64,000 bases of DNA, from NCBI RefSeq assembly GCF_900141935.1, contig NZ_FQYX01000015.1, positions 1 through 64,000 of the forward strand, read 5' to 3'. Each line of letters begins with the position of its first letter. The first letter of the stretch is position 1. Shown here piece by piece: positions 1-64,000 of the stretch. Below the pieces are notes generated by a model that searched no databases, was not told the origin of the DNA, and saw only the letters and a list, made by a program, of their open reading frames with translations. The position numbers and the translations under genes are program-made. The stretch comes from Arenibacter nanhaiticus. GTDB taxonomy: Bacteria > Bacteroidota > Bacteroidia > Flavobacteriales > Flavobacteriaceae.

Positions 1-443
1 AAGGTCTCCAGGTTGGTGATATCGATACTAGTAGGGTTCCCCGCTTCATCCGTATAGGTAAAGGTCCCATTGGCATTTTCTACTATGGAAGTCAGGGTCT
101 CCACAAATTTCAGGCTTCCTAAATCTACACTCATACTGCCTCCATTTTCCAAAGTCAAGGAAAGCAGGTTGGTTGTTGCATCAAAACTAAAATTTTGTAG
201 TTGTTGATTATCGGAAGAGGTTAATTCCCAAGAATCACCGTCCCAAAAATATATGGTCCCAGTTGTGGTATTAACATAGATATCACCTATATCTGCTCCT
301 CCGGGAGAAGTAGTTCCAGGAGAAGCTACTAGGGTACCACTAAGTACCTCGCAATTACATTGATCCTGTAAAGTAACCGTAGTCTGAGAAAATGAAATTC
401 CAGTTACGAGAAAAAAGATTATTAGCAGAATTCTTTTGTCCAT
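1..443 (-). CDS. Secreted adhesin-like protein, N-terminal part only
   Basis: The gene reads leftwards from an ATG at 443 and runs off the window, so only about 147 residues are visible. They begin with a typical signal peptide (MDKRILLIIFFLVTGISFSQ) ending in a flavobacterial S-Q cleavage site. A Cys-containing stretch with CNCEVLSG follows, then a collagen-tail-like segment with GDIYVNTTTGTIYFWDG, then a Thr/Asn-rich part with FTYTDEAGNPTSIDITNLETL-type wording. Such modules recur in long flavobacterial surface proteins of unknown function. It is probably exported; whether it carries a type IX sorting domain cannot be seen. It lies on the same strand as the next two surface proteins. Function unknown. 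Confidence 0.75.
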   Translation of the reverse strand, partial: MDKRILLIIFFLVTGISFSQTTVTLQDQCNCEVLSGTLVASPGTTSPGGADIGDIYVNTTTGTIYFWDGDSWELTSSDNQQLQNFSFDATTNLLSLTLENGGSMSVDLGSLKFVETLTSIVENANGTFTYTDEAGNPTSIDITNLET

Positions 444-789
444 GGTTGTTGATTTATGCGGTATTCAAATTTTGGTACTTATTGGTCAGTTATTTCACCA
501 TTACTAAACCTTAGTTTCTTGATGGTTTTTGATCATCGTCTTTATAAACATCAAGGCAGCAAAGAATTAACTATTAACAAAATTAACTTTACTATATCCT
601 CCTAAAAATAAATGTTGTGTAAGTGCCCATTCATTATGTAAAGAGCATATTTTTAGGGGTAACCATTCTTAAAAACCTTTCTTTTTTTAGTGGTCGTTGG
701 TCGATTACCCTTTTATTTATCGTAAACGCAAGATGGTTATTGGATGATAAGAATGTGTTTTTCACAGGCGTTAAGATAGATGGCAAGGC
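444..789. other. Noncoding gap between two surface-protein genes
   Basis: About 350 AT-rich bases between the start of the partial gene and the end of the next minus-strand gene. I see no convincing ORF, RNA gene or strong terminator. Short arms GGGTAA and TTACCC lie around 657-712 but too far apart to call a terminator. The promoter of the partial gene should lie near 450-500, yet no clean TAnnTTTG box is visible there. Confidence 0.5.
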
Positions 790-3264
790 CTAGTTCTTTT
801 TAACCCTATGGGTAATTCTTTTATTGGTAATTACCGACCTAACCAGTACTCTTAAGGATGCCGGGACAGTGGTATCCGTAGTGTCACAATTAAAGGCATC
901 ATTAAAAACAATTACTCTATACTGATAGTCATTCATATCTAATTGAACCGAGTTTATTTGAAGTGTAGGAGTATCGCTGCCCGAGTATTTTCCCCCATTG
1001 GATAGATTAGAAAAAGAACTGCCTCCATCGGTACTTAATTGCCATTGATAAGTTATTGCCGAAGTAGCAGTCATTGAAAAAGAAGTATTAGCTCCAACTA
1101 GTACTGTAACATCAGATGGTTGCATTGTAATAACAGCAGCTTGTCCTACTTCCAAGAAATCATAAATACTATTGTTATCTCCATCTTTAGGAGTAGTATA
1201 GCCATCTGTAACGTTGGTTCCTACAACTAGTCCATTAGCATCGACCATTGTCGATAAATCTCCTAGTATACCATCACCGTTAGCATCTGTAAATCCGGCT
1301 TCTGTAACGTCGTTACAGCCATCGCCGTCACTGTCCAAATCTAAGTGATTAGGAATCCCATCTCCATTTGGATCCAGGTTTTCACAGACACCATGGATGT
1401 TTAAAGTACAAAAGTCAGGATCTCTATAATTAGGAATCCCATCACTATCATGATCTGCACTGGGATCTATACCGTTGGACTCAGTAGTATCTAGAATCCC
1501 ATCATTGTCATCATCCAAATCATTAACATCAATAATTCCATCTCCATCAAAATCTGCAAACACAACAAGGCTAACCGCTGCTGTATCACATAAACCAAAA
1601 GAATCGCATACCTGATATGTAAAAGTATCTATTCCTGTAAATCCAGGGTTTGGCAGGTAGGTAAAGCTACCATCAGAGGCTAAGTTAAGGGTCCCATTAG
1701 AAACATCTACTACAGGAATAGTCGTTACGGTTAGGGTATCATTGCTATCGTCATCGGTATCATTTCCTATCAATCCACTTGCTGCCACATTTAAGCTGAT
1801 ATTTTCCGTAACATTATAACTATCGGCAAAGGCACATGGTTTTGCGCGAATACTAATAATATCTGTTGGGTCGGTTGCCGGGGTACACCCCAACAAAGGT
1901 GCTATCCCCAATTGATAGTCTCCCATGGTGTCTATAACTACCTCGTCCATTCCTACCCCGGATATTTGTGAAAGCCCATTGGCTGGAAAAACCACCCCCG
2001 GTGTAAGGGAGTACCAAACATATTCCGAGGAAGTTGACATAAACTCTGCCTTCAGGGTTAAGGTTTCTCCTGTCATACAGGAATCAAAATCTCCGGGATC
2101 GACTATAGTTGTATTCACCTGAGTCCCTTCGGCGGAACCCAAAAACACGTAAGGTCCGGCAAAATCTTTAAGAGCGGAAGTAAAAGATTCCGAAGTTCTA
2201 GATTTCGCCAACACTGCACTAAAAGGTGAATCACAGGCCGCACCAGTTCCAAATAGGGCACGTGGATCAAATCCTAATTTGGTAAAATTGACACCAACTT
2301 CTGCAAAAACTCCCTTCCCATAATCGTCCACATAACCTTTTGTATCTGCGGTTCCCCAAGGAGGGCCGTCTTTAGAAAGAAGGCTGTTTACACTACTCAA
2401 CAAGGCTCCAGGAGGAACGACAATTTGAGCGTATCCGTAGGTACTTCCTCCGTCTATGTTATTTCCCCAGGTAAAGGTAGAAGTGCCTCCCGGTGAAGTT
2501 CCAGGTTTATGGACAGTCCTATCTACCCAAAGCCTTACTTCTAAACCAGAAACACCCGATCCTCCAAAAGAAAACCCAATAATCATATCCCCTATGGTGA
2601 TTACATTTCCACTTGTATCGAAAACCCACGCTGTATGTCCTTCTTGTGCCCCCGAATTGGTGAATCCATTACTGGTGGTCTGTAATTCGGATACAAATAA
2701 CTCAAAATCTATAAAATGACTACCGGAAGATGACAAAGTAGATATCATTAAATTCACCCATAGATCATCAGTGACATTTATTCCGTTTCTTCTCATATGA
2801 ACCCCTGCATCTACTATATCTGATTTATCGGGCACCTGTCCTGAACCAATGGGCCATGATGTATTGGGGTTATCCCCGTTCTTACCTCCAATAAACGTTG
2901 TAAGGTCTGGAGATGAGATATTTACGTAATCCCGTCCATATCGGCTACTATACCAGATATACCCTCCATTTGTAGCGTAATTGGGGATACTTTGTCGTAA
3001 ATCGAAAGCAATATTATTGTTAGCCATCAGTTGTGCTTTATAGCCCATTGTGATAGCTGTGGCTTCATCTACAACTCCTGCACCGGAACTTCCGTTATAA
3101 AACCAATCGTCGGTAGAGAGTCCGGATAAAATATCTCCTGAATGCACATCGGCTTCTATCCCAAAATTTGCACCTACTCCTATTTGGGCAAAAATTCGAT
3201 TTATAGATAAAAACAAAGTCCATACAATCAGAAAAACAAAGATGTTACGTTTAAAATAATACAT
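790..3264 (-). CDS. Secreted Ig-like / thrombospondin type 3 repeat protein
   Basis: An 824-residue exported protein of unknown function. I start it at the ATG at 3264, because a clear signal peptide begins there ([18 protein letters not shown], cleaved after IFAQ); a longer in-frame extension upstream has no such logic. Residues 1-470 are a unique region. A cadherin-like/Big domain ([20 protein letters not shown]) sits near 490-565. Calcium-binding thrombospondin type 3 repeats ([19 protein letters not shown] and later D-rich runs) fill about 570-680. An Ig-like domain with [10 protein letters not shown] ends the protein near 730-805. The last residues are [14 protein letters not shown], nearly the same as in the next gene. 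The standard gliding-motility C-terminal domain is absent. Probably a cell-surface protein sent out by type IX secretion. Confidence 0.8.
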
Positions 3265-3482
3265 AAAAAGCGTTCTATTGGTTAAACACCATGATTTAAT
3301 GATTATTAAATACAAAGTTAGTCCACCTACGATCACAGCAAATTAATTGTTGTAAAAAGCTTGTTTTATGAAGTGTAAACAACATATTAGTCATATCCGT
3401 GACGAATAAGCCTTATTAAAAATCAGTGTAAGTCCTTGCCACGTAAATCTGCTATATAGAAGTTTGATAGCTACTCAAAAAC

Positions 3483-5144
3483 TTATAGCGAGCCCAATTT
3501 ATTTATAAAGACCCTATGGCTAATTCTTCTGTTGGTAATTACCGTTGCTACATTTACCGTTAATAGAGCGGAAGCAGAAGTTGTAGGGGAGCAACTAGAT
3601 CCGAACTTTGAAGCCAAAACGCGGTACCTGTATCCATTTTTATTTACACCGGCGGTCTTGACGGTTAAGGCAGTTGACTGCGTTCCGGCGTATTCCGTAC
3701 CATCACTAATATTGTTAAAGACCGTTCCCCCATCTGTACTGACTTGCCATTGATAGCTATCTGCATTGGTAGAAGTTATAGTAAAAATAGCATTCCCGCC
3801 CACAAAAACAGTTTCATCGGCATTAATAGAAACGGAGGAGGGAGCGTTTTGTATGACTGTAATAGCAGTCCTGGTCCCACTAATACAATTGGATATCGTA
3901 TTTCTTGCCTCGGCATAATAGGTCTCAGATCCGGCTGGCTGGTATGTTGTATTTCCCAAAAGCAGTAAGTTTCCACCACTGGCCGAATCATACCAGTCTA
4001 CTGTCTCTCCAAAATTTACCGAAGCAGTAATGGAGGGTACGGGATCTCCGGCACAATAGGATTGGTCACCACCACTACTAGGGTCATTTACAAAAGGACA
4101 GTTGCAATTAGGTGCGGTTACCGGTAGTTGATTAGTACAACTATTGGTATCGGTCACCGTTACTACAATATTGGTTCCCGAGGGCACATTGGCAATATTC
4201 CAAACATTTCCCGAGGTATTGGTCACAGTCCCTGCTGTACTGGTTACAGTTCCTGAACTCACCGTTACCTCTAGTGAGTAATTCGTAAAAAACAAATTAC
4301 AGCTTGGAGAACGAGTAACTGTAATAATAGGCCTTGGATGAATGGTAAGTTTCACCGGCGTTCTAAAAAGACTTCTTCGATTGGAATCTGAATTATCAAC
4401 ACTTTCTCCATAATAGGTAACATTTCCTACGGTATTTAAGGTTGGGGAAACAGAAGCCCCACCACTGCTTGCTGTATACCACACTACATAGGCGCCCGAA
4501 GGAGGAGTGGCGGAAGCCGTTAAGGTTTGGATGGGATTTTCTTCACATTCGGTAATATCGCCATTACTGCTTGGAGGGGGCAAGGCCCCTTCTATTTCAT
4601 TAAAAGAATAATCAGAACCTCCTTTTCCGTTACAGTTTGAGAATTTACTGTCTCCAATAAAGATGTTTTGAGAAGCATTACAATTGCTATTCGTTGTAAT
4701 CTTTCCTCCGTTATTGTATATCATTGCCCCATGGGGTAAATGAAGATCCGCATTCTTTACCCAAGTGAGAATACCGTCACTTTGCACGGCGACCAACAAA
4801 ATAGTGACAGTAAAATTCCCATTATCAGGCAATGATAAGGTGTCCTTGCCACCTGATTCATCTCCAATAATAAGTTGGTTTACGGTATAAGTTGTTATAT
4901 TGGTATTTAAGGTTACCTCATTATCACTCCCAATGGTTACGGTAGCCACATTACTATTTTGACCAGGATATGAAGTGGCATTCACCCATGAGGTACCATT
5001 AAAGAATTGCCAAGTACTGGGGCTATTCCAGTTACCGGTTGCCTTGGATCTGTAATCACCGGTAACCTGTGAAAATAGCGGCAGCGCAACTAGAAAGGAG
5101 AACATTAATAATACTAAACATTTTAATTTATGGCTTAAATACAT
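3483..5144 (-). CDS. Secreted Ig-like domain protein, paralogous C-terminus
   Basis: A 553-residue exported protein with signal peptide (MYLSHKLKCLVLLMFSFL, cleavage after LFSQ). The N-terminal part (GNWNSPSTWQFF, then TVTIGSDNEVTL) resembles the start of many flavobacterial surface proteins with repetitive beta structure. Several Ig-like or PKD-like domains follow, two with WYDSASGG/WYTASSGG motifs. The final Ig-like domain (about 450-530, YQWQVSTDGG) is homologous to that of the neighbouring 824-residue protein. The motif VITNRRISHRV lies at 535-545 and is followed by eight extra residues. It probably works outside the cell; no enzyme motif is visible. It lies between its paralogue and a porP/sprF gene, so type IX export is an attractive but unproven inference. 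Confidence 0.8.
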   Translation of the reverse strand: MYLSHKLKCLVLLMFSFLVALPLFSQVTGDYRSKATGNWNSPSTWQFFNGTSWVNATSYPGQNSNVATVTIGSDNEVTLNTNITTYTVNQLIIGDESGGKDTLSLPDNGNFTVTILLVAVQSDGILTWVKNADLHLPHGAMIYNNGGKITTNSNCNASQNIFIGDSKFSNCNGKGGSDYSFNEIEGALPPPSSNGDITECEENPIQTLTASATPPSGAYVVWYTASSGGASVSPTLNTVGNVTYYGESVDNSDSNRRSLFRTPVKLTIHPRPIITVTRSPSCNLFFTNYSLEVTVSSGTVTSTAGTVTNTSGNVWNIANVPSGTNIVVTVTDTNSCTNQLPVTAPNCNCPFVNDPSSGGDQSYCAGDPVPSITASVNFGETVDWYDSASGGNLLLLGNTTYQPAGSETYYAEARNTISNCISGTRTAITVIQNAPSSVSINADETVFVGGNAIFTITSTNADSYQWQVSTDGGTVFNNISDGTEYAGTQSTALTVKTAGVNKNGYRYRVLASKFGSSCSPTTSASALLTVNVATVITNRRISHRVFINKLGSL

Positions 5145-5355
5145 AGGCCCTAAAAACTTTTTTTATAGTTACTGCTCCTTATGAACTATGATTTCGTAAT
5201 AGCTTATAACAACTTGGTTGATACCCCAAAGTATACAATATCAAAAGCAATTAAAATTTAATGTTGTGAATGTTCGCTATCCCCTAGTCAAAGGGAGTTT
5301 TGTATATACCAAATAACAAGAGGAGATTATTAAATTTGGCTATTTCCATATCCAT

Positions 5356-5397
5356 AAAAAAGGCGTCACATGGATATCCTTTTAAAAGAAACGCCTT
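5356..5397 (-). terminator. Terminator overlapping the 3' end of porP/sprF
   Basis: Read on the minus strand, AAGGCGT (inside the last codons of the gene) pairs with ACGCCTT across a loop of about 24 nt, followed by a run of Ts (As at 5356-5360 on the plus strand). The stem is short (7 bp) and the loop long, so this is a moderate call. Confidence 0.45.
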
Positions 5398-6335
5398 GAT
5401 CTCATTCTTCGGACAGACTTCTCTACTTCAAATCTTAAAAACACCTCAAAAGACCCGTCATTAAATTGGGTATTTCCCAAGGCGGTCGTTTCTCTGTCAT
5501 ATGCTAAACCAATCGTAAATTGGTCGCTAATTTGAAATCCTACCATGCCACTTACAGCCGCATCCCATCTATAGGCAGCACCAAAGCTAAACTTTTCATT
5601 ATACAGAAAATTGGCAGAAACATCTACTTGCAAAGGCGCACCGCCAACAACCTTTGTCAATAATGCTGGTTTAAATTTAAAACCACGTTCTAGGTCAAAA
5701 ACATAGCCGGTAATCATATAAAAATTGATTCGTTCTGCCGCTAGGAACTGAGTGTCCTTGGCATTTCTTTGGGAATTATCAAAATGTTTGGTCTCTATCA
5801 GATTTGGAGCAGACAGCCCTGCATAGAATTTATCGGTATGGTAATACAGTCCAACTCCAAAGTTTGGCGACACCTTGTTATCTATATTATCTCCTTGCAC
5901 ATTTTCGGACTCATAATTTTTCAATCCGTTAAAATCTAGGTTTAGAATATTGGCACTTGCCTTTAATCCAAAGGACAGTTTGCCCTCTAAGGACACTTCT
6001 ATGGTATACGAAACCATAGCGTCCAGATAAGTCTCTTGCACTACTCCGTTCCCTATTTCATCGTTTACAATAGATATTCCATATCCTAGCTTACTGTCCC
6101 TTATAGGAGCGTGCAGGTTTAAGGTTTGTGTTTTCGGAGCTCCTTCAACACCCACCCATTGTGAACGGTAAAGCCCTGCAATGCTCAATTGGCCTCTTGA
6201 ACCAGCGTAGGCAGGATTAATACTCATAGTATTAAACATATACTGGGTAAATTGAGCATCTTGTTGTGCATAAAGCCCAGAAAAAGCGGTACAAAGCAAT
6301 AAAACCAACAGTAAGGACCTCCTTTGATGTCTCAT
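5382..6335 (-). CDS. PorP/SprF family type IX secretion outer-membrane protein
   Basis: A 317-residue outer-membrane beta-barrel protein of the PorP/SprF family, linked to type IX secretion and gliding. The signal peptide (MRHQRRSLLLVLLLCTAF, cleavage after GLYAQ) is followed by the family hallmark DAQFTQYMFNTMSINPAYAG at residues 26-45. The rest has alternating strands and ends in aromatic FF, as outer-membrane barrels do. Members of this family are usually encoded beside the large surface protein they help export, here probably one or both upstream Ig-like proteins. Spacing to the next gene is 237 bp with a terminator between, so it may be transcribed separately from them. Confidence 0.92.
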   Translation of the reverse strand: MRHQRRSLLLVLLLCTAFSGLYAQQDAQFTQYMFNTMSINPAYAGSRGQLSIAGLYRSQWVGVEGAPKTQTLNLHAPIRDSKLGYGISIVNDEIGNGVVQETYLDAMVSYTIEVSLEGKLSFGLKASANILNLDFNGLKNYESENVQGDNIDNKVSPNFGVGLYYHTDKFYAGLSAPNLIETKHFDNSQRNAKDTQFLAAERINFYMITGYVFDLERGFKFKPALLTKVVGGAPLQVDVSANFLYNEKFSFGAAYRWDAAVSGMVGFQISDQFTIGLAYDRETTALGNTQFNDGSFEVFLRFEVEKSVRRMRSRRFF

Positions 6336-6671
6336 TTAAAATAGCATAAATTGTTTATTAAAAAGAACCAAGGTGATTTTCATGCCATTCTCATTTTACT
6401 TAGAAAGTGACAGCAAAAACCAGGCTAACAGGCATTTATTCTTTTAAACGCTAAAACACCCTTTAGTATTGCCGAAGGATATGATTATTTACAAGCACCA
6501 AATATCAGCCTCCCATACAACTGATTTAAAGGTTTAGATATTAAAGGTCGGTAAAAGGCTTCCTTGCCAGCCCGATTAGTGCTCCCTTAAAAAATGTTCA
6601 CATCTCCCTTTGCTGCTATTTTAACAACTGTATAAATTCCATTATTTGGTGATATTTAAAGTATTTAGGGC
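6336..6671. other. Divergent intergenic region porP/sprF - prfC
   Basis: About 340 AT-rich bases between divergent start codons. Apart from the prfC promoter at its right end I see no ORF longer than a few codons, no RNA gene and no strong hairpin. The porP/sprF promoter should be near 6340-6400 but shows no good TAnnTTTG box. Confidence 0.5.
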
Positions 6672-6701
6672 CTTGAAGAAGTTTTATTTACATTATTTTT
6701 G
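6672..6701 (+). promoter_or_regulatory. Probable prfC promoter
   Basis: A perfect Bacteroidota -7 box TATTTTTG (TAnnTTTG) lies at 6694-6701. A CTTG at 6672-6675, 18 bp upstream, fits the -33 TTTG box with one mismatch. Transcription would start near 6706, leaving a leader of about 12 nt before the prfC ATG. Confidence 0.6.
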
Positions 6702-6717
6702 CGGAAATCATTGATGA

Positions 6718-8307
6718 ATGAGTTTCAAGACAGAAATAGAAAGAAGAAGAACTTTCGGCATCATATCGCATCCAGATGCCGGTAAAACCACCCTAACCGA
6801 AAAACTATTATTGTTTGGAGGTGCTATTCAGGAGGCTGGTGCAGTTAAAAATAATAAAATAAAAAAGGGAGCTACCAGTGACTTTATGGAGATTGAGAGA
6901 CAAAGAGGGATCTCTGTAGCTACTTCTGTTTTAGCTTTTCTTTATAAGGACAAAAAAATTAACATCCTAGATACTCCCGGGCACAAAGATTTTGCCGAAG
7001 ATACCTTTAGGACGCTTACCGCGGTAGATAGTGTTATTGTTGTTATAGATGTTGCCAAAGGTGTAGAGGAACAAACCGAAAAACTAGTGGAAGTCTGTCG
7101 CATGCGTAACATTCCCATGATTGTTTTTATCAACAAACTAGATAGGGAAGGAAAGGACGCCTTTGATCTTTTGGATGAAGTAGAACAAAAACTAGGCTTA
7201 TCTGTAAGCCCTCTTAGTTTTCCTATAGGCATGGGATACGATTTTAAGGGGATATATAATATTTACGAGAAAAATATAAATCTTTTTAGTGGGGACAGTA
7301 AAAAGAATATTGAAGAAACTATTGCTTTTGATGATATTGATAGCCCAGAACTAGAAAACATCATAGGAACCAAAGCTGCCGCTGATCTACGCGATAATAT
7401 AGAATTGGTAAAAGGTGTTTACCCAGATTTTGATAAGGAAAGTTATTTGGCAGCCAAGCAACAACCTGTATTTTTTGGCTCAGCACTAAACAATTTTGGT
7501 GTTAGAGAGCTCTTGGATTGTTTTATTGACATAGCCCCTTCGCCAAGGGCCAAAGCGGCCGAGGAACGCACAGTGCAGGCCAATGAAACTGCATTGACGG
7601 GATTTGTATTTAAGATCCACGCCAATATGGATCCAAAGCACCGCGATAGACTTGCTTTTATAAAGATTGTATCGGGAACTTTTGAAAGGAACAAACCGTA
7701 TTTACACGTTCGCCAGGGTAAAAAGTTTAAGTTCTCTAGTCCAAACGCCTTCTTTGCAGAGAAAAAGGAGATTGTTGATATTTCTTACCCTGGGGATATT
7801 GTTGGATTACACGATACTGGAAATTTTAAGATAGGCGATACCCTTACAGAGGGCGAAATTTTAAATTACAAAGGAATTCCAAGTTTCTCTCCAGAGCATT
7901 TTAGATATATAAACAATGCCGACCCTTTAAAATCCAAACAGCTTTACAAGGGTATTGACCAACTTATGGACGAAGGTGTTGCCCAGTTATTTACCCTAGA
8001 AATGAACGGAAGAAAGGTTATCGGTACGGTGGGAGCCCTACAGTTCGAGGTCATCCAATATCGATTGGAACACGAATATGGCGCCAAATGCACCTACGAG
8101 AATTTCCCTGTTTACAAGGCTTGTTGGGTACAGGCTAAGGATAAAAACAGCGAAGAGTTTAAGGAGTTTAAAAGGGTAAAACAAAAGTTTTTAGCCATGG
8201 ACAAAAGAAAGCAATTGGTATTTCTTGCCGACTCTCAGTTTTCTTTACAAATGACACAACAAAAATATCCGAATGTAACGCTACATTTCACCTCAGAATT
8301 TGAATAG
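6718..8307 (+). CDS. prfC: Peptide chain release factor 3
   Basis: A 529-residue translational GTPase that removes RF1 or RF2 from the ribosome after peptide release. The G1 motif HPDAGKTT is at residues 18-25, G3 DTPGH near 84, and G4 NKLD near 140. These sit in the RF3-type G domain, followed by domain II and the RF3 C-terminal domain ([18 protein letters not shown]). Length matches the family. The chosen ATG gives the standard start ahead of the P-loop. Single gene with its own promoter and a strong terminator 40 bp downstream. Confidence 0.97.
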
Positions 8308-8349
8308 TAGCTGTTTCTGGATTGCCTAATTAAGGCAGACACAAAAGGT

Positions 8350-8385
8350 AAAAAGCCCCATGAATATTAATTCATGGGGCTTTTT
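8350..8385. terminator. Bidirectional terminator between prfC and the DUF3467 gene
   Basis: A perfect 16-bp inverted repeat (arms 8350-8365 and 8370-8385, loop ATTA) with five As on one side and five Ts on the other. It lies between two convergent genes and can work as a rho-independent terminator in both directions. Confidence 0.9.
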
Positions 8386-8386
8386 A

Positions 8387-8698
8387 TTATGCTTCACCAG
8401 TGGGGCCAAAATTCATTGGAATCGGAGGTTGTTCATAATCTTTTATGGTGCCATGGGCATTCTCAAAACGTTGCACGTTATCGCTCAGCGCTTTTAAAAA
8501 CTTTTTGGCATGTTGAGGAGTGAGCACTATTCTGCTCTTCACCTTAGCCTTTGGGGCCCCGGGCATTAAACTTATAAAGTCTACCACAAATTCCGATACC
8601 GAATGGTTTATAATTGCCAAGTTAGAATAAATTCCCTCGGCAGTTTTCTCATCCAATTCGATATTGATCTGTTGTTGTTCTGATTTTTTATCGCTCAT
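8387..8698 (-). CDS. DUF3467 domain-containing protein
   Basis: A 103-residue soluble protein of the DUF3467 family; its molecular function is not known. The sequence shows an acidic N-terminus (INIELDEKTAEGIYSNLAII), the conserved FVVDFISLMPG segment near residues 37-47 and a C-terminal PPIPMNFGP. It lies immediately downstream of rpoC in the direction of transcription? No: it is transcribed from its own start 97 bp beyond the rpoC terminator, so it is probably a separate unit or reached by read-through. It ends 2 bp from the shared terminator with prfC. Family assignment is confident from the overall pattern, function is not. Confidence 0.85.
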   Translation of the reverse strand: MSDKKSEQQQINIELDEKTAEGIYSNLAIINHSVSEFVVDFISLMPGAPKAKVKSRIVLTPQHAKKFLKALSDNVQRFENAHGTIKDYEQPPIPMNFGPTGEA

Positions 8699-8755
8699 CG
8701 TAATAATTTAAGGTACTAAAATATTAAAACAACCTTAATATTATGGCATGGGTAT

Positions 8756-8789
8756 AAAAAAAAGCCTCGGTGATGATCACCGAGGCTTT
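8756..8789 (-). terminator. Terminator of the rpo operon
   Basis: AAAGCCTCGGTG pairs with CACCGAGGCTTT around a 5-nt centre (8761-8789). Read on the minus strand the stem is followed by eight Ts (As at 8756-8763). It lies 5 bp after the rpoC stop codon and is a textbook intrinsic terminator. Confidence 0.92.
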
Positions 8790-8794
8790 AATAT

Positions 8795-11700
8795 TTAGAA
8801 TTTCAATTCCTCTTTACGAGCCATTATCTCGTCGTATTCTTCTTTAGAACCGACAATGATATTATCATATTCTCTCATACCAGTACCTGCTGGTATTTTG
8901 TGTCCTACGATTACGTTTTCTTTCAATCCTTCCAAAGTATCTACTTTACCATTTACTGCGGCTTCGTTTAATACTTTAGTTGTCTCTTGGAACGATGCAG
9001 CCGATATAAACGATTTCGTCTGTAAGGATGCACGTGTAATACCTTGTAGAATTGGTGTTGCTGTTGCTGCTACTGCATCTCTAGCTGATACCAAATTCTT
9101 ATCGGAACGTTTCAAGATAGAGTTCTCGTCTCTCAATTCACGTGAAGTGATAATTTGACCTGGCTTAAGATTCGTAGACTCTCCAGCATCCTCGACCACT
9201 TTCTTACCAAACATCTCATCATTTTCTCTGATGAAATCGTCTTTATGAATCAATTGATTCTCTAAGAAAATAGTATCTCCCGGATCTTGAATACGTACTT
9301 TACGCATCATCTGACGTACTACAACCTCGAAATGTTTGTCATTAATTTTCACCCCTTGCAAACGATATACTTCCTGTACTTCATTTACCAAGTACTGCTG
9401 TACAGCAGATGGCCCTTTAATTCTTAGGATATCCTCTGGCGTAATAGACCCATCGGATAATGGCATACCTGCACGTACATAATCATTTTCTTGTACAAGG
9501 ACTTGATTTGATAATTTCACCAAATACTTTTTAACCTCGCCCAATTTAGACTCGATAATGATTTCGCGGTTACCACGTTTAATTTTTCCGAAGGAAACAA
9601 CACCGTCAATTTCAGAAACCACCGCTGGGTTTGATGGGTTACGCGCTTCAAACAATTCAGTAACTCTTGGTAGACCCCCTGTAATATCTCCGGACTTGGC
9701 AGATTTACGTGGTATTTTAACCAAAATTTTACCTTCTTTAATTTTATCGCCATCATCAACCATGATGTGAGAACCAACAGGCAAGTTGTAGGAACGCAAC
9801 ACCTCGTCATTATTGTTTTTAATCAATAATGTAGGGATTAGTTTCTTGTTCCTTGATTCAGAAATTACTTTCTCTTGGAATCCGGTCTGCTCATCGATTT
9901 CAACTTGATAAGTAACACCTTGCTCAATATTTTCATAAGCAATTTTACCAGGGAATTCTGAAACGATTACACCGTTATATGGATCCCAAGAACAAACTAC
10001 CTTCCCTTTTTCAACTTTATCACCATTTTTGATGAACAATTGAGAACCGTAAGGAATGTTATTTGTACTTAAGGTAATTCCAGTCTTCGCATCAACAATT
10101 TTTATTTCAGAAGTTCTAGAAATAACGATTTCAGCATTGTTACCTTCTGCATCTACGCTAGTAACGGTCCTTAAATCTTCAATCTCTGCAATACCTGAGA
10201 ATTTAGCCTCTAGCTTGCTATCTTCGGAAATATTCCCTGCAATACCTCCCACGTGGAAAGTACGCAATGTCAACTGTGTTCCTGGTTCTCCAATTGATTG
10301 TGCTGCCACAACCCCTACGGCTTCCCCTCTTTGAACCATTTTATTGGTCGAAAGGTTTCTACCATAACATTTACCACAGATACCTTTAGAGGCCTCACAG
10401 GTCAATGCAGAGCGCACTTCTATTTTTTCGACAGGAGAAGCTGTAATCTTCTTCACATCGCTCTCCATGATTTCCTGACCAGCTTTCAGCAATAACTCTT
10501 CTGAAATCGGATCGTACACATCATGTAAAGAAACCCTACCTAATATTCTTTCCCCTAAAGATTCAACAATTTCTTCATTCTTCCTAAGGGCTTCCACCTG
10601 AATACCTCTAAGGGTACCACAGTCTTCAGTATTAATAATAACATCTTGGGAAACGTCTACCAATCTACGGGTTAGGTATCCTGCATCGGCCGTTTTTAAG
10701 GCCGTATCTGCAAGCCCTTTACGCGCACCGTGAGTAGAGATAAAGTATTCCAAAATTGAAAGTCCCTCTTTAAAGTTCGATAAAATCGGGTTTTCAATAA
10801 TTTCTCCACCTCCTGCGGTCGATTTTTTCGGTTTCGCCATCAATCCACGCATCCCGGTAAGCTGACGGATCTGTTCTTTAGATCCCCTCGCACCGGAATC
10901 CAACATCATATACACCGAGTTAAATCCTTGTTGGTCTTCACGAATACGTTTCATAGCCAACTCGGTCAACATTGCATTGGTAGATGTCCAAACGTCAATT
11001 ACCTGATTGTAACGTTCGTTGTTGGTAATAAGCCCCATGTTATAGTTGGCCATAATTCCTTCAACCTGCCCGTTAGCATCAGCGATCATTTCATGCTTTT
11101 CTGGCGGGATAATAATATCTCCTAAACTAAAGGACAATCCACCTTTGAAAGCGAATTCGTACCCCATAGTTTTAATTTTATCCAAAAACTCTGCTGTAGT
11201 AGGAACATCGGTAACATTTAAAATATTACCAATAATATCTCTTAAGGACTTCTTGTTCAATACATCGTTGATATATCCTGCTTCCTCTGGCACTACCATG
11301 TTGAACAACACTCTACCAACGGTTGTAGGTATCACCTGGTACACAAGCTCTCCTGCTTCGTTAAAATCTTTTGCTCTTACCTTTATTCCTGCGTTCAGGT
11401 GTAGTCTTCCTTCGTTAAAGGCGATCACTACTTCTTCATGAGAATAAAAAGTTAAGCCTTCACCTCTAACAGGTACTTCTGGTGTAGACTTTCTTTCCTT
11501 GGTCATATAGTACAGACCCAAGACCATATCCTGGGAAGGTACAGTGATAGGAGATCCATTTGCAGGGTTCAAGATATTATGAGAAGCCAACATTAAAAGT
11601 TGTGCTTCCAAAATAGCCTCTGGTCCCAATGGCAAGTGAACCGCCATCTGATCCCCATCAAAATCCGCGTTAAATGCAGTACATACCAATGGGTGTAAAC

Positions 11701-13093
11701 GAATCGCCTTTCCTTCAATAAGTTTTGGCTGGAACGCTTGGATACCCAAACGGTGCAAAGTAGGAGCACGGTTTAGCAATACAGGATGTCCTTTTAGAAC
11801 ATTCTCTAAAATATCCCATACTACCGGTTCTTTTTTGTCTATGATTTTCTTAGCAGACTTTACCGTTTTTACAATTCCTCTTTCGATCAACTTACGGATC
11901 ACAAAAGGTTTGTACAGTTCAGCCGCCATATCTTTAGGCAAACCACATTCGAACAATTTCATTTCAGGTCCAACGACGATTACCGAACGGGCAGAATAAT
12001 CTACACGTTTACCCAAAAGGTTTTGACGGAAACGCCCTTGTTTACCTTTTAATGAATCTGAAAGTGACTTTAAAGGTCTGTTAGATTCGGTTTTAACTGC
12101 CGATGCTTTACGTGTATTATCAAAAAGAGAATCCACTGCTTCTTGAAGCATACGTTTCTCATTTCTAAGAATCACTTCAGGAGCTTTTATCTCCACCAAT
12201 CGTTTTAAACGGTTGTTTCTGATAATAACCCTTCTATAAAGGTCATTTAAATCCGATGTAGCGAAACGACCACCATCTAATGGTACCAAAGGACGTAATT
12301 CTGGTGGAATTACAGGGATCACTTTCATGATCATCCAATCTGGTCTGTTTTCTCTATTTTCTTGAGACTCTCTTAAGGCTTCAACTACTTGAAGTCTTTT
12401 TAAGGCCTCTGTCTTACGTTGTTTAGACGTTTCAGTATTTGCTTTATGTCTTAGTTCGTAAGACAAGTCGCTTAAGTCTATTCTTGCCAACAAATCGATA
12501 AGGCATTCTGCCCCCATTTTAGCAATAAACTTATTAGGATCCGTATCGTCTAAATACTGGTTATCCTGAGGAATAGTCTCTAAAATATTTAGGTACTCCT
12601 CTTCGGTCAAGAAATCCATTTTCTGGATTTCTTCACCTTCAGGACCTTTGGCTACACCTGGCTGAATTACTACATAACGTTCGTAGTAAATAATCATATC
12701 CAATTTCTTGGAAGGCAAACCTAAAAGGTAACCGATTTTATTTGGCAGGGAACGGAAATACCAGATATGAGCTACAGGAACCACCAAATTAATGTGTCCT
12801 ACTCTATCTCTTCGTACCTTTTTCTCTGTTACCTCTACCCCACAACGATCACAAACGATACCACGGTATCGGATTCTCTTATATTTTCCACAGGCACACT
12901 CATAATCCTTTACAGGACCAAAGATACGCTCACAAAAAAGACCATCACGCTCAGGTTTGTGCGTTCTATAGTTAATAGTTTCAGGTTTCAAAACCTCACC
13001 TCTTGACTCTGCCAAAATAGATTCTGGAGAAGCCAAACCGATGGAAATTTTATCAAACCTTTTTATGGTATTATTATCTTTTAGTCTAGCCAT
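8795..13093 (-). CDS. rpoC: DNA-directed RNA polymerase subunit beta'
   Basis: The 1432-residue beta' subunit, half of the RNA polymerase active centre. The N-terminal zinc site ([20 protein letters not shown], about residues 66-85) is present. The catalytic Mg-binding loop NADFDGDQM is near 480. The second zinc site has [15 protein letters not shown] near 890. The trigger-loop and bridge-helix region ([19 protein letters not shown]) is intact. Length fits Bacteroidota beta'. It is the last gene of the superoperon, 62 bp after rpoB, with a strong terminator behind it. Confidence 0.98.
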
Positions 13094-13155
13094 AACTATA
13101 TTCTGATACTAATTTAATTGTATATGTTAGGAATAGTGTTCAAAACCTATTCTTG

Positions 13156-16100
13156 TTATTCTTCCAATCTAATGTCTAAACCTAATCCTTTAAGTTCGTG
13201 CATTAATACGTTGAAAGATTCTGGTAAACCAGGTTCTGGCATGGTTTCTCCCTTAACGATCGCCTCATATGTTTTTGCTCTACCAATAACATCATCGGAC
13301 TTCACCGTCAATATTTCCCTTAGGGTTGCCGAGGCACCATATGCTTCCAAGGCCCAAACTTCCATCTCTCCAAAACGCTGACCACCAAACTGGGCTTTAC
13401 CACCCAATGGCTGTTGTGTAATCAATGAGTATGGTCCTATAGAACGTGCGTGCATCTTATCATCGACCATATGCCCTAATTTCAGCATATAGATAACTCC
13501 TACGGTTGCAGGCTGATCAAAACGTTGACCAGTACCACCATCGTGGAGGTATGTATGGCCAAATCTAGGAATTCCGGCCTCATCGGTATAGCTATTGATC
13601 TCTTCCAAGGTAGCACCGTCAAAAATTGGCGTTGCATACTTCTTCCCTAATTTAAGACCTGCCCAACCAAGAACAGTTTCATAAATCTGACCAATGTTCA
13701 TACGAGAAGGTACCCCTAGTGGATTCAATACGATATCTACAGGTGTTCCGTCTGCCAAGAATGGCATATCCTCGTGACGTACAATTCTAGAAACAATACC
13801 TTTGTTTCCGTGACGTCCTGCCATTTTATCACCAACCTTTAGTTTACGCTTTTTAGCTATATAAACTTTTGCCAATTTCATAATACCAGCTGGCAATTCA
13901 TCCCCTACAGATATTGTAAACTTGTCTCTTCTTAGGTTCCCTTGAAGGTCGTTTAATTTTATCTTATAGTTATGTAATAGATCTGCTACCAAAGTATTAC
14001 AATCCTTATCCGTAGTCCAACTTCCACCAACTAAATGGGCAAAATCGTCTACCGCGTTAAGCATTTTCATACTGTATTTCTTACCTTTTGGAAGAACTTC
14101 TTCACCAAGGTCGTTAAGAACGCCTTGAGATGTTTTACCATTGATAAGGGTAAATAACTTCTCTACCAATACATCTTTTAGTTGTTGGAATTTTACTTCG
14201 TATTCCAACTCCAATTTAGAAATAGCTTCTTTATCTTCAGAACGCTTACGCTTATCTTTTATAGAACGTGAGAACAATTTCTTATCAATAACAACCCCTC
14301 TTAAAGAAGGAGAAGCTTTTAGAGAAGCATCCTTCACATCACCGGCCTTATCACCGAAGATAGCACGTAATAATTTTTCCTCTGGTGTAGGGTCTGATTC
14401 CCCTTTTGGAGTAATCTTACCAATTAAAATATCACCAGGTTTTACTTCTGCCCCAATACGGATCATCCCGTATTCGTCCAAATCTTTAGTCGCTTCTTCG
14501 GAAACGTTTGGAATATCATTGGTCAACTCTTCAGCACCCAATTTAGTATCCCTAACTTCCAAAGCGTACTCATCTACGTGGATAGAAGTAAATATATCTT
14601 CGCGAACAACCTTTTCAGAAATTACGATAGCATCCTCAAAGTTATACCCTTTCCAAGGCATAAAGGCCACTACTAAGTTTCTTCCCAAGGCCAATTCGCC
14701 TTTTTCTGTCGCATATCCTTCACAAAGAACTTGACCTTTATTAACTCTATCCCCTTTTCTAACAATAGGTTTAAGGTTAATACTGGTCCCTTGGTTCGTT
14801 TTTCTAAACTTCACCAAATCGTAGGTCTTGGAATCTTCTTCAAAGCTTACCAAACGCTCTTCTTCGGTACGGTCGTATTTAATAGTGATTTTCTGAGAAT
14901 CTACATATTCAATAACCCCATTACCTTCAGCGTTGATCAATACTCTTGAATCTGAAGCTACCTGGCGTTCCAATCCAGTACCGACAATTGGCGATTCTGG
15001 TTTTAACAAGGGAACGGCCTGACGCATCATGTTAGATCCCATCAGGGCACGGTTAGCATCATCATGCTCCAAGAACGGAATTAAAGAAGCCGAAATCGAA
15101 GCAATTTGATTAGGAGCAACATCGGTATAATTAATTTCAGATGGATCTAAAACTGGGAAATCCCCTTCATCTCTAGCAATAACCTTTTCTGCAGTAATAG
15201 TACCATCTTCTTCCATAGGAATGTTTGCCTGGGCAATTTTCATTCCTTCTTCTTCCTCTGCACTTAGGTATGCATAATTTTCCAAATCCACTTTCCCGTT
15301 TTCTACTTTACGGTATGGTGTTTCCAAGAAGCCCATTGGGTCTACTTTAGCAAACACAGATAAAGAAGAAATAAGACCAATGTTCGGTCCTTCCGGTGTT
15401 TCGATAGGACAAAGTCTACCGTAGTGTGTATAGTGAACATCACGCACTTCGAAACCGGCTCTTTCCCTTGAAAGACCTCCTGGCCCTAATGCGGACAATC
15501 TTCTTTTATGAGTAATTTCGGCCAATGGATTGGTTTGATCCATGAACTGAGATAACTGGTTGGTACCAAAGAAAGAATTAATTACAGAAGACAAGGTCTT
15601 AGCATTAATCAAATCGATAGGTGTAAATACCTCGTTATCACGAACGTTCATACGCTCACGAATAGTTCTGGCCATACGAGCAAGACCCACACCGAATTGT
15701 TGGGACAACTGCTCCCCTACGGTTCTAACTCTACGATTGGAAAGGTGATCAATATCATCAATCTCGGCCTTAGAGTTAATTAACTCGATCAAATATTTTA
15801 TAATGGTAATGATATCTTCCTTGGTTAAGACTTGTTTGTCCATTCCAATATCCAAACCAAGTTTTTTGTTCATTCTATAACGACCAACTTCACCTAAGTT
15901 GTAACGTTGATCTGAGAAGAACAATTTATCTATAATACCACGTGCAGTTTCCTCATCTGGCGGTTCTGCGTTACGCAATTGACGATAGATGTGTTCAACA
16001 GCTTCTTTTTCAGAGTTTGTTGGATCTTTTTGAAGGGTATTATGAATAATTGCGTAATCACTTTGTGCATTATTCTCTTTATGTAAAAGAATAGTTTTCA

Positions 16101-16965
16101 CATCGGCATCAATTATCTCTGCGATATGATCTTTTTCTAAAACGGTATCACGATCAAGAATAATTTCGTTCCTTTCAATAGAAACCACTTCACCTGTATC
16201 CTCATCCACAAAATCTTCGTGCCAAGTATTCAATACTCTTGCCGCCAGTTTACGGCCTAGCACTTTTTTCAACCCTGCGTTAGAAACTTTAATTTCTTCC
16301 GAAAGGTCAAAGATTTCCAATATGTCCTTATCTCTTTCAAAGCCAATAGCTCTAAATAAGGTTGTTACTGGTAATTTTTTCTTTCTATCAATATAAGCGT
16401 ACATAACGCCATTGATATCTGTTGCAAATTCTATCCAAGAACCTTTAAAAGGTATTACTCTTGCAGAATACAACTTGGTTCCGTTGGCGTGAAAAGATTG
16501 GCCAAAGAAAACCCCTGGGGAACGGTGTAATTGAGAAACTACAACACGCTCAGCTCCATTGATAACGAAGGTACCACTTGGAGTCATGTAAGGAATAGTT
16601 CCTAGGTAAACATCCTGTACAATGGTTTCAAAATCCTCGTGTTCTGGATCTGTACAATATAATTTTAATCTTGCTTTTAATGGAACACTATACGTAAGTC
16701 CACGTTCAATACATTCTTGGATGGAGTATCTCGGTGGATCAATGAAATAGTCTAAAAATTCTAATACGAACTGGTTCCTGGTGTCTGTAATTGGAAAGTT
16801 TTCCATGAAGGTGTTGTACAACCCCTCATTGCCCCTTTCGTCAGATTTAGTTTCAAGTTGGAAAAAATCTTGAAATGATTTAATCTGAATGTCCAAGAAA
16901 TCCGGATAATTCGGCGTGTTCTTAGCGGATGCGAAACTTATTCTTTCAGTCTGATTTGTGAACAT
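13156..16965 (-). CDS. rpoB: DNA-directed RNA polymerase subunit beta
   Basis: The 1269-residue beta subunit of RNA polymerase. The rifampicin-binding region reads [20 protein letters not shown] and then [12 protein letters not shown], which is the wild-type, drug-sensitive pattern at the usual positions. The C-terminal lineage features [20 protein letters not shown] and [20 protein letters not shown] are intact. It follows rplL after 134 bp of structured spacer, and rpoC follows closely, as in nearly all bacteria. The ATG at 16965 ([13 protein letters not shown]) matches flavobacterial starts. Confidence 0.98.
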
Positions 16966-17037
16966 CTATGGACAAAATTTTGATCGTGAATACTATAATT
17001 GGGTTGTGTACTCCTTTATACACGATATATATAAATA

Positions 17038-17077
17038 GGCTTAGGTCTAGCTACAAAAATGCAGAAAGACCTAAACC
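17038..17077 (-). promoter_or_regulatory. rplL-rpoB spacer hairpin, possible attenuator
   Basis: Arms TTAGGTCT (17041-17048) and AGACCTAA (17067-17074) form an 8-bp stem that extends by two G-C pairs after one mismatch. It has an 18-nt loop and no T run. It lies in the 134-bp spacer between rplL and rpoB, where other bacteria have an attenuator or RNase processing site that lowers rpo relative to ribosomal protein expression. Function here is inferred by position. Confidence 0.45.
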
Positions 17078-17099
17078 AAAATTATTATGGTTGTCGCTA

Positions 17100-17477
17100 T
17101 TATTTAAGCTCAACTTCAGCTCCAGCTTCTTCCAAAGAATTTTTAATACCTTCAGCTTCATCCTTAGAGATACCTTCTTTAATAGCTTTTGGTGCGCTAT
17201 CAACGATATCTTTAGCTTCTTTCAAACCTAAACCAGTTAATTCTTTAACCAATTTAACTACAGCTAATTTAGAAGCTCCAGCAGCTTTCAAAATAACATC
17301 AAATTCAGTTTGCTCAGCAGCAGCATCACCACCGTCAGCAGCTCCACCAGCAGCAACTGCAACTGCAGCAGCAGCAGGCTCGATACCGTACTCTTCTTTT
17401 AATATAGCAGCTAACTCATTTACTTCTTTTACTGTAAGGTTAACTAATTGTTCTGCGAAATCTTTTAATTCTGCCAT
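17100..17477 (-). CDS. rplL: 50S ribosomal protein L7/L12
   Basis: The 125-residue stalk protein that recruits translation factors to the ribosome. The N-terminal dimerisation domain ([20 protein letters not shown]) is followed by an Ala/Gly-rich hinge ([20 protein letters not shown]). The C-terminal globular domain has the expected [29 protein letters not shown] and [11 protein letters not shown]. Multiple copies bind L10, encoded just upstream. Confidence 0.97.
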
Positions 17478-17531
17478 TTTTCTATCGTTTAATAAAATTT
17501 TTAAAATATAATTGTTTGTAGTGCGTACGTA

Positions 17532-18047
17532 TTATCTTTCTGATAATGTCTTAAGAATTCCGGCGATTTTTCCACCACCAGATTTAAGTCCAGAAATAAC
17601 ATTCTTGGCTGGAGACTGCAACAATCCAATAACCTCACCAATCATTTCTTCTTTAGACTTGATGCTTACCAGAGCATCCAATTGATCATCACCAATATAA
17701 ATTGCTTCAGCAATATAAGCTCCTTTCAACAAAGGCTTCTCTGCCTTTTTCCTAAAAGCTTTTATCAGCTTAGCAGGGGCGTTTCCTGTTTCTGAAAACA
17801 TTAAAGAAGTACTCCCCTTTAACACCTCTGGAAGCTCACCGAAATCTTTTTCTGAAGCCTCCATTGCTTTTGCAAGCAAGGTATTTTTAACCACGGCCAA
17901 TCTAATATCTGCCTTAAAACAAGCCTTTCTTAAAGCCGATGTAGCATCCGCGTTTAATCCAGAAATGTCTGCCAAATATATAGAAGGACTATCAGCTAAC
18001 TGCGCAGTTAAATCCTCTATAACGTTTAATTTATCTTCTCTTGTCAT
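17532..18047 (-). CDS. rplJ: 50S ribosomal protein L10
   Basis: The 171-residue anchor of the ribosomal stalk, carrying L7/L12 dimers on its C-terminal helix. The conserved N-terminal domain (YLADISGLNADATSALRKAC, VVKNTLLAKAME) is visible. In many bacteria the L10-L12 complex represses its own mRNA leader; here only 22 bp separate rplJ from rplA, so any such site would lie within the rplA end. The spacing to rplL is 54 bp. Confidence 0.96.
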   Translation of the reverse strand: MTREDKLNVIEDLTAQLADSPSIYLADISGLNADATSALRKACFKADIRLAVVKNTLLAKAMEASEKDFGELPEVLKGSTSLMFSETGNAPAKLIKAFRKKAEKPLLKGAYIAEAIYIGDDQLDALVSIKSKEEMIGEVIGLLQSPAKNVISGLKSGGGKIAGILKTLSER

Positions 18048-18069
18048 ATTAAAAACTTTAAACTACCAG

Positions 18070-18759
18070 TTAAACTACTTTTGGATCTAATGCAACACTA
18101 GGACTCATTGTACTGGACATGTAAATCGTTTTTACATATACACCTTTAGCCGCTGTTGGCTTTAATTTTACCAATGTTTCTAACAGCTCTTTTGCATTTT
18201 CTGAGATCTGCTCAGCAGAGAAAGAAACTTTCCCAATTCCTGCATGCACGATACCTGTCTTATCCACCTTAAAATCAATCTTACCAGCTTTCACTTCTGT
18301 TACTGCTTTCGCAACATCCATAGTAACGGTACCGGTCTTTGGATTAGGCATCAAACCTCTTGGCCCTAAAATTCTACCCAAAGGTCCTAATTTACCCATT
18401 ACGCTAGGCATAGTGATGATCACATCAACATCTGTCCAACCGCTTTTTATTTTTTCCAAGTACTCGTCCAATCCTACATAGTCAGCTCCCGCTTCTGTAG
18501 CTTCGGCTGCTTTATCTGGAGTTACCAATGCCAATACTTTTACGTCCTTACCGGTTCCGTGAGGAAGAGTAACAACTCCACGCACCATTTGATTCGCTTT
18601 TCTTGGATCTACACCCAACCGTACCGCGATATCTACAGACGCATCAAAATTTGCATTGGTTATTTCTTTCACTAAAGCAGAAGCTTCTAAAATAGAATAG
18701 TTTTTATTCTTATCTATTTTACCGTGCGCTTCCTTTTGCTTTTTTGTTAATTTTGCCAT
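18070..18759 (-). CDS. rplA: 50S ribosomal protein L1
   Basis: The 229-residue L1 stalk protein, which helps move deacylated tRNA out of the E site. The signature [20 protein letters not shown] with PNPKTGTVT is at about residues 117-143. L1 is the classic autogenous repressor of the rplKA mRNA in other bacteria. It follows rplK after 20 bp in the superoperon. Confidence 0.97.
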
Positions 18760-18779
18760 TCTAAATTGCTTTTAAGATT

Positions 18780-19217
18780 TTAAAAAGGTCTATTACCTGA
18801 AACTTTTAAACCCATAGATCTAGCTGTACCAGCTACCATACTCATAGCGGATTCAACCGTAAAAGCATTTAGATCTACCATTTTGTCCTCGGCAATTAAC
18901 TTGATCTGATCCCAAGATACACTTGCCACCTTGTTTCTGTTAGGCTCGCCAGATCCTTTTTTAATCTTAGCCGCTTCCATTAATTGAACTGCCGCTGGCG
19001 GTGTCTTTACAACAAACTCAAATGATTTGTCCTTATAAACCGTGATCGCTACTGGTAAAACTTTACCAGCTTTGTCCTGCGTACGAGCATTAAACTGCTT
19101 ACAGAACTCCATAATGTTGACCCCGGCAGCACCTAAAGCGGGTCCGACCGGTGGCGATGGATTCGCAGCACCTCCCCTAACTTGTAGTTTAACTACTTTA
19201 CTTACTTCTTTTGCCAT
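18780..19217 (-). CDS. rplK: 50S ribosomal protein L11
   Basis: The 145-residue protein of the GTPase-associated centre. It has the N-terminal proline-rich signature [20 protein letters not shown] (residues 20-39), the rRNA-binding C-terminal domain and a terminal [11 protein letters not shown]. It lies 74 bp downstream of nusG and begins the rplKAJL block. Confidence 0.97.
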
Positions 19218-19291
19218 TGTTTAAATTGAATTTAAAGTGTGTTTGTTTTGGAAGCAACAACACTTTTTAACTATATATGTAACAGTTCTTG

Positions 19292-19843
19292 TTAAATCTT
19301 CTCTACTTGCATATAACTCAACTCTAACGGTGTTTTTCTCCCGAAAATCTTCACCATTACCTCAAGTTTACGCTTTTCCTCATTAATCTTTTCAACTGTT
19401 CCGTTGAAGCCATTAAATGGTCCGTCGATAACCTTCACGGTTTCGCCGAACGCAAACGGAATTGCAACGCTGTCGGTCTTCACCGCCAACTCATCTACTT
19501 TTCCTAACATTCTATTCACTTCCGATTTTCTTAGAGGCACAGGATCTCCTCCTTTGGTCTCCCCTAAAAATCCGATTACATTCGTAATAGAACGAATAAT
19601 ATGCACCATCTCCCCTCCAAGGTTTGCCTTAATCATGATATAACCAGGAAAATAAACACGTTCTTTGTTTATCTTCTTCCCGTTTCTTATCTGAACCACC
19701 TTTTCAGTAGGAACCAATACTTCTTCCAAATAATCTTCGAAACCAAGTCTAGCAACTTCAGCTTCTATATAACCTTTGATTTTATTTTCTTGACCGCTAA
19801 CTGCCCTTACAACATACCACTTCTTATCCAACACTTCCGACAT
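19292..19843 (-). CDS. nusG: Transcription termination/antitermination protein NusG
   Basis: A 183-residue general elongation factor that binds RNA polymerase and couples it to Rho or ribosomes. The NGN domain has WYVVRAVSGQENKIKGYIE near the start and ERVYFPGYIMIKANL near 63. The KOW domain near 130 reads FGETVKVIDGPFNGFNGTVE. The gene sits directly after secE with 10 bp between, the order seen across bacteria. Confidence 0.97.
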   Translation of the reverse strand: MSEVLDKKWYVVRAVSGQENKIKGYIEAEVARLGFEDYLEEVLVPTEKVVQIRNGKKINKERVYFPGYIMIKANLGGEMVHIIRSITNVIGFLGETKGGDPVPLRKSEVNRMLGKVDELAVKTDSVAIPFAFGETVKVIDGPFNGFNGTVEKINEEKRKLEVMVKIFGRKTPLELSYMQVEKI

Positions 19844-19853
19844 AAGGCACTTC

Positions 19854-20042
19854 TTAATTTATTATGCTATTAAAATACAACAGTATTAATTCCCCCAACA
19901 AAGTATCAACACCCCAAGTTGCAAGCGCAAAGATAATAGAAAATACCGCAACTACCACCATAAGATTGGTAGATTCCTCTCTCGGAGGCAAAGTCACGTT
20001 ATTTTTAAGTTCGTCTATAGATTCCTTTATATATGTTAACAT
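19854..20042 (-). CDS. secE: Preprotein translocase subunit SecE
   Basis: A 62-residue single-span inner-membrane subunit that clamps SecY. The amphipathic N-terminal part (MLTYIKESIDELKNNVTLP) is followed by PPREE and one hydrophobic helix (MVVVAVFSIIFALATWGVDT). I choose the ATG at 20042, which gives the usual short Bacteroidota form; an in-frame ATG at 20069 would add nine residues (MVKIKIFRD) and is possible. Confidence 0.93.
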   Translation of the reverse strand: MLTYIKESIDELKNNVTLPPREESTNLMVVVAVFSIIFALATWGVDTLLGELILLYFNSIIN

Positions 20043-20117
20043 GTCGCGAAATATTTTTATTTTAACCAAAAACGAAAGACTCAGATCAGAACAAACTCAT
20101 AACCTTATCTTTCTATT

Positions 20118-20166
20118 ATAGGGCACGTATATTTTAGCGTACAAGCTTAAAATTTACGGGCCCTAT
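20118..20166 (-). other. Long hairpin between tRNA-Trp and secE
   Basis: Arms at 20118-20129 and 20155-20166 (ATAGGGC, one mismatch, then CGTA) pair over 12 positions with a single mismatch. The inner ATTTTA and TTAAAAT add to the stem. There is no T run on the minus strand after it. It probably separates the tRNA from the secE mRNA by processing or partly attenuates transcription. Confidence 0.55.
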
Positions 20167-20219
20167 TTCTAAAATTTCTTTAAAACATTATAATCGACCT
20201 ACTGACCAATCTTGTTTTG

Positions 20220-20292
20220 CACGGGCGGAGAGACTCGAACTCCCGACACCTGGTTTTGGAGACCAGTGCTCTACCAACTGAGCTACGCCCGT
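20220..20292 (-). tRNA. tRNA-Trp (CCA)
   Basis: A 73-nt cloverleaf on the minus strand with acceptor ACGGGCG/CGCCCGT, D arm TAGCTCAGTTGGTAGAGC, and T arm GGGAGTTCGAACTCTCC. The anticodon loop CTCCAAA between CTGGT and ACCAG gives CCA, for tryptophan. It lies between tuf and secE. No CCA tail is encoded. Confidence 0.96.
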
Positions 20293-20306
20293 CTATATTT
20301 ACATGG

Positions 20307-20336
20307 AAAGGTGTCTCACTAGAGCAAGACACCCTT
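20307..20336 (-). other. Hairpin between tuf and tRNA-Trp
   Basis: GGTGTCT (20310-20316) pairs with AGACACC (20327-20333) around a 10-nt loop, with two more A-T pairs beyond one mismatch. No T run follows on the minus strand, so it is more likely an mRNA 3' end or processing site for tuf than a full terminator. Confidence 0.5.
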
Positions 20337-20354
20337 CATGCAATATATTCAATA

Positions 20355-21542
20355 TTAGTCTATAATCTTAGTTACCTGACCAGCACCTACCGTTCTACCA
20401 CCTTCACGGATTGCGAAACGCAAACCTTCATTTAAAGCGATCGGAGACAATAGATCTACAATAATAGTAAGGTTATCACCTGGCATAACCATTTCTACTC
20501 CTTCAGGAAGATTAATAGTACCAGTAACATCAGTTGTTCTTACGTAGAACTGAGGACGGTAGTTATTGTGGAATGGAGTGTGACGTCCACCTTCTTCTTT
20601 TTTAAGGATATACACCTCAGCTTCAAATTTAGCGTGCGGCTTCACAGAACCTGGCTTACAGATTACCATTCCTCTTTTTACTTGAGTCTTATCAATACCT
20701 CTCAAAAGAAGACCTACGTTATCACCAGCTTCACCTCTATCCAATATCTTACGGAACATCTCTACCCCTGTAATAGTTGAAGTCAATTTCTCAGCACCCA
20801 TACCGATGATCTCTACTGGATCTCCAGTGTTAGCAACCCCTGTTTCGATACGACCTGTAGCAACAGTTCCACGACCAGTAATTGTAAATACATCTTCAAC
20901 AGGCATCAAGAAGTTCTTATCAACATCTCTCTGTGGCAATTCAATCCAGCTATCAACAGCCTCCATCAAAGACATAACTGTATCAACCCATTTTTGCTCA
21001 CCATTCAATGCACCTAAAGCAGAACCAGAAATAACAGGACCATTATCACCGTCATACTCATAGAAAGAAAGCAACTCTCTTACTTCCATCTCTACTAACT
21101 CTAACAACTCCTCATCATCAACCATGTCAACCTTGTTCAAGAAAACAACGATTCTTGGAATACCAACCTGACGACCTAAAAGGATGTGCTCACGGGTTTG
21201 TGGCATAGGACCATCCGTAGCAGCAACAACTAAAATCGCACCGTCCATTTGAGCAGCACCAGTAACCATATTCTTAACGTAATCCGCGTGACCTGGACAA
21301 TCTACGTGTGCATAGTGACGATTCGCAGTAGAATACTCTACGTGAGACGTATTAATAGTAATACCTCTTTCTTTTTCTTCTGGAGCATTATCAATAGAGT
21401 CAAAACTTCTCAATTCAGAAAGACCTGCGTTAGCCAATACCGTAGTAATCGCAGCAGTCAATGTAGTTTTACCGTGATCCACGTGTCCAATAGTACCTAT
21501 ATTTAAATGCGGTTTGGAACGATCAAATGTTGCCTTTGCCAT
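20355..21542 (-). CDS. tuf: Elongation factor Tu
   Basis: A 395-residue GTPase that carries aminoacyl-tRNA to the ribosome. G1 GHVDHGKTT is at residues 19-27, G3 DCPGH near 81 and G4 NKVD near 136. Domains II and III are complete, ending in [15 protein letters not shown]. It sits inside a tRNA cluster (four tRNAs before, one after), the same arrangement as the tufB operon of Escherichia coli. No second tuf copy is in this window. Confidence 0.98.
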
Positions 21543-21596
21543 GTTTGTTAAATTTAATTCTTAGTTTATATTAGTGTACAAATTATGCCTTAATTG

Positions 21597-21668
21597 AGCC
21601 AATGATGAGATTTGAACTCATGACCTCTTCCTTACCAAGGAAACGCTCTACCCCTGAGCTACACCGGC
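21597..21668 (-). tRNA. tRNA-Thr (GGT)
   Basis: A 72-nt tRNA with acceptor GCCGGTG pairing CATTGGC (two G-T pairs), D arm TAGCTCAGGGGTAGAGC and T arm ATGAGTTCAAATCTCAT. The anticodon loop TTGGTAA gives GGT, threonine. It is the tRNA nearest tuf, 54 bp upstream of its start. Confidence 0.95.
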
Positions 21669-21840
21669 ATTTTTCTCTTAACACCCGAGAGACTTATACT
21701 CATAAGCACCTACTCAAAGATCAAAAATTTCAGGCCAAAAAAACCTTTTTGGCCGCGCAAAAAACCCGACTACAACGCCAAGCCCTTTTAATTATAATCA
21801 CATAAAGCCCCATACGAAGGAGCCTTTTGTTTTAAAATAG

Positions 21841-21913
21841 AGCGGGAGACCGGGTTCGAACCGGCGACATTCAGCTTGGAAGGCTGACGCTCTACCAACT
21901 GAGCTACTCCCGC
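21841..21913 (-). tRNA. tRNA-Gly (TCC)
   Basis: A 73-nt tRNA with acceptor GCGGGAG/CTCCCGC, T arm CCGGTTCGAACCCGG and anticodon loop CTTCCAA, giving TCC, glycine. Confidence 0.96.
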
Positions 21914-22003
21914 ATTCTAATTTCCAGGCAAACCTAAAAATTATATTCAATATTTCAAAAATTATTTCGCCGTACTTTCGTACTCAAATCTTTCGATTCG
22001 TTG

Positions 22004-22085
<82 letters not shown>

Positions 22086-22139
22086 AACACTAATATTTAA
22101 AAGAACCTTGAAAAACCTATTGGTATTTCCAATATTTTG

Positions 22140-22213
22140 AGCCGATAGAGGGACTCGAACCCACGACCTGCTGATTACAAATCAGCTGCTCTAGCCAGCT
22201 GAGCTACATCGGC
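22140..22213 (-). tRNA. tRNA-Thr (TGT)
   Basis: A 74-nt tRNA with acceptor GCCGATG/TATCGGC (one mispaired closing base), D arm TAGCTCAGCTGGCTAGAGC and T arm GTGGGTTCGAGTCCCTC. The anticodon loop TTTGTAA gives TGT, threonine. It is the first gene of the superoperon, about 45 nt after the predicted transcription start. Confidence 0.95.
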
Positions 22214-22262
22214 TTTTGCTCTTCTTTCTCTTCAAAAGAAGACCGCTATTGCTAACGGTGTG

Positions 22263-22293
22263 CAAATGTAGAAGGTTTTTTCAGTTCTGCAAA
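22263..22293 (-). promoter_or_regulatory. Promoter of the tRNA-tuf-secE-rpo superoperon
   Basis: On the minus strand TTTG (22290-22293) is followed by exactly 19 bp and then TACATTTG (22263-22270), a perfect match to the Bacteroidota consensus TTTG-N19-TAnnTTTG. It lies between hpf and the first tRNA of the cluster, as expected of a strong housekeeping promoter. Confidence 0.85.
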
Positions 22294-22309
22294 ATATTTT
22301 TGATTTTTT

Positions 22310-22612
22310 TTACGCATTTAGGCGCATTTTTTCTTTTCGCTTCACCAATTTCCGCTCTAAAGAACTGCAAGCCATATCAATAGCCTCCTCGAAAGACTTG
22401 CATTGTTTTTTTACAATGAAACTATCCTTGGGAACAAGGACTTTAATTTCCACTATTTTATTCTCCTTGGCACTGGTGTTCTCTACCTTGAGATACACAT
22501 CCGAACTTATTACCTTATCATAGAAGAGCTCCATCTTATCCAACCTTGTCTGAATAAAGCCTATTAATTGTTCGTTTGCCGTGAAATTTACTGATTGTGC
22601 ATTTACTTTCAT
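22310..22612 (-). CDS. hpf: Ribosome hibernation-promoting factor, HPF/YfiA family
   Basis: A 100-residue short-form HPF that binds the 30S decoding centre and silences ribosomes when growth slows. The family fold starts with MKVNAQSVNFTANEQLIGFI, then the central KVENTSAKENKIVEIKVLVP, and a basic C-terminus (SSLERKLVKRKEKMRLNA). Only the N-terminal domain is present; the long-form dimerisation domain is absent. It follows xerC after 48 bp and probably shares its transcript. Confidence 0.92.
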   Translation of the reverse strand: MKVNAQSVNFTANEQLIGFIQTRLDKMELFYDKVISSDVYLKVENTSAKENKIVEIKVLVPKDSFIVKKQCKSFEEAIDMACSSLERKLVKRKEKMRLNA

Positions 22613-22660
22613 AGAATGAAGTGTTAATTTTGTTATACAATATAATTGTTCTCTCTAGCA

Positions 22661-23551
22661 CTATTCCCTGCTCCTTGGATGAGCACTGGAATGCACCTTC
22701 TTTAATTCCGATATATTATTATGGGTATACACTTGCGTGGAAGCCAAACTCGCATGTCCCAATAATTCTTTTACAGCATTTAACTCAGCGCCGTTATTAA
22801 GCAAATGCGTTGCAAAAGTATGCCTTAAAACATGTGGGCTTTTTTTCACCTTAGAGGACACTAAACTAAAATACTTATTTATTATTCTATACACAAGGGT
22901 ATCGTACATTTTATCTCCTTTATTGGTAAGAAAAACAAATTCCGCATCCACGATCAATGGCAATTTGGAACGCTCCACCAAGTACTCCAGAAACAATTTT
23001 TTGGTAATTTCCAAAATCGGAATCACCCGCTCTTTATTTCTCTTCCCTATCACCTTGATAGTATTGACCCCAAAATCTAGATTTTTTAAACTAAGACTCA
23101 TCAGTTCCGCCCTCCTAATTCCGGTAACATAAAAAAGCTCAATAATCAACCTATCCCTTTTTCCTTCAAAAGTATCTTCGAAAGAAAGCTCAGAAAACAC
23201 CCTCACCATTTCTGCTTCAGAAAATGGAATTTCAACTTTTTTATCAGTTTTTAAGGCCCTGTGTTTCGCCAAAGGATTCACATCGATCTCTCCTATCCCC
23301 AAAAGAAATTTATAGTACGCTTTTAAGGATGCTATTTTTCGGTTGACGGTTTTATTAGACACTCCCGAATCAACCAAAGCAACAATCCAATTTCTTATGA
23401 TATTATATGATACGGTTGAGATATCTTCCAACTCCAGCTCGACCCTACAAAACCTCTTAAATTCTTCCAGATCCTTTTCGTAAGCTAGCAAGGTATGCGG
23501 AGAGTAGATTTTCTCCAGGGACAAATAAGTTATAAAGGAATCGATGGCCAT
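22661..23551 (-). CDS. xerC: Tyrosine recombinase XerC/XerD type
   Basis: A 296-residue site-specific recombinase that resolves chromosome dimers at dif. It has the N-terminal SAM-like core-binding domain (FITYLSLEKIYSPHTLLAYE). The catalytic domain shows Arg in TGIRRAELMSLSL, HxxR in HVLRHTFATHLLNNG, His in LLGHASLASTQ and the Tyr nucleophile in VYTHNN. No phage or integron genes surround it, and the place beside hpf is conserved in Flavobacteriia. Whether it is XerC or XerD cannot be told from one sequence; XerC is the usual label. Confidence 0.9.
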   Translation of the reverse strand: MAIDSFITYLSLEKIYSPHTLLAYEKDLEEFKRFCRVELELEDISTVSYNIIRNWIVALVDSGVSNKTVNRKIASLKAYYKFLLGIGEIDVNPLAKHRALKTDKKVEIPFSEAEMVRVFSELSFEDTFEGKRDRLIIELFYVTGIRRAELMSLSLKNLDFGVNTIKVIGKRNKERVIPILEITKKLFLEYLVERSKLPLIVDAEFVFLTNKGDKMYDTLVYRIINKYFSLVSSKVKKSPHVLRHTFATHLLNNGAELNAVKELLGHASLASTQVYTHNNISELKKVHSSAHPRSRE

Positions 23552-23846
23552 ATCGGAAGCTACAAGGTTGAATACAATGAATAGGTAACCTTATAAAATT
23601 AAGAAACAATATGCAGAAAACAGCACTTTTACTACAGTAATAATCAACAACTACAAATTAAACCATCTTTACAAAAAGAAGATTATACCCGGCCTATTCC
23701 CTAACTTTTTGAACCCCATCTTATTCTATTCAAAAACAGGACCTCTATTACCGATAAGAAAACAGCACATTCTATTAAAATAACAAGGAATACGATATTT
23801 AAAACCAAGCGATCCCAAACCCCGATAGGCCTTATCATAATAATTT

Positions 23847-23926
23847 GGGCGTTCCCTCCTTCGTCGGGCGGGCTGTTGGCTATATCCCTTGCGCTGCTGC
23901 GGGGATGCCGCCGCCATCCCTAACGC
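23847..23926 (-). repeat. Dispersed hairpin element, copy A
   Basis: Read on the minus strand it begins GCGTTAGGGATGGCGGCGGC, continues through a GC-rich core to GATATAGC, and ends GGGAACGCCC. The first 24 bases match copy B (24254) at 22 positions, and the last 10 are identical. The core between ATCC and GATATAGC differs completely from copy B. The ends GCGTT and AACGC are complementary. Faces copy B head to head. Confidence 0.7.
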
Positions 23927-23996
23927 AGATTTCAACCAACCCCAACCCGCCAGCAATTAAGAAACAGGGAAAAGAAAACAGAGAAAAGAAAACCTC

Positions 23997-24229
23997 CTTA
24001 TCTTTAATAATCAAATTAATGTCTAAAAACGGTCAACGCTAATCAGGGAAGTTCATCGAGAGCAATCGGTAAAAAGCCTGCAGTGATCCAAGAAAAAAAC
24101 TCGTTATCTTTAATGATGAAATCAATATCCAAACCCTGTCAACACCAATCAAGGAAGCTCAAAACCCACTACCCTTAATAATAAAACTGACATCTAATAA
24201 AACAAGTCAACTTCAACCAAGGCAGCACA
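23997..24229 (+). repeat. Degenerate threefold repeat of about 60 bp
   Basis: Three related units at 23997-24055, 24103-24161 and 24168-24229 share the plan TTATCTTTAATAATsAAAT, then a variable middle, GTCAAC, and AATCAaGGAAGyTCA. Units 1 and 2 are most alike; unit 3 is more diverged. The block lies between hairpin elements A and B. No reading frame stays open through all units. Confidence 0.6.
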
Positions 24230-24253
24230 AATTATCAATTGCTCACTGATGTC

Positions 24254-24343
24254 GCGTTAGGGATTGCAGCGGCATCCTTTTTTAGCTGGCCTGGCCAGCT
24301 AAAAAAGATATAGCGGAAAGAGCGACCCGATAAGGGAACGCCC
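24254..24343 (+). repeat. Dispersed hairpin element, copy B
   Basis: Starts GCGTTAGGGATTGCAGCGGC and ends GGGAACGCCC as copy A does, in the opposite orientation. Its core is a near-perfect palindrome: 15-bp arms 24277-24291 and 24293-24307 (CTTTTTTAGCTGGCC and its complement) around a single base. This would fold as a strong hairpin in RNA or single-stranded DNA. Confidence 0.7.
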
Positions 24344-24493
24344 ATACAACACAACACCTACCAACCTTAACACAATTCCGGACGCTACACCCAAGCTCGC
24401 AGCACGCCCATCTTATCCATTCCACCGACCCCACACAAAACCCAATGCCCAAATACAAAGACAGCAGCAACACCAAAAAGGCCCAAAAACAAC

Positions 24494-24525
24494 AAGACCG
24501 TCCAAACTTACATTTAGACGGTCTT
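24494..24525 (-). terminator. rpsU terminator
   Basis: AAGACCGTC (24494-24502) pairs perfectly with GACGGTCTT (24517-24525) across a 14-nt loop. On the minus strand it is followed by GTTGTTTTTG. It lies 27 bp beyond the rpsU stop. Confidence 0.8.
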
Positions 24526-24552
24526 ATTAATTATTTTAAGAAACTTTAAAAT

Positions 24553-24747
24553 CTAGATTTCTTCTTGATCTCTTAGTCCTTGGATATAGGCAGCTTTTTG
24601 AATCTTAGCTCTATTAAGCACAGATGGCTTATTAAACTGCTGACGACTTCTTAACTGACGCATTGTACCTGTTTTGTCGAACTTACGCTTGAAACGCTTC
24701 AAAGCTCTATCGATATTCTCTCCTTCTTTTATTGGTATAATTAACAT
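24553..24747 (-). CDS. rpsU: 30S ribosomal protein S21
   Basis: The 64-residue bS21 protein of the 30S platform: MLIIPIKEGENIDRALKRFK, then KRKFDKTGTMRQLRSRQQF and a basic/Gln C-terminus. In Bacteroidota bS21 helps hide the anti-Shine-Dalgarno end of 16S rRNA, so most mRNAs there lack a functional Shine-Dalgarno. This gene is the exception in the window, with a strong site upstream. It has its own promoter and terminator. Confidence 0.96.
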   Translation of the reverse strand: MLIIPIKEGENIDRALKRFKRKFDKTGTMRQLRSRQQFNKPSVLNRAKIQKAAYIQGLRDQEEI

Positions 24748-24756
24748 GGGCGATAA

Positions 24757-24762
24757 CCTCCT
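24757..24762 (-). promoter_or_regulatory. Strong Shine-Dalgarno of rpsU
   Basis: AGGAGG (extended AGGAGGT) lies 9 nt before the rpsU ATG. I found no comparable site before other genes in this window. It fits the published model in Flavobacterium in which ribosomes lacking bS21 translate rpsU preferentially, giving autoregulation. Confidence 0.85.
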
Positions 24763-24782
24763 CTCTTTTATGATTAAGGCTG

Positions 24783-24812
24783 CAAATATAAAGATTAATA
24801 CTAGAAATCAAA
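24783..24812 (-). promoter_or_regulatory. rpsU promoter
   Basis: On the minus strand TTTG (24809-24812), 18 bp, then TATATTTG (24783-24790): an almost ideal Bacteroidota promoter. It lies between the end of the acyl-CoA dehydrogenase gene and the rpsU Shine-Dalgarno. Confidence 0.8.
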
Positions 24813-24815
24813 TAA

Positions 24816-25979
24816 TTATTTTAAAATATTTCTTGCAATGACAATTTTCTGAATTTCGGTTGTCCCCTCTCCGATGGTACACAATTTAGAATCCCTATAA
24901 AACTTCTCTACAGGATAGTCTTTGGTATATCCATAGCCACCGTGAATCTGTACCGCTTCATTGGCAACTCTTACACAAACCTCGGAAGCGTACATTTTTG
25001 CCATAGCCCCTAATTTGGTTACATTGCGCCCTTCATTTTTCAAAAAGGCTGCCTTGTGCAACAACAATTCGGAAGCTTCTATTTCTGTTGCCATATCGGC
25101 CAATTTAAAGGAAATCGCCTGAAACTTGCTAATTGGCTTCCCAAATTGAACCCTTTCCTGGGAGTATTTTAAAGCGGCCTCATAGGCACCTTTGGCAATT
25201 CCCAAAGACAATGCCCCGATAGAGATCCTACCGCCGTCTAAAATTTTCATGGACTGTATAAAACCATCTCCTACTTCGCCTAATCGGTTAGCGTCGGGTA
25301 CGCGACAGTTATCAAAAACCAATTCTGCCGTTTCACTGGCCCTCATCCCTAATTTATTCTCTTTTTTCCCACTGGTAAATCCTGGCGTACCCTTTTCTAT
25401 GGCAAAAGCTGTCATACCATGACTATCGCCTTTCTCTCCAGTGCGGACAATTACAACTGCTATATCGCCACTTTTACCATGGGTTATAAAGTTTTTTGCC
25501 CCATTGATTACCCAAGAATCCCCATCCTTTACAGCGGTGGTACTCATACCGGCCGCATCGGAACCAGTATTGTGTTCGGTAAGGCCCCAGGCCCCTATCC
25601 ATTCTGCCGTAGCCAACTTGGGGAGCCATTTCTTTTTCTGCGCTTCGTTCCCAAAAGACAGAATATGGTTGGTGCATAAAGAATTATGTGCAGCGATAGA
25701 AAGTCCTATTGAGGGATCTACGATGGAAATCTCCTCAATTACCTTAATATATTCGTGATACCCCAGATCGGACCCCCCTAACTCTTGAGGCACTAACACT
25801 CCCATAAAGCCCAATTCTCCTGCTTTTTTAAAAACTTCTACAGGAAAGGTTTGTGCTTCATCCCATTCCATAACATATGGTCTAATATATTGTTCTGCGA
25901 ATTCTCTGGCAGAAGAAGCTACCATTTCCAAAGTTTCTGAATAATCAAAATTCATTTCCGCACCTGAGTTCAAGTTCAT
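24816..25979 (-). CDS. Acyl-CoA dehydrogenase
   Basis: A 387-residue FAD flavoenzyme that oxidises acyl-CoA to enoyl-CoA, probably in fatty-acid or branched-chain amino-acid breakdown. Seen are the flavin-binding GAWGLTEHNTGSDAAGMSTT segment, NGAKNFITHG, the family signature region HGGYGYTKDYPVEKFYRD, and the C-terminal IGEGTTEIQKIVIARNIL with the catalytic-type Glu. The start may be at 25955 (MNFDYSETLEMV), which most relatives use; the ATG at 25979 adds eight residues. It is the last gene of a run from the NSS transporter. Exact chain-length preference cannot be told. Confidence 0.93.
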   Translation of the reverse strand: MNLNSGAEMNFDYSETLEMVASSAREFAEQYIRPYVMEWDEAQTFPVEVFKKAGELGFMGVLVPQELGGSDLGYHEYIKVIEEISIVDPSIGLSIAAHNSLCTNHILSFGNEAQKKKWLPKLATAEWIGAWGLTEHNTGSDAAGMSTTAVKDGDSWVINGAKNFITHGKSGDIAVVIVRTGEKGDSHGMTAFAIEKGTPGFTSGKKENKLGMRASETAELVFDNCRVPDANRLGEVGDGFIQSMKILDGGRISIGALSLGIAKGAYEAALKYSQERVQFGKPISKFQAISFKLADMATEIEASELLLHKAAFLKNEGRNVTKLGAMAKMYASEVCVRVANEAVQIHGGYGYTKDYPVEKFYRDSKLCTIGEGTTEIQKIVIARNILK

Positions 25980-25991
25980 TGAATAAGTTTT

Positions 25992-26870
25992 TTATTTTAA
26001 CGCCAAATATAATTGAATTACGGCTATTTTTTCGGTTGGAAAATTTTCTATTTTCGTTAATTCATCAAATGAATGAATTAAACTGTTCTCTTCCCTATAG
26101 CGTACAATTTCCTTCGCAAGGACTTTGTTAATGTACACTAATTTTGCTATATCGCTGGCCGTAGCACTGTTAATATTAATTTTTTGTACTTCTGGCACCT
26201 TTAGCACCTTATACTTTTCTAAGATTTTTTTCACCACTTCCTTCTCCAAACCATACACGTGATACAGTTGTTCTTCCGTTAAAAAACCACCCAATCTATC
26301 CCTAAACTTAACAATTCGTCGAGACAGCACCTCCCCTACTCCTTTTATAGACATAAGATCGTCCGGACTAGCTAAATTTATATCTTGATAAGTATAGACC
26401 GAAGCAATTACTTTTTTTTCTTTCTTATCTGGTTTGCCCCTTGACCCTTGTGTCCATTTAGGAAACTTAAAATAAGGAACCATCTCCTTTAATAAGGAAT
26501 CCGAAATTAAGGTTAGCTCCTGAAAATCCTTGGCGGAGTTTACAAAGCCCCCCTTTTCCCTATAACGGTGCAATCTATCAATTTCAACAGGCGTCATCCC
26601 TAAGGCATACCCTTTATAATCTGTGATAAAATTAGGATTAAAAGGGAATGGCTTTAAAGTATCCTGAAGGGCAGCCTGTTTCTTTAGCTCTTCCAACTGC
26701 ACCTGAATTTCATGATCTACCTGTACGCTGTGCTTGTCCCCTGGCACATAGTACGTCTTCGCAAAGAAATAAAGGAGCTGTATAAACACTATGATAAAAA
26801 GAAAAAAGAAAATCCCACTTCGTTCTTGTCTATTAAAACTGAAATGGGATTTACCTAGCTTCTTATTCAA
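25992..26870 (-). CDS. Membrane-anchored helix-hairpin-helix protein
   Basis: A 292-residue protein with one N-terminal transmembrane helix (GIFFFLFIIVFIQLLYFFA, about 19-37) and three ComEA-type helix-hairpin-helix stretches. These lie near 85-125 (GMTPVEIDRLHRYREKGG), 150-210 (INLASPDDLMSIKGVGEVLS) and 215-285 (ININSATASDIAKLVYINKV). Such domains bind DNA without sequence specificity, and related ComEA proteins take up DNA. The start codon is TTG at 26870, 3 bp after the metS stop, so the two are probably translationally linked. A role in DNA uptake or surface DNA binding is an inference; the partner comEC is not in the window. Confidence 0.8.
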   Translation of the reverse strand: MNKKLGKSHFSFNRQERSGIFFFLFIIVFIQLLYFFAKTYYVPGDKHSVQVDHEIQVQLEELKKQAALQDTLKPFPFNPNFITDYKGYALGMTPVEIDRLHRYREKGGFVNSAKDFQELTLISDSLLKEMVPYFKFPKWTQGSRGKPDKKEKKVIASVYTYQDINLASPDDLMSIKGVGEVLSRRIVKFRDRLGGFLTEEQLYHVYGLEKEVVKKILEKYKVLKVPEVQKININSATASDIAKLVYINKVLAKEIVRYREENSLIHSFDELTKIENFPTEKIAVIQLYLALK

Positions 26871-26873
26871 AAC

Positions 26874-27029
26874 CTACTCTTTTTGTCTGTTCTCTATATC
26901 GTCATTCTCATAATAGGAATCGGGCTCTTGTTTTGGCGGGGTAGTCAATACCCTATAAAAAAAATATCCCGCCAAAGATATCATGGTCCCTTGTGCCAAT
27001 AACATTATTATTAAAGCTGATGAATTCAT
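26874..27029 (-). CDS. metS: MetS-like small subunit of NSS transporter
   Basis: A 51-residue protein read directly from the sequence: MNSSALIIMLLAQGTMISLA begins one membrane helix (about 4-26), followed by YRVLTTPPKQEPDSYYEND and a charged tail. This matches the small-subunit family of NSS-type methionine/alanine importers, in which a tiny membrane protein is needed for transport. Its ATG overlaps the stop of the large subunit (ATGA), so the two are translated together. The short length explains why gene finders miss it. Confidence 0.8.
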   Translation of the reverse strand: MNSSALIIMLLAQGTMISLAGYFFYRVLTTPPKQEPDSYYENDDIENRQKE

Positions 27030-28840
27030 AATGTTTCCCTCCCTTCTTTTCTTCGTTTGTTGAATGCTAAATATACTAATAATGAAATAAATAAAAACAA
27101 CACCATCAACATAACTCTACCGATGTTTTTATAAAATACGTCATTTACAAAAGATCCTGTAGCAATTTGCGCGCCAGGTTTTACTTGATCCCCTACCCTA
27201 ACGGTCGTTTTCTGATCTTCCTCGAAACGGTACTCCTTATAATCTATAAACTTTTCTTCCAAGGATATTTGATTCTCCTTATCATATCGTTTACGTGTAT
27301 TTTCGAAAGAAAACTTAATGTATTGCGGATTTACTTCCTCTACGGTTCCTAGGGCATTTCCGGACCTATCGAAATTTTCGGCATAATAAACCTCCGCAAA
27401 GGAATCCCTATTAAAGGTATCCTGATGTGTTATTTTATCGAGCATACTGGGCAAACTGGCCAAGAACACCCAACCTAGCAATACCGGGGTCACAAACTTT
27501 ATGACATACTTGTATGCCAGCGGCACTCTAATATCGGCCCCTGCATTAATTTCTTCCCATCCTTTATTCATACCAAAAACCCACGAATAGGTAATCACTT
27601 CAAAAAACGCAAAGAATACCAAACTCACGGTACCGGCCCAATAATCGTAATCATCGAATACTCCTTTTTGGAAAAAGAACACTGTAGGCAGTCCCATAAA
27701 CAGGGCTAAGGCCCCAAAAGACCAAGCTCCCTTCTTGGTAGTCCATCCAAACTCATCTCTCATAAACCCTAACCAAGGAGTCCCCATGGCCAAGGAACTG
27801 GTAATCCCTGAAAAGAACAAGAGACCAAACCACATAACTCCGCCTACAGCAGCCAATACAGGCCCCCATTGCTGAAACAAATAAGGCATTGTTTGAAAAG
27901 CCATTCCAAAACCGGCATTGTTAATTACCCAGTCCAACCCTAAATATCCGGCCGCAATTGGAATAACGATAGCACTACCCAATACCACTTCTACAAATCC
28001 GTTCATAAATCCGGCAGAAACCGAATTAAGAGCTATATCGTCCTTGCTTTTCACATAAGAGGCATAGCAATGGATGGTACCCATACCGACGGAGAGCGTA
28101 AAGAATATTTGACCTGCAGCCGCCAACCACACCTTCGGATTCAATAAAGAATCGTATTGCGGGGTCCATAAAAAATTAAGTCCATCCCAAGCGTTGGCAT
28201 CAGGGAAAAGTGCCGAAGCCCCACTATCACCTAAGGTATACCCTCTTATCGCTAAAACAACGCCAAATAAAATTAATAACGGCATTCCTATTTTAGCTAC
28301 TTTCTCTACCCCTTTGATCCCCTTTGACAAAATATAGGTATTAAAGGCAAGACAGAGGACATAAAAAACAATCGCTTCATATGGGATTCCCGTAGAACTA
28401 CGGGTAACATCGACATAAGAGTTAAAAAATCCGGCCACTTCACCTTGGGACATCCCTTCAAAGGTCCCCCTTAGGGAATGGTACACATAGGACAAGGTCC
28501 ACGATTCTATATAGGCATAATAGGCCACGATAGCCAAGTTGGTAAAAATCCCGAAGACCCCAATATATTTAAAGACCCTACCTTTAATCATAGTATCCAA
28601 AATATAAGGAGTACTATGGTTTCCAAACTTACCACCGTATCGCCCAGAAGACCATTCGATAAAAAGCAATGGGATTCCCATCAATAAGAAACATACTAGA
28701 TATGGGATAATAAATGCTCCACCTCCATTTTCAACAGCTTGCACAGGAAATCGCAAAAAATTTCCTAAACCTACTGCATTACCCGCCATTGCCAATATGA
28801 GTCCCAAACGTGAGCCCCATGATTCTGCTGATTTTGCCAT
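27026..28840 (-). CDS. Sodium-dependent transporter, NSS (SLC6) family
   Basis: A 604-residue LeuT-fold symporter that imports an amino acid with Na+. The TM1 sodium/substrate motif GNAVGLGNFLRFP is at residues 16-28; about twelve helices follow. The C-terminal part is unusual: after the eleventh helix come about 100 residues outside the membrane (roughly 480-570). These end in a barrel-sandwich-like VRVGDQVKPGAQIATG and precede the last helix. The stop overlaps the metS start. A terminator separates it from the AGCS symporter upstream. Substrate is unknown; methionine or alanine is suggested by metS. Confidence 0.9.
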   Translation of the reverse strand: MAKSAESWGSRLGLILAMAGNAVGLGNFLRFPVQAVENGGGAFIIPYLVCFLLMGIPLLFIEWSSGRYGGKFGNHSTPYILDTMIKGRVFKYIGVFGIFTNLAIVAYYAYIESWTLSYVYHSLRGTFEGMSQGEVAGFFNSYVDVTRSSTGIPYEAIVFYVLCLAFNTYILSKGIKGVEKVAKIGMPLLILFGVVLAIRGYTLGDSGASALFPDANAWDGLNFLWTPQYDSLLNPKVWLAAAGQIFFTLSVGMGTIHCYASYVKSKDDIALNSVSAGFMNGFVEVVLGSAIVIPIAAGYLGLDWVINNAGFGMAFQTMPYLFQQWGPVLAAVGGVMWFGLLFFSGITSSLAMGTPWLGFMRDEFGWTTKKGAWSFGALALFMGLPTVFFFQKGVFDDYDYWAGTVSLVFFAFFEVITYSWVFGMNKGWEEINAGADIRVPLAYKYVIKFVTPVLLGWVFLASLPSMLDKITHQDTFNRDSFAEVYYAENFDRSGNALGTVEEVNPQYIKFSFENTRKRYDKENQISLEEKFIDYKEYRFEEDQKTTVRVGDQVKPGAQIATGSFVNDVFYKNIGRVMLMVLFLFISLLVYLAFNKRRKEGRETL

Positions 28841-28922
28841 TCTTAAATTCTACTGATTATAACTTTTTAATAAAAGTTTCGCAAGATCGTAAAATTTGGA
28901 TAGACAACACACAATAAAATAA

Positions 28923-28970
28923 GAATTCCGCCTATCAACGTTGCTTTTAACACAATGATAAGCGGAATTC
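28923..28970 (-). terminator. Terminator after the AGCS symporter
   Basis: GAATTCCGCCTATCA (28923-28937) pairs with TGATAAGCGGAATTC (28956-28970) with a single mismatch, loop 18 nt. On the minus strand CTTATTTTATTG follows. It lies 27 bp beyond the symporter stop codon. Confidence 0.75.
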
Positions 28971-28996
28971 CTTACATAATTCTTAACGAAAAACCT

Positions 28997-31060
28997 CTAA
29001 GCTTTTTGCTTTTTAAACAGCTTATTGGCTTTCAGTTTCGACCAATAATCTTCTAAGTCCACTTTTACTTCCCCGGACATAATATAGAGTCCGATTATAT
29101 TAGGAAATGCCATGGCTAAAATCATCATATCCGAAAAATCCAACACGGCACCCAAGCTTACAGAAGCCCCTATAACAACAAAGACCAAGAACAACATTTT
29201 ATATACAAACTCGGTTCTTTTACTTTTCCCAAAGAGGTAGGTCCAAGCTCTCATCCCGTAATACGACCACGAAATCATGGTAGAAAACGCAAACAAGAAT
29301 ACGGCTAATGCCAACACATATGGGAACCAAGAGATAACACTACCAAAGGCATCCGAAGTCAATTGTGCTCCTGCCAATCCGTCTACCTCGTGCATTCCTG
29401 TGAAGATCAGCACCAAGGCCGTTAGGGTACAAACCACAACCGTATCTATAAAAGGCTCTAACAAGGCAACAAACCCTTCCGATGGCGGGTGATTTGTTTT
29501 GGCGGTACTATGGGCAATAGCGGCCGATCCTACTCCTGCTTCATTGGAAAAGGCTGCTCGTTGAAACCCAACTATTAACACCCCTATCACACCACCTTTA
29601 ATGGCGCTAGGACTAAAAGCACCGTCTACGATAGCAGAAAATGCAGGCCCTATATTTTCAATATTAATGATAATTACTGCCATGGCCGCTACAATATAAA
29701 TAGAAGCCATTACCGGAACCACCCTTCCCGTAACCTGTGCGATACTATTGATTCCACCAATAATTACGACTCCTACAAGAATAGCTGTAATGATCCCAAA
29801 CCAAAATCCGTTTCCTTCCAATGCCGGAAACTGGCCAGAAAGCTGTTCAAAGGATTGGTTTGCCTGAAACATATTCCCTCCTCCGAAGGAAGCTCCTACT
29901 GCCAAGACTGCAAATAAACCGGCTAGCACTTTACCCAATCCTTTTAAGTTTCTTTTTTCGAGCCCATATCGCAAGTAATTCATAGGTCCGCCAAACACCC
30001 TACCATCGGGAAGGATATCTCTATATTTAACCCCTAGGGTACACTCGACAAACTTAGAGGACATCCCTAATAATCCACAAACAATCATCCAAAAGGTTGC
30101 TCCGGCCCCTCCCAAGGAAACTGCAACCCCAACTCCGGCGATATTCCCGAGTCCAACGGTCCCCGACACTGCCGTTGCCAAAGCCTGAAAGTGAGTCACC
30201 TGTCCCGGTGCATCCGGGTCGTCGTATTTTCCTTTTGCCAACTCTAAAGCGTGTCCAAAGCCCCTTATATTTATAAAACCCATTCTTAAGGTAAAAAACA
30301 ACGCCCCTACCACTAACCAAATAACGATAAAGGGAATAGCCTTTTCCTGAGGGTCTCCGTTAGGATGTGTTACAGCTACGGGTTCATCATAGGAAATAGC
30401 GGCCAAAAAATTGGCGCCTTGTTCGATAACATGTTCCATGTTTTCGGAATTATAAATAACACCACCTTCCTTGACCAAATATTGTAACCCACCATTAACC
30501 GGAGCCAAAATAGTCTCCTTAGCACCGCTTTTGTTTTCAATAATAGCGATAGGCTCTCCTTTTTTCACTTTACTTCCCTCTGGCCGCAACCATTCCTTAA
30601 GGGTGTACTTGTCTTCTACATCTGGTGTCCAATTAGGGATAGACACCCTTTTTACATCGGCATAGACCACAGGATCATATATCCCAATAGCTGCAAAAGG
30701 ATCCCAAAACAGCACCGCCCCTAGAGCACTTACGGCAGGAGTCATAGCCCCATTGAATATTTCCGTGATCGCTTTGGCGGGCACCTTATAGGATTTGGTA
30801 AGTTGTGCGCCACTAGCATCTGAAATTAGGACTTCATAAGGCAAGCCTTCGACCAAATTTACCGATTCATTAGAATTAAGGGAGGTAGCCTGGTTGCTCC
30901 ATTTATATTGGTAGGGAGGTGTGCCCCCCTCGACTTCAAGCTTTATGACTCCGTCATTAATCTTATTGGAAGGGTTTAAGATAGTTTCCTTGACTTTAAG
31001 CTCTTGTGCAAACAAGGTTATGGAAAAAAGCAAAAAAACGAAAGACATGTATTTCTTCAT
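28997..31060 (-). CDS. Na+/alanine symporter (AGCS) with extracytoplasmic front end
   Basis: A 687-residue protein whose C-terminal 450 residues are an alanine or glycine:cation symporter ([54 protein letters not shown]). I start at the ATG at 31060 because a signal peptide begins there ([19 protein letters not shown]). Between it and the transporter are a SprB-like repeat ([12 protein letters not shown], 45-56, to about 95), then a first hydrophobic segment, then a biotinyl/lipoyl-like fold near 150-215 ([20 protein letters not shown]). The lipoyl Lys environment is not that of a modified domain, so it is likely structural. Found in Flavobacteriia but little discussed. Confidence 0.88.
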
Positions 31061-31154
31061 AATTAATTTTAAAGTTTTGTTGGTTTTATTTATAAATTTT
31101 AACAATATCACAATAATATAACTCCTAATCAAATATTAATCCTAAGGATAGCCA

Positions 31155-32159
31155 TTAGATCTTAAACATTTCATTTAATTTTTTTATTTGTTCTGGTCTC
31201 CCAAGCACAATTACTTTCCCTTTTGGCTGTAGTTTTAAATCAGCCCCGGGGTTAATTATATAGTTGCCATCAGGCTCTACATAACCGATTATGGTACAGC
31301 CTGTCTTGCGTCTCAAATCTAGGTCGCGCAGGGAATTGTTTTCTATTTTGTCCGTAAAACTTTCTATGGCAACTTCCTCTAAGTTGGTGGTATCTTCCCC
31401 TTCGGTAGAAAGCTTGTCCATAAAGGTGATCAAATTAGGCATCACCACCAGGGAAGCCATATGATCGCCCCCTATTTTATCGGGCATAATTACCTTATCG
31501 GCCCCGGCCAAGATCAATTTATTTTGGGAAGAGGTCTGTGAAGCTCTACTGATGATAAACAACTTCTTATTTAATTGCCTAGAAGAGAGCACTACAAAAA
31601 GGTTGTCAGCATCTTCGGGCATAGCTGTAATTAGAAATTGAGCCCTTTTTATCCCGGCATCGATCAACACCTCATCCTCGTTCGCATCGCCTTCGATAAA
31701 TAAAACTTCATTCTCGTTCTTTAGAATTACTTCTTTATCCCTTTCAATGACCACAAATGGTCTCTTATAAGCCCTTAGTTTTTCTGCCGCTTGATTCCCA
31801 TTTCTTCCAAACCCACAAATGATCACATGATTGCTCAAACTATTAATAGTGTTTTTCACTTTTTTTTTCTTTAAAAGTTGTAGTGTGTTTTTACTTAGGA
31901 TATACTCTGTTATTACCGAAATCGCGAAGGCAAAAATAAATACACTAGAAATGATTAGTAATACAGTAAAAAGTTTCGAAGAAACGTCCAAGGGCCTTAC
32001 TTCGGAAAAACCAACCGTTGTGACCGTGATAATGGTCATATAAAAGGCATCTACCCATGTATAGCCGGAAAGAAACCTATACCCAAGAACACCGATCAAT
32101 AAGACCAGCACTAATAATGTCAGTGCTAAATATATCTTGGAACGAAAAAGTTTTATCAT
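31155..32159 (-). CDS. Two-helix potassium channel with RCK/TrkA-N domain
   Basis: A 334-residue MthK-like channel. Helix 1 spans about 8-27, the pore loop 34-53 and helix 2 about 60-85. The RCK NAD/ligand-binding domain begins with IICGFGRNGNQAAEKLR near 113, followed by a TrkA-C domain (about 245-330). The filter reads TTVGFSEV (47-54), not the canonical TVGYGD. It starts 2 bp after the pspC stop and is likely cotranscribed with it and DUF2851. K+ is the expected ion; the altered filter makes strict selectivity uncertain. Confidence 0.88.
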   Translation of the reverse strand: MIKLFRSKIYLALTLLVLVLLIGVLGYRFLSGYTWVDAFYMTIITVTTVGFSEVRPLDVSSKLFTVLLIISSVFIFAFAISVITEYILSKNTLQLLKKKKVKNTINSLSNHVIICGFGRNGNQAAEKLRAYKRPFVVIERDKEVILKNENEVLFIEGDANEDEVLIDAGIKRAQFLITAMPEDADNLFVVLSSRQLNKKLFIISRASQTSSQNKLILAGADKVIMPDKIGGDHMASLVVMPNLITFMDKLSTEGEDTTNLEEVAIESFTDKIENNSLRDLDLRRKTGCTIIGYVEPDGNYIINPGADLKLQPKGKVIVLGRPEQIKKLNEMFKI

Positions 32160-32161
32160 AT

Positions 32162-32389
32162 TTACAGATCAAAAACCGAGGTCCTTTTGGTATATATCAA
32201 ATCTTTAATTTTTAACCAAAAAGCTATGAACAGGTACAAGGCAAATCCAAATCCCAAGGTTACAAAGGTCAGGTAGATAAAGGTAGTTCGGACTACTCTG
32301 GTACGCATCCCTAACCTTTCGGAAATTCTACGACACACCTCAAAACCGCGTTTCTGAAAATAATATAATAACTTATAAAAAACACTCAT
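32162..32389 (-). CDS. PspC domain protein
   Basis: A 75-residue small membrane protein of the PspC family. The N-terminal half is basic (GFEVCRRISERLGMRTRVVR). One hydrophobic helix (TFIYLTFVTLGFGFALYLFIAF, about 36-57) follows. In enterobacteria PspC senses envelope stress; the flavobacterial stand-alone form has no proven role. It is packed between DUF2851 (10 bp gap) and the K+ channel (2 bp gap). Confidence 0.8.
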   Translation of the reverse strand: MSVFYKLLYYFQKRGFEVCRRISERLGMRTRVVRTTFIYLTFVTLGFGFALYLFIAFWLKIKDLIYTKRTSVFDL

Positions 32390-32398
32390 ATTCAGTAA

Positions 32399-33682
32399 TT
32401 AAGGTTTTCGGTTCATTAATTGATTGCCTACCGCACATTGCAGACATTTATTTTTTGTACAGTAATTATTATATAACTCTAATATTCCTTGACTCTCCTT
32501 AGCCGAAGGCACTGTTATTTGTAAGCCATGGAACTTTGAAATTATATGATTGCTTTCTGCTTTTATTCCTGTTATTATTCTGAGGATCTGATCATTTTCT
32601 TCCTGCCCCAAATACTTGGCATAGGACAGTTTTAGCGGCAAGATAGTATTGATTACCAATAAATCTATAAATCGCTTCGTAAGCCTTTTTGGACTCTTTT
32701 TGGACAGCTTTCCAAAAGTATAATGGTTCTCCCAGTACGCATTGGCCGACACATTAAAAATTGTATAAAACTCCTCTATATGGGAGGCGTTTATAATTTT
32801 TCTAAAAAGATTTTGGTGCTTCCCATACACCGCCGTCAGCTGTGACAGTCTAATAGTGGGAAAATTATGTGGCCTTAATTTAAAAAACTCGGCCTTCTGA
32901 AACGGCTCTTCCAAGATATTAAATTTTAGTCCTATATAATGGTATTCCTTTTTTAATAGTTCCAAGTACTCGTCTCCCTGAATTTCTTCAGACAACAATC
33001 CCGCCTTTCCCAACAAGAGAGCCTCTAGTTGCAAAGGGTTGTTCTGAATTTTCCTGATTATCGAAAAATCTAGTTCTTTTCCAATTCTAAAAAATATATC
33101 CCCATTTATTTTCAATCCAAAACTTTTGGCCAACAAGGCAAAAAATATAGCTTCCCAATCATTCTTAGATTGTTCTAGAAGCCCCATTACCTGCAAGGAT
33201 TTTTGTTCTAGTCTCTCAAAATACAATCGTTCTATCCAATGGTCAAAAACAAAGGTTTCTATTTGGGCAATTGCCTTTTCGCAATTGATAAATCCATTCC
33301 CCTTATTGTGAAACAGTTTTTGATAAGCCGCTAGAATACTAGGCGAAATATAATCCTTCAGCACCAGGGTGGGAATCTCGGTGTTATTGTTACTGAACAC
33401 AGCTATATCATCTTCCCAGACCACATGTAAAATTACATTGTTATAATTATCGTCTACTTCATGATGGTGTGCGTACCAGTCTGAAGATTTTACGTGTATC
33501 TCTACAGTACCAGCCCAAAGCTGTCCGCCTATTTCAATTTTTGCATTGAAAAAATCGGGACCGGATAGCATATTATGGAGGCCGACATCCACAATGGAAA
33601 CCTCTTCATTTTTGGAGGTATACAATTCCTCTAAAGGAAGTTTTTTATATTTCCATATAAAATGCAAAAGGTCTTCGCGCAT
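32399..33682 (-). CDS. DUF2851 family protein
   Basis: A 427-residue soluble protein of the Bacteroidota-specific DUF2851 family, function unknown. The N-terminal part is the most typical: MREDLLHFIWKYKKLPLEEL, then the motif GPDFFNAKIEIGGQLWAGTV and EIHVKSSDWYAHHHEVDDNY. These conserved acidic and His residues recall nuclease-like folds, but this is only an impression. The C-terminus has a Cys cluster (CTKNKCLQCAVGN) that could bind metal. It is the first gene of the DUF2851-pspC-channel run. Confidence 0.85.
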   Translation of the reverse strand: MREDLLHFIWKYKKLPLEELYTSKNEEVSIVDVGLHNMLSGPDFFNAKIEIGGQLWAGTVEIHVKSSDWYAHHHEVDDNYNNVILHVVWEDDIAVFSNNNTEIPTLVLKDYISPSILAAYQKLFHNKGNGFINCEKAIAQIETFVFDHWIERLYFERLEQKSLQVMGLLEQSKNDWEAIFFALLAKSFGLKINGDIFFRIGKELDFSIIRKIQNNPLQLEALLLGKAGLLSEEIQGDEYLELLKKEYHYIGLKFNILEEPFQKAEFFKLRPHNFPTIRLSQLTAVYGKHQNLFRKIINASHIEEFYTIFNVSANAYWENHYTFGKLSKKSPKRLTKRFIDLLVINTILPLKLSYAKYLGQEENDQILRIITGIKAESNHIISKFHGLQITVPSAKESQGILELYNNYCTKNKCLQCAVGNQLMNRKP

Positions 33683-33759
33683 AATCCAAATTAAGGAAAA
33701 AAATTATACAAGATACATTTTCCTGGAAATTAAGATTATTTGATCGACTAAAAATAAAA

Positions 33760-33785
33760 AGAGGCTGCCTTATGGGGCAACCTCT
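33760..33785 (-). terminator. Terminator of the rhodanese gene
   Basis: AGAGG-C-TGCC pairs with GGCA-A-CCTCT (33760-33769 with 33776-33785) with one mismatch. On the minus strand it is followed by TTTTTATTTTTAG. Confidence 0.75.
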
Positions 33786-33799
33786 ATATATTTTAAAAA

Positions 33800-34111
33800 C
33801 TACTCTACTACTTCTCCCTGCCAGTTCATAAAACCACCTTCTAAGTTAAAGGCGTTTTCAAAACCTAATTGGTTCATTAAAGCACATGCCTGACCGCTTC
33901 GGTTACCAGACCTGCAATACACATAATAGTTTTTGGTCTTATCCAATTTCTCTAATTCGTCAATAAATGTTTGTCCTAAATAAATATCGATATGGATAGA
34001 ATTCGGAATATATCCTTCCTCTACTTCCTCCTGGGTCCTAACATCCAATATCAATGCATTATTGTCGCTCTCTAATTGCGAACTCCACTCTTCTTGGGAT
34101 AAATCTGCCAT
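33800..34111 (-). CDS. Rhodanese-like domain protein
   Basis: A 103-residue single-domain rhodanese of the sulfur-carrier/PspE-like kind. The family start LILDVRTQEEVEEGYIPNSI is near 20-40. The active-site loop is CRSGNRSG near 75 with the catalytic Cys, so it should be able to move sulfane sulfur. I place the start at the ATG at 34111 (MADLSQEEW); eight further residues upstream are possible but do not fit the family. Single gene, divergent from marR. Confidence 0.9.
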   Translation of the reverse strand: MADLSQEEWSSQLESDNNALILDVRTQEEVEEGYIPNSIHIDIYLGQTFIDELEKLDKTKNYYVYCRSGNRSGQACALMNQLGFENAFNLEGGFMNWQGEVVE

Positions 34112-34291
34112 TACTTTTTTTAATTTAAAGGTCAAATTTAAGTTTTTCCAAAACTACATCCAATATTTAAGCGATAAATCAAAGCACTCTTTTAATTTAC
34201 TGTTAAGACTTGGTAAAACAATAGTTACCACCGTTTATTCATAAATAATTGTTAAATACACAAAAGCCCCCCTACAATCCATTTATTCGCT

Positions 34292-34318
34292 ATACATTTG
34301 TATATACAACTATTGTAT
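34292..34318 (+). promoter_or_regulatory. marR promoter with two palindromes, candidate operators
   Basis: A -7 box TACATTTG lies at 34293-34300. Overlapping it is the palindrome ATACA-TT-TGTAT (34292-34303). Directly after it comes ATACAA-CTA-TTGTAT (34304-34318). The second ends 5 bp before the marR ATG. Paired palindromes over the start site are typical of MarR autoregulation; the binding itself is inferred. Confidence 0.6.
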
Positions 34319-34322
34319 CGAC

Positions 34323-34769
34323 ATGAATGTAGAACAAATAATAAAAACAGAAAAACAACTTCCTTTGGAGGGCAGGACACTTATTCATATAAGTCTAGTT
34401 CAGAATAAGATCAATGAAGTTATGATAAATAGTTTAAAACCACATGATGTTTCGCCCCAACAATTTAATGTCCTTAGGATATTAAGAGGCCAAAAAGGGA
34501 ATCCGGCGAACTTATCTACCCTAAACGAACGTATGGTGACCAAAATGAGCAACACTACAAGATTGGTCGATAAGTTGATCACAAAGGGTTTTGTCAATCG
34601 TACTGTATGTGAATCGAACAGACGGAAGATAGAAATAAACATTACCCCAGAAGGGCTAGAGGCCTTGTCCGAAATGGATGTTGCCATAAAGGCCGCGGAA
34701 AAAGAATTGTTAAAAAACTTCACAAACGAAGACCTAGTTTTATTAAACAACTTTTTAGACAAATTTTAA
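34323..34769 (+). CDS. MarR family transcriptional regulator
   Basis: A 148-residue winged-helix repressor. The recognition part lies in VSPQQFNVLRILRGQKGNPA near 43-62, and MSNTTRLVDKLITKGFVNRT near 77-96 with a basic wing after it (SNRRKIEINITPEGLEAL). It starts the MarR-nitroreductase-YceI operon. The usual logic is that a small molecule releases the repressor and turns the operon on. Confidence 0.92.
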   Translation: MNVEQIIKTEKQLPLEGRTLIHISLVQNKINEVMINSLKPHDVSPQQFNVLRILRGQKGNPANLSTLNERMVTKMSNTTRLVDKLITKGFVNRTVCESNRRKIEINITPEGLEALSEMDVAIKAAEKELLKNFTNEDLVLLNNFLDKF

Positions 34770-34781
34770 ACCAACAATATA

Positions 34782-35414
34782 ATGAGTAATTACATAGACA
34801 ATTTAAACTGGCGTTATGCCACCAAAAAATTCGATATTTCTAAAAAAGTGTCTTTTGAGGATTTAGAATTATTGACCCAGGCAATAACTTTAAGTCCGTC
34901 TTCTTATGGATTGCAGCCATACAAGGTTCTGATTATAGAAGACCAAGACCTTAGAAAGAAATTACAGCCGGCGGCTTGGGGACAATCTCAGATTACTGAT
35001 GCTTCTCATTTAATTGTTCTTGCGAACCTAACAAATTTTGGAGAAGAACTTGTAGATGACCACTTGAACAATGTTAGCGAAACCCGTGGGATTCCGTCCG
35101 AAAACCTAGAAGGCTATGCGACTTTTATGAAGTCTAAAGTAGTAACCATGTCCGATGAAGACAAGGCTACATGGACCGCAAAGCAGGCCTATATTGCCTT
35201 AGGAAACTTACTTTCTGCCGCAGCAGATTTAAAAATAGACGCCTGTCCCATGGAGGGTTTCGATGCTAGTGAGTTCAACGATATTTTGGGATTAAGCTCC
35301 AAAAATCTAAACACAGCAGTTATAGCAACTATTGGCTACCGCTCTGAGGAAGACGAGACCCAACATTATAAAAAAGTACGAAAATCAAAAGAAAATTTAA
35401 TTACCTTACTATAA
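34782..35414 (+). CDS. NAD(P)H-dependent nitroreductase-family oxidoreductase
   Basis: A 210-residue FMN enzyme of the NfsB/nitroreductase family. Seen are the FMN-binding N-terminus NWRYATKKFD, the PSSYGLQPYKVLII segment near 38-52, the helix AKQAYIALGNLLSAAADL near 128-146, and CPMEGFDASEFN. These enzymes reduce quinones or nitro compounds. It begins 12 bp after marR and is likely its main target. YceI follows after 32 bp. Confidence 0.92.
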   Translation: MSNYIDNLNWRYATKKFDISKKVSFEDLELLTQAITLSPSSYGLQPYKVLIIEDQDLRKKLQPAAWGQSQITDASHLIVLANLTNFGEELVDDHLNNVSETRGIPSENLEGYATFMKSKVVTMSDEDKATWTAKQAYIALGNLLSAAADLKIDACPMEGFDASEFNDILGLSSKNLNTAVIATIGYRSEEDETQHYKKVRKSKENLITLL

Positions 35415-35446
35415 ACCTTAACACAAATAAATTAAAAATCAGAATT

Positions 35447-36025
35447 ATGAAAAAAAGTATCTTAAGCTTAGTATTAGCCGTTGTAACAGGTTTCACAGCA
35501 ACAGCAGCAACACCGATAGACGGCGTTAAAAAAGAAGTTAAAACCGCTGAGAGCACTGTAACTTGGAAAGGATACAAAGTCACCGGATCTCATTATGGTA
35601 CCGTAGCCTTGAAAAAAGGTGCTTTGGTTTTTGATGGCGACAAACTTACCGGAGGTGAATTCGTAGTAGATATGACTACTTTAATAGCTACCGACTTGGA
35701 AGGTGAGTATAGAACTAAATTGGAAGGTCACTTAAAATCTGATGATTTCTTTGGTGTTGCGAACAACCCTACTTCTAAACTTATCTTTAAAAAAGTAAAA
35801 GCTAGTGGAAAAAACTCCTATAAAGTTACTGGAGATTTAACCATTAAAGGAATTACCAAGCCTGTAACTTTCGATATCTCTGTTTACGGAAACAAAGCTA
35901 CTGCAAGCTTAAAAGTAGACCGTTCTTTGTACAACGTACAATATGGTTCTGGAAGTTTCTTTGATAACCTAGGAGACAAAACAATTTATGACGAATTTGA
36001 TTTGGTTGTAGATTTAGCTTTCTAA
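35447..36025 (+). CDS. YceI family periplasmic protein
   Basis: A 192-residue exported lipid-binding beta-barrel of the YceI family, probably binding an isoprenoid. The signal peptide (MKKSILSLVLAVVTGFTATA) is followed by STVTWKGYKVTGSHYGTVAL. The conserved TSKLIFKKVKASG and GDLTIKGITKPVTFDISVYG are near 103-145. It closes the marR operon; a hairpin terminator comes 26 bp later. MarR-YceI pairs are common in Flavobacteriia, and induction under stress or by quinones is an inference. Confidence 0.92.
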   Translation: MKKSILSLVLAVVTGFTATAATPIDGVKKEVKTAESTVTWKGYKVTGSHYGTVALKKGALVFDGDKLTGGEFVVDMTTLIATDLEGEYRTKLEGHLKSDDFFGVANNPTSKLIFKKVKASGKNSYKVTGDLTIKGITKPVTFDISVYGNKATASLKVDRSLYNVQYGSGSFFDNLGDKTIYDEFDLVVDLAF

Positions 36026-36050
36026 GACCATCTTATATATGAATGTTTTA

Positions 36051-36074
36051 AACCTCACTTTTGTGAGGTTTTTT
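36051..36074 (+). terminator. Terminator of the marR-YceI operon
   Basis: AACCTCAC (36051-36058), loop TTTT, GTGAGGTT (36063-36070), then TTTTATTT. A classic intrinsic terminator. Confidence 0.88.
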
Positions 36075-36094
36075 ATTTAATTACATAACATTGA

Positions 36095-36125
36095 TTTGTA
36101 ATTAAGAAATTCATCCTTATATTTG
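36095..36125 (+). promoter_or_regulatory. trp operon promoter
   Basis: TTTG (36095-36098), exactly 19 bp, TATATTTG (36118-36125): a perfect Bacteroidota promoter. Its -7 box ends only 5 bp before the ATG of the leader peptide, so the transcript should start at or within a few bases of that ATG. Confidence 0.85.
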
Positions 36126-36130
36126 ACGCA

Positions 36131-36187
36131 ATGAAGAACAGAATATCAAATACTTGGTGGTGGACTAACTTACGGCAAACATCGTGA
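36131..36187 (+). CDS. trpL: trp operon leader peptide
   Basis: An 18-residue peptide, MKNRISNTWWWTNLRQTS, with three consecutive Trp codons at 36155-36163. It lies between a perfect promoter and a rho-independent terminator, 115 bp before trpE. This is the sensing part of a translation-coupled attenuator: scarcity of charged tRNA-Trp stalls the ribosome on the Trp codons. Too short for ordinary gene calling; found by reading the leader. It is not expected to have a function as a protein. Confidence 0.88.
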   Translation: MKNRISNTWWWTNLRQTS

Positions 36188-36247
36188 GCAAAGCATCATT
36201 GTAGTTAAACTATAGAAAAAGGCTTGTCATCACGACAAGCCTTTTTT
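36183..36247 (+). terminator. trp attenuator: antiterminator and terminator
   Basis: The terminator is a 13-bp stem (36216-36228 with 36234-36246, AAAAAGGCTTGTC and complement, loop ATCAC) followed by six Ts. Upstream, CGTGA (36183-36187, which contains the leader stop codon) and AAGC (36191-36194) can pair with TCACG and GCTT in the left arm and loop of the terminator. Only one of the two structures can form. A ribosome at the stop codon covers the upstream strand and lets the terminator form; a ribosome stalled at the Trp codons leaves it free. Probably belongs to the class named Bacteroid-trp. Confidence 0.8.
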
Positions 36248-36302
36248 CGTTTTAAAAATAAAATCACAGAGCAACAGCAATAACATCGAATAAAACCAAC
36301 AC

Positions 36303-37700
36303 ATGAAGTACCCATTACATTCTCATCACAAAAAAATCCTTGCAGACACCATTACCCCTGTAAGTGTATATCTTAAAATAAGGGACAGATTCCCCAATAG
36401 TATTCTATTGGAAAGTAGCGATTACCATGCTAATGACAATAGTTTTTCATACATCTGCTGTAACCCCATTGCTTCTATTAGGGTAGAAAACGAATTGGTA
36501 ATACAACAGTTCCCCGACGGCAGGTCTGAAGAGATCCGCATAGACAAGGACACCAATATTCCAAGGATACTGCACGATTTCAGTCGAAAATTTGAAGCGG
36601 ACACCAACGATTTTAAATTTATCAACAATGGTTTGTTCGGGTATATGTCCTATAACGCGGTGCGATATTATGAAGACCTAGAAATTTCAAAAAAACCGGA
36701 TTCTTTGGAGATCCCGGATATCTATTATGCGGTTTATCAAAATATCATCGCCATCAACCACTTTAAGAACGAGGCTTATATTTTTGCCCATTGCTATAAA
36801 TCGGAAAATAATATTTCTGAAATACAACAAATCTTAAGTGCCAAAACCTTCGCTTCCTATAATTTCTCTAAAGAAGGCCTTCCTGTATCTAACTTAAAAG
36901 ACGAGGAGTTTATAGCCCAAGTAGCAATGGCAAAAAAACACTGTCAACGCGGCGATGTTTTTCAATTGGTACTCTCCAGAAGGTTTTCCCAAGATTTTAA
37001 GGGAGACGAATTTAATGTGTATAGGGCCTTGCGCTCCATAAACCCTTCTCCTTATTTGTTTTATTTCGACTATGGCGATTTCAAAATTTTCGGAAGTTCC
37101 CCAGAAGCCCAATTGATCGTAAAGGAAGGCAAGGCCGAGATTCACCCCATAGCAGGTACCTTTAAAAGAACCGGTAATGATGAGCAGGATGCAGAACTTG
37201 CCAAACAATTACGGGCCGATGACAAGGAAAATAGCGAGCATGTTATGTTGGTAGATCTGGCCAGGAACGACCTCAGTAGAAATGGCAGCGAGGTAGCCGT
37301 GGAAAAATATAGGGAGGTACAATTTTTCTCGCATGTTATTCACTTGGTTTCAAAAGTTTCCGGGAAAATCAAAAAAGAAATCTCGACCATGAAAGTCGTA
37401 GCAGATACCTTCCCTGCCGGAACATTAAGTGGTGCCCCGAAACATATGGCCATGCAATTGATAGAGAAATACGAAAAAACCAGTAGAGGTTATTATGGTG
37501 GAGCCATTGGTTTTATGGATTTTAACGGCAATTTTAATCACGCTATCATGATCCGTACTTTCTTGAGCAAGAACCATCAGCTGCATTACCAGGCCGGCGC
37601 TGGTTTGGTTGCTGCTTCTAACCCTGCCGATGAATTACAGGAAACCTATAACAAACTGGGCGCTTTAACCAAAGCCTTAGAAATAGCAGAGACCCTATAA
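36303..37700 (+). CDS. trpE: Anthranilate synthase component I
   Basis: A 465-residue chorismate-binding enzyme, converting chorismate to anthranilate with ammonia supplied by TrpG. The N-terminal domain has LLESSDYH near 35, part of the Trp feedback-binding LLES motif. The chorismate-binding domain includes FQLVLSRRFSQDF near 220, PEAQLIVKEGKAEIHPIAGT near 262, ADDKENSEHVMLVDLARNDL near 301 and PAGTLSGAPK near 371. First structural gene of trpEGDCFBA, controlled by the attenuator upstream. Confidence 0.96.
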   Translation: MKYPLHSHHKKILADTITPVSVYLKIRDRFPNSILLESSDYHANDNSFSYICCNPIASIRVENELVIQQFPDGRSEEIRIDKDTNIPRILHDFSRKFEADTNDFKFINNGLFGYMSYNAVRYYEDLEISKKPDSLEIPDIYYAVYQNIIAINHFKNEAYIFAHCYKSENNISEIQQILSAKTFASYNFSKEGLPVSNLKDEEFIAQVAMAKKHCQRGDVFQLVLSRRFSQDFKGDEFNVYRALRSINPSPYLFYFDYGDFKIFGSSPEAQLIVKEGKAEIHPIAGTFKRTGNDEQDAELAKQLRADDKENSEHVMLVDLARNDLSRNGSEVAVEKYREVQFFSHVIHLVSKVSGKIKKEISTMKVVADTFPAGTLSGAPKHMAMQLIEKYEKTSRGYYGGAIGFMDFNGNFNHAIMIRTFLSKNHQLHYQAGAGLVAASNPADELQETYNKLGALTKALEIAETL

Positions 37701-37748
37701 TCCGATCATACATTATTGGCGGAACTATAAAACACAGAGATAAAAAAC

Positions 37749-38363
37749 ATGAACAACAACATACATTCCGAATCTAATCCCTCTTCCTCAAAGCCATCAG
37801 CATTGGAAGTTTTAGTTATAGACAACTACGATAGTTTTACCTATAACCTTGTACATTACCTAGAAGATTTAGGTTGTGTGGTAACGGTAAAAAGAAACGA
37901 TCAATTACGCCTTGAAGAAGTAGACGCTTTTGATAAAATTGTTCTTTCTCCAGGCCCAGGTATTCCGGACGAAGCTGGACTATTAAAGGAAATTATTGCT
38001 ACCTACGCTCCGACCAAAAGCATTTTTGGCGTTTGTCTAGGTCAGCAGGCCATTGCGGAGGTCTTCGGTGGCTCACTCATAAACATAGACCAAGTATACC
38101 ACGGTATTGCTACCAGTATAAATATTATTAAAGATGATGTTCTATTTAAAGGAATGCCCAAGGAAATTGAAGTTGGCCGTTATCATTCTTGGGTAGTTCA
38201 CCCCGAATTGCCCGATGTTTTGGAAGCCACTTCCTTGGATGAAAACGGACAGGTAATGTCTTTACGCCACAAATTATATGATGTGTGTGCCGTACAATTT
38301 CATCCAGAATCCGTGCTAACCCCAAAAGGAAAGGACATGCTTAAGAATTGGCTCGAAAAGTAA
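37749..38363 (+). CDS. trpG: Anthranilate synthase component II, glutamine amidotransferase
   Basis: A 204-residue class I glutamine amidotransferase. The catalytic Cys is in FGVCLGQQAIAEVFGG near residue 97; His and Glu are in VQFHPES near 183-189. The start MNNNIHSESNPSSSKPSALE adds about 18 polar residues before the usual LVIDNYDSFTYNLVHYLEDL, a small extension. It follows trpE after 48 bp. Confidence 0.95.
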   Translation: MNNNIHSESNPSSSKPSALEVLVIDNYDSFTYNLVHYLEDLGCVVTVKRNDQLRLEEVDAFDKIVLSPGPGIPDEAGLLKEIIATYAPTKSIFGVCLGQQAIAEVFGGSLINIDQVYHGIATSINIIKDDVLFKGMPKEIEVGRYHSWVVHPELPDVLEATSLDENGQVMSLRHKLYDVCAVQFHPESVLTPKGKDMLKNWLEK

Positions 38364-38482
38364 CAATCGGACTTTAAAGATCTAACAGGACTAGTACACC
38401 TATTAGTATCCCATTAAAAAATAGCGAACCGGGGACTGACATTTATAATCATCAGCACCGTTTGCATAAAAAAGGAATTAGA

Positions 38483-39478
38483 ATGAAAGATATATTAAAC
38501 AGGCTAATCAATCACGATGTTCTTCCTAAGGAGGTAGCCAAGGAAGTTTTGGTCAATATTGCAAAAGGAGATTACAACACGAGTCAGATTGCGGCTTTTT
38601 TAACCGTATATATGATGCGTAGCGTTACTATTGAAGAACTAGAAGGTTTTAGAGATGCTTTATTGGAGTTGTGTTTGGCGGTCGATTTATCGGCTTACAA
38701 CCCCATAGATCTCTGTGGTACCGGTGGCGACGGCAAGGATACTTTTAACATCTCTACACTCGCCAGTTTTGTAACTGCCGGGGCCGATGTTAAAGTAAGC
38801 AAGCATGGTAATTACGGGGTATCTTCTTCTTGTGGAAGTAGTAATGTTATGGAGTACCTGGGGGTTAAATTTAGCAATGACCCTGGTTTTTTAGAAAAAT
38901 GCATCGATAAGGCTGGGATATGTGTTTTACATGCACCTTTGTTTCACCCTGCCATGAAAAATGTAGCACCTATTCGCCGAGAACTAGGGGTAAAAACCTT
39001 CTTCAATATGTTGGGGCCTATGGTAAATCCGGCTTTCCCAAAAAACCAGACCGTAGGGGTGTTTAATTTAGAATTGGCCAGAATGTACGGGTATCTATAT
39101 CGAAAGACCGATATAAAATTTACGGTATTACATGCCTTGGACGGTTATGATGAAATATCGTTGACCGGAGATACCAAAACCATCACCAATCATAGTGAGA
39201 GAATGTTAAAACCTTCCGATTTTGGGGTGCCAACCATCTCCCAAAACGATATTACAGGAGGCGGAAGCATCGAAAAATCGGCACAAATATTCCTTAAGGT
39301 GCTTGAAGGAAAAGGTACAGAAGCTCAAAACAATGTTGTCTGTGCCAATGCAGGGATGGCTATTGCTACAGTAAAAGGCTTGAGTCCATTACAAGGTTTT
39401 GAACAGGCGATGGAATCCTTACAGAGCGGTAAAGGACTGGCATCTCTCAAAAAATTACAGGCATTAAGCGCACTATAA
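38483..39478 (+). CDS. trpD: Anthranilate phosphoribosyltransferase
   Basis: A 331-residue enzyme that joins anthranilate to PRPP. The glycine-rich PRPP motif DLCGTGGDGKDTFNIST is near 76-92, and KHGNYGVSSSCGSSNVMEYL near 107-126. I start at the ATG at 38483 (MKDILNRLINHDVL); the reading frame stays open upstream to a TTG, but family members begin here. About 120 bp separate it from trpG with no clear terminator. Confidence 0.95.
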   Translation: MKDILNRLINHDVLPKEVAKEVLVNIAKGDYNTSQIAAFLTVYMMRSVTIEELEGFRDALLELCLAVDLSAYNPIDLCGTGGDGKDTFNISTLASFVTAGADVKVSKHGNYGVSSSCGSSNVMEYLGVKFSNDPGFLEKCIDKAGICVLHAPLFHPAMKNVAPIRRELGVKTFFNMLGPMVNPAFPKNQTVGVFNLELARMYGYLYRKTDIKFTVLHALDGYDEISLTGDTKTITNHSERMLKPSDFGVPTISQNDITGGGSIEKSAQIFLKVLEGKGTEAQNNVVCANAGMAIATVKGLSPLQGFEQAMESLQSGKGLASLKKLQALSAL

Positions 39479-39508
39479 ATTTAAACACTACCCCTCAAGG
39501 TTAAAAAA

Positions 39509-40291
39509 ATGAATATACTCGATAAAATAGTCATTGACAAACGCAAGGAAGTAGCCTTAAAAAAATCTATCATTCCTATTTCACAATTGGAAAATTCCGT
39601 GCTTTTTGATCGTCCTACCGTTTCCTTGGCACAAGCCCTAAGAAACAGCAGCAGCGGTATCATTGCAGAACACAAGCGCAGGTCGCCCTCTAAAGCTGTC
39701 ATCAACCAAAACAGCAGTGTGAGCGAGGTAGCCGTAGGCTACGAGCATGCCGGGGTATGCGGCATGTCGGTATTAACCGATGGTAAGTACTTTGGAGGTT
39801 CTTTGGACGATTTGCTTCTTGCACGAGCATCGGTACAACTCCCTCTTCTTAGAAAAGAATTTATTATAGACGAATATCAGATCATAGAAGCAAAGGCTTA
39901 TGGGGCCGATGTAATTTTACTGATAGCCGCAATTCTGAGCAGGGAAGAAATAAAAGCCTATTCAGAATTGGCCAAGCAATTGCAGCTCGACGTATTGTTA
40001 GAGGTGCATAATGAGGAGGAACTTTACAAGTCTATTATGCCTAGCATAGATATGTTAGGGGTAAATAATAGAAACTTAAAGACCTTTGAGCTTAGTTTAG
40101 AAACCAGCAAAACACTTTCTCGGTTAATCCCCAACGATTTTGTAAGGGTTTCCGAAAGCGGCATTAGCAATATAGCCGCCATTAAAGAATTACAACCTTA
40201 TGGGTACCAAGGCTTTTTGATTGGGGAGAATTTTATGAAAACCGATGCTCCTGGACAAAGTGCTACTGACTTTATAAATAAATTAAAGTGA
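39509..40291 (+). CDS. trpC: Indole-3-glycerol phosphate synthase
   Basis: A 260-residue TIM-barrel enzyme that closes the indole ring. Seen are IIAEHKRRSPSKAVINQ near 48-64 (active-site Lys and Ser), VLTDGKYFGGSLDDL near 91, RKEFIIDEYQIIEAKAYGAD near 112, and VNNRNLKTFELSLETS near 184. It ends in the ATG of trpF (TGATG overlap). Confidence 0.96.
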   Translation: MNILDKIVIDKRKEVALKKSIIPISQLENSVLFDRPTVSLAQALRNSSSGIIAEHKRRSPSKAVINQNSSVSEVAVGYEHAGVCGMSVLTDGKYFGGSLDDLLLARASVQLPLLRKEFIIDEYQIIEAKAYGADVILLIAAILSREEIKAYSELAKQLQLDVLLEVHNEEELYKSIMPSIDMLGVNNRNLKTFELSLETSKTLSRLIPNDFVRVSESGISNIAAIKELQPYGYQGFLIGENFMKTDAPGQSATDFINKLK

Positions 40292-40911
40292 TGAAACTCA
40301 AAGTATGCGGAATGAAATACCATGATAATATGTTGGCTGTCGCAAATTTACAGCCCGATTACATGGGGTATATATTTTGGGAACCTTCTTCCCGTTATTT
40401 TAATGGCAGCATGCCGAAGATCCCTGACAATATTAAAAAAGTAGGTGTTTTTGTCGACGCCTCCCTTGCCGATATTAGAAAAACTATTGCAACCTATGAC
40501 CTACAGGCAGTACAGTTGCACGGGAAAGAATCGCCAGATTTTTGTAAAGCTTTAAGCGCTACAGCCCTGGGGATCGAAATCATAAAGGTATTTTCTATTA
40601 AAGACGATTTCGATTTTCAAATGTTAACTCCCTACGAAAAGGTATGCGATTACTTTTTATTCGATACCAAGGGGAAACTTCCTGGGGGAAACGGTTATAC
40701 TTTTAGCTGGGAGGTATTACAAGACTACCCTTCGACCAAACCTTACTTTTTAAGTGGTGGTATTGGACTAGAAGAAGCCGACAAGGTGGCCGATTTCCTA
40801 AACCGGCCTGAATCTGAATATTGCTACGCCATTGACGTAAACAGCAAATTCGAAATTAAACCTGGCGAAAAGGACATAGCCCTTTTAAAAGCATTTAAGC
40901 AAAAAATATAA
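40291..40911 (+). CDS. trpF: Phosphoribosylanthranilate isomerase
   Basis: A 206-residue TIM-barrel isomerase. The start MKLKVCGMKY contains the conserved KVCGM catalytic Cys, and YMGYIFWEPSSRYF follows near 29. Later LFDTKGKLPGGNGYTFSWEV carries the catalytic Asp near 128. I use the ATG overlapping the trpC stop; a GTG one codon earlier would only add Met. Tight coupling with trpC is obvious from the overlap. Confidence 0.95.
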   Translation: MKLKVCGMKYHDNMLAVANLQPDYMGYIFWEPSSRYFNGSMPKIPDNIKKVGVFVDASLADIRKTIATYDLQAVQLHGKESPDFCKALSATALGIEIIKVFSIKDDFDFQMLTPYEKVCDYFLFDTKGKLPGGNGYTFSWEVLQDYPSTKPYFLSGGIGLEEADKVADFLNRPESEYCYAIDVNSKFEIKPGEKDIALLKAFKQKI

Positions 40912-40977
40912 AAAAGACCTCCCTGCTTTGGCCATCGTTATTGGCTAATAAAGTATAGGGATAAAACACTTTAAAGA

Positions 40978-42159
40978 ATGAATTATAACGTAGACGAGAA
41001 AGGATATTACGGTGAATTTGGCGGAGCCTTTATTCCCGAAATGTTGTACCCCAATGTAGAGAACCTCAGACAGCAGTATTTAAAGGTTATGGCAGACCCT
41101 ACATTTATAGCTGAATTTGACCAACTATTAAAAGATTATGTAGGCAGGCCTTCTCCCCTATATTTTGCCAAACGCCTTTCGGAAAAATACAACACCAAAA
41201 TATACTTAAAACGCGAAGACCTTAACCATACTGGGGCTCATAAGGTAAACAATACCATTGGGCAGATATTAATGGCCAAACGTTTAGGCAAGACCAGAAT
41301 TATTGCAGAGACCGGCGCCGGGCAGCACGGTGTGGCCACCGCTACGGTTTGTGCCCTTATGGGAATGGCATGTATCGTGTATATGGGTGAAATTGATATT
41401 GCCCGCCAAGCCCCCAATGTTGCTCGAATGAAAATGTTGGGGGCCGAAGTACGGCCTGCACTTTCTGGGAGCAGGACCCTAAAGGATGCGACCAATGAAG
41501 CCATTCGCGATTGGATCAATAATCCGGTAGACACCCATTACATTATAGGTTCTGCCATTGGCCCGCACCCCTACCCCGATATGGTGACCAGGTTTCAGTC
41601 GATTATCTCCGAAGAAATAAAATGGCAGTTAAAAGAAAAGGAAGGCAAGGAAAATCCGCATTACGTGGTAGCCTGTATTGGTGGTGGTAGTAATGCTGCC
41701 GGTACCTTCTATCATTTTTTACACGAAAAGGAAGTTGGCATCATTGCAGTTGAAGCGGCCGGAAAAGGTGTTGATACTGGAGAAAGTGCCGCCACATCGG
41801 TATTGGGCAAAGAAGGAATTATCCACGGTTGTAAAACCCTATTAATGCAGACTCAAGATGGTCAAATCACGGAACCTTATTCTATTTCTGCTGGCTTAGA
41901 CTATCCTGGAGTTGGCCCAATGCATGCCCATTTGTACAAAACAGGACGGGCAGAATTTATTGCAGTAACCGATGATCAGGCGATGCAGGCCGGAATGCAA
42001 CTCTCCAAATTAGAAGGAATTATTCCAGCCATAGAATCATCGCACGCCTTTGCTGTTTTAGAAACAAAAAATTTTAAACCAGATGATGTGGTCGTTATAA
42101 ACCTATCGGGTCGTGGCGATAAAGATTTAGGAACCTATATCGATTATTTTAAACTATAG
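40978..42159 (+). CDS. trpB: Tryptophan synthase beta chain
   Basis: A 393-residue PLP enzyme that joins indole and serine. The PLP lysine is in [19 protein letters not shown] near residue 88. [17 protein letters not shown] is near 114, the phosphate-binding glycine loop [15 protein letters not shown] near 230, and [15 protein letters not shown] near 305. It forms the alpha2beta2 complex with the next gene. Confidence 0.97.
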
Positions 42160-42228
42160 ATTGGAAGGATAAACAGGGAAATAAGCTTATTTCTTTGATT
42201 ATCCCCCAACGATACTATATCCAAAAAG

Positions 42229-43002
42229 ATGAACAGAATAAATCAAAAATTACAAGAGGACAAAAAATTATTGTCTATATATTTTACTGCTGGATACCCT
42301 GCTTTAAACGATACCGTAAAAATCATTCAAGATCTCGAAAAAAACGGGGTCGATATGATAGAGATAGGATTGCCCTTTAGCGACCCTTTGGCCGATGGCC
42401 CAACCATACAGGCCAGTTCTACCCAAGCCTTAACAAACGGAATGACTACCGCTATTTTATTCGAACAGCTTAAAGACATCCGAAAATCGGTTCGTATTCC
42501 TTTGATCATCATGGGGTATTTTAATCCTGTTTTTCAATACGGCGTAGAAGCCTTCTGTAAAAAATGTCAGGAAATTGGGATAGACGGACTTATTTTACCC
42601 GATTTGCCATTAGATGTATATCAGGACCAATACCAGGATATTTTCAAAAAATACGGCCTTGCCAATATCTTTCTAATAACCCCACAGACCAGTGACGAGC
42701 GTATTCTAAAAATAGATGCTGCCTCGGACGGATTTATTTATATGGTCAGTTCTGCCAGCGTTACCGGATCACAGGATGGTTTTGGAAACACTCAAGAACG
42801 GTATTTCCAAAGAATTGCCGATATGCAATTAAAAAACCCTCAGATTATCGGGTTTGGAATCAGTGATGCCGAAACTTTTCAACAAGCAACCAAAACATCC
42901 CAAGGGGCTATTATAGGTTCGGCTTTTGTCAAGCATCTCACCAACCAAGGTGTAGAAAAGATTCCAGATTTTATAGAGGGAATTCTAACGGTCAAACAAT
43001 AA
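42229..43002 (+). CDS. trpA: Tryptophan synthase alpha chain
   Basis: A 257-residue TIM-barrel enzyme that splits indole-3-glycerol phosphate. The catalytic Glu is in MIEIGLPFSDPLADGPTIQ near 44-62, which also holds the catalytic Asp. GYFNPVFQYGVEAFC is near 98 and SSASVTGSQDGF near 176, matching the phosphate-loop region. Last gene of the trp operon; no strong terminator is visible after it. Confidence 0.96.
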   Translation: MNRINQKLQEDKKLLSIYFTAGYPALNDTVKIIQDLEKNGVDMIEIGLPFSDPLADGPTIQASSTQALTNGMTTAILFEQLKDIRKSVRIPLIIMGYFNPVFQYGVEAFCKKCQEIGIDGLILPDLPLDVYQDQYQDIFKKYGLANIFLITPQTSDERILKIDAASDGFIYMVSSASVTGSQDGFGNTQERYFQRIADMQLKNPQIIGFGISDAETFQQATKTSQGAIIGSAFVKHLTNQGVEKIPDFIEGILTVKQ

Positions 43003-43332
43003 GGGCTTCTATTGAAGTTTGCTGCTACTTACCTTATTTAACATTCTCTAACAAAGGTTTTAAAGATCATTAACCGAAATATTGACTGTTTTTTTTTACG
43101 TTATAGATGAACCTAAAAACATAAAATATATGGGAATAATAAGAGAAAACAGGAAATTTAAAAGAAAAGTAACACAAGAGAATCCTACAAACCCTACTGG
43201 TAAGACTAACATTGAAACCAATAAAATAAATTTCGATGAAGACACCATAAAAAAACAACAGAACAAAAAATAGGGAGTACCATTATAGATAGAAGGTCTA
43301 TTTTCAAAGGGTGCAAGCTTGCTCTTCATAAT
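43003..43332. other. Spacer after trpA with one uncertain small ORF
   Basis: About 330 AT-rich bases between the convergent ends of trpA and the glycosylase gene. It holds one doubtful small ORF (43130-43273) and no clear terminator for either neighbour. Confidence 0.4.
43130..43273 (+). CDS. Hypothetical small basic protein
   Basis: A possible 47-residue protein starting MGIIRENRKFKRKVTQEN and ending in Lys/Gln-rich NKK. It is very polar, has no membrane segment and no family I recognise. No good promoter box or ribosome site supports it, and the A-rich composition could produce such an ORF by chance. Upstream in-frame starts at 43082 are less likely. Listed only because the frame is clean and otherwise unexplained. 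Confidence 0.25.
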   Translation: MGIIRENRKFKRKVTQENPTNPTGKTNIETNKINFDEDTIKKQQNKK

Positions 43333-44064
43333 TTAGAAAAAGGCCTTGTACTGCAACGCCCGGAAATCGATTGTATTGAGTTCCGGGTGTTGTTTTTTCA
43401 TTTCCTTATACGCCTTTAAACTCCCCACTGCCCTATTGGCCGCTCCGGACGGAGCTATCAAGGACACGGTTTTAATTTGCCTCGTATTAATTTCTGTTAA
43501 AGGGTAAACCAATGGTTGTCGCTTCCTAGGACTCCCGGTATCCCAGGCATTTGTAATTGGCAAGTCGAATTCATGGATACGGGGAACATTATTAGACAAT
43601 AATCTTAATCGCAATCCATGTTCTTTTAAATGTCTTCTAAAGAAATATTCAGGTCCATTTTTACTATTCCCCCCAGTAAATAAAAGGGTATTTACATTGG
43701 GATATTTTCGGAGGTACCCCAATAAATTCCGCAATTGGATGTTTTCCATACCAACATCAGAGGAACCCATCTTAGTTCTTTCTGCGCTTGCTACAATATC
43801 ACAGATTCCAATTTTACGTTGCCTCAAAAAATCGATCCTTTGTTGAACCGCTTCCTCAGTTGTTTCAAACTTTAAATTCAGCTTAAAAATCCCATTTAAT
43901 ATAGGCCATAATTGCCCGTCCCTACTTCCGTAACAAAAATCGACATCGCCTTCCTTTAAATCGCCGATGGTAAACCTTGGTGGCGGTAGTGTACCTACAA
44001 TTAATTTAGTCGCCTCTTTAAATAAAAAAGGTTCATATGGATGGGTATGTAAAAAAGGAACCAT
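43333..44064 (-). CDS. Uracil-DNA glycosylase superfamily protein
   Basis: A 243-residue protein with features of the uracil/mismatch DNA glycosylase fold. IVGTLPPPRF near residues 22-31 fits the first catalytic loop (the G-x-x-P-x pattern). YGSRDGQLWPILNGIF near 45-60 matches the FWPL-type motif found in Mug-like proteins. GICDIVASAERTKMGSSD is near 94 and LIAPSGAANRA near 203, where the second catalytic loop S-P-x is expected. The usual active Asn/Asp is not obvious. It probably acts in base-excision repair; the substrate is unknown. It follows pyc by 14 bp on the same strand. Confidence 0.7.
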   Translation of the reverse strand: MVPFLHTHPYEPFLFKEATKLIVGTLPPPRFTIGDLKEGDVDFCYGSRDGQLWPILNGIFKLNLKFETTEEAVQQRIDFLRQRKIGICDIVASAERTKMGSSDVGMENIQLRNLLGYLRKYPNVNTLLFTGGNSKNGPEYFFRRHLKEHGLRLRLLSNNVPRIHEFDLPITNAWDTGSPRKRQPLVYPLTEINTRQIKTVSLIAPSGAANRAVGSLKAYKEMKKQHPELNTIDFRALQYKAFF

Positions 44065-44078
44065 GGGTAGTTTTCAGT

Positions 44079-47000
44079 TTATTTTAAGACCAGTACCAAA
44101 TCTTCGGAGTTTACCAAGGCCCCGCCTTTTAACTGTATTTTATCTACTATTCCGGCTTCGGATGCCGTTACGGTAGTCTCCATTTTCATAGCTTCTATTA
44201 CAAATAAGGGTTGATTTCTTTTCACCTCTTCTCCCCTTTTTACCAATACCGAAGAAAGCATTCCTTGTAAAGGGGCGCCAACTTCTTTAGAATTGGACGT
44301 ATCTGCTTTGGCATTCTCTATCTTTAATACTTTTACCGAGCGGTCTCTTATGACCACGTTACGCATTTGCCCATTGACCTTAAAGAAAACATTTACATTT
44401 CCAGAATCATCTGGTTCTCCCTTTAACATCAGGGATATCAAAACATTTTTCCCCTTATCCAATTCTACCATAATCTCCTCCCCTATATCCATCCCATAGA
44501 AGAAATTTTTGGTAGGAATACGAATTACATTTCCATATTTTAAATGATTATTATAGGCTTCTGTAAAAACTTTGGGGTACAATTTAAAGGATAAAAAATC
44601 TGTAATCATCAGTTCGCGTCCCATCCCGTGATTAAAATTCCGCTTAAAGGCTGCAAATTCCTTTTCAAAATTGATGGCTTCTAAATGTGCATTAGGCCTT
44701 TCGGAATACGACTTTTGATCTTTGAGGACAAGTTTTTTTATATTTTCCGGGAATCCGCCTACGGGCTGTCCCAAATCTCCTTTAAAGAATCCTATCACCG
44801 ATTGCGGAAACGAAATAGCATCTCCCTTTTCCAAGACATCGGCAACCGTTAAGTTATTACTGATCATGTATTGGGCCATATCGCCGACCACTTTTGAGCT
44901 AGGTGTTACTTTGATAATATTACCGAACAATGTATTGACTTCTCCATACATTTTAGTCACTTCGGGAAACTTGTCTTCCAACCCCAAGGCTATGGCCTGT
45001 CCTTTTAGGTTGGAATATTGGCCACCTGGAATTTCATGTTTATACACCTCTCCAGTACCCGCCTTTAAGCCAGACTCAAAGGGGTAGTAATACTTCCGAA
45101 CAGCTTCCCAATAATTAGAATACTCTGCCAATTTATCGGTATCGAACCTATTTTCACGCTCGTGAAACCTCAGCATTTCTACCATAGAATTAAAATTTGG
45201 CTGTGCCGTTAATCCGGATAGTCCTCCTAAGGCCACATCGACCACATCGACACCTGCTTCTATTGCTTTTAAATAGGTTGCCGATTGTATGGAGGAGGTA
45301 TCGTGGGTATGCAAGTGAATAGGAATATTTATTTCGGCTTTTAATGCCGATATCAATTCATAGGCCGCATATGGTTTTAACAGGCCTGCCATATCCTTGA
45401 CCCCCAAAATATGAGCTCCCGAATTTTCGATATCCTTGGCCAAGCGCAGGTAATACTTTAAATCGTATTTAGATTTGGAGGGGTCTAGAATATCGCCGGT
45501 GTAACAAATGGAACCTTCTGCCAGCCCGTCTGTTTTAGTACGGACATATTCTATACATGGGGCAATCGATTTCATCCAGTTCAACGAATCGAAAATCCGA
45601 AAAACATCGATACCGGCATTCCATGATTCTTCTACAAAGCGCTGGATCAGGTTATCGGGATATGCGGTATAACCGACACCGTTAGACCCTCTGATGAGCA
45701 TTTGCAATAATATATTGGGAATAGCTTTTCGAAGCAAGCTTAAGCGTTCCCATGGGTTTTCTTGTAAAAACCGCAGACAAACATCGAAGGTCGCTCCCCC
45801 CCAAACTTCCATACTAAAAACTTCTGGATGATTCTTGGCATACCCCTCGGCCACTTTTATCATATCTGCCGTTCTCATCCGTGTCGCCAACAAACTTTGG
45901 TGGGCATCGCGCATGGTAGTATCTGTAAAATGAACCTTTTTCTCTGCTTTTAGCCACTGGGAAAAATTCTCTGCCCCCAATTCCGTCAACAAATCTTTAG
46001 TTCCTTTTGGGTAGGCTTCCGTTTTTGAAAAAGCTGGTACCTTAGGCTTGGTAAATACTACGTTGGGCGTTATTTTTTTTACATCAGGATTGCCGTTTAC
46101 GATGACTTCGCCCAAATATTCCAGTAATTTATTGGCGCGATTCCTCGATTCGACAAACTCGAATAAGCTAGGTTCGTTTTTTATAAAATTCACCGTCACC
46201 TTACCTGCCCTAAAGGTGGGATGTTTCAGAATATTATCTAAAAATGCCATATTGGTCTTTACCCCTCGGATACGGAACTCGGCCAAGGCCCTGCGCATTT
46301 TTCTACAAGAGCCATCCAAAGTTCTACTTATAGCAGAAACCTTTACAAGCATAGAATCGAAAAAGGGAGAAATAGTCACTCCCTGATAAATACTTCCGGC
46401 ATCTAGTCGGATCCCTAAGCCTGAAGCGCTCCTGTAGGTAGTGACCACCCCGTAATCTGGCTTAAAATCGTTGGAAGGGTCTTCGGTAGTTATCCGGCAT
46501 TGCAGGGCAAATCCAGTTACCCGGATCGAGGCCTGGTCTTGGATTTTAATTTGCTTATCGGACAGTTTATATCCCCCAGCGATAAATAGTTGGGTCTTTA
46601 CCAGGTCTATATTGGTAATCATTTCCGTTACCGTATGCTCTACCTGTATCCTGGGGTTTACTTCTATAAAATAAATACTCCCGTCATCATCGAGCAAAAA
46701 TTCGACCGTTCCAATATTATTATAATCTACTGCCTTACAAATATCAATGGCATAGCGGTATAGCTGTTCTTTGGTTTTTTCTTCCAGCCCTACCGACGGG
46801 GCAAATTCAATTACTTTCTGATACCGCCGCTGCACGGAACAATCTCGTTCGTACAAATGCACCATATTGCCATGGGTATCGGCTACTATTTGGATTTCTA
46901 TATGTTTTGGATTGGCTACAAATTTTTCTAGGAACACCGTATCATCCCCAAAGGCGTTCAGCGACTCTCGCCTGGCAACATCGAACTCTTTTCGAAGGTC

Positions 47001-47531
47001 GTTATCGCTAAGGATCACCCTCATTCCGCGTCCACCGCCCCCCGATGCAGCTTTTAGCATCAGCGGATAACCAATCTTTGACGCTTCTAAGAGGGCGACA
47101 TCAATATTGATCAGTTCAAGTTCACTGCTGCGAATGATGGGGATATTTTTGTCTACAGCTACCTTTTTCGCCGTTATTTTATCGCCCAAGGCCTTTAAAA
47201 CAGCTACTTTAGGACCTATAAAAATAATTCCATTGTCCTCACATTTTTCTGCAAATTTTGGGTTTTCAGACAAAAACCCATATCCAGGATGTATGGCATC
47301 TACCTTATTTTCTTTTGCCACTTGAATAAGGTTGTCCATATCCAAATACGGTTTTAATGGCTCATGATCCTCTCCTATTTGGTAACTTTCATCGGCCTTA
47401 TAGCGATGCAGTGAATAGCGGTCTTCATAGGTATATACCCCCACTGTTTTTATTCCTATTTCTACACAAGCTCTAAAAATCCGAATAGCTATTTCTCCTC
47501 TGTTTGCAACTAAAACCTTTTTGATATTCAC
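44079..47531 (-). CDS. pyc: Pyruvate carboxylase
   Basis: A 1150-residue biotin enzyme that makes oxaloacetate from pyruvate and bicarbonate, refilling the TCA cycle. Domains run in order: biotin carboxylase with ATP-grasp (KAASGGGGRGMRVI near 160, EVNPRIQVEHTVTE near 290), then carboxyltransferase (FTDTTMRDAHQSLLATRMRT near 540, metal-site LHTHDTSS near 745). The biotinyl domain ends the protein with the biotin-accepting Lys in VIEAMKMETTV near 1115. All parts of the single-chain enzyme are present. The biotin ligase that should load it is at 58507-59238. Confidence 0.97.
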   Translation of the reverse strand: MNIKKVLVANRGEIAIRIFRACVEIGIKTVGVYTYEDRYSLHRYKADESYQIGEDHEPLKPYLDMDNLIQVAKENKVDAIHPGYGFLSENPKFAEKCEDNGIIFIGPKVAVLKALGDKITAKKVAVDKNIPIIRSSELELINIDVALLEASKIGYPLMLKAASGGGGRGMRVILSDNDLRKEFDVARRESLNAFGDDTVFLEKFVANPKHIEIQIVADTHGNMVHLYERDCSVQRRYQKVIEFAPSVGLEEKTKEQLYRYAIDICKAVDYNNIGTVEFLLDDDGSIYFIEVNPRIQVEHTVTEMITNIDLVKTQLFIAGGYKLSDKQIKIQDQASIRVTGFALQCRITTEDPSNDFKPDYGVVTTYRSASGLGIRLDAGSIYQGVTISPFFDSMLVKVSAISRTLDGSCRKMRRALAEFRIRGVKTNMAFLDNILKHPTFRAGKVTVNFIKNEPSLFEFVESRNRANKLLEYLGEVIVNGNPDVKKITPNVVFTKPKVPAFSKTEAYPKGTKDLLTELGAENFSQWLKAEKKVHFTDTTMRDAHQSLLATRMRTADMIKVAEGYAKNHPEVFSMEVWGGATFDVCLRFLQENPWERLSLLRKAIPNILLQMLIRGSNGVGYTAYPDNLIQRFVEESWNAGIDVFRIFDSLNWMKSIAPCIEYVRTKTDGLAEGSICYTGDILDPSKSKYDLKYYLRLAKDIENSGAHILGVKDMAGLLKPYAAYELISALKAEINIPIHLHTHDTSSIQSATYLKAIEAGVDVVDVALGGLSGLTAQPNFNSMVEMLRFHERENRFDTDKLAEYSNYWEAVRKYYYPFESGLKAGTGEVYKHEIPGGQYSNLKGQAIALGLEDKFPEVTKMYGEVNTLFGNIIKVTPSSKVVGDMAQYMISNNLTVADVLEKGDAISFPQSVIGFFKGDLGQPVGGFPENIKKLVLKDQKSYSERPNAHLEAINFEKEFAAFKRNFNHGMGRELMITDFLSFKLYPKVFTEAYNNHLKYGNVIRIPTKNFFYGMDIGEEIMVELDKGKNVLISLMLKGEPDDSGNVNVFFKVNGQMRNVVIRDRSVKVLKIENAKADTSNSKEVGAPLQGMLSSVLVKRGEEVKRNQPLFVIEAMKMETTVTASEAGIVDKIQLKGGALVNSEDLVLVLK

Positions 47532-47842
47532 GCTTATAAGTTTTTATTATAAATTCCGTTTTTGCTGGGCAGGACCAAAAACATTTATAATTTATACATT
47601 TTCATCCAACCAAGAGCCTTTCTAAAGCTACATTTTTTTATTTAAGAGGTTTTATATCAACGTTCAAGCTTCTTTAATGCCCGACAAAAGGCGATCTATC
47701 GCCTACTTAAGAATATCGGTATGGCTCAAAACCAGTTCTGTCCTAAATACTAATTCTGTTCATTTTTTCCATTGATGAAATGCGGAGCATTCAGGAATTC
47801 CTTTAAAAAACAATAGACAAGCCATGAATAAAAAACGAACTA

Positions 47843-47902
47843 GGCTCCTCCAGCCAAAGGTACAGTGTACCTTTGGCTGGAGGAGCCAGCCGTAGCGTTG
47901 GC
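47843..47902 (-). repeat. Palindromic element, copy C
   Basis: Read on the minus strand it starts GCCAACGC, continues GCTGGC and runs into a perfect palindrome. The palindrome has 22-bp arms (47843-47864 and 47866-47887) around one base. Such a structure would make an exceptionally stable cruciform or RNA hairpin. It lies head to head with copy D. Confidence 0.75.
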
Positions 47903-48018
47903 CTTTCTTGCGAAATGATTCATTCAGAATATTTTTTTGTCAGCACCTAAATTTTAGGAACTCGCTTTTGAAAAACAGCTAAATAAGATAATTCGTTTAG
48001 CTCAGACAGCCTAAAATC

Positions 48019-48067
48019 GCCAACGCGCAAGCTGGCCTCTTCACTAAAATAGTCCACTGGACTATTT
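48019..48067 (+). repeat. Palindromic element, copy D
   Basis: Starts GCCAACGC-N4-GCTGGC like copy C, then a similar pyrimidine stretch, and ends with a perfect palindrome of 10-bp arms (48047-48056 and 48058-48067) around one C. The palindrome sequence is unrelated to that of copy C except for the central CACTG/ACTG bases. Confidence 0.65.
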
Positions 48068-48317
48068 CTTAACGTTCGATCCTCATTCAAATTTTACGAT
48101 AAATTTTCGATAGGCCAGAGAAAAATAAAACCTTTAAAAAGACCCCCATATCGTCAAAAATCTTTTAAAATACAGATATATAAAGTGTATGCAAAGATTG
48201 GCTCAAATCGTTTAGGACGCTATTGGCTAAAAACCATAAAACTTCTTTTGAATCGATTTAAAACTTGACAATGCCTTTTAAAAATTATACCTTAAAGAAA
48301 AATTTAAAAACCGAAAA

Positions 48318-48446
48318 ATGGGAAAAGGCGATAAAAAATCGAAAAGAGGCAAGATTATTAATAAAACCTATGGAACAAGGCGAAAACGAAAGTTAAAAAG
48401 AAAGCCTTCTATAGAAGAAAAGATAAGTGTAGGCAAAAAAAAATAA
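48318..48446 (+). CDS. 30S ribosomal protein THX
   Basis: A 42-residue very basic peptide: MGKGDKKSKRGKIINKTYGT with RRKRKLKRK after it. The opening MGKGDKKxKRGKI and the Y/F-G-x-xRxRK part match the THX (bTHX, S31) family, which sits at the top of the 30S head. Bacteroidota members often carry a short C-terminal extension, here about 15 residues ending SVGKKK. It was found by reading the sequence; it is shorter than usual gene-call limits. Confidence 0.88.
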   Translation: MGKGDKKSKRGKIINKTYGTRRKRKLKRKPSIEEKISVGKKK

Positions 48447-48467
48447 GCCTCTGAGAAGAGGCTTATT
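48442..48467. terminator. Bidirectional terminator between THX gene and yaaA
   Basis: AATAAGCCTCT (48442-48452), loop GAGA, AGAGGCTTATT (48457-48467): perfect 11-bp stem overlapping the THX stop codon. It ends 24 bp before the end of the convergent yaaA gene. A-runs and T-rich flanks allow action both ways. Confidence 0.85.
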
Positions 48468-48490
48468 CTAATATGTATAAAATTTTGTTA

Positions 48491-49252
48491 CTACCTGATA
48501 AATACGGGCTGATGCTCCTTTAAGGTATGTTCCTTACTGAACATATAGCCGTCACGGTCAAAAGCACGTATATCATCCAAAGTTGCGGCTTCGGTATCTA
48601 AAATATACCTTGCCATGGTACCCCGTGCCTTTTTAGCATAAAAACTAATAATCTTTAAGTGATCGTTTTTCCACTCTTTAAAAACCGGGCTTATGACGGT
48701 CGCTTGTAAGGCCTTTGTATCTACGGCACTAAAATACTCGTTACTGGCCAAGTTTACCAACAATTCTCCTTCTTCCATTTCGGAATTCAATTGGGCTGTT
48801 AGCGGTGTTTTCCAAAACTCGTATAAATTCTTCTTCCTTCCTACTTTTAATTGGGTTCCCATTTCCAATCGATATGCCTGTATTAAATCTAAAGGTTTTA
48901 ACACCCCGTACAAGCCCGACAGTATCCTAAGGGTTCCCTGTAGCCTTTCCAATGCCGAACTCGGTATACTATAGGCATCCAATCCTTGGTATACATCTCC
49001 ATTAAAAGCATATACCGCTGCCCTAGCGTTTTCTGGCGTAAAGGGAGTAGAAAACTCTTGATTCCTTTCCCAGTTCAATTGCGCCAAATTGTCCGAAATC
49101 CCCATAAGAGCTGATAGATCTTTGGGCTTTTTTTTGGCAAGCACCTTATTTAGTTCTGCTGCTTGTTCTAAAAAAACTGGCAGGGAATAGTCTTCTGTGG
49201 GTACCGTGCTTTTTAAATCTAACGACTTTGCAGGCGAAATTACTATTTTCAT
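48491..49252 (-). CDS. yaaA: Peroxide stress protein YaaA (UPF0246)
   Basis: A 253-residue DUF328/UPF0246 protein. The typical start MKIVISPAKSLDL and AAVYAFNGDVYQGLDA near 83, RILSGLYGVLKPLDLIQAYR near 108 and NLASNEYFSAVD near 168 are clear. In Escherichia coli it lowers free iron and protects DNA during peroxide stress, and it can bind DNA. It is a single gene with its own transcription start. Confidence 0.94.
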   Translation of the reverse strand: MKIVISPAKSLDLKSTVPTEDYSLPVFLEQAAELNKVLAKKKPKDLSALMGISDNLAQLNWERNQEFSTPFTPENARAAVYAFNGDVYQGLDAYSIPSSALERLQGTLRILSGLYGVLKPLDLIQAYRLEMGTQLKVGRKKNLYEFWKTPLTAQLNSEMEEGELLVNLASNEYFSAVDTKALQATVISPVFKEWKNDHLKIISFYAKKARGTMARYILDTEAATLDDIRAFDRDGYMFSKEHTLKEHQPVFIR

Positions 49253-49382
49253 TCTAATGCTTATCTACTGTATTAAATCTTATATACCGTTGTTGATCCA
49301 AAACGATACCCAAAAATAACTTTCAAAATTCAGATTTCCCAGAAACCACCACTGTAATTATCGATACAGAAATCAATTAAAT

Positions 49383-50414
49383 CTATTCTGATTGACTGTG
49401 TTTGGCGTAATGTCTCCATTTTTCGATACAACTAACCATATCTTCCGGAATTTCAGAATCGAACCTCATATATTCCCCACTTACTGGATGCACAAACCCC
49501 AAGGTTTTTGCATGCAGGGCCTGTCGCGGTAAAATTTTAAAGGCATTATCGACAAACTGTTTATATTTTGTAAAAGTGGTTCCCTTTAAGATCTTGTCCC
49601 CTCCATATCTTTCATCGTTGAACAGGGTGTGTCCTATATGCTTAAGGTGAACACGGATCTGATGGGTTCTTCCCGTTTCTAACCTACAGGATATCAAGGT
49701 TACATAGCCCAATCGCTCTACCACCTTGTAATGGGTCACCGCTTCTTTCCCTTGCTCTCCTTCCAAAAACACCTGCATTTGCAGCCTGTTTTTTGGATTA
49801 CGGCCAATATGTCCTTCTATAGTACCTTCATCTTCTTCTACATTCCCCCAAACCAAGGCAATATATTCGCGTTCGCTACTTTTATCGAAAAATTGCTTGG
49901 CCAGATGTGTCATGGCTATTTCTGTCTTGGCCACTACCAAGAGCCCAGAAGTATCTTTATCTATGCGATGCACCAAACCTGGGCGTTCGTCGCTGTTCTT
50001 GGGTAAATTGGCGCTGTGAAACAACAAGGCATTGATCAATGTACCAGAGTAGTTGCCATGTCCGGGATGCACTACCATTCCGGCTGGTTTGTTAACCACC
50101 ATCAGAGCATCGTCTTCATAAACAATATCTATCGGGATGTCTTCTGGCACCAGCAACATCTCGTGTGGAGGATGCGCAAACATGACCCGTACATTATCTC
50201 CAGCCTTTACCTTGTAATTTTGTTTTACGGTTAATCCGTTAACCCAAATATTACCATCTTTTGCCGCTTGTTGAATTTTATTTCTTGTAGCGTTTTCAAT
50301 AAAATTCATTAAAAACTTATCTACTCTTAGGGGTTCCTGACCTTTAGAGGCACTAAAACTAAAATGCTCAAAAAGTTCTTCTTCATTTAAATCCCTATCA
50401 TCTAATGTATCCAT
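49383..50414 (-). CDS. rluD: RluD-family 23S rRNA pseudouridine synthase
   Basis: A 343-residue pseudouridine synthase. The N-terminal S4 RNA-binding domain is at about 28-85 (LRVDKFLMNFIENATRNKIQ). The RluA-family catalytic core has the Asp in HRIDKDTSGLLVVAK near 150, and GRTHQIRVHLKHIGH near 247. The likely targets are helix 69 uridines, as for RluD, but the family includes other specificities. The start is 4 bp after the PASTA protein gene; ddl is divergent on the other side, a standard order in Bacteroidota. Confidence 0.92.
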   Translation of the reverse strand: MDTLDDRDLNEEELFEHFSFSASKGQEPLRVDKFLMNFIENATRNKIQQAAKDGNIWVNGLTVKQNYKVKAGDNVRVMFAHPPHEMLLVPEDIPIDIVYEDDALMVVNKPAGMVVHPGHGNYSGTLINALLFHSANLPKNSDERPGLVHRIDKDTSGLLVVAKTEIAMTHLAKQFFDKSSEREYIALVWGNVEEDEGTIEGHIGRNPKNRLQMQVFLEGEQGKEAVTHYKVVERLGYVTLISCRLETGRTHQIRVHLKHIGHTLFNDERYGGDKILKGTTFTKYKQFVDNAFKILPRQALHAKTLGFVHPVSGEYMRFDSEIPEDMVSCIEKWRHYAKHSQSE

Positions 50415-50417
50415 ATG

Positions 50418-51005
50418 CTATTGTGAATCTGTTTCTACTGGGATATCTCCGGCAATATTACCGTTCCCACAAACCAATTCTATTTTTGAGGTCTTGGGCA
50501 ATTTATCCCCAGGAGAAATACTCTTGCCTTTATATTTAATTTCGTACACCATATCTTTTCCCAATTTATCAATATAGCTCACCCGCTCTACCTCCAATCC
50601 TACTGCTTTTAGCATAGCGCTTGCGTTCCTTTGGGTAACTTGAATAATATTGGGGATACTTACTTTTTGGTAGCCCGAAGGGTTTACGGTGATGTATAGT
50701 TTTCTGTTTTCCTTGACCTTGTTCCCGGCAGGGGGATTTTGATCTATAATAGAAAACCGCGGATAATCGGGATTATAGTTAGCAGAATCCAACACTTCAT
50801 ATCTCAATTTTGCCTTTTCGACTACCGATCTCATTTCACTGATCGACATTTTGGATAGATCCGGGACCTCCACAAATTCCCCGTGATTGGTAGAATTTTT
50901 CAACCACTGCATGGCACCTATCACCAAAACGACCGTTACAATTAGGGCTAGCACCAATTGCACAAAAAATGATTTACTAAATAAAAATTTAAAAAAATTT
51001 CCCAT
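50418..51005 (-). CDS. PASTA domain membrane protein
   Basis: A 195-residue protein with a short cytoplasmic tail, one membrane helix (about 12-32) and two to three PASTA repeats outside (about 43-185). The repeats include VPDLSKMSISEMRSVVEK and VSIPNIIQVTQRNASAML. PASTA domains bind muropeptides or D-Ala-D-Ala ends. There is no kinase or transpeptidase domain, so it is a stand-alone sensor or scaffold. I start at the ATG at 51005 (MGNFFKFLFS). Beside ddl it links to cell-wall D-Ala-D-Ala supply. Confidence 0.85.
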   Translation of the reverse strand: MGNFFKFLFSKSFFVQLVLALIVTVVLVIGAMQWLKNSTNHGEFVEVPDLSKMSISEMRSVVEKAKLRYEVLDSANYNPDYPRFSIIDQNPPAGNKVKENRKLYITVNPSGYQKVSIPNIIQVTQRNASAMLKAVGLEVERVSYIDKLGKDMVYEIKYKGKSISPGDKLPKTSKIELVCGNGNIAGDIPVETDSQ

Positions 51006-51024
51006 GTTATATTTTATAGTCTGG

Positions 51025-51032
51025 CAAAGATA
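51025..51032 (-). promoter_or_regulatory. -7 box for the PASTA protein gene
   Basis: TATCTTTG on the minus strand matches TAnnTTTG, 20 bp before the PASTA start codon. No good TTTG box is 19 bp upstream, so only the -7 part is convincing. Confidence 0.45.
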
Positions 51033-51102
51033 GAAAACCGAATGCTTTTTCTTTACTTTGAACACATGATATTTGTTTATTGATTTTACCCTTAACAGAA
51101 CT

Positions 51103-52086
51103 ATGAAAATAAATGTTGCGATCATAATGGGCGGCTACTCTAGCGAGTACAAAATCTCCCTAATAAGCGGCCAGGTTGTTTACGACCATTTAAACAAAGA
51201 AAAATTTAATGCCTTCAAAATCCATATTTTAAAGGAAAAGTGGGTGTATGTAGATGAGAACGATCGCGAACACCCCGTAAACAAGGACGATTTTTCGGTA
51301 GACACCCCCACTGAATCCATCAAATTCGACTGTGTTTTTAATGCTATCCACGGTTCGCCCGGGGAAGATGGCCTCATGCAGGCATATTTTGAACTTTTGG
51401 GCATCAAACAAACTTCATGTGATTATTATCAAGCATCCCTAACGTTTAACAAACGAGACTTGCTGAGTGTTTTAAAACCATATGGAATAAAATCTGCCGC
51501 GTCCTACTACTTAAATCTTGGAGATGAAATTAGGGAGGACGAAATTATAGCAGCTGTGGGCCTCCCGTGCTTTGTTAAGGCCAATAAGGCCGGCAGTAGC
51601 TTTGGAATAAGCAAGGTCTATGAAAAAGAAGCGCTGGCAAAAGCCATTGAAAAGGCCTTTGCCGAAGATAACGAAATCATTATTGAAGCTTTTTTAAATG
51701 GCACCGAGGTGTCCGTAGGGGTCATCAAATACCAAGGTCAGACCAAAGTGCTGCCTATCACGGAGATTGTATCGGAAAACGACTTTTTTGATTACGCTGC
51801 CAAATATGAAGGGAAATCACAGGAAATTACCCCGGCAAGAATAAGCGACCAACAAGCCTTACGAGTGACAAACATAGCTAAATTAGCGTACGAGCGCTTA
51901 AAAATGCGCGGGTTCTCCAGAAGTGAATTTATTTTCGTAGAGGACGAACCCTATATGTTAGAAATGAATACCACCCCCGGCCTTACCACCGAAAGTATCT
52001 TGCCACAACAGGCACAGGCCGCCGGTATTTCTATGTCTGAGCTTTTTGAAAGTGCTATTTGGGAAGCTTTGGAACAAAATAATTAA
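51103..52086 (+). CDS. ddl: D-alanine--D-alanine ligase
   Basis: A 327-residue ATP-grasp ligase that makes D-Ala-D-Ala for peptidoglycan. The start MKINVAIIMGGYSSEYKISL is typical, and FNAIHGSPGEDGLMQAYFEL is near 77. CFVKANKAGSSFGISKV is near 158 and the metal-binding EMNTTPGLTTESI near 287. I use the ATG at 51103; an in-frame upstream start is not family-like. It is divergent from the PASTA gene with about 97 bp between. Confidence 0.96.
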   Translation: MKINVAIIMGGYSSEYKISLISGQVVYDHLNKEKFNAFKIHILKEKWVYVDENDREHPVNKDDFSVDTPTESIKFDCVFNAIHGSPGEDGLMQAYFELLGIKQTSCDYYQASLTFNKRDLLSVLKPYGIKSAASYYLNLGDEIREDEIIAAVGLPCFVKANKAGSSFGISKVYEKEALAKAIEKAFAEDNEIIIEAFLNGTEVSVGVIKYQGQTKVLPITEIVSENDFFDYAAKYEGKSQEITPARISDQQALRVTNIAKLAYERLKMRGFSRSEFIFVEDEPYMLEMNTTPGLTTESILPQQAQAAGISMSELFESAIWEALEQNN

Positions 52087-52110
52087 CTTTAGGATATTAA
52101 AACCAAACCA

Positions 52111-52144
52111 ATACGCATTGTTCATTATTTGGAACAATGCGTAT
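52111..52144. other. Perfect 13-bp hairpin after ddl
   Basis: ATACGCATTGTTC (52111-52123) and its exact complement (52132-52144) with an 8-nt loop. No T run follows either way, so it is either a terminator of the type without U-tract or an operator ahead of coaD. Confidence 0.6.
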
Positions 52145-52203
52145 GACCACCTTTCACCAAGCTCAATTCCAGTGTCAGGTGCTCGCCCTAAAAAGAAAAA
52201 TCA

Positions 52204-52662
52204 ATGATAAGACGTGCAGTATTTCCAGGTTCTTTTGATCCGTTAACCTTAGGACATGCCGATATTATTCAAAGAGGCATTACTCTTTTTGATGAACTGG
52301 TGATTGCCATCGGCATCAATTCGGATAAAAAATATATGTTTACCCTAGAAGAACGTAAAAAATTCATCACCGAAGCTTTTAAGGACGAACCAAAAATATC
52401 GGTCCTTACCTACGAGGGCTTAACGGTAGATTTTTGTAAAAAAATCAATGCTGGCTTTATTCTCAGAGGATTGAGAAATCCTGCGGATTTCGAATTTGAG
52501 AAAGCCATCGCACACACCAACAGAAAACTATCCGAAATAGAAACCGTATTTTTGCTGACCTCCTCGGGAAAATCATACATCAGTTCTTCCATCGTTAGGG
52601 ATGTTATTAGAAATAATGGCGACTATACCGGACTGGTCCCAGATTCAGTACGATGGAAATGA
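52204..52662 (+). CDS. coaD: Phosphopantetheine adenylyltransferase
   Basis: A 152-residue enzyme of coenzyme A synthesis. The nucleotidyl-transferase signature AVFPGSFDPLTLGHADII is at 5-22 (T-x-G-H). FILRGLRNPADFEFEKAIA is near 86 and the ISSSIVRDV motif near 129. Length fits. It stands alone 117 bp after ddl. Confidence 0.96.
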   Translation: MIRRAVFPGSFDPLTLGHADIIQRGITLFDELVIAIGINSDKKYMFTLEERKKFITEAFKDEPKISVLTYEGLTVDFCKKINAGFILRGLRNPADFEFEKAIAHTNRKLSEIETVFLLTSSGKSYISSSIVRDVIRNNGDYTGLVPDSVRWK

Positions 52663-52816
52663 ATTTTAGAACCAGGGCTATTGTCTATAAAGTTTTTTTT
52701 TAAAAAAAACACCCCTTTTTGTGTAATTTATCACTAAACCACTGATTATATTGAGTTCACAACAAAGAATTCCAATTATTTATAAATTCTAACTAATTTT
52801 ACAGAAACCATTAATC

Positions 52817-54667
52817 ATGTTGAGATCCCCCCTCAAAGCCAATGACAACATATTAATCAGGCAACTACCTACACCAACAGCCTTTATAAACAAGGATTTT
52901 AAGGTAGTGTTTGCGGCCGACAAATGGACTCAAGAATTAAATTTTAACAAGGGTGAAGTTGTTGACAAAACCCTTCAAGAACTTTTTAAAAAATTAGAAG
53001 ACACTACCTTAAACTCCTTAAAAGAATGTTTTCGCGGCCAACAGCCACAACCCAACATAGAGCTATACACAGACCATACTTTTAAGGAAAGATATATTGA
53101 GTGGTCTTATTCCCCTTGGTTCGATGAACATGAGAATGCTATTGGCGCCATCGTTCAAACCGAAGATGTGGGGCAAAGACTAAAAAGTGAGTTAGAAAAG
53201 GAAAAGTTAGAATTCCTGCTTCAAGAAACCTCTCTTTCAGGAAAAATAGGAAATTGGGAGTATATAAAAAACCAAGAAACGGTCATTGGCTGTCAGGTCT
53301 TCAGAAACATCTTGGAAATAGATGAACATTTTGAATTAGACCTGAACAATATCATCGATTTTTTCAAGCCGGGATACGACAGGAACACCATTTCTATGGC
53401 CATCTATTCTGCGACGGAAAACAAAACGTCTTGGAACGAAAAATTACAGATTATCACCGCAAAGGGGTGTTTAAAATGGGTAATGGTTTCCGGAAAGCCA
53501 TTTTACAAAAGTGGAAAATATGCCGGATTGATCGTGTTAACCCAAGATATTACGGACTTTGTACACAAGGAACAAAAAACCAAAGCCAATGAACGTCTAT
53601 TAAGGACCTTAATCAATAATATTCCGATACAAGTTCATATCAAGGACACAAAATTCAGAAAAATTTTAGCCAATAAATCCGAACTGGAATTTTGCGGATT
53701 TCATAGCGATTCTGATATTATCGGGAAAACCGATTTTGATATTTTCGATAAAGAAACGGCTCAAAAATATCGTGAACACGATTTGGAGGTCATGATATCC
53801 CAAACCCCATCTTTGAATACTGAACTAGTCCATAAGCATGCTGACGGAAACTTTTCGACCTTTTTAACATCTAAAATTCCCTTAAAGGGCGAAAATGGTG
53901 AAATCACCGGTTTAGTAGGCATTAATATGGATATTACCGACCTTAAAAAGAAGGAAAAGGAACTAAAAACCCTCAATCACGTCACTACCCAACAAAATAA
54001 AAAACTCATTAATTTTGCCCATATCGTTTCTCACAACCTAAGGTCCCATTCGGCAAATTTTTCCATGTTGCTCGATTTCCTGACCAATGAAGAAGATGAA
54101 GAAGAAAAGGCAAGAATCATGAAGATGCTAAGGGAATCTTCGGACAACCTAATGGAGACCCTTCACAACCTGAATGACATAGTGACTATTAGCAGTGAGC
54201 AAATCTTGTTAAAGAAAAAAATAAATATAAACGAAAAGATTCATTCAATTTTAAAAAATATTTCTACCTTATTGGATGAAAATAAAGCAACTGTGATCTG
54301 TGAAATTCCAGATGGTGTTTTTATAAATGTGGTTCCTTCTTATTTTGACTCCATAATCTTAAGCCTCTTAACCAATGCCGTTAGATTTAAAAAGCCACAT
54401 ATAGCCCCAGTTATTAAAATTAGTGTCAATTATGTTCAAAATTATACTCAGATTAAAATTGAAGATAATGGCTTGGGCATTGATATGAAAAAAAATGGCC
54501 ATAAATTATTTGGCATGTACAAGACATTCCACAATAATACCAGTACCAAAGGACTAGGTTTGTTTATTGTTAAAAACCAAATAGAAGCCATGGGAGGTAA
54601 AATTAACGCACAAAGCCAAATAGATATTGGCTCCACCTTTAATTTATACTTTAATGAAGAACATTAA
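52817..54667 (+). CDS. PAS-domain sensor histidine kinase
   Basis: A 616-residue soluble kinase without membrane segments. There are probably three PAS-like domains: about 10-115, about 130-255, and about 265-380 (RLLRTLINNIPIQVHIKDTK). The dimerisation helix carries His406 in IVSHNLRSHSANF, a variant H-box seen in Bacteroidota kinases. The ATPase core has NAVRFKKPHIAPVIK, EDNGLGIDMKKNGHKLFGMY and TKGLGLFIVKNQIEAMGGK. Its stop overlaps the start of the receiver by 14 bp, so they form a two-component pair. Signal unknown. Confidence 0.9.
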   Translation: MLRSPLKANDNILIRQLPTPTAFINKDFKVVFAADKWTQELNFNKGEVVDKTLQELFKKLEDTTLNSLKECFRGQQPQPNIELYTDHTFKERYIEWSYSPWFDEHENAIGAIVQTEDVGQRLKSELEKEKLEFLLQETSLSGKIGNWEYIKNQETVIGCQVFRNILEIDEHFELDLNNIIDFFKPGYDRNTISMAIYSATENKTSWNEKLQIITAKGCLKWVMVSGKPFYKSGKYAGLIVLTQDITDFVHKEQKTKANERLLRTLINNIPIQVHIKDTKFRKILANKSELEFCGFHSDSDIIGKTDFDIFDKETAQKYREHDLEVMISQTPSLNTELVHKHADGNFSTFLTSKIPLKGENGEITGLVGINMDITDLKKKEKELKTLNHVTTQQNKKLINFAHIVSHNLRSHSANFSMLLDFLTNEEDEEEKARIMKMLRESSDNLMETLHNLNDIVTISSEQILLKKKININEKIHSILKNISTLLDENKATVICEIPDGVFINVVPSYFDSIILSLLTNAVRFKKPHIAPVIKISVNYVQNYTQIKIEDNGLGIDMKKNGHKLFGMYKTFHNNTSTKGLGLFIVKNQIEAMGGKINAQSQIDIGSTFNLYFNEEH

Positions 54668-55058
54668 TACAATTTTCATTATTGATGACGACCCAATAAC
54701 CGTGTATGGAATAAAAAAAATATTACATTCCGTAGCAGTTTGTCATCACATATTTGAGTTTAAAAACGGTCAGACTGCCATTGATGAAATCAGGAAAATA
54801 ATCATTGAAAATTCCCATTTACCAGAGTTGATTTTCTTGGACATTAATATGCCTGTAATGGACGGTTGGGAGTTTTTAGAGGCGTTTATCTCCTTGCCTA
54901 TCTCCAAAAACATCAATATCAATATTGTTACTTCCTCTATTGACCAGTACGACAAAGAAAAATCGGAAAATTTTAAATCTTTGACCCATCATCGCATTGC
55001 CTTTAATAGCAAACCCATCCGAAGATCTGAAATTGAAGAAATCACCAAAGCTATTTAG
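54654..55058 (+). CDS. Stand-alone response regulator receiver (CheY-like)
   Basis: A 134-residue receiver domain without an output domain. Acidic residues DDD are at 11-13, the phosphorylated Asp63 is in IFLDINMPVMDGWEFLEA, and the conserved Thr/Ser and Lys positions near 93 and 115 are present (NIVTSSID and NSKPIRR). The ATG at 54654 overlaps the kinase end, making co-translation likely. The output must be another protein bound by the receiver. Confidence 0.9.
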   Translation: MKNINTIFIIDDDPITVYGIKKILHSVAVCHHIFEFKNGQTAIDEIRKIIIENSHLPELIFLDINMPVMDGWEFLEAFISLPISKNININIVTSSIDQYDKEKSENFKSLTHHRIAFNSKPIRRSEIEEITKAI

Positions 55059-55085
55059 ATATACCAACACATAAACACCCCACCT

Positions 55086-56834
55086 TTGAAGAGACTCCTC
55101 CTTTCCCTATGTTTACTTTTTCATTTTTCCTCTTGCAACGAAAAGGACACTAAGGAGACCACTACTTTTAAAACTGTTTTTGAACAAAGCAAGGGCGAAG
55201 AAACGGCCACTTACGACCAAACCATAGCCTTTTATAAAGCGCTGGCGAAAGAATTTCCCCAAGTTGGCATACGGACAGTAGGAAGTACAGATAGCGGCTT
55301 ACCGCTACATATGGTGACTTTTAACCCAGAATCGGAGTTTAACTTCCAAAAAATAGGCAAAACCAAAACTGTAATCTTAATCAATAACGGCATACACCCC
55401 GGAGAGAGTGATGGTATTGATGCCACTATGATGCTTTTCAGGGATTTGGCCCTAAAAAAAATCACCTCTCCAAAAAATACTGTGGTCGTCACCATTCCTA
55501 TTTACAATATTGGTGGGGCACTAAAGAGAAACTCCTTTACAAGGGCCAACCAAAACGGCCCCAAATCTTATGGCTTTAGGGGAAATACCAACAATTACGA
55601 CCTGAATCGCGATTTTATCAAAACGGACACCAAAAATATGCACAGTTTTGCTACCATTTTTCACATGACAAAACCCGACATATTTATTGACAACCATGTA
55701 AGTAATGGCGCCGATTACCAATATACCCTCACACATCTTTTCACTCAACACAATAAATTGGACGGAGTATTGGGCGAATACATCCACAAGGAGATGATGC
55801 CTTCCCTTGAAAAATCATTGGCTAAAGCGCAATGGGATATAACACCCTACGTCAACGTATTTAATGAAGTACCTGAAAAAGGCTTTTCGCAGTTCATGGA
55901 TTACCCACGATATTCTACCGGTTATACAAGCCTGTGGAATACCCTAGGGTTAATGGTCGAGACGCATATGCTTAAGCCTTACCCCAAAAGAGTAGAAGCC
56001 ACCTATGTGCTGATGACAAAGATGTTGGAGATTGCGGATCGCGATACTAATAAAATAAAACGGTTAAGGGAGAGAACCTTTGACGCTTACCTAGAAAAAC
56101 AAGACTACCCGCTACAATGGGCAATTGATACCACCAAAAGCACCACCCTTCGGTTCAAAGGTTTTGATGCCGATATCATCCCTAGCGAAGTCACCGGTTT
56201 TCCCAGGCTTAAATACAACCGGGACAAACCTTTTACAAAAGAAGTCGAGTATCAAAATTATTTCACCCCTACCAAGACGGTAAAAATCCCCAAGGCCTAT
56301 ATCCTAAAAAAGGGCCTGGATAAGATTCTTGAACTATTTAGGGTAAACCAAATAAGTTTTGAAACCTTAAAAAAAGACAGCAGTATCACCGTTGAGGCTT
56401 ATAAAATCAAAAAGTATAATACCTACAACCAGCCTTACGAAGGTCACTACCCACATTACAATACCGAAATAACCCCTAGCCGCAAAAAAATAACCTTTTC
56501 TGCCGGTGATATTATAGTACCGACCAATCAAAAAGGGATGCGCTATTTACTAGAAACCCTAGAACCAGAGGCAACCGATTCTTTTTTTAATTGGAATTTC
56601 TTCGATGCCATCCTGCAACAAAAGGAAGGATTTTCGCCTTATGTATTCGAGGATGTAGCCTCCGAGCTCTTAAAAGAAGACCCACAACTAAAAGAGGTTT
56701 TTTTCACTAAGAAAGAAAATGACAGCCTCTTTGCAAATAGCTGGTACTCCCAACTAGACTGGATATATAAACAGTCACCATATTATGAACCGGCACATAT
56801 GCAATACCCTATATACCGGATTTTAAAGGAATAA
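55086..56834 (+). CDS. M14 family zinc carboxypeptidase, lipoprotein
   Basis: A 582-residue peptidase of the M14 (carboxypeptidase A) family, predicted to be anchored in the outer membrane. The N-terminus is a lipoprotein signal with Cys at 17 in LFHFSSC. The zinc ligands are His104 and Glu107 in NNGIHPGESDG. RNSFTRANQNGPKSYGFRGN and NNYDLNRDFIKTDTKN follow (substrate-binding Arg/Asn), and later VDNHVSNGADYQY-type residues hold the third zinc ligand. The start codon appears to be TTG. It follows the receiver after 27 bp, but a functional link is unclear. Confidence 0.9.
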   Translation: MKRLLLSLCLLFHFSSCNEKDTKETTTFKTVFEQSKGEETATYDQTIAFYKALAKEFPQVGIRTVGSTDSGLPLHMVTFNPESEFNFQKIGKTKTVILINNGIHPGESDGIDATMMLFRDLALKKITSPKNTVVVTIPIYNIGGALKRNSFTRANQNGPKSYGFRGNTNNYDLNRDFIKTDTKNMHSFATIFHMTKPDIFIDNHVSNGADYQYTLTHLFTQHNKLDGVLGEYIHKEMMPSLEKSLAKAQWDITPYVNVFNEVPEKGFSQFMDYPRYSTGYTSLWNTLGLMVETHMLKPYPKRVEATYVLMTKMLEIADRDTNKIKRLRERTFDAYLEKQDYPLQWAIDTTKSTTLRFKGFDADIIPSEVTGFPRLKYNRDKPFTKEVEYQNYFTPTKTVKIPKAYILKKGLDKILELFRVNQISFETLKKDSSITVEAYKIKKYNTYNQPYEGHYPHYNTEITPSRKKITFSAGDIIVPTNQKGMRYLLETLEPEATDSFFNWNFFDAILQQKEGFSPYVFEDVASELLKEDPQLKEVFFTKKENDSLFANSWYSQLDWIYKQSPYYEPAHMQYPIYRILKE

Positions 56835-56838
56835 AAAT

Positions 56839-57426
56839 TTAATCTTCGAAAAGAATCCTAATATTGGCATAGGAATTTTCCAAAGCCTTTTTTATTTTTT
56901 TAGGTCCTTTCCATTTTACTTTTTCGATCCCTTCTTCAAGCTGACCGGTAAGTTCGCCTTTGTAAGTAGTATTCATCGCAAACCAATGAACTTCTTTTAA
57001 CTTATATACTCCATTGCGTTTGAACAAATGATAGGTAGTTCTAAGGAAATTCTCGATTTTCAGGCCTTTTACGCCAGTTTCTTCCTCAACTTCCCTAATA
57101 GCACACTCCTCAATAGATTCACCCTTATCGAGCTTTCCTTTGGGCAAGTCCCATTTATTGTTCCTATAGATAAAAAGAACTTTGCCTTCTTTGTTGGTTA
57201 CCACCCCTCCCGCAGCCACTACAATCGGTATTTTCTTGGAAAATTTCTTCAAAATCTCCTCATGGTTAGGATGATAAACAAAAGCCTGACCTATTTTTTT
57301 ATTCACCAAAGAATCTATGGCTTCATTAATAGCAGCCCCGTTTAATAAAAAATATTTATTATTTGCAGCGTCTGACAGCTTATTTGTTAAAATCAAAGGT
57401 GACTCATTAACAAAAACTTTATACAT
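56839..57426 (-). CDS. NUDIX hydrolase with N-terminal domain
   Basis: A 195-residue protein with a 65-residue N-terminal domain of unknown role and a NUDIX domain after it. The NUDIX box fits G-x5-E-x7-REUxEExGU at about 97-119 (GKLDKGESIEECAIREVEEE). The acidic Glu residues for metal binding are intact. It probably hydrolyses a nucleoside diphosphate derivative. I choose the ATG at 57426 (MYKVFVNESPLIL), which leaves only 7 bp to the divergent pyrE ATG. Confidence 0.88.
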   Translation of the reverse strand: MYKVFVNESPLILTNKLSDAANNKYFLLNGAAINEAIDSLVNKKIGQAFVYHPNHEEILKKFSKKIPIVVAAGGVVTNKEGKVLFIYRNNKWDLPKGKLDKGESIEECAIREVEEETGVKGLKIENFLRTTYHLFKRNGVYKLKEVHWFAMNTTYKGELTGQLEEGIEKVKWKGPKKIKKALENSYANIRILFED

Positions 57427-57429
57427 TTG
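57422..57429 (+). promoter_or_regulatory. pyrE -7 box inside the NUDIX start
   Basis: TACATTTG (TAnnTTTG) ends 4 bp before the pyrE ATG and overlaps the first codons of the divergent NUDIX gene. Transcription would start at or next to the ATG, giving a leaderless mRNA. No clear TTTG at -33. Confidence 0.5.
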
Positions 57430-57433
57430 CGTT

Positions 57434-58075
57434 ATGATTTTAGATAAAGACACTGCGAAAAAAACAGCAGAACTTCTGCTACAAATTAATGCAATAAAGT
57501 TGAATCCTGAAAATCCATTTACATGGGCTTCAGGATGGAGGTCTCCAATTTATTGCGATAATAGGATTATTCTCTCTTATCCTATAATAAGAAACTACGT
57601 AAGAGAGCAAATGGCAAAACAGCTGGAAAACCTATATGGAAAACCCGATGTCATCGCCGGAGTTGCTACGGGAGCTATCGGAATTGGGATGTTGGTAGCC
57701 GAATACTTAGGTTTGCCTTTTGTATATGTCAGGCCCGAACCAAAATCCCATGGTCGTCAAAATCAAATAGAAGGGCATTTAGAGCCCAACCAAAACGTAG
57801 TGGTCATAGAAGATTTGATCAGTACCGGAAAAAGCAGTTTAAACGCCGTTGAAGCCCTAAAAAACAGTGGCGCCAACGTTAAAGGAATGATTGCCATATT
57901 TACTTATGGTTTTGATGTTGCGAACGAAAACTTTAAAAACAGCAATTTAGACTTACATACTTTAAGCGATTACGAGCATTTAATTCAACAAGCTTCGGAC
58001 ACCAACTACATTAAGGAAGAGCAATTAAATACTCTTTTAGAGTGGAAAAGCAATCCTTCAACCTGGAAACAATAA
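57434..58075 (+). CDS. pyrE: Orotate phosphoribosyltransferase
   Basis: A 213-residue enzyme that joins orotate to PRPP in pyrimidine synthesis. The start MILDKDTAKKTAELLLQINA is family-like, followed by FTWASGWRSPIYCDNR near 28. GVATGAIGIGMLVAEYLGLP is near 77. The PRPP motif VVVIEDLISTGKSSLNAVEA is near 122-141. A longer in-frame ORF upstream would run through the NUDIX start and is not used. Confidence 0.95.
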   Translation: MILDKDTAKKTAELLLQINAIKLNPENPFTWASGWRSPIYCDNRIILSYPIIRNYVREQMAKQLENLYGKPDVIAGVATGAIGIGMLVAEYLGLPFVYVRPEPKSHGRQNQIEGHLEPNQNVVVIEDLISTGKSSLNAVEALKNSGANVKGMIAIFTYGFDVANENFKNSNLDLHTLSDYEHLIQQASDTNYIKEEQLNTLLEWKSNPSTWKQ

Positions 58076-58079
58076 CATT

Positions 58080-58472
58080 ATGCATTTAGAAACACCCATT
58101 AAAACGGTATCAAAAAGCAGCAAAGAAGTTTTTGATTTTCTTAGTGATATTAAAAATTTCGAAAAATTGATGCCTGAAAATATTAGCAAATTTGAAATTT
58201 TGAACGAAAACAGATTTCTTTTTGCCTTAAAAGGGATGCCGGAGATTGTTTTACAAAAAAAACAAGAAACTCCAAACTCCCAGGTGGTATTGGGTGCGGC
58301 CAGCGAAAATCTGCCATTTACCCTTACTGCGGACATTAAGGAGATCGATGCCAACCAAAGCGAAGTATCCCTTAGCTTTGAAGGCGATTTTAACCCTATG
58401 ATGGCTATGATGATTAAATCGCCTATCACTAATTTCATAGGAACTTTATCGGACAATCTCAGCAAGCTTTAA
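58080..58472 (+). CDS. SRPBCC (START-like) family protein
   Basis: A 130-residue small soluble protein of the polyketide-cyclase/SRPBCC fold. It has KSSKEVFDFLSDIKNFEKLM near the N-terminus and a C-terminal amphipathic helix, with MMAMMIKSPITNFIGTLSDN. No catalytic residues stand out. The gap to pyrE is 4 bp, so it belongs to that operon. Ligand unknown. Confidence 0.8.
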   Translation: MHLETPIKTVSKSSKEVFDFLSDIKNFEKLMPENISKFEILNENRFLFALKGMPEIVLQKKQETPNSQVVLGAASENLPFTLTADIKEIDANQSEVSLSFEGDFNPMMAMMIKSPITNFIGTLSDNLSKL

Positions 58473-58506
58473 ACAGCGTAGCTATTTCTTAAGTAATTTC
58501 AGGAGT

Positions 58507-59238
58507 TTAATATAAAAGCCTTACCTCTTTTAAATTAAACTCCTTTTTTATATTGTCCTCCAAAAGAATTATAAGCGTTCCAGAATCGGACACTCCATTA
58601 ATAAAGCCCATAAACAGCTCCCCATTTTCATCCTTAAAGGTCGAGGGCTTGTCTTTTCTAAACAATAGACTTTCATAATAGGGCTTCAGTTTAGCGCCTC
58701 CTTTTTGTTCTAAAGCTATAAAAAGCGCCTTTAATTTTGCTACAATGGCATACAATAATTCTTCTAGATCAAAATTCACCCCCATCAATAACTTTAAGGA
58801 CGACACATTTGGCAGGGCATTAAATTCTAATTGATTTACATTTAGACCAATTCCGATAATAGCCGACTGTATATTGTGGCCAGATAATATATTCTCTATA
58901 AGAATTCCACATATTTTGGAATGACCTGACATAATGTCGTTAGGCCATTTTATCCTCAAATTTGGCACCTGATACTGCGCTAGCACCTCATAAATAGCTA
59001 TGGAAACCGCTATGTTTAAATTAAACTGGTCGGCAACCTTTAGCGATTCAAGGTTCTTTAACACACTAAAAGTTAAATTCTTACCAGGCTCTGCCTCCCA
59101 AGTTGTGCCCATTTGCCCCCTGCCATTTAATTGGGCATCCGTAGTAACTACAGTAAAATCGGCCTGTTTTTGTACCGACAACAATTCCTTTAAAAAGGCG
59201 TTTGTCGAATCTGTGGCACTAAGTTTGATTAATTGCAT
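58507..59238 (-). CDS. birA: Biotin--[acetyl-CoA-carboxylase] ligase, single-domain
   Basis: A 243-residue biotin protein ligase without the DNA-binding domain of Escherichia coli BirA, so it is only an enzyme and not a repressor. The biotin motif GRGQMGTTWEAEPGKNLTFS is near 41-60, and RIKWPNDIMSGHSKICGILI near 97-116. It loads the biotin carrier, probably of pyruvate carboxylase (44079) among others. Start at the ATG at 59238 (MQLIKLSATDSTN); a TTG two codons earlier is possible. Confidence 0.94.
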   Translation of the reverse strand: MQLIKLSATDSTNAFLKELLSVQKQADFTVVTTDAQLNGRGQMGTTWEAEPGKNLTFSVLKNLESLKVADQFNLNIAVSIAIYEVLAQYQVPNLRIKWPNDIMSGHSKICGILIENILSGHNIQSAIIGIGLNVNQLEFNALPNVSSLKLLMGVNFDLEELLYAIVAKLKALFIALEQKGGAKLKPYYESLLFRKDKPSTFKDENGELFMGFINGVSDSGTLIILLEDNIKKEFNLKEVRLLY

Positions 59239-59265
59239 GTACAATCTTATGGAAAATTCTATAAT

Positions 59266-59284
59266 CTATTGTTAAAAACAATAG
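59266..59284. promoter_or_regulatory. Palindrome in the birA-rsfS divergent region
   Basis: CTATTGTT-AAA-AACAATAG, perfect 8-bp arms, lies 28 bp from birA and 21 bp before the rsfS -7 box. It could be an operator; which protein would bind is unknown. Confidence 0.35.
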
Positions 59285-59304
59285 TTAAAAAAACAAAAAA
59301 ACAA

Positions 59305-59312
59305 TAACTTTG
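59305..59312 (+). promoter_or_regulatory. -7 box of the rsfS-ftsH operon
   Basis: TAACTTTG matches TAnnTTTG 19 bp before the rsfS ATG. There is no clear TTTG at the right distance upstream. Confidence 0.5.
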
Positions 59313-59331
59313 TAAAAATTAAATTTTTTGA

Positions 59332-59709
59332 ATGCAAAATAGAAAAAGTAGTGTAGATGAGTTAATTGCTTTAATTTTAACTGGAATAGAAGATGTTAAA
59401 GGGCACGATATAAATATACTTGATCTAAGAGAAATTGAAAATACGGTTTGTGACTACTTTATAATTTGTAATGGTACTTCCAACACCCACGTAAACGCCA
59501 TAGTAGGCTCCGTCCAAAAAACAGTAAGCAAGGCTATCCATGACAAGCCTTGGCATGTTGAAGGATCCGATAACGCCGAATGGATATTAATGGACTATGT
59601 AAATGTCGTCGTGCACGTGTTTCAAAAACATGCGCGATCTTATTATGACATTGAAGGACTTTGGGGCGATGCCAAAGTAACCTCCATTGAAAGTAGTTTC
59701 AATCAGTAA
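59332..59709 (+). CDS. rsfS: Ribosome silencing factor RsfS
   Basis: A 125-residue Iojap-family protein that binds L14 on free 50S subunits and blocks joining when nutrients fall. The family core DYFIICNGTSNTHVNAIVGS is near 41-60. HVEGSDNAEWILMDYVNVVV and FQKHARSYYDIEGLWGDAK are near 82-118. It starts the operon that goes on to ftsH, 9 bp away. Confidence 0.95.
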   Translation: MQNRKSSVDELIALILTGIEDVKGHDINILDLREIENTVCDYFIICNGTSNTHVNAIVGSVQKTVSKAIHDKPWHVEGSDNAEWILMDYVNVVVHVFQKHARSYYDIEGLWGDAKVTSIESSFNQ

Positions 59710-59718
59710 AAACATATA

Positions 59719-61734
59719 ATGGCAAAAGACAACAATTCAACTCCAAATAAGCCAAAATTCAACACTTGGTGGATTTATGGTTTAATAGCAATTTTATTAA
59801 TTGGTTTTCAATTTTTTGGTAGCGGTAATTTCACCAACACCAAAAAAGCTAGTATTTCCGAAGTTCAGGAATATCTTCGAAATGGGGATATTAGCAAGAT
59901 CCAGGCGATCATAAACACCCATCAGGCAAAAATTTTCCTAACGGAAGAAGCCTTGGCAAAAGATGTACATAAAGATGTCTCTGGCCAGCCCTTTTCATTA
60001 AGCGCTACGGCATCCCCACAATATATTGTCAACTATGGGGATCAGGCCATTTTTGAACAAACGATCAATAAGATCAAGGAAGACAATGAGCTAACTGGAA
60101 CCGTTGTGACTTTTGAGTCAGAATCTAACTTATTGACTGACTTTATTATCACCCTATTGCCATTTGTACTTATTATTGGGATATGGTTATACCTTATGCG
60201 TAGAATGTCTGGTGGTGCCGGTGGTGGTGCAGGCGGACAGATCTTTAACATAGGTAAATCTAAAGCAAAACTTTTTGACGAAAAGACAGACACCAGAACT
60301 TCTTTTAAAGATGTTGCGGGTCTTGAAGGCGCAAAGGAAGAAATCGAAGAAATCGTAGAGTTCCTAAAGAACCCAGATAAATACACCTCATTAGGTGGTA
60401 AAATTCCTAAAGGAGCTTTATTGGTAGGCCCTCCGGGAACAGGAAAAACCTTACTGGCCAAGGCTGTTGCGGGCGAGGCTAAAGTACCTTTCTTTTCCCT
60501 TTCTGGTTCAGATTTTGTCGAGATGTTCGTAGGAGTCGGTGCTTCCAGGGTAAGAGACCTGTTCAAACAAGCAAAGGACAAGTCCCCTGCTATTATCTTT
60601 ATCGATGAGATTGATGCCATCGGTAGAGCTAGAGGAAAGAGCAATTTCACCGGATCTAACGATGAAAGAGAAAATACCCTTAACCAATTATTGACAGAAA
60701 TGGATGGTTTTGGTACCAATACCAATGTTATTGTATTGGCGGCCACCAACCGTGCCGATGTTTTGGACAAGGCTTTGATGAGAGCTGGTAGATTTGATAG
60801 ACAGATCTATGTAGACTTACCAGACATCAGAGAACGCAAGGAGATCTTCGAGGTTCATTTAAGACCTATTAAAACATCAGAAACCCTAGATGTAGATTTC
60901 TTGGCGAAACAAACTCCAGGCTTCTCTGGTGCCGATATTGCCAACGTCTGTAATGAAGCGGCTTTGATTGCGGCCCGTAAAGAAAAGAAAGCTGTTAGCA
61001 AACAAGACTTCTTGGATGCCGTAGACAGAATTGTTGGTGGATTAGAGAAAAAGAACAAAATAATAACACCAAGAGAGAAAAAGACCATCGCCTACCATGA
61101 AGCAGGACATGCTACGGTAAGCTGGATGCTGGAACACGCCGCTCCATTGGTAAAAGTTACTATTGTACCTAGGGGCCAATCTTTAGGAGCCGCTTGGTAT
61201 TTACCAGAAGAACGCTTAATTGTGCGTCCAGATCAAATGAAGGACGAAATGTGTGCTACCTTGGGCGGTAGAGCTGCAGAGAAAGTGATTTTTGACGAAA
61301 TTTCTACAGGAGCATTGAGCGATTTAGAAAAGGTAACCAAACAAGCAAGAGCCATGGTCACCATTTATGGCCTGAATGATGAAATTGGAAACTTAACCTA
61401 TTACGATTCCTCAGGTCAGAACGAATATGGCTTTTCTAAACCGTATAGTGAACAGACAGCTTTGACCATTGATAAGGAAATTTCTAAGCTTATTGAAGAA
61501 CAATATAAAAGAGCTATAGAGTTATTATCGAACAATAAAGATAAACTTACAGAGCTAGCAGAGCGTTTGTTAGAAAAAGAAGTTATATTTAAGGACGATT
61601 TGGAAAAGATTTTCGGAAAACGACCTTTTGAAAAAGATCAATTGGAAGCTGAAGCAGAATTGGAAGAAAAATCCAAGCAAGAGCAATTGCAATCGGAAAC
61701 CGAATCGGAAACTGAATCAGAACCTGAAAAATAA
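59719..61734 (+). CDS. ftsH: ATP-dependent zinc metalloprotease FtsH
   Basis: A 671-residue membrane AAA+ protease that degrades unfolded membrane and regulatory proteins. Helices are near 18-34 and 138-160, with the periplasmic part between. Walker A GPPGTGKT is at 237-244, the second region of homology RPGRFD-type (MRAGRFDRQIYVDLP) near 352. The zinc motif HEAGH is at 460-464, with Asp in GALSDLEKVTKQ as third ligand. An acidic tail rich in Glu (about 635-671) is longer than usual. Confidence 0.97.
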   Translation: MAKDNNSTPNKPKFNTWWIYGLIAILLIGFQFFGSGNFTNTKKASISEVQEYLRNGDISKIQAIINTHQAKIFLTEEALAKDVHKDVSGQPFSLSATASPQYIVNYGDQAIFEQTINKIKEDNELTGTVVTFESESNLLTDFIITLLPFVLIIGIWLYLMRRMSGGAGGGAGGQIFNIGKSKAKLFDEKTDTRTSFKDVAGLEGAKEEIEEIVEFLKNPDKYTSLGGKIPKGALLVGPPGTGKTLLAKAVAGEAKVPFFSLSGSDFVEMFVGVGASRVRDLFKQAKDKSPAIIFIDEIDAIGRARGKSNFTGSNDERENTLNQLLTEMDGFGTNTNVIVLAATNRADVLDKALMRAGRFDRQIYVDLPDIRERKEIFEVHLRPIKTSETLDVDFLAKQTPGFSGADIANVCNEAALIAARKEKKAVSKQDFLDAVDRIVGGLEKKNKIITPREKKTIAYHEAGHATVSWMLEHAAPLVKVTIVPRGQSLGAAWYLPEERLIVRPDQMKDEMCATLGGRAAEKVIFDEISTGALSDLEKVTKQARAMVTIYGLNDEIGNLTYYDSSGQNEYGFSKPYSEQTALTIDKEISKLIEEQYKRAIELLSNNKDKLTELAERLLEKEVIFKDDLEKIFGKRPFEKDQLEAEAELEEKSKQEQLQSETESETESEPEK

Positions 61735-61793
61735 ACCAGTAATTTATTTGTTTTTAATGGTTTATGAGTACTTAATAAGAACTCTTTTTAATT

Positions 61794-62408
61794 TTGAAGA
61801 AATTATATAATATGCTTTTCGGGGGAGGAAAAAAGAAAGTTCCCAAAGAAACTGTGGAAACTAGAGGCATGCATATGCCCGCATTGGACATCCCAGTTGA
61901 CGAAAAGTTCACTATGAATTTTAAACAAAACGGCGGAAAGTTCATTTATTGCGACTCTATTGAAGAAATTTATAGCACCTTGGACCAAATAATCATTGAG
62001 AACGAATGGCAAGACCAGACATTCTTCTCAATGGATCCAAGATTGATAGAAAAATTTTCCAGTCAAGATATTAATTTCACCGATAAGCCTAATAAAAGCG
62101 ATGTATTTTTCACAACCTGCGAGCATTTAATAGCTCAAAACGGTTCTATTTTAGTGAGTGAAAACCAATTAAGGGAAAGAAAACTGAACGATTTACCTTC
62201 TAATTTAATTGTCTTTGCTACGACCAGCCAAATGATAGAAAACATTGGAGAAGGATTAAAGATTATAAAAAAGAAATACAAGAATTCTATTCCAACAAAT
62301 ATTACGACTATTAAACATTTCCAGCCCACGCCCGATAATTCAGATGATTTCTTAACTTACGGAAGTAGTTCTAAAAATCTTTATCTATTACTTCTGGAAG
62401 ACCTATAA
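61794..62408 (+). CDS. LUD domain protein (LutC/YkgG family)
   Basis: A 204-residue protein of the LUD family, related to LutC of lactate utilisation. The typical region SDVFFTTCEHLIAQNGSILV is near 102-121, and LPSNLIVFATTSQMIENIGE near 137. The start is uncertain: TTG at 61794 gives MKKLYNMLFGGG, which fits relatives with a basic LFxKxFG start. The ATG at 61812 (MLFGGGKKK) is also possible, and a -7 box TAATTTTG (61789-61796) would favour it. LutA and LutB are not nearby, so the role may be different. Confidence 0.78.
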   Translation: MKKLYNMLFGGGKKKVPKETVETRGMHMPALDIPVDEKFTMNFKQNGGKFIYCDSIEEIYSTLDQIIIENEWQDQTFFSMDPRLIEKFSSQDINFTDKPNKSDVFFTTCEHLIAQNGSILVSENQLRERKLNDLPSNLIVFATTSQMIENIGEGLKIIKKKYKNSIPTNITTIKHFQPTPDNSDDFLTYGSSSKNLYLLLLEDL

Positions 62409-62409
62409 C

Positions 62410-63213
62410 ATGAGAGAAATTTTAAGGCGCCTACTTACGGGTGCAGTATATGTGTTTTTACTGCTTTCTGCTATATTCCTAAGCTCCGATGCATTTGACT
62501 TTTTATTTATGACCTTCGGCCTTATTTGTTTGTACGAGTATAAACGGATGGTTAAATTAAGAGGCTACTATATTTTTGTCGCATATTTAGCCCTATGGTG
62601 GGCCTACATCTACCTTGTTCAGGACAAAATCCTGATCAACCTACTGATGCTGACTACAATTAGCGTTAACTTTATACTATTGTATTACCTGTTTTCTGGT
62701 AAGGACAAGTTATTTACAAACATCCAAAAATTTTTCATTGGCCTATTTTATATTGGCGGAGGCTGTATTTTCCTAACGATGATACCTTATAAGGATAATG
62801 ATTTTGCCCAGTTTTTAATCATGGGAGTGTTCATTCTTATTTGGATAAACGATACCTTTGCCTACTTGGTGGGAAAAAGCATAGGGAAACATAAATTATT
62901 CCCCTCTATTTCCCCAAAGAAAACTATAGAAGGCACTGTGGGGGGCTTTGTATTTGCGCTGATTGGCGCCTATTTTATGTCTAAGTACGAAACCAACATT
63001 TCTCTTATTCAATGGCTAATACTCGCTTCTGTCATTGTGCTAACGGGTAGTTTGGGCGATCTGATTGAATCTAAGTTTAAAAGGGCCGCAGGAGTAAAAG
63101 ATAGCGGAGCTATTTTACCGGGACACGGAGGAATGCTCGACCGATTGGATAGTTTGGTGTTTGCTGCACCATTTGCATATTTAACTTTAATTATTTTTAC
63201 CCATGTTTCATAA
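62410..63213 (+). CDS. cdsA: Phosphatidate cytidylyltransferase
   Basis: A 267-residue multi-helix membrane enzyme that makes CDP-diacylglycerol. The CDP-alcohol signature SKFKRAAGVKDSGAILPGHG, then GMLDRLDS, is near 215-242. About seven hydrophobic segments are visible. It begins 1 bp after the LUD stop. The next gene, psd, uses the product line CDP-DAG to PS to PE and overlaps it by 11 bp. Confidence 0.94.
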   Translation: MREILRRLLTGAVYVFLLLSAIFLSSDAFDFLFMTFGLICLYEYKRMVKLRGYYIFVAYLALWWAYIYLVQDKILINLLMLTTISVNFILLYYLFSGKDKLFTNIQKFFIGLFYIGGGCIFLTMIPYKDNDFAQFLIMGVFILIWINDTFAYLVGKSIGKHKLFPSISPKKTIEGTVGGFVFALIGAYFMSKYETNISLIQWLILASVIVLTGSLGDLIESKFKRAAGVKDSGAILPGHGGMLDRLDSLVFAAPFAYLTLIIFTHVS

Positions 63214-63877
63214 AGAAGGCCAAAGAATTATTATCACTACCTTTTTGTTAGTGGCTGTTACTGTATTGTTGGCAAACCAATTTATAACCCTCCCCTGGTT
63301 ACAAATGAGCGTTCAAATTTTAGCTTTAGTAATTTTAATTCTAATTCTACAATTTTTTAGAAACCCCACCCGCAAGCCTGTCAAGTCCTTCGATGACATT
63401 TTGGCTCCTGTAGATGGCAAGGTAGTTGTAATTGAAGAAGTTGAGGAAAACGAATATTTTAAAGACAAGCGTATTCAGGTTTCTATCTTTATGTCCCCTA
63501 TTAATGTACATGTCACAAGATATGCTGCTAGTGGACAGATAAAATTCTCCAAATACCACCCTGGAAAGTATTTAGTGGCTTGGCACCCAAAAGCCAGCGA
63601 GGAAAACGAAAGAACAACAGTCGTTATTAATACCCCTAAATTTGGAGATGTCCTTTATCGCCAAATTGCCGGTGCCTTGGCGCGTCGTATTGTCAACTAT
63701 GCCGAAGTAGGCGAAAGTGTTCAACAAGGAGACGATGCCGGGTTTATTAAATTTGGTTCAAGAGTAGATTTGTTCTTACCTTTGGACGCTGCCATTACGG
63801 TTAAGTTAAACCAGAAGGTTATTGGCGCCAAAACGTGTATAGCAACTACTAGGATTAAAAAGGAAAATGAAGACTGA
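63203..63877 (+). CDS. psd: Phosphatidylserine decarboxylase family protein
   Basis: A 224-residue PSD of the small (archaeal/Bacteroidota) type, making phosphatidylethanolamine. Two helices at 10-30 and 33-50, then LAPVDGKVVVIEEVEEN near 68 and FMSPINVHVTRYAASGQI near 95. The self-cleavage site FGSRVDLFLP near 185 gives the pyruvoyl group from Ser. The start overlaps cdsA by 11 bp, typical of coupled genes. Confidence 0.93.
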   Translation: MFHKEGQRIIITTFLLVAVTVLLANQFITLPWLQMSVQILALVILILILQFFRNPTRKPVKSFDDILAPVDGKVVVIEEVEENEYFKDKRIQVSIFMSPINVHVTRYAASGQIKFSKYHPGKYLVAWHPKASEENERTTVVINTPKFGDVLYRQIAGALARRIVNYAEVGESVQQGDDAGFIKFGSRVDLFLPLDAAITVKLNQKVIGAKTCIATTRIKKENED

Positions 63878-64000
63878 TAAATTACAAGAAGAGTTTTTAG
63901 AAGCGGTCAATTTTGTCAATGGCTACACAGATCCTTTACCAGCAGACTTATTATTAAAATTGTACGCATATTTTAAAATTGCCAGTCGAAATTCTAGTCA
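63867..64000 (+). CDS. Acyl-CoA-binding protein, N-terminal part
   Basis: The gene starts at the ATG at 63867, overlapping the psd stop by 11 bp, and runs off the right edge after about 44 residues. The visible part, MKTDKLQEEFLEAVNFVNGY followed by PLPADLLLKLYAYFKIASRN, matches the acyl-CoA-binding protein (ACBP) fold with its K-L-Y-x-Y-x-K-like segment. ACBPs carry long-chain acyl-CoA in the cytosol, which fits a phospholipid-synthesis operon. Confidence 0.85.
   Translation, partial: MKTDKLQEEFLEAVNFVNGYTDPLPADLLLKLYAYFKIASRNSS

Follow-up and report, generated by a model that had tools for sequence, protein, structure and literature searches.

A Putative Bacteroid-trp Attenuator and a Predicted Promoter Box Close to Its Leader ATG in Arenibacter nanhaiticus

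In Arenibacter nanhaiticus, a short open reading frame (ORF) rich in Trp codons and followed by an intrinsic terminator is found directly upstream of a complete trpEGDCFBA operon (36303–43002), within the 64,000-nt stretch of DNA analysed here (the window). The locus is very probably a ribosome-mediated transcription attenuator of trpEGDCFBA and a member of the Bacteroid-trp family. The attenuator as such is ordinary and already catalogued; the most unusual feature of the leader appears to be a predicted promoter box located a few bases before the ATG. Translation of the leader ORF probably takes place on a leaderless mRNA, since the transcription start predicted at about 36130 would place the ORF at the very 5′ end of the RNA. 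This probable leaderless translation in the Arenibacter–Maribacter–Zobellia–Muricauda clade is the new part: no report of a leaderless trp attenuator in Bacteroidota was found among the open-licence papers listed, covered mostly as titles and the beginnings of abstracts.

Leader, operon and competing folds

The features of the locus are collected in Table 1. A preliminary description, made from the sequence, had located the start, Trp and stop codons of the leader ORF, the motifs CGTGA (36183–36187) and AAGC (36191–36194), their counterparts GCTT (36222–36225) and TCACG (36230–36234), and the run of six T residues; all these positions were confirmed. The 13-bp terminator stem with its T6 tract was borne out as well: the hairpin (36215–36247) comprised 13 Watson–Crick pairs and one G–U pair, with a folding energy of −19.4 kcal/mol (z −8.24, 0/200 shuffles as stable).

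Table 1. Features of the trp leader and its surroundings (window coordinates)
Feature	Position	Strand	Details
YceI-family gene	35447–36025		Upstream of leader; NCBIfam E 1.4e-13, below curated cut-off
Intrinsic terminator 3′ of YceI-family gene	36050–36078 (about)	+	9-bp hairpin, U-rich tract
TTTG, predicted −33 element	36095–36098	+	19 nt before −7 box
Predicted sigma-A −7 element TATATTTG	36118–36125	+	Predicted transcription start 36130 or 36131
Leader peptide ORF MKNRISNTWWWTNLRQTS	36131–36187	+	ATG 36131; stop TGA 36185–36187
Strand 1	36151–36175	+	UAC 36151–36153, UGGUG 36155–36159, CUUACGG 36169–36175
Three tandem Trp codons (TGG ×3)	36155–36163	+	Within 5′ arm of 1:2 hairpin
Strand 2	36182–36194	+	UCGUGA + GC + AAGC; 5′ side of antiterminator, also in 3′ side of 1:2 hairpin
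Strand 3	36222–36235	+	GCUU 36222–36225, UCACGA 36230–36235; 3′ side of antiterminator, inside terminator
Intrinsic terminator (strands 3:4)	36216–36247	+	Stem 36216–36228/36234–36246; U6 36242–36247
trpE	36303–37700	+	NCBIfam TIGR00564 trpE_most best match, E 1.1e-131, 440 bits, below cut-off of 517.7
trpG, trpD, trpC, trpF, trpB, trpA, in order	37749–43002	+	NCBIfam matches

In the RNA from 36176 to 36238, where strand 2 is free and the terminator is only partly made, the minimum free energy (MFE) fold (−15.0 kcal/mol, z −3.97, 0/200 shuffles) consisted of the helices UCGUGA/UCACGA and AAGC/GCUU with a small hairpin inside. Thus, the competing terminator and antiterminator folds are both present and, at the level of structure, mutually exclusive by virtue of the shared strand 3. 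Such mutually exclusive hairpins had been traced by hand before; both helices recur in the MFE fold of the RNA ending at 36238, and their pairing is conserved in relatives, with some compensatory change (see below). The fold of the whole leader was likewise more stable than any of its shuffled versions (z −4.93, 0/200). In the MFE and Rfam consensus structures, strand 1 finds its partners at 36182–36188, 36194–36198 and 36201–36203, the exact pairs varying slightly by fold. Taken alone, the 1:2 hairpin of the A. nanhaiticus sequence was unexceptional (z −0.79, 37/200 shuffles as stable).

Along trpGDCFBA, the NCBIfam cut-offs were passed for TIGR00566, TIGR01245, NF001377, TIGR00263 and TIGR00262, and trpF stayed below the cut-offs. 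The terminator-like hairpin following the YceI-family gene was stable as well (−12.6 kcal/mol, z −5.62, 0/200 shuffles equally stable), so the trp promoter is probably confined to about 36079–36130.

Family membership, conserved pairing and the expected switch

The resemblance to the Bacteroid-trp class, suggested in the preliminary description, held in the covariance-model check: the scan of the whole window with Rfam models returned RF01692 at 36111–36228 with 62.4 bits against a gathering cut-off of 49, spanning the model from 1 to 131 of 131, as the sole Rfam family over its cut-off at the leader. With this family the locus shares the Trp-codon leader, the 1:2 hairpin, the terminator arm GGCUUGUC and the site upstream of trp genes, and nothing in the A. 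nanhaiticus leader disqualifies it. The match was found over the cut-off in all 18 Arenibacter genomes, in 275 of 397 genomes of Flavobacteriaceae, from 178 of 237 sampled genera (over the cut-off in 241 genomes), and in 27 of 395 genomes drawn from the class, family members included (18 over the cut-off). In six loci from other families of the class (L002, L006, L012, L018, L019, L027), the attenuator is followed, as judged by eye, by an apparent trpB, not trpE.

The consensus structure of RF01692 contains the 1:2 hairpin only, does not extend beyond the 5′ arm of the terminator and lacks a 2:3 pairing; the antiterminator analysed here is therefore extra information, although it may already be drawn in the additional file of Weinberg 2010, whose main text names the motif once, in a table. 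Bacteroid-trp was noted upstream of the trp operon of Flavobacterium psychrophilum in a 2019 paper, and in the transcription start map of this species, amino-acid operons are reported to show strong signs of control by leader-peptide attenuation (PMC9723704).

The proteobacterial Trp_leader model (RF00513) had no match over its cut-off in the 64-kb window, its best score in the genome being 30.2 bits (cut-off 41) on another contig, at a place (L001) where the part read shows a terminator-like hairpin. The trp attenuator of Escherichia coli (RF00513) operates by the logic of strands 1–4 with tandem Trp codons, which is common to the A. nanhaiticus leader; the latter differs in its three Trp codons, in the promoter box of the Bacteroidota type and in the RF00513 score below the cut-off.

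Conservation of the pairings was assessed in 171 loci (L002–L172) from the class, family and genus matches. The family loci were the best-scoring matches plus 100 picked among the further matches listed, with weak members under-sampled. Parsing required an ATG and a TGGTGG run and recovered a leader ORF at 166 of these loci; in the other five, kept out of the counts, the Trp run follows GTG (L110, L170) or TTG (L127, L140, L156), as seen by eye. Among leaders parsed by this TGGTGG requirement, 161 of 166 carried three Trp codons and five carried two. Collapsing at 93% similarity yielded 122 leaders, 121 of which were aligned after removal of L012 with its mis-detected terminator.

Covariation, a check set beforehand, turned out to be strong for the terminator and modest for the antiterminator core. 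In the terminator, 94.8% of the cells were paired vs. at most 63.4% when slid, with two-sided changes in 11 of the 13 pairs (121 rows). In the eight-pair antiterminator core of the same alignment, 85.2% of the cells were paired vs. at most 50.8%; its 17 two-sided cells exceeded the shuffled mean of 3.9 (0/500 shuffles as high), yet these changes fell in three pairs, a count that 96 of 500 shuffles reached as well. Six pairs, columns 57–62 with 148–153, each formed in 111 to 118 of 119–120 rows. The core helix shares some bases with the terminator, and the clean evidence is that of columns 61/149 and of UCAC, near-invariant in a loop which a plain terminator would leave free. Columns 61/149 read G–C in 110 rows, A–U in five, U–A in one, G–U in one and otherwise in two; since their 3′ side sits in the terminator loop, the A–U and U–A changes are attributable to the antiterminator and not to the terminator. 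Loci from other families of the class (L002, L004, L005, L006, L018) are among the A–U rows, and the two-sided change may represent one or two old events.

The second helix claimed earlier, AAGC/GCTT, forms in the A. nanhaiticus fold but is only partly kept in relatives: together with its neighbours it was paired in 75.6% of the cells (at most 46.8% when slid), and its G–C pair was unformed in 84 of the 121 rows. The 1:2 hairpin gave mixed counts. Its inner helix was paired in 59.4% of the cells as aligned vs. 61.8% for a slide of −3 columns, consistent with a displacement of strand 1 by three columns in some rows; its outer helix reached 68.6% vs. at most 56.3% when slid, yet four of the six slid versions had more two-sided cells. 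Counting in a single register over all rows was replaced for this hairpin by per-sequence folding, in which strand 2, located in 115 of 121 leaders, paired at least four of its six bases upstream in 108 of the 115. The pre-terminator leader folds of these 115 had a mean z of −2.04, with 73 below −1.64.

The regulation that we infer from these pairings would run as follows. If charged tRNA-Trp is scarce, the ribosome would stall on the Trp codons, located in the 5′ arm of the 1:2 hairpin. Strand 2 would then be available for the 2:3 pairing with the loop and 5′ arm of the terminator, formation of the terminator would be prevented, and trpE would be transcribed. When Trp is plentiful, the ribosome would reach the stop codon at 36185 and cover strand 2, allowing the terminator (3:4) to form. 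Without translation, sequestration of strand 2 in the 1:2 hairpin would lead to termination too.

The preliminary description had stressed the fit of the stop codon and the antiterminator, the TGA being embedded in the CGTGA strand. The overlap is present at 36183–36187 but is only one of several registers in relatives, i.e., the fit is loose rather than exact: in 89 of the 166 parsed leaders the TGA forms part of CGTGA, in 30 the stop codon is located downstream of the motif and in another 30 upstream, and the motif is absent from 17. The overlap was therefore rejected as an essential feature. Relative to the leader ORF, the CGTGA of the 149 leaders possessing it falls in frame 1 (117), frame 2 (28) or frame 0 (4); with all three frames used, the motif is hence conserved at the level of the RNA and not of the peptide. 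Judging from the usual ribosome footprints, a ribosome at the stop codon should cover strand 2 in nearly all registers, so the logic of a block by the ribosome that has finished the peptide survives and exact overlap is unneeded; at two loci, with offsets of 10 and 12 nt, such cover is doubtful.

Promoter box spacing and the mode of leader translation

The −7 box TATATTTG, absent from the preliminary description, is the sole TAHHTTTG on the plus strand between 34301 and 36778. In the window as a whole this pattern occurs at chance frequency (55 found vs. 54.7 expected), hence the case for the box rests on position and conservation. The −7 box is placed at −12 to −5 in F. psychrophilum (PMC9723704) and at T−12 to G−5 in Flavobacterium johnsoniae, with 4 or 5 nt to the transcription start in probable promoters (PMC6847099); by this spacing, the predicted 5′ end of the A. 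nanhaiticus RNA coincides with the leader ATG or lies 1 nt before it. No Shine–Dalgarno site was recognised by eye before the leader ATG; mRNAs of Bacteroidota are reported to lack such sites. Leaderless mRNAs make up 5.5% of 890 in F. psychrophilum (PMC9723704), and leaders of 10 nt or less are implied for 13% in F. johnsoniae (PMC6847099).

The distance d was computed from the first T of a perfect −7 box to the first in-frame ATG. As a genome background, 464 kb (the window plus 400 kb) were taken, where 78 of 477 ORFs of at least 100 aa had a perfect box 11–80 nt upstream, some of them surely by chance; nine of the 78 fell at d = 12–16 and 36 at d = 22–31. Short d is thus the exception in this genome sample, which agrees with the share of leaderless mRNAs in F. 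psychrophilum and with that of leaders of 10 nt or less in F. johnsoniae.

Across the 166 parsed trp leaders, d was 11 in one, 12–16 in 54, 17–21 in 12 and at least 22 in 91 (22–31 in 87), with no box in eight. A sharp mode was found at d = 13 (25 loci from 19 genera, mainly of the Arenibacter–Maribacter–Zobellia–Muricauda clade). The loci with d = 12–16 came from 29 genera, all Flavobacteriaceae; those with d of at least 22 came from 67 genera, including 62 of Flavobacteriaceae. For most other parsed loci of the family, an A-rich 5′ UTR of 10–19 nt is predicted. The A content of the 18 nt before the ATG was 0.24–0.28 in short-d loci vs. 0.58 at d of at least 22. Near d = 13, the short-d consensus reads TTTG-N19-TATATTTGA..CAATG, and TTTG was found at a spacer of 19 from the box in 19 of 29 loci at d = 12–14 and in 22 of 25 at d = 15–16.

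A second set, overlapping the first in part, comprised 80 named trpE neighbours, i.e., the best 80 of 585 relatives, and is biased to near kin. In its first 74 parsed loci, d was 12–16 in 65 (exactly 13 in 39) and at least 17 in eight, with no box in one; the long-d loci include Aquimarina, Bizionia and Gelidibacter. In the remaining six (L185, L192, L196, L209, L210, L230), the leader lies upstream of an extra ORF of about 95 aa located between the leader terminator and trpE, with d of 13 in five and 15 in one. This ORF resembles what we take to be a GIY-YIG nuclease; in L230 the central part of the sequence differs, as though shifted in frame.

The spacing was also followed on a TrpE tree, built by a quick method without a mixture model. 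Out of 151 loci tried (L002–L072, L173–L252), seven were without a long enough ORF, 144 gave proteins and 130 were used. The short/long-d label needs six changes on the tree vs. 30.8 for shuffled labels, the exact number being unsure owing to long branches (L020, L024, L016). One leadered row, Pareuzebyella (L219, d = 38), sits within a short-d clade of 86 rows. Eight rows, leadered or unscored, are outlying, with branches summing to about 10 changes per site; L002, L006, L012, L018, L019 and L027 among them read as TrpB by likeness to TrpB of the window, as judged by eye, and L004 and L005 are presumably TrpB too; all eight would better have been excluded.

We lean slightly towards a fusion of promoter and leader ORF in the trp attenuators of one large flavobacterial clade within the family (Arenibacter, Maribacter, Zobellia, Cellulophaga, Muricauda/Flagellimonas, Eudoraea and kin), extending in Arenibacter to the his and perhaps the ilv attenuator. 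The −7 box would lie 12–16 nt before the ATG, and ribosomes would load directly onto the 5′ end of a leaderless mRNA to make the sensor peptide. Most sister lineages would use an A-rich 5′ UTR, and the initiation mode would have been exchanged several times with the attenuator core unchanged. If the leaderless reading is true, Flavobacteriaceae represent a natural experiment in which one conserved attenuator is served by two ways of ribosome loading, and it becomes testable whether leaderless initiation matters for the coupling of the first ribosome to RNA polymerase.

The same attenuator could also have its leader peptide encoded on an ordinary leadered mRNA from another promoter, e.g., with TTGATTTG (36091–36098) as the −7 box and a 5′ UTR of about 28 nt. 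This sequence matches five of six fixed bases, mRNAs are mostly leadered in both mapped flavobacteria (PMC9723704, PMC6847099), and the perfect boxes before ordinary ORFs of the genome sample peak at d = 22–31. However, in TTGATTTG the A of TA is missing and a G occupies a position at which promoters of F. johnsoniae almost never have one (PMC6847099), the constant distance of 19 nt between TTTG and the nearer box (41 of 54 short-d loci) is what is expected of a −33 element, and the 18 nt before the ATG are devoid of the A-richness of the leadered relatives; such a leadered transcript is hence rather unlikely. It is highly improbable that the leader has no working ribosome switch, either because it is in decay and its terminator constitutive or because an RNA-binding protein exerts the control: the evidence for the attenuator does come from sequence only, and the 1:2 hairpin of the window has no unusual stability, but RF01692 occurs in three quarters of the sampled family genera and is the only Rfam family to exceed its cut-off here, and the terminator and the antiterminator core pair in most of the 121 representative rows.

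A trans-acting role of the RNA ended at 36247, akin to that of rnTrpL in Sinorhizobium, is very unlikely, since nothing in the sequence demands it, although the predicted terminated RNA would start at the ATG, as rnTrpL does (PMC7298713). In the Sinorhizobium meliloti trpLE(G) system, the RNA begins at the trpL ATG, contains consecutive Trp codons and folds into an antiterminator or a terminator (PMC7298713); by description, this is the same layout of codons, folds and predicted RNA start as in A. nanhaiticus, but in an unrelated phylum, and the leaderless status of the A. nanhaiticus leader is a prediction. In Actinobacteria, an attenuator leader ORF on a leaderless mRNA is implied for ilvBNC of Corynebacterium glutamicum (PMC11857589), and leaderless attenuator leaders are indicated for mycobacterial polycysteine sORFs by the title of a reference; these cases, likened by their descriptions, differ in phylum and amino acids.

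Other candidate attenuators of Arenibacter

Upstream of hisG in the A. nanhaiticus genome (L253, contig C28), a poly-His leader MKNKNTHHHHFHTGDQAR is followed by a hairpin and a T-run, probably constituting a his attenuator, with a −7-like box (five of six fixed bases, by eye) 15 nt before the ATG. At this locus the automated parse selected an in-frame ATG further upstream; the homologous ATG has d = 15 by eye. The His leader was found in all 18 Arenibacter genomes, with a scripted d of 15 in 17 and a perfect box in 16. Among the hisG loci of the family, it was present in 29 of the 30 examined (out of 49 matched genomes), with both short and long d.

A probable ilv attenuator precedes ilvD (L255, contig C59): an Ile/Val leader MQINNNIINVVIIIPEMG precedes the terminator-like element AAAGCCTGTATCA...TGATACAGGCTTTTT, and an imperfect −7-like box (five of six fixed bases) lies 12 nt before the leader ATG. 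Taking one ilvD locus per Arenibacter genome (n = 18), d was 12 or 13 in 16, with a perfect box only in L302. Five loci (L286, L287, L290, L291, L296) also have an upstream in-frame ATG; in four of the five, an imperfect box at d = 22 is as good as the nearer one. L289 and L292 yielded no more than such an extended ATG or a different ORF. In view of these alternative ATGs and boxes, the short spacing of the ilv leaders is suggestive only.

Upstream of a prephenate dehydratase gene (L254, contig C41), a Phe-rich leader MTKQYFWIGFYFNFFFQRGMGLF with a terminator-like hairpin is probably a phe attenuator; its imperfect box lies at d = 25 by eye, and it is predicted to be leadered. A Fisher comparison of three of four attenuators with nine of 78 genes at d = 12–16 (p 0.009) is post hoc and carries no weight, and it is unequal in that the his and ilv boxes match five of six fixed bases and perfect boxes were needed in the background.

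Elsewhere in the window, Rfam detected a Flavo-1 RNA (RF01705; 24249–24336, 46.3 bits vs. a cut-off of 42), to which no function was assignable in the F. psychrophilum map (PMC9723704), and five clustered tRNA genes on the minus strand (20220–22213).
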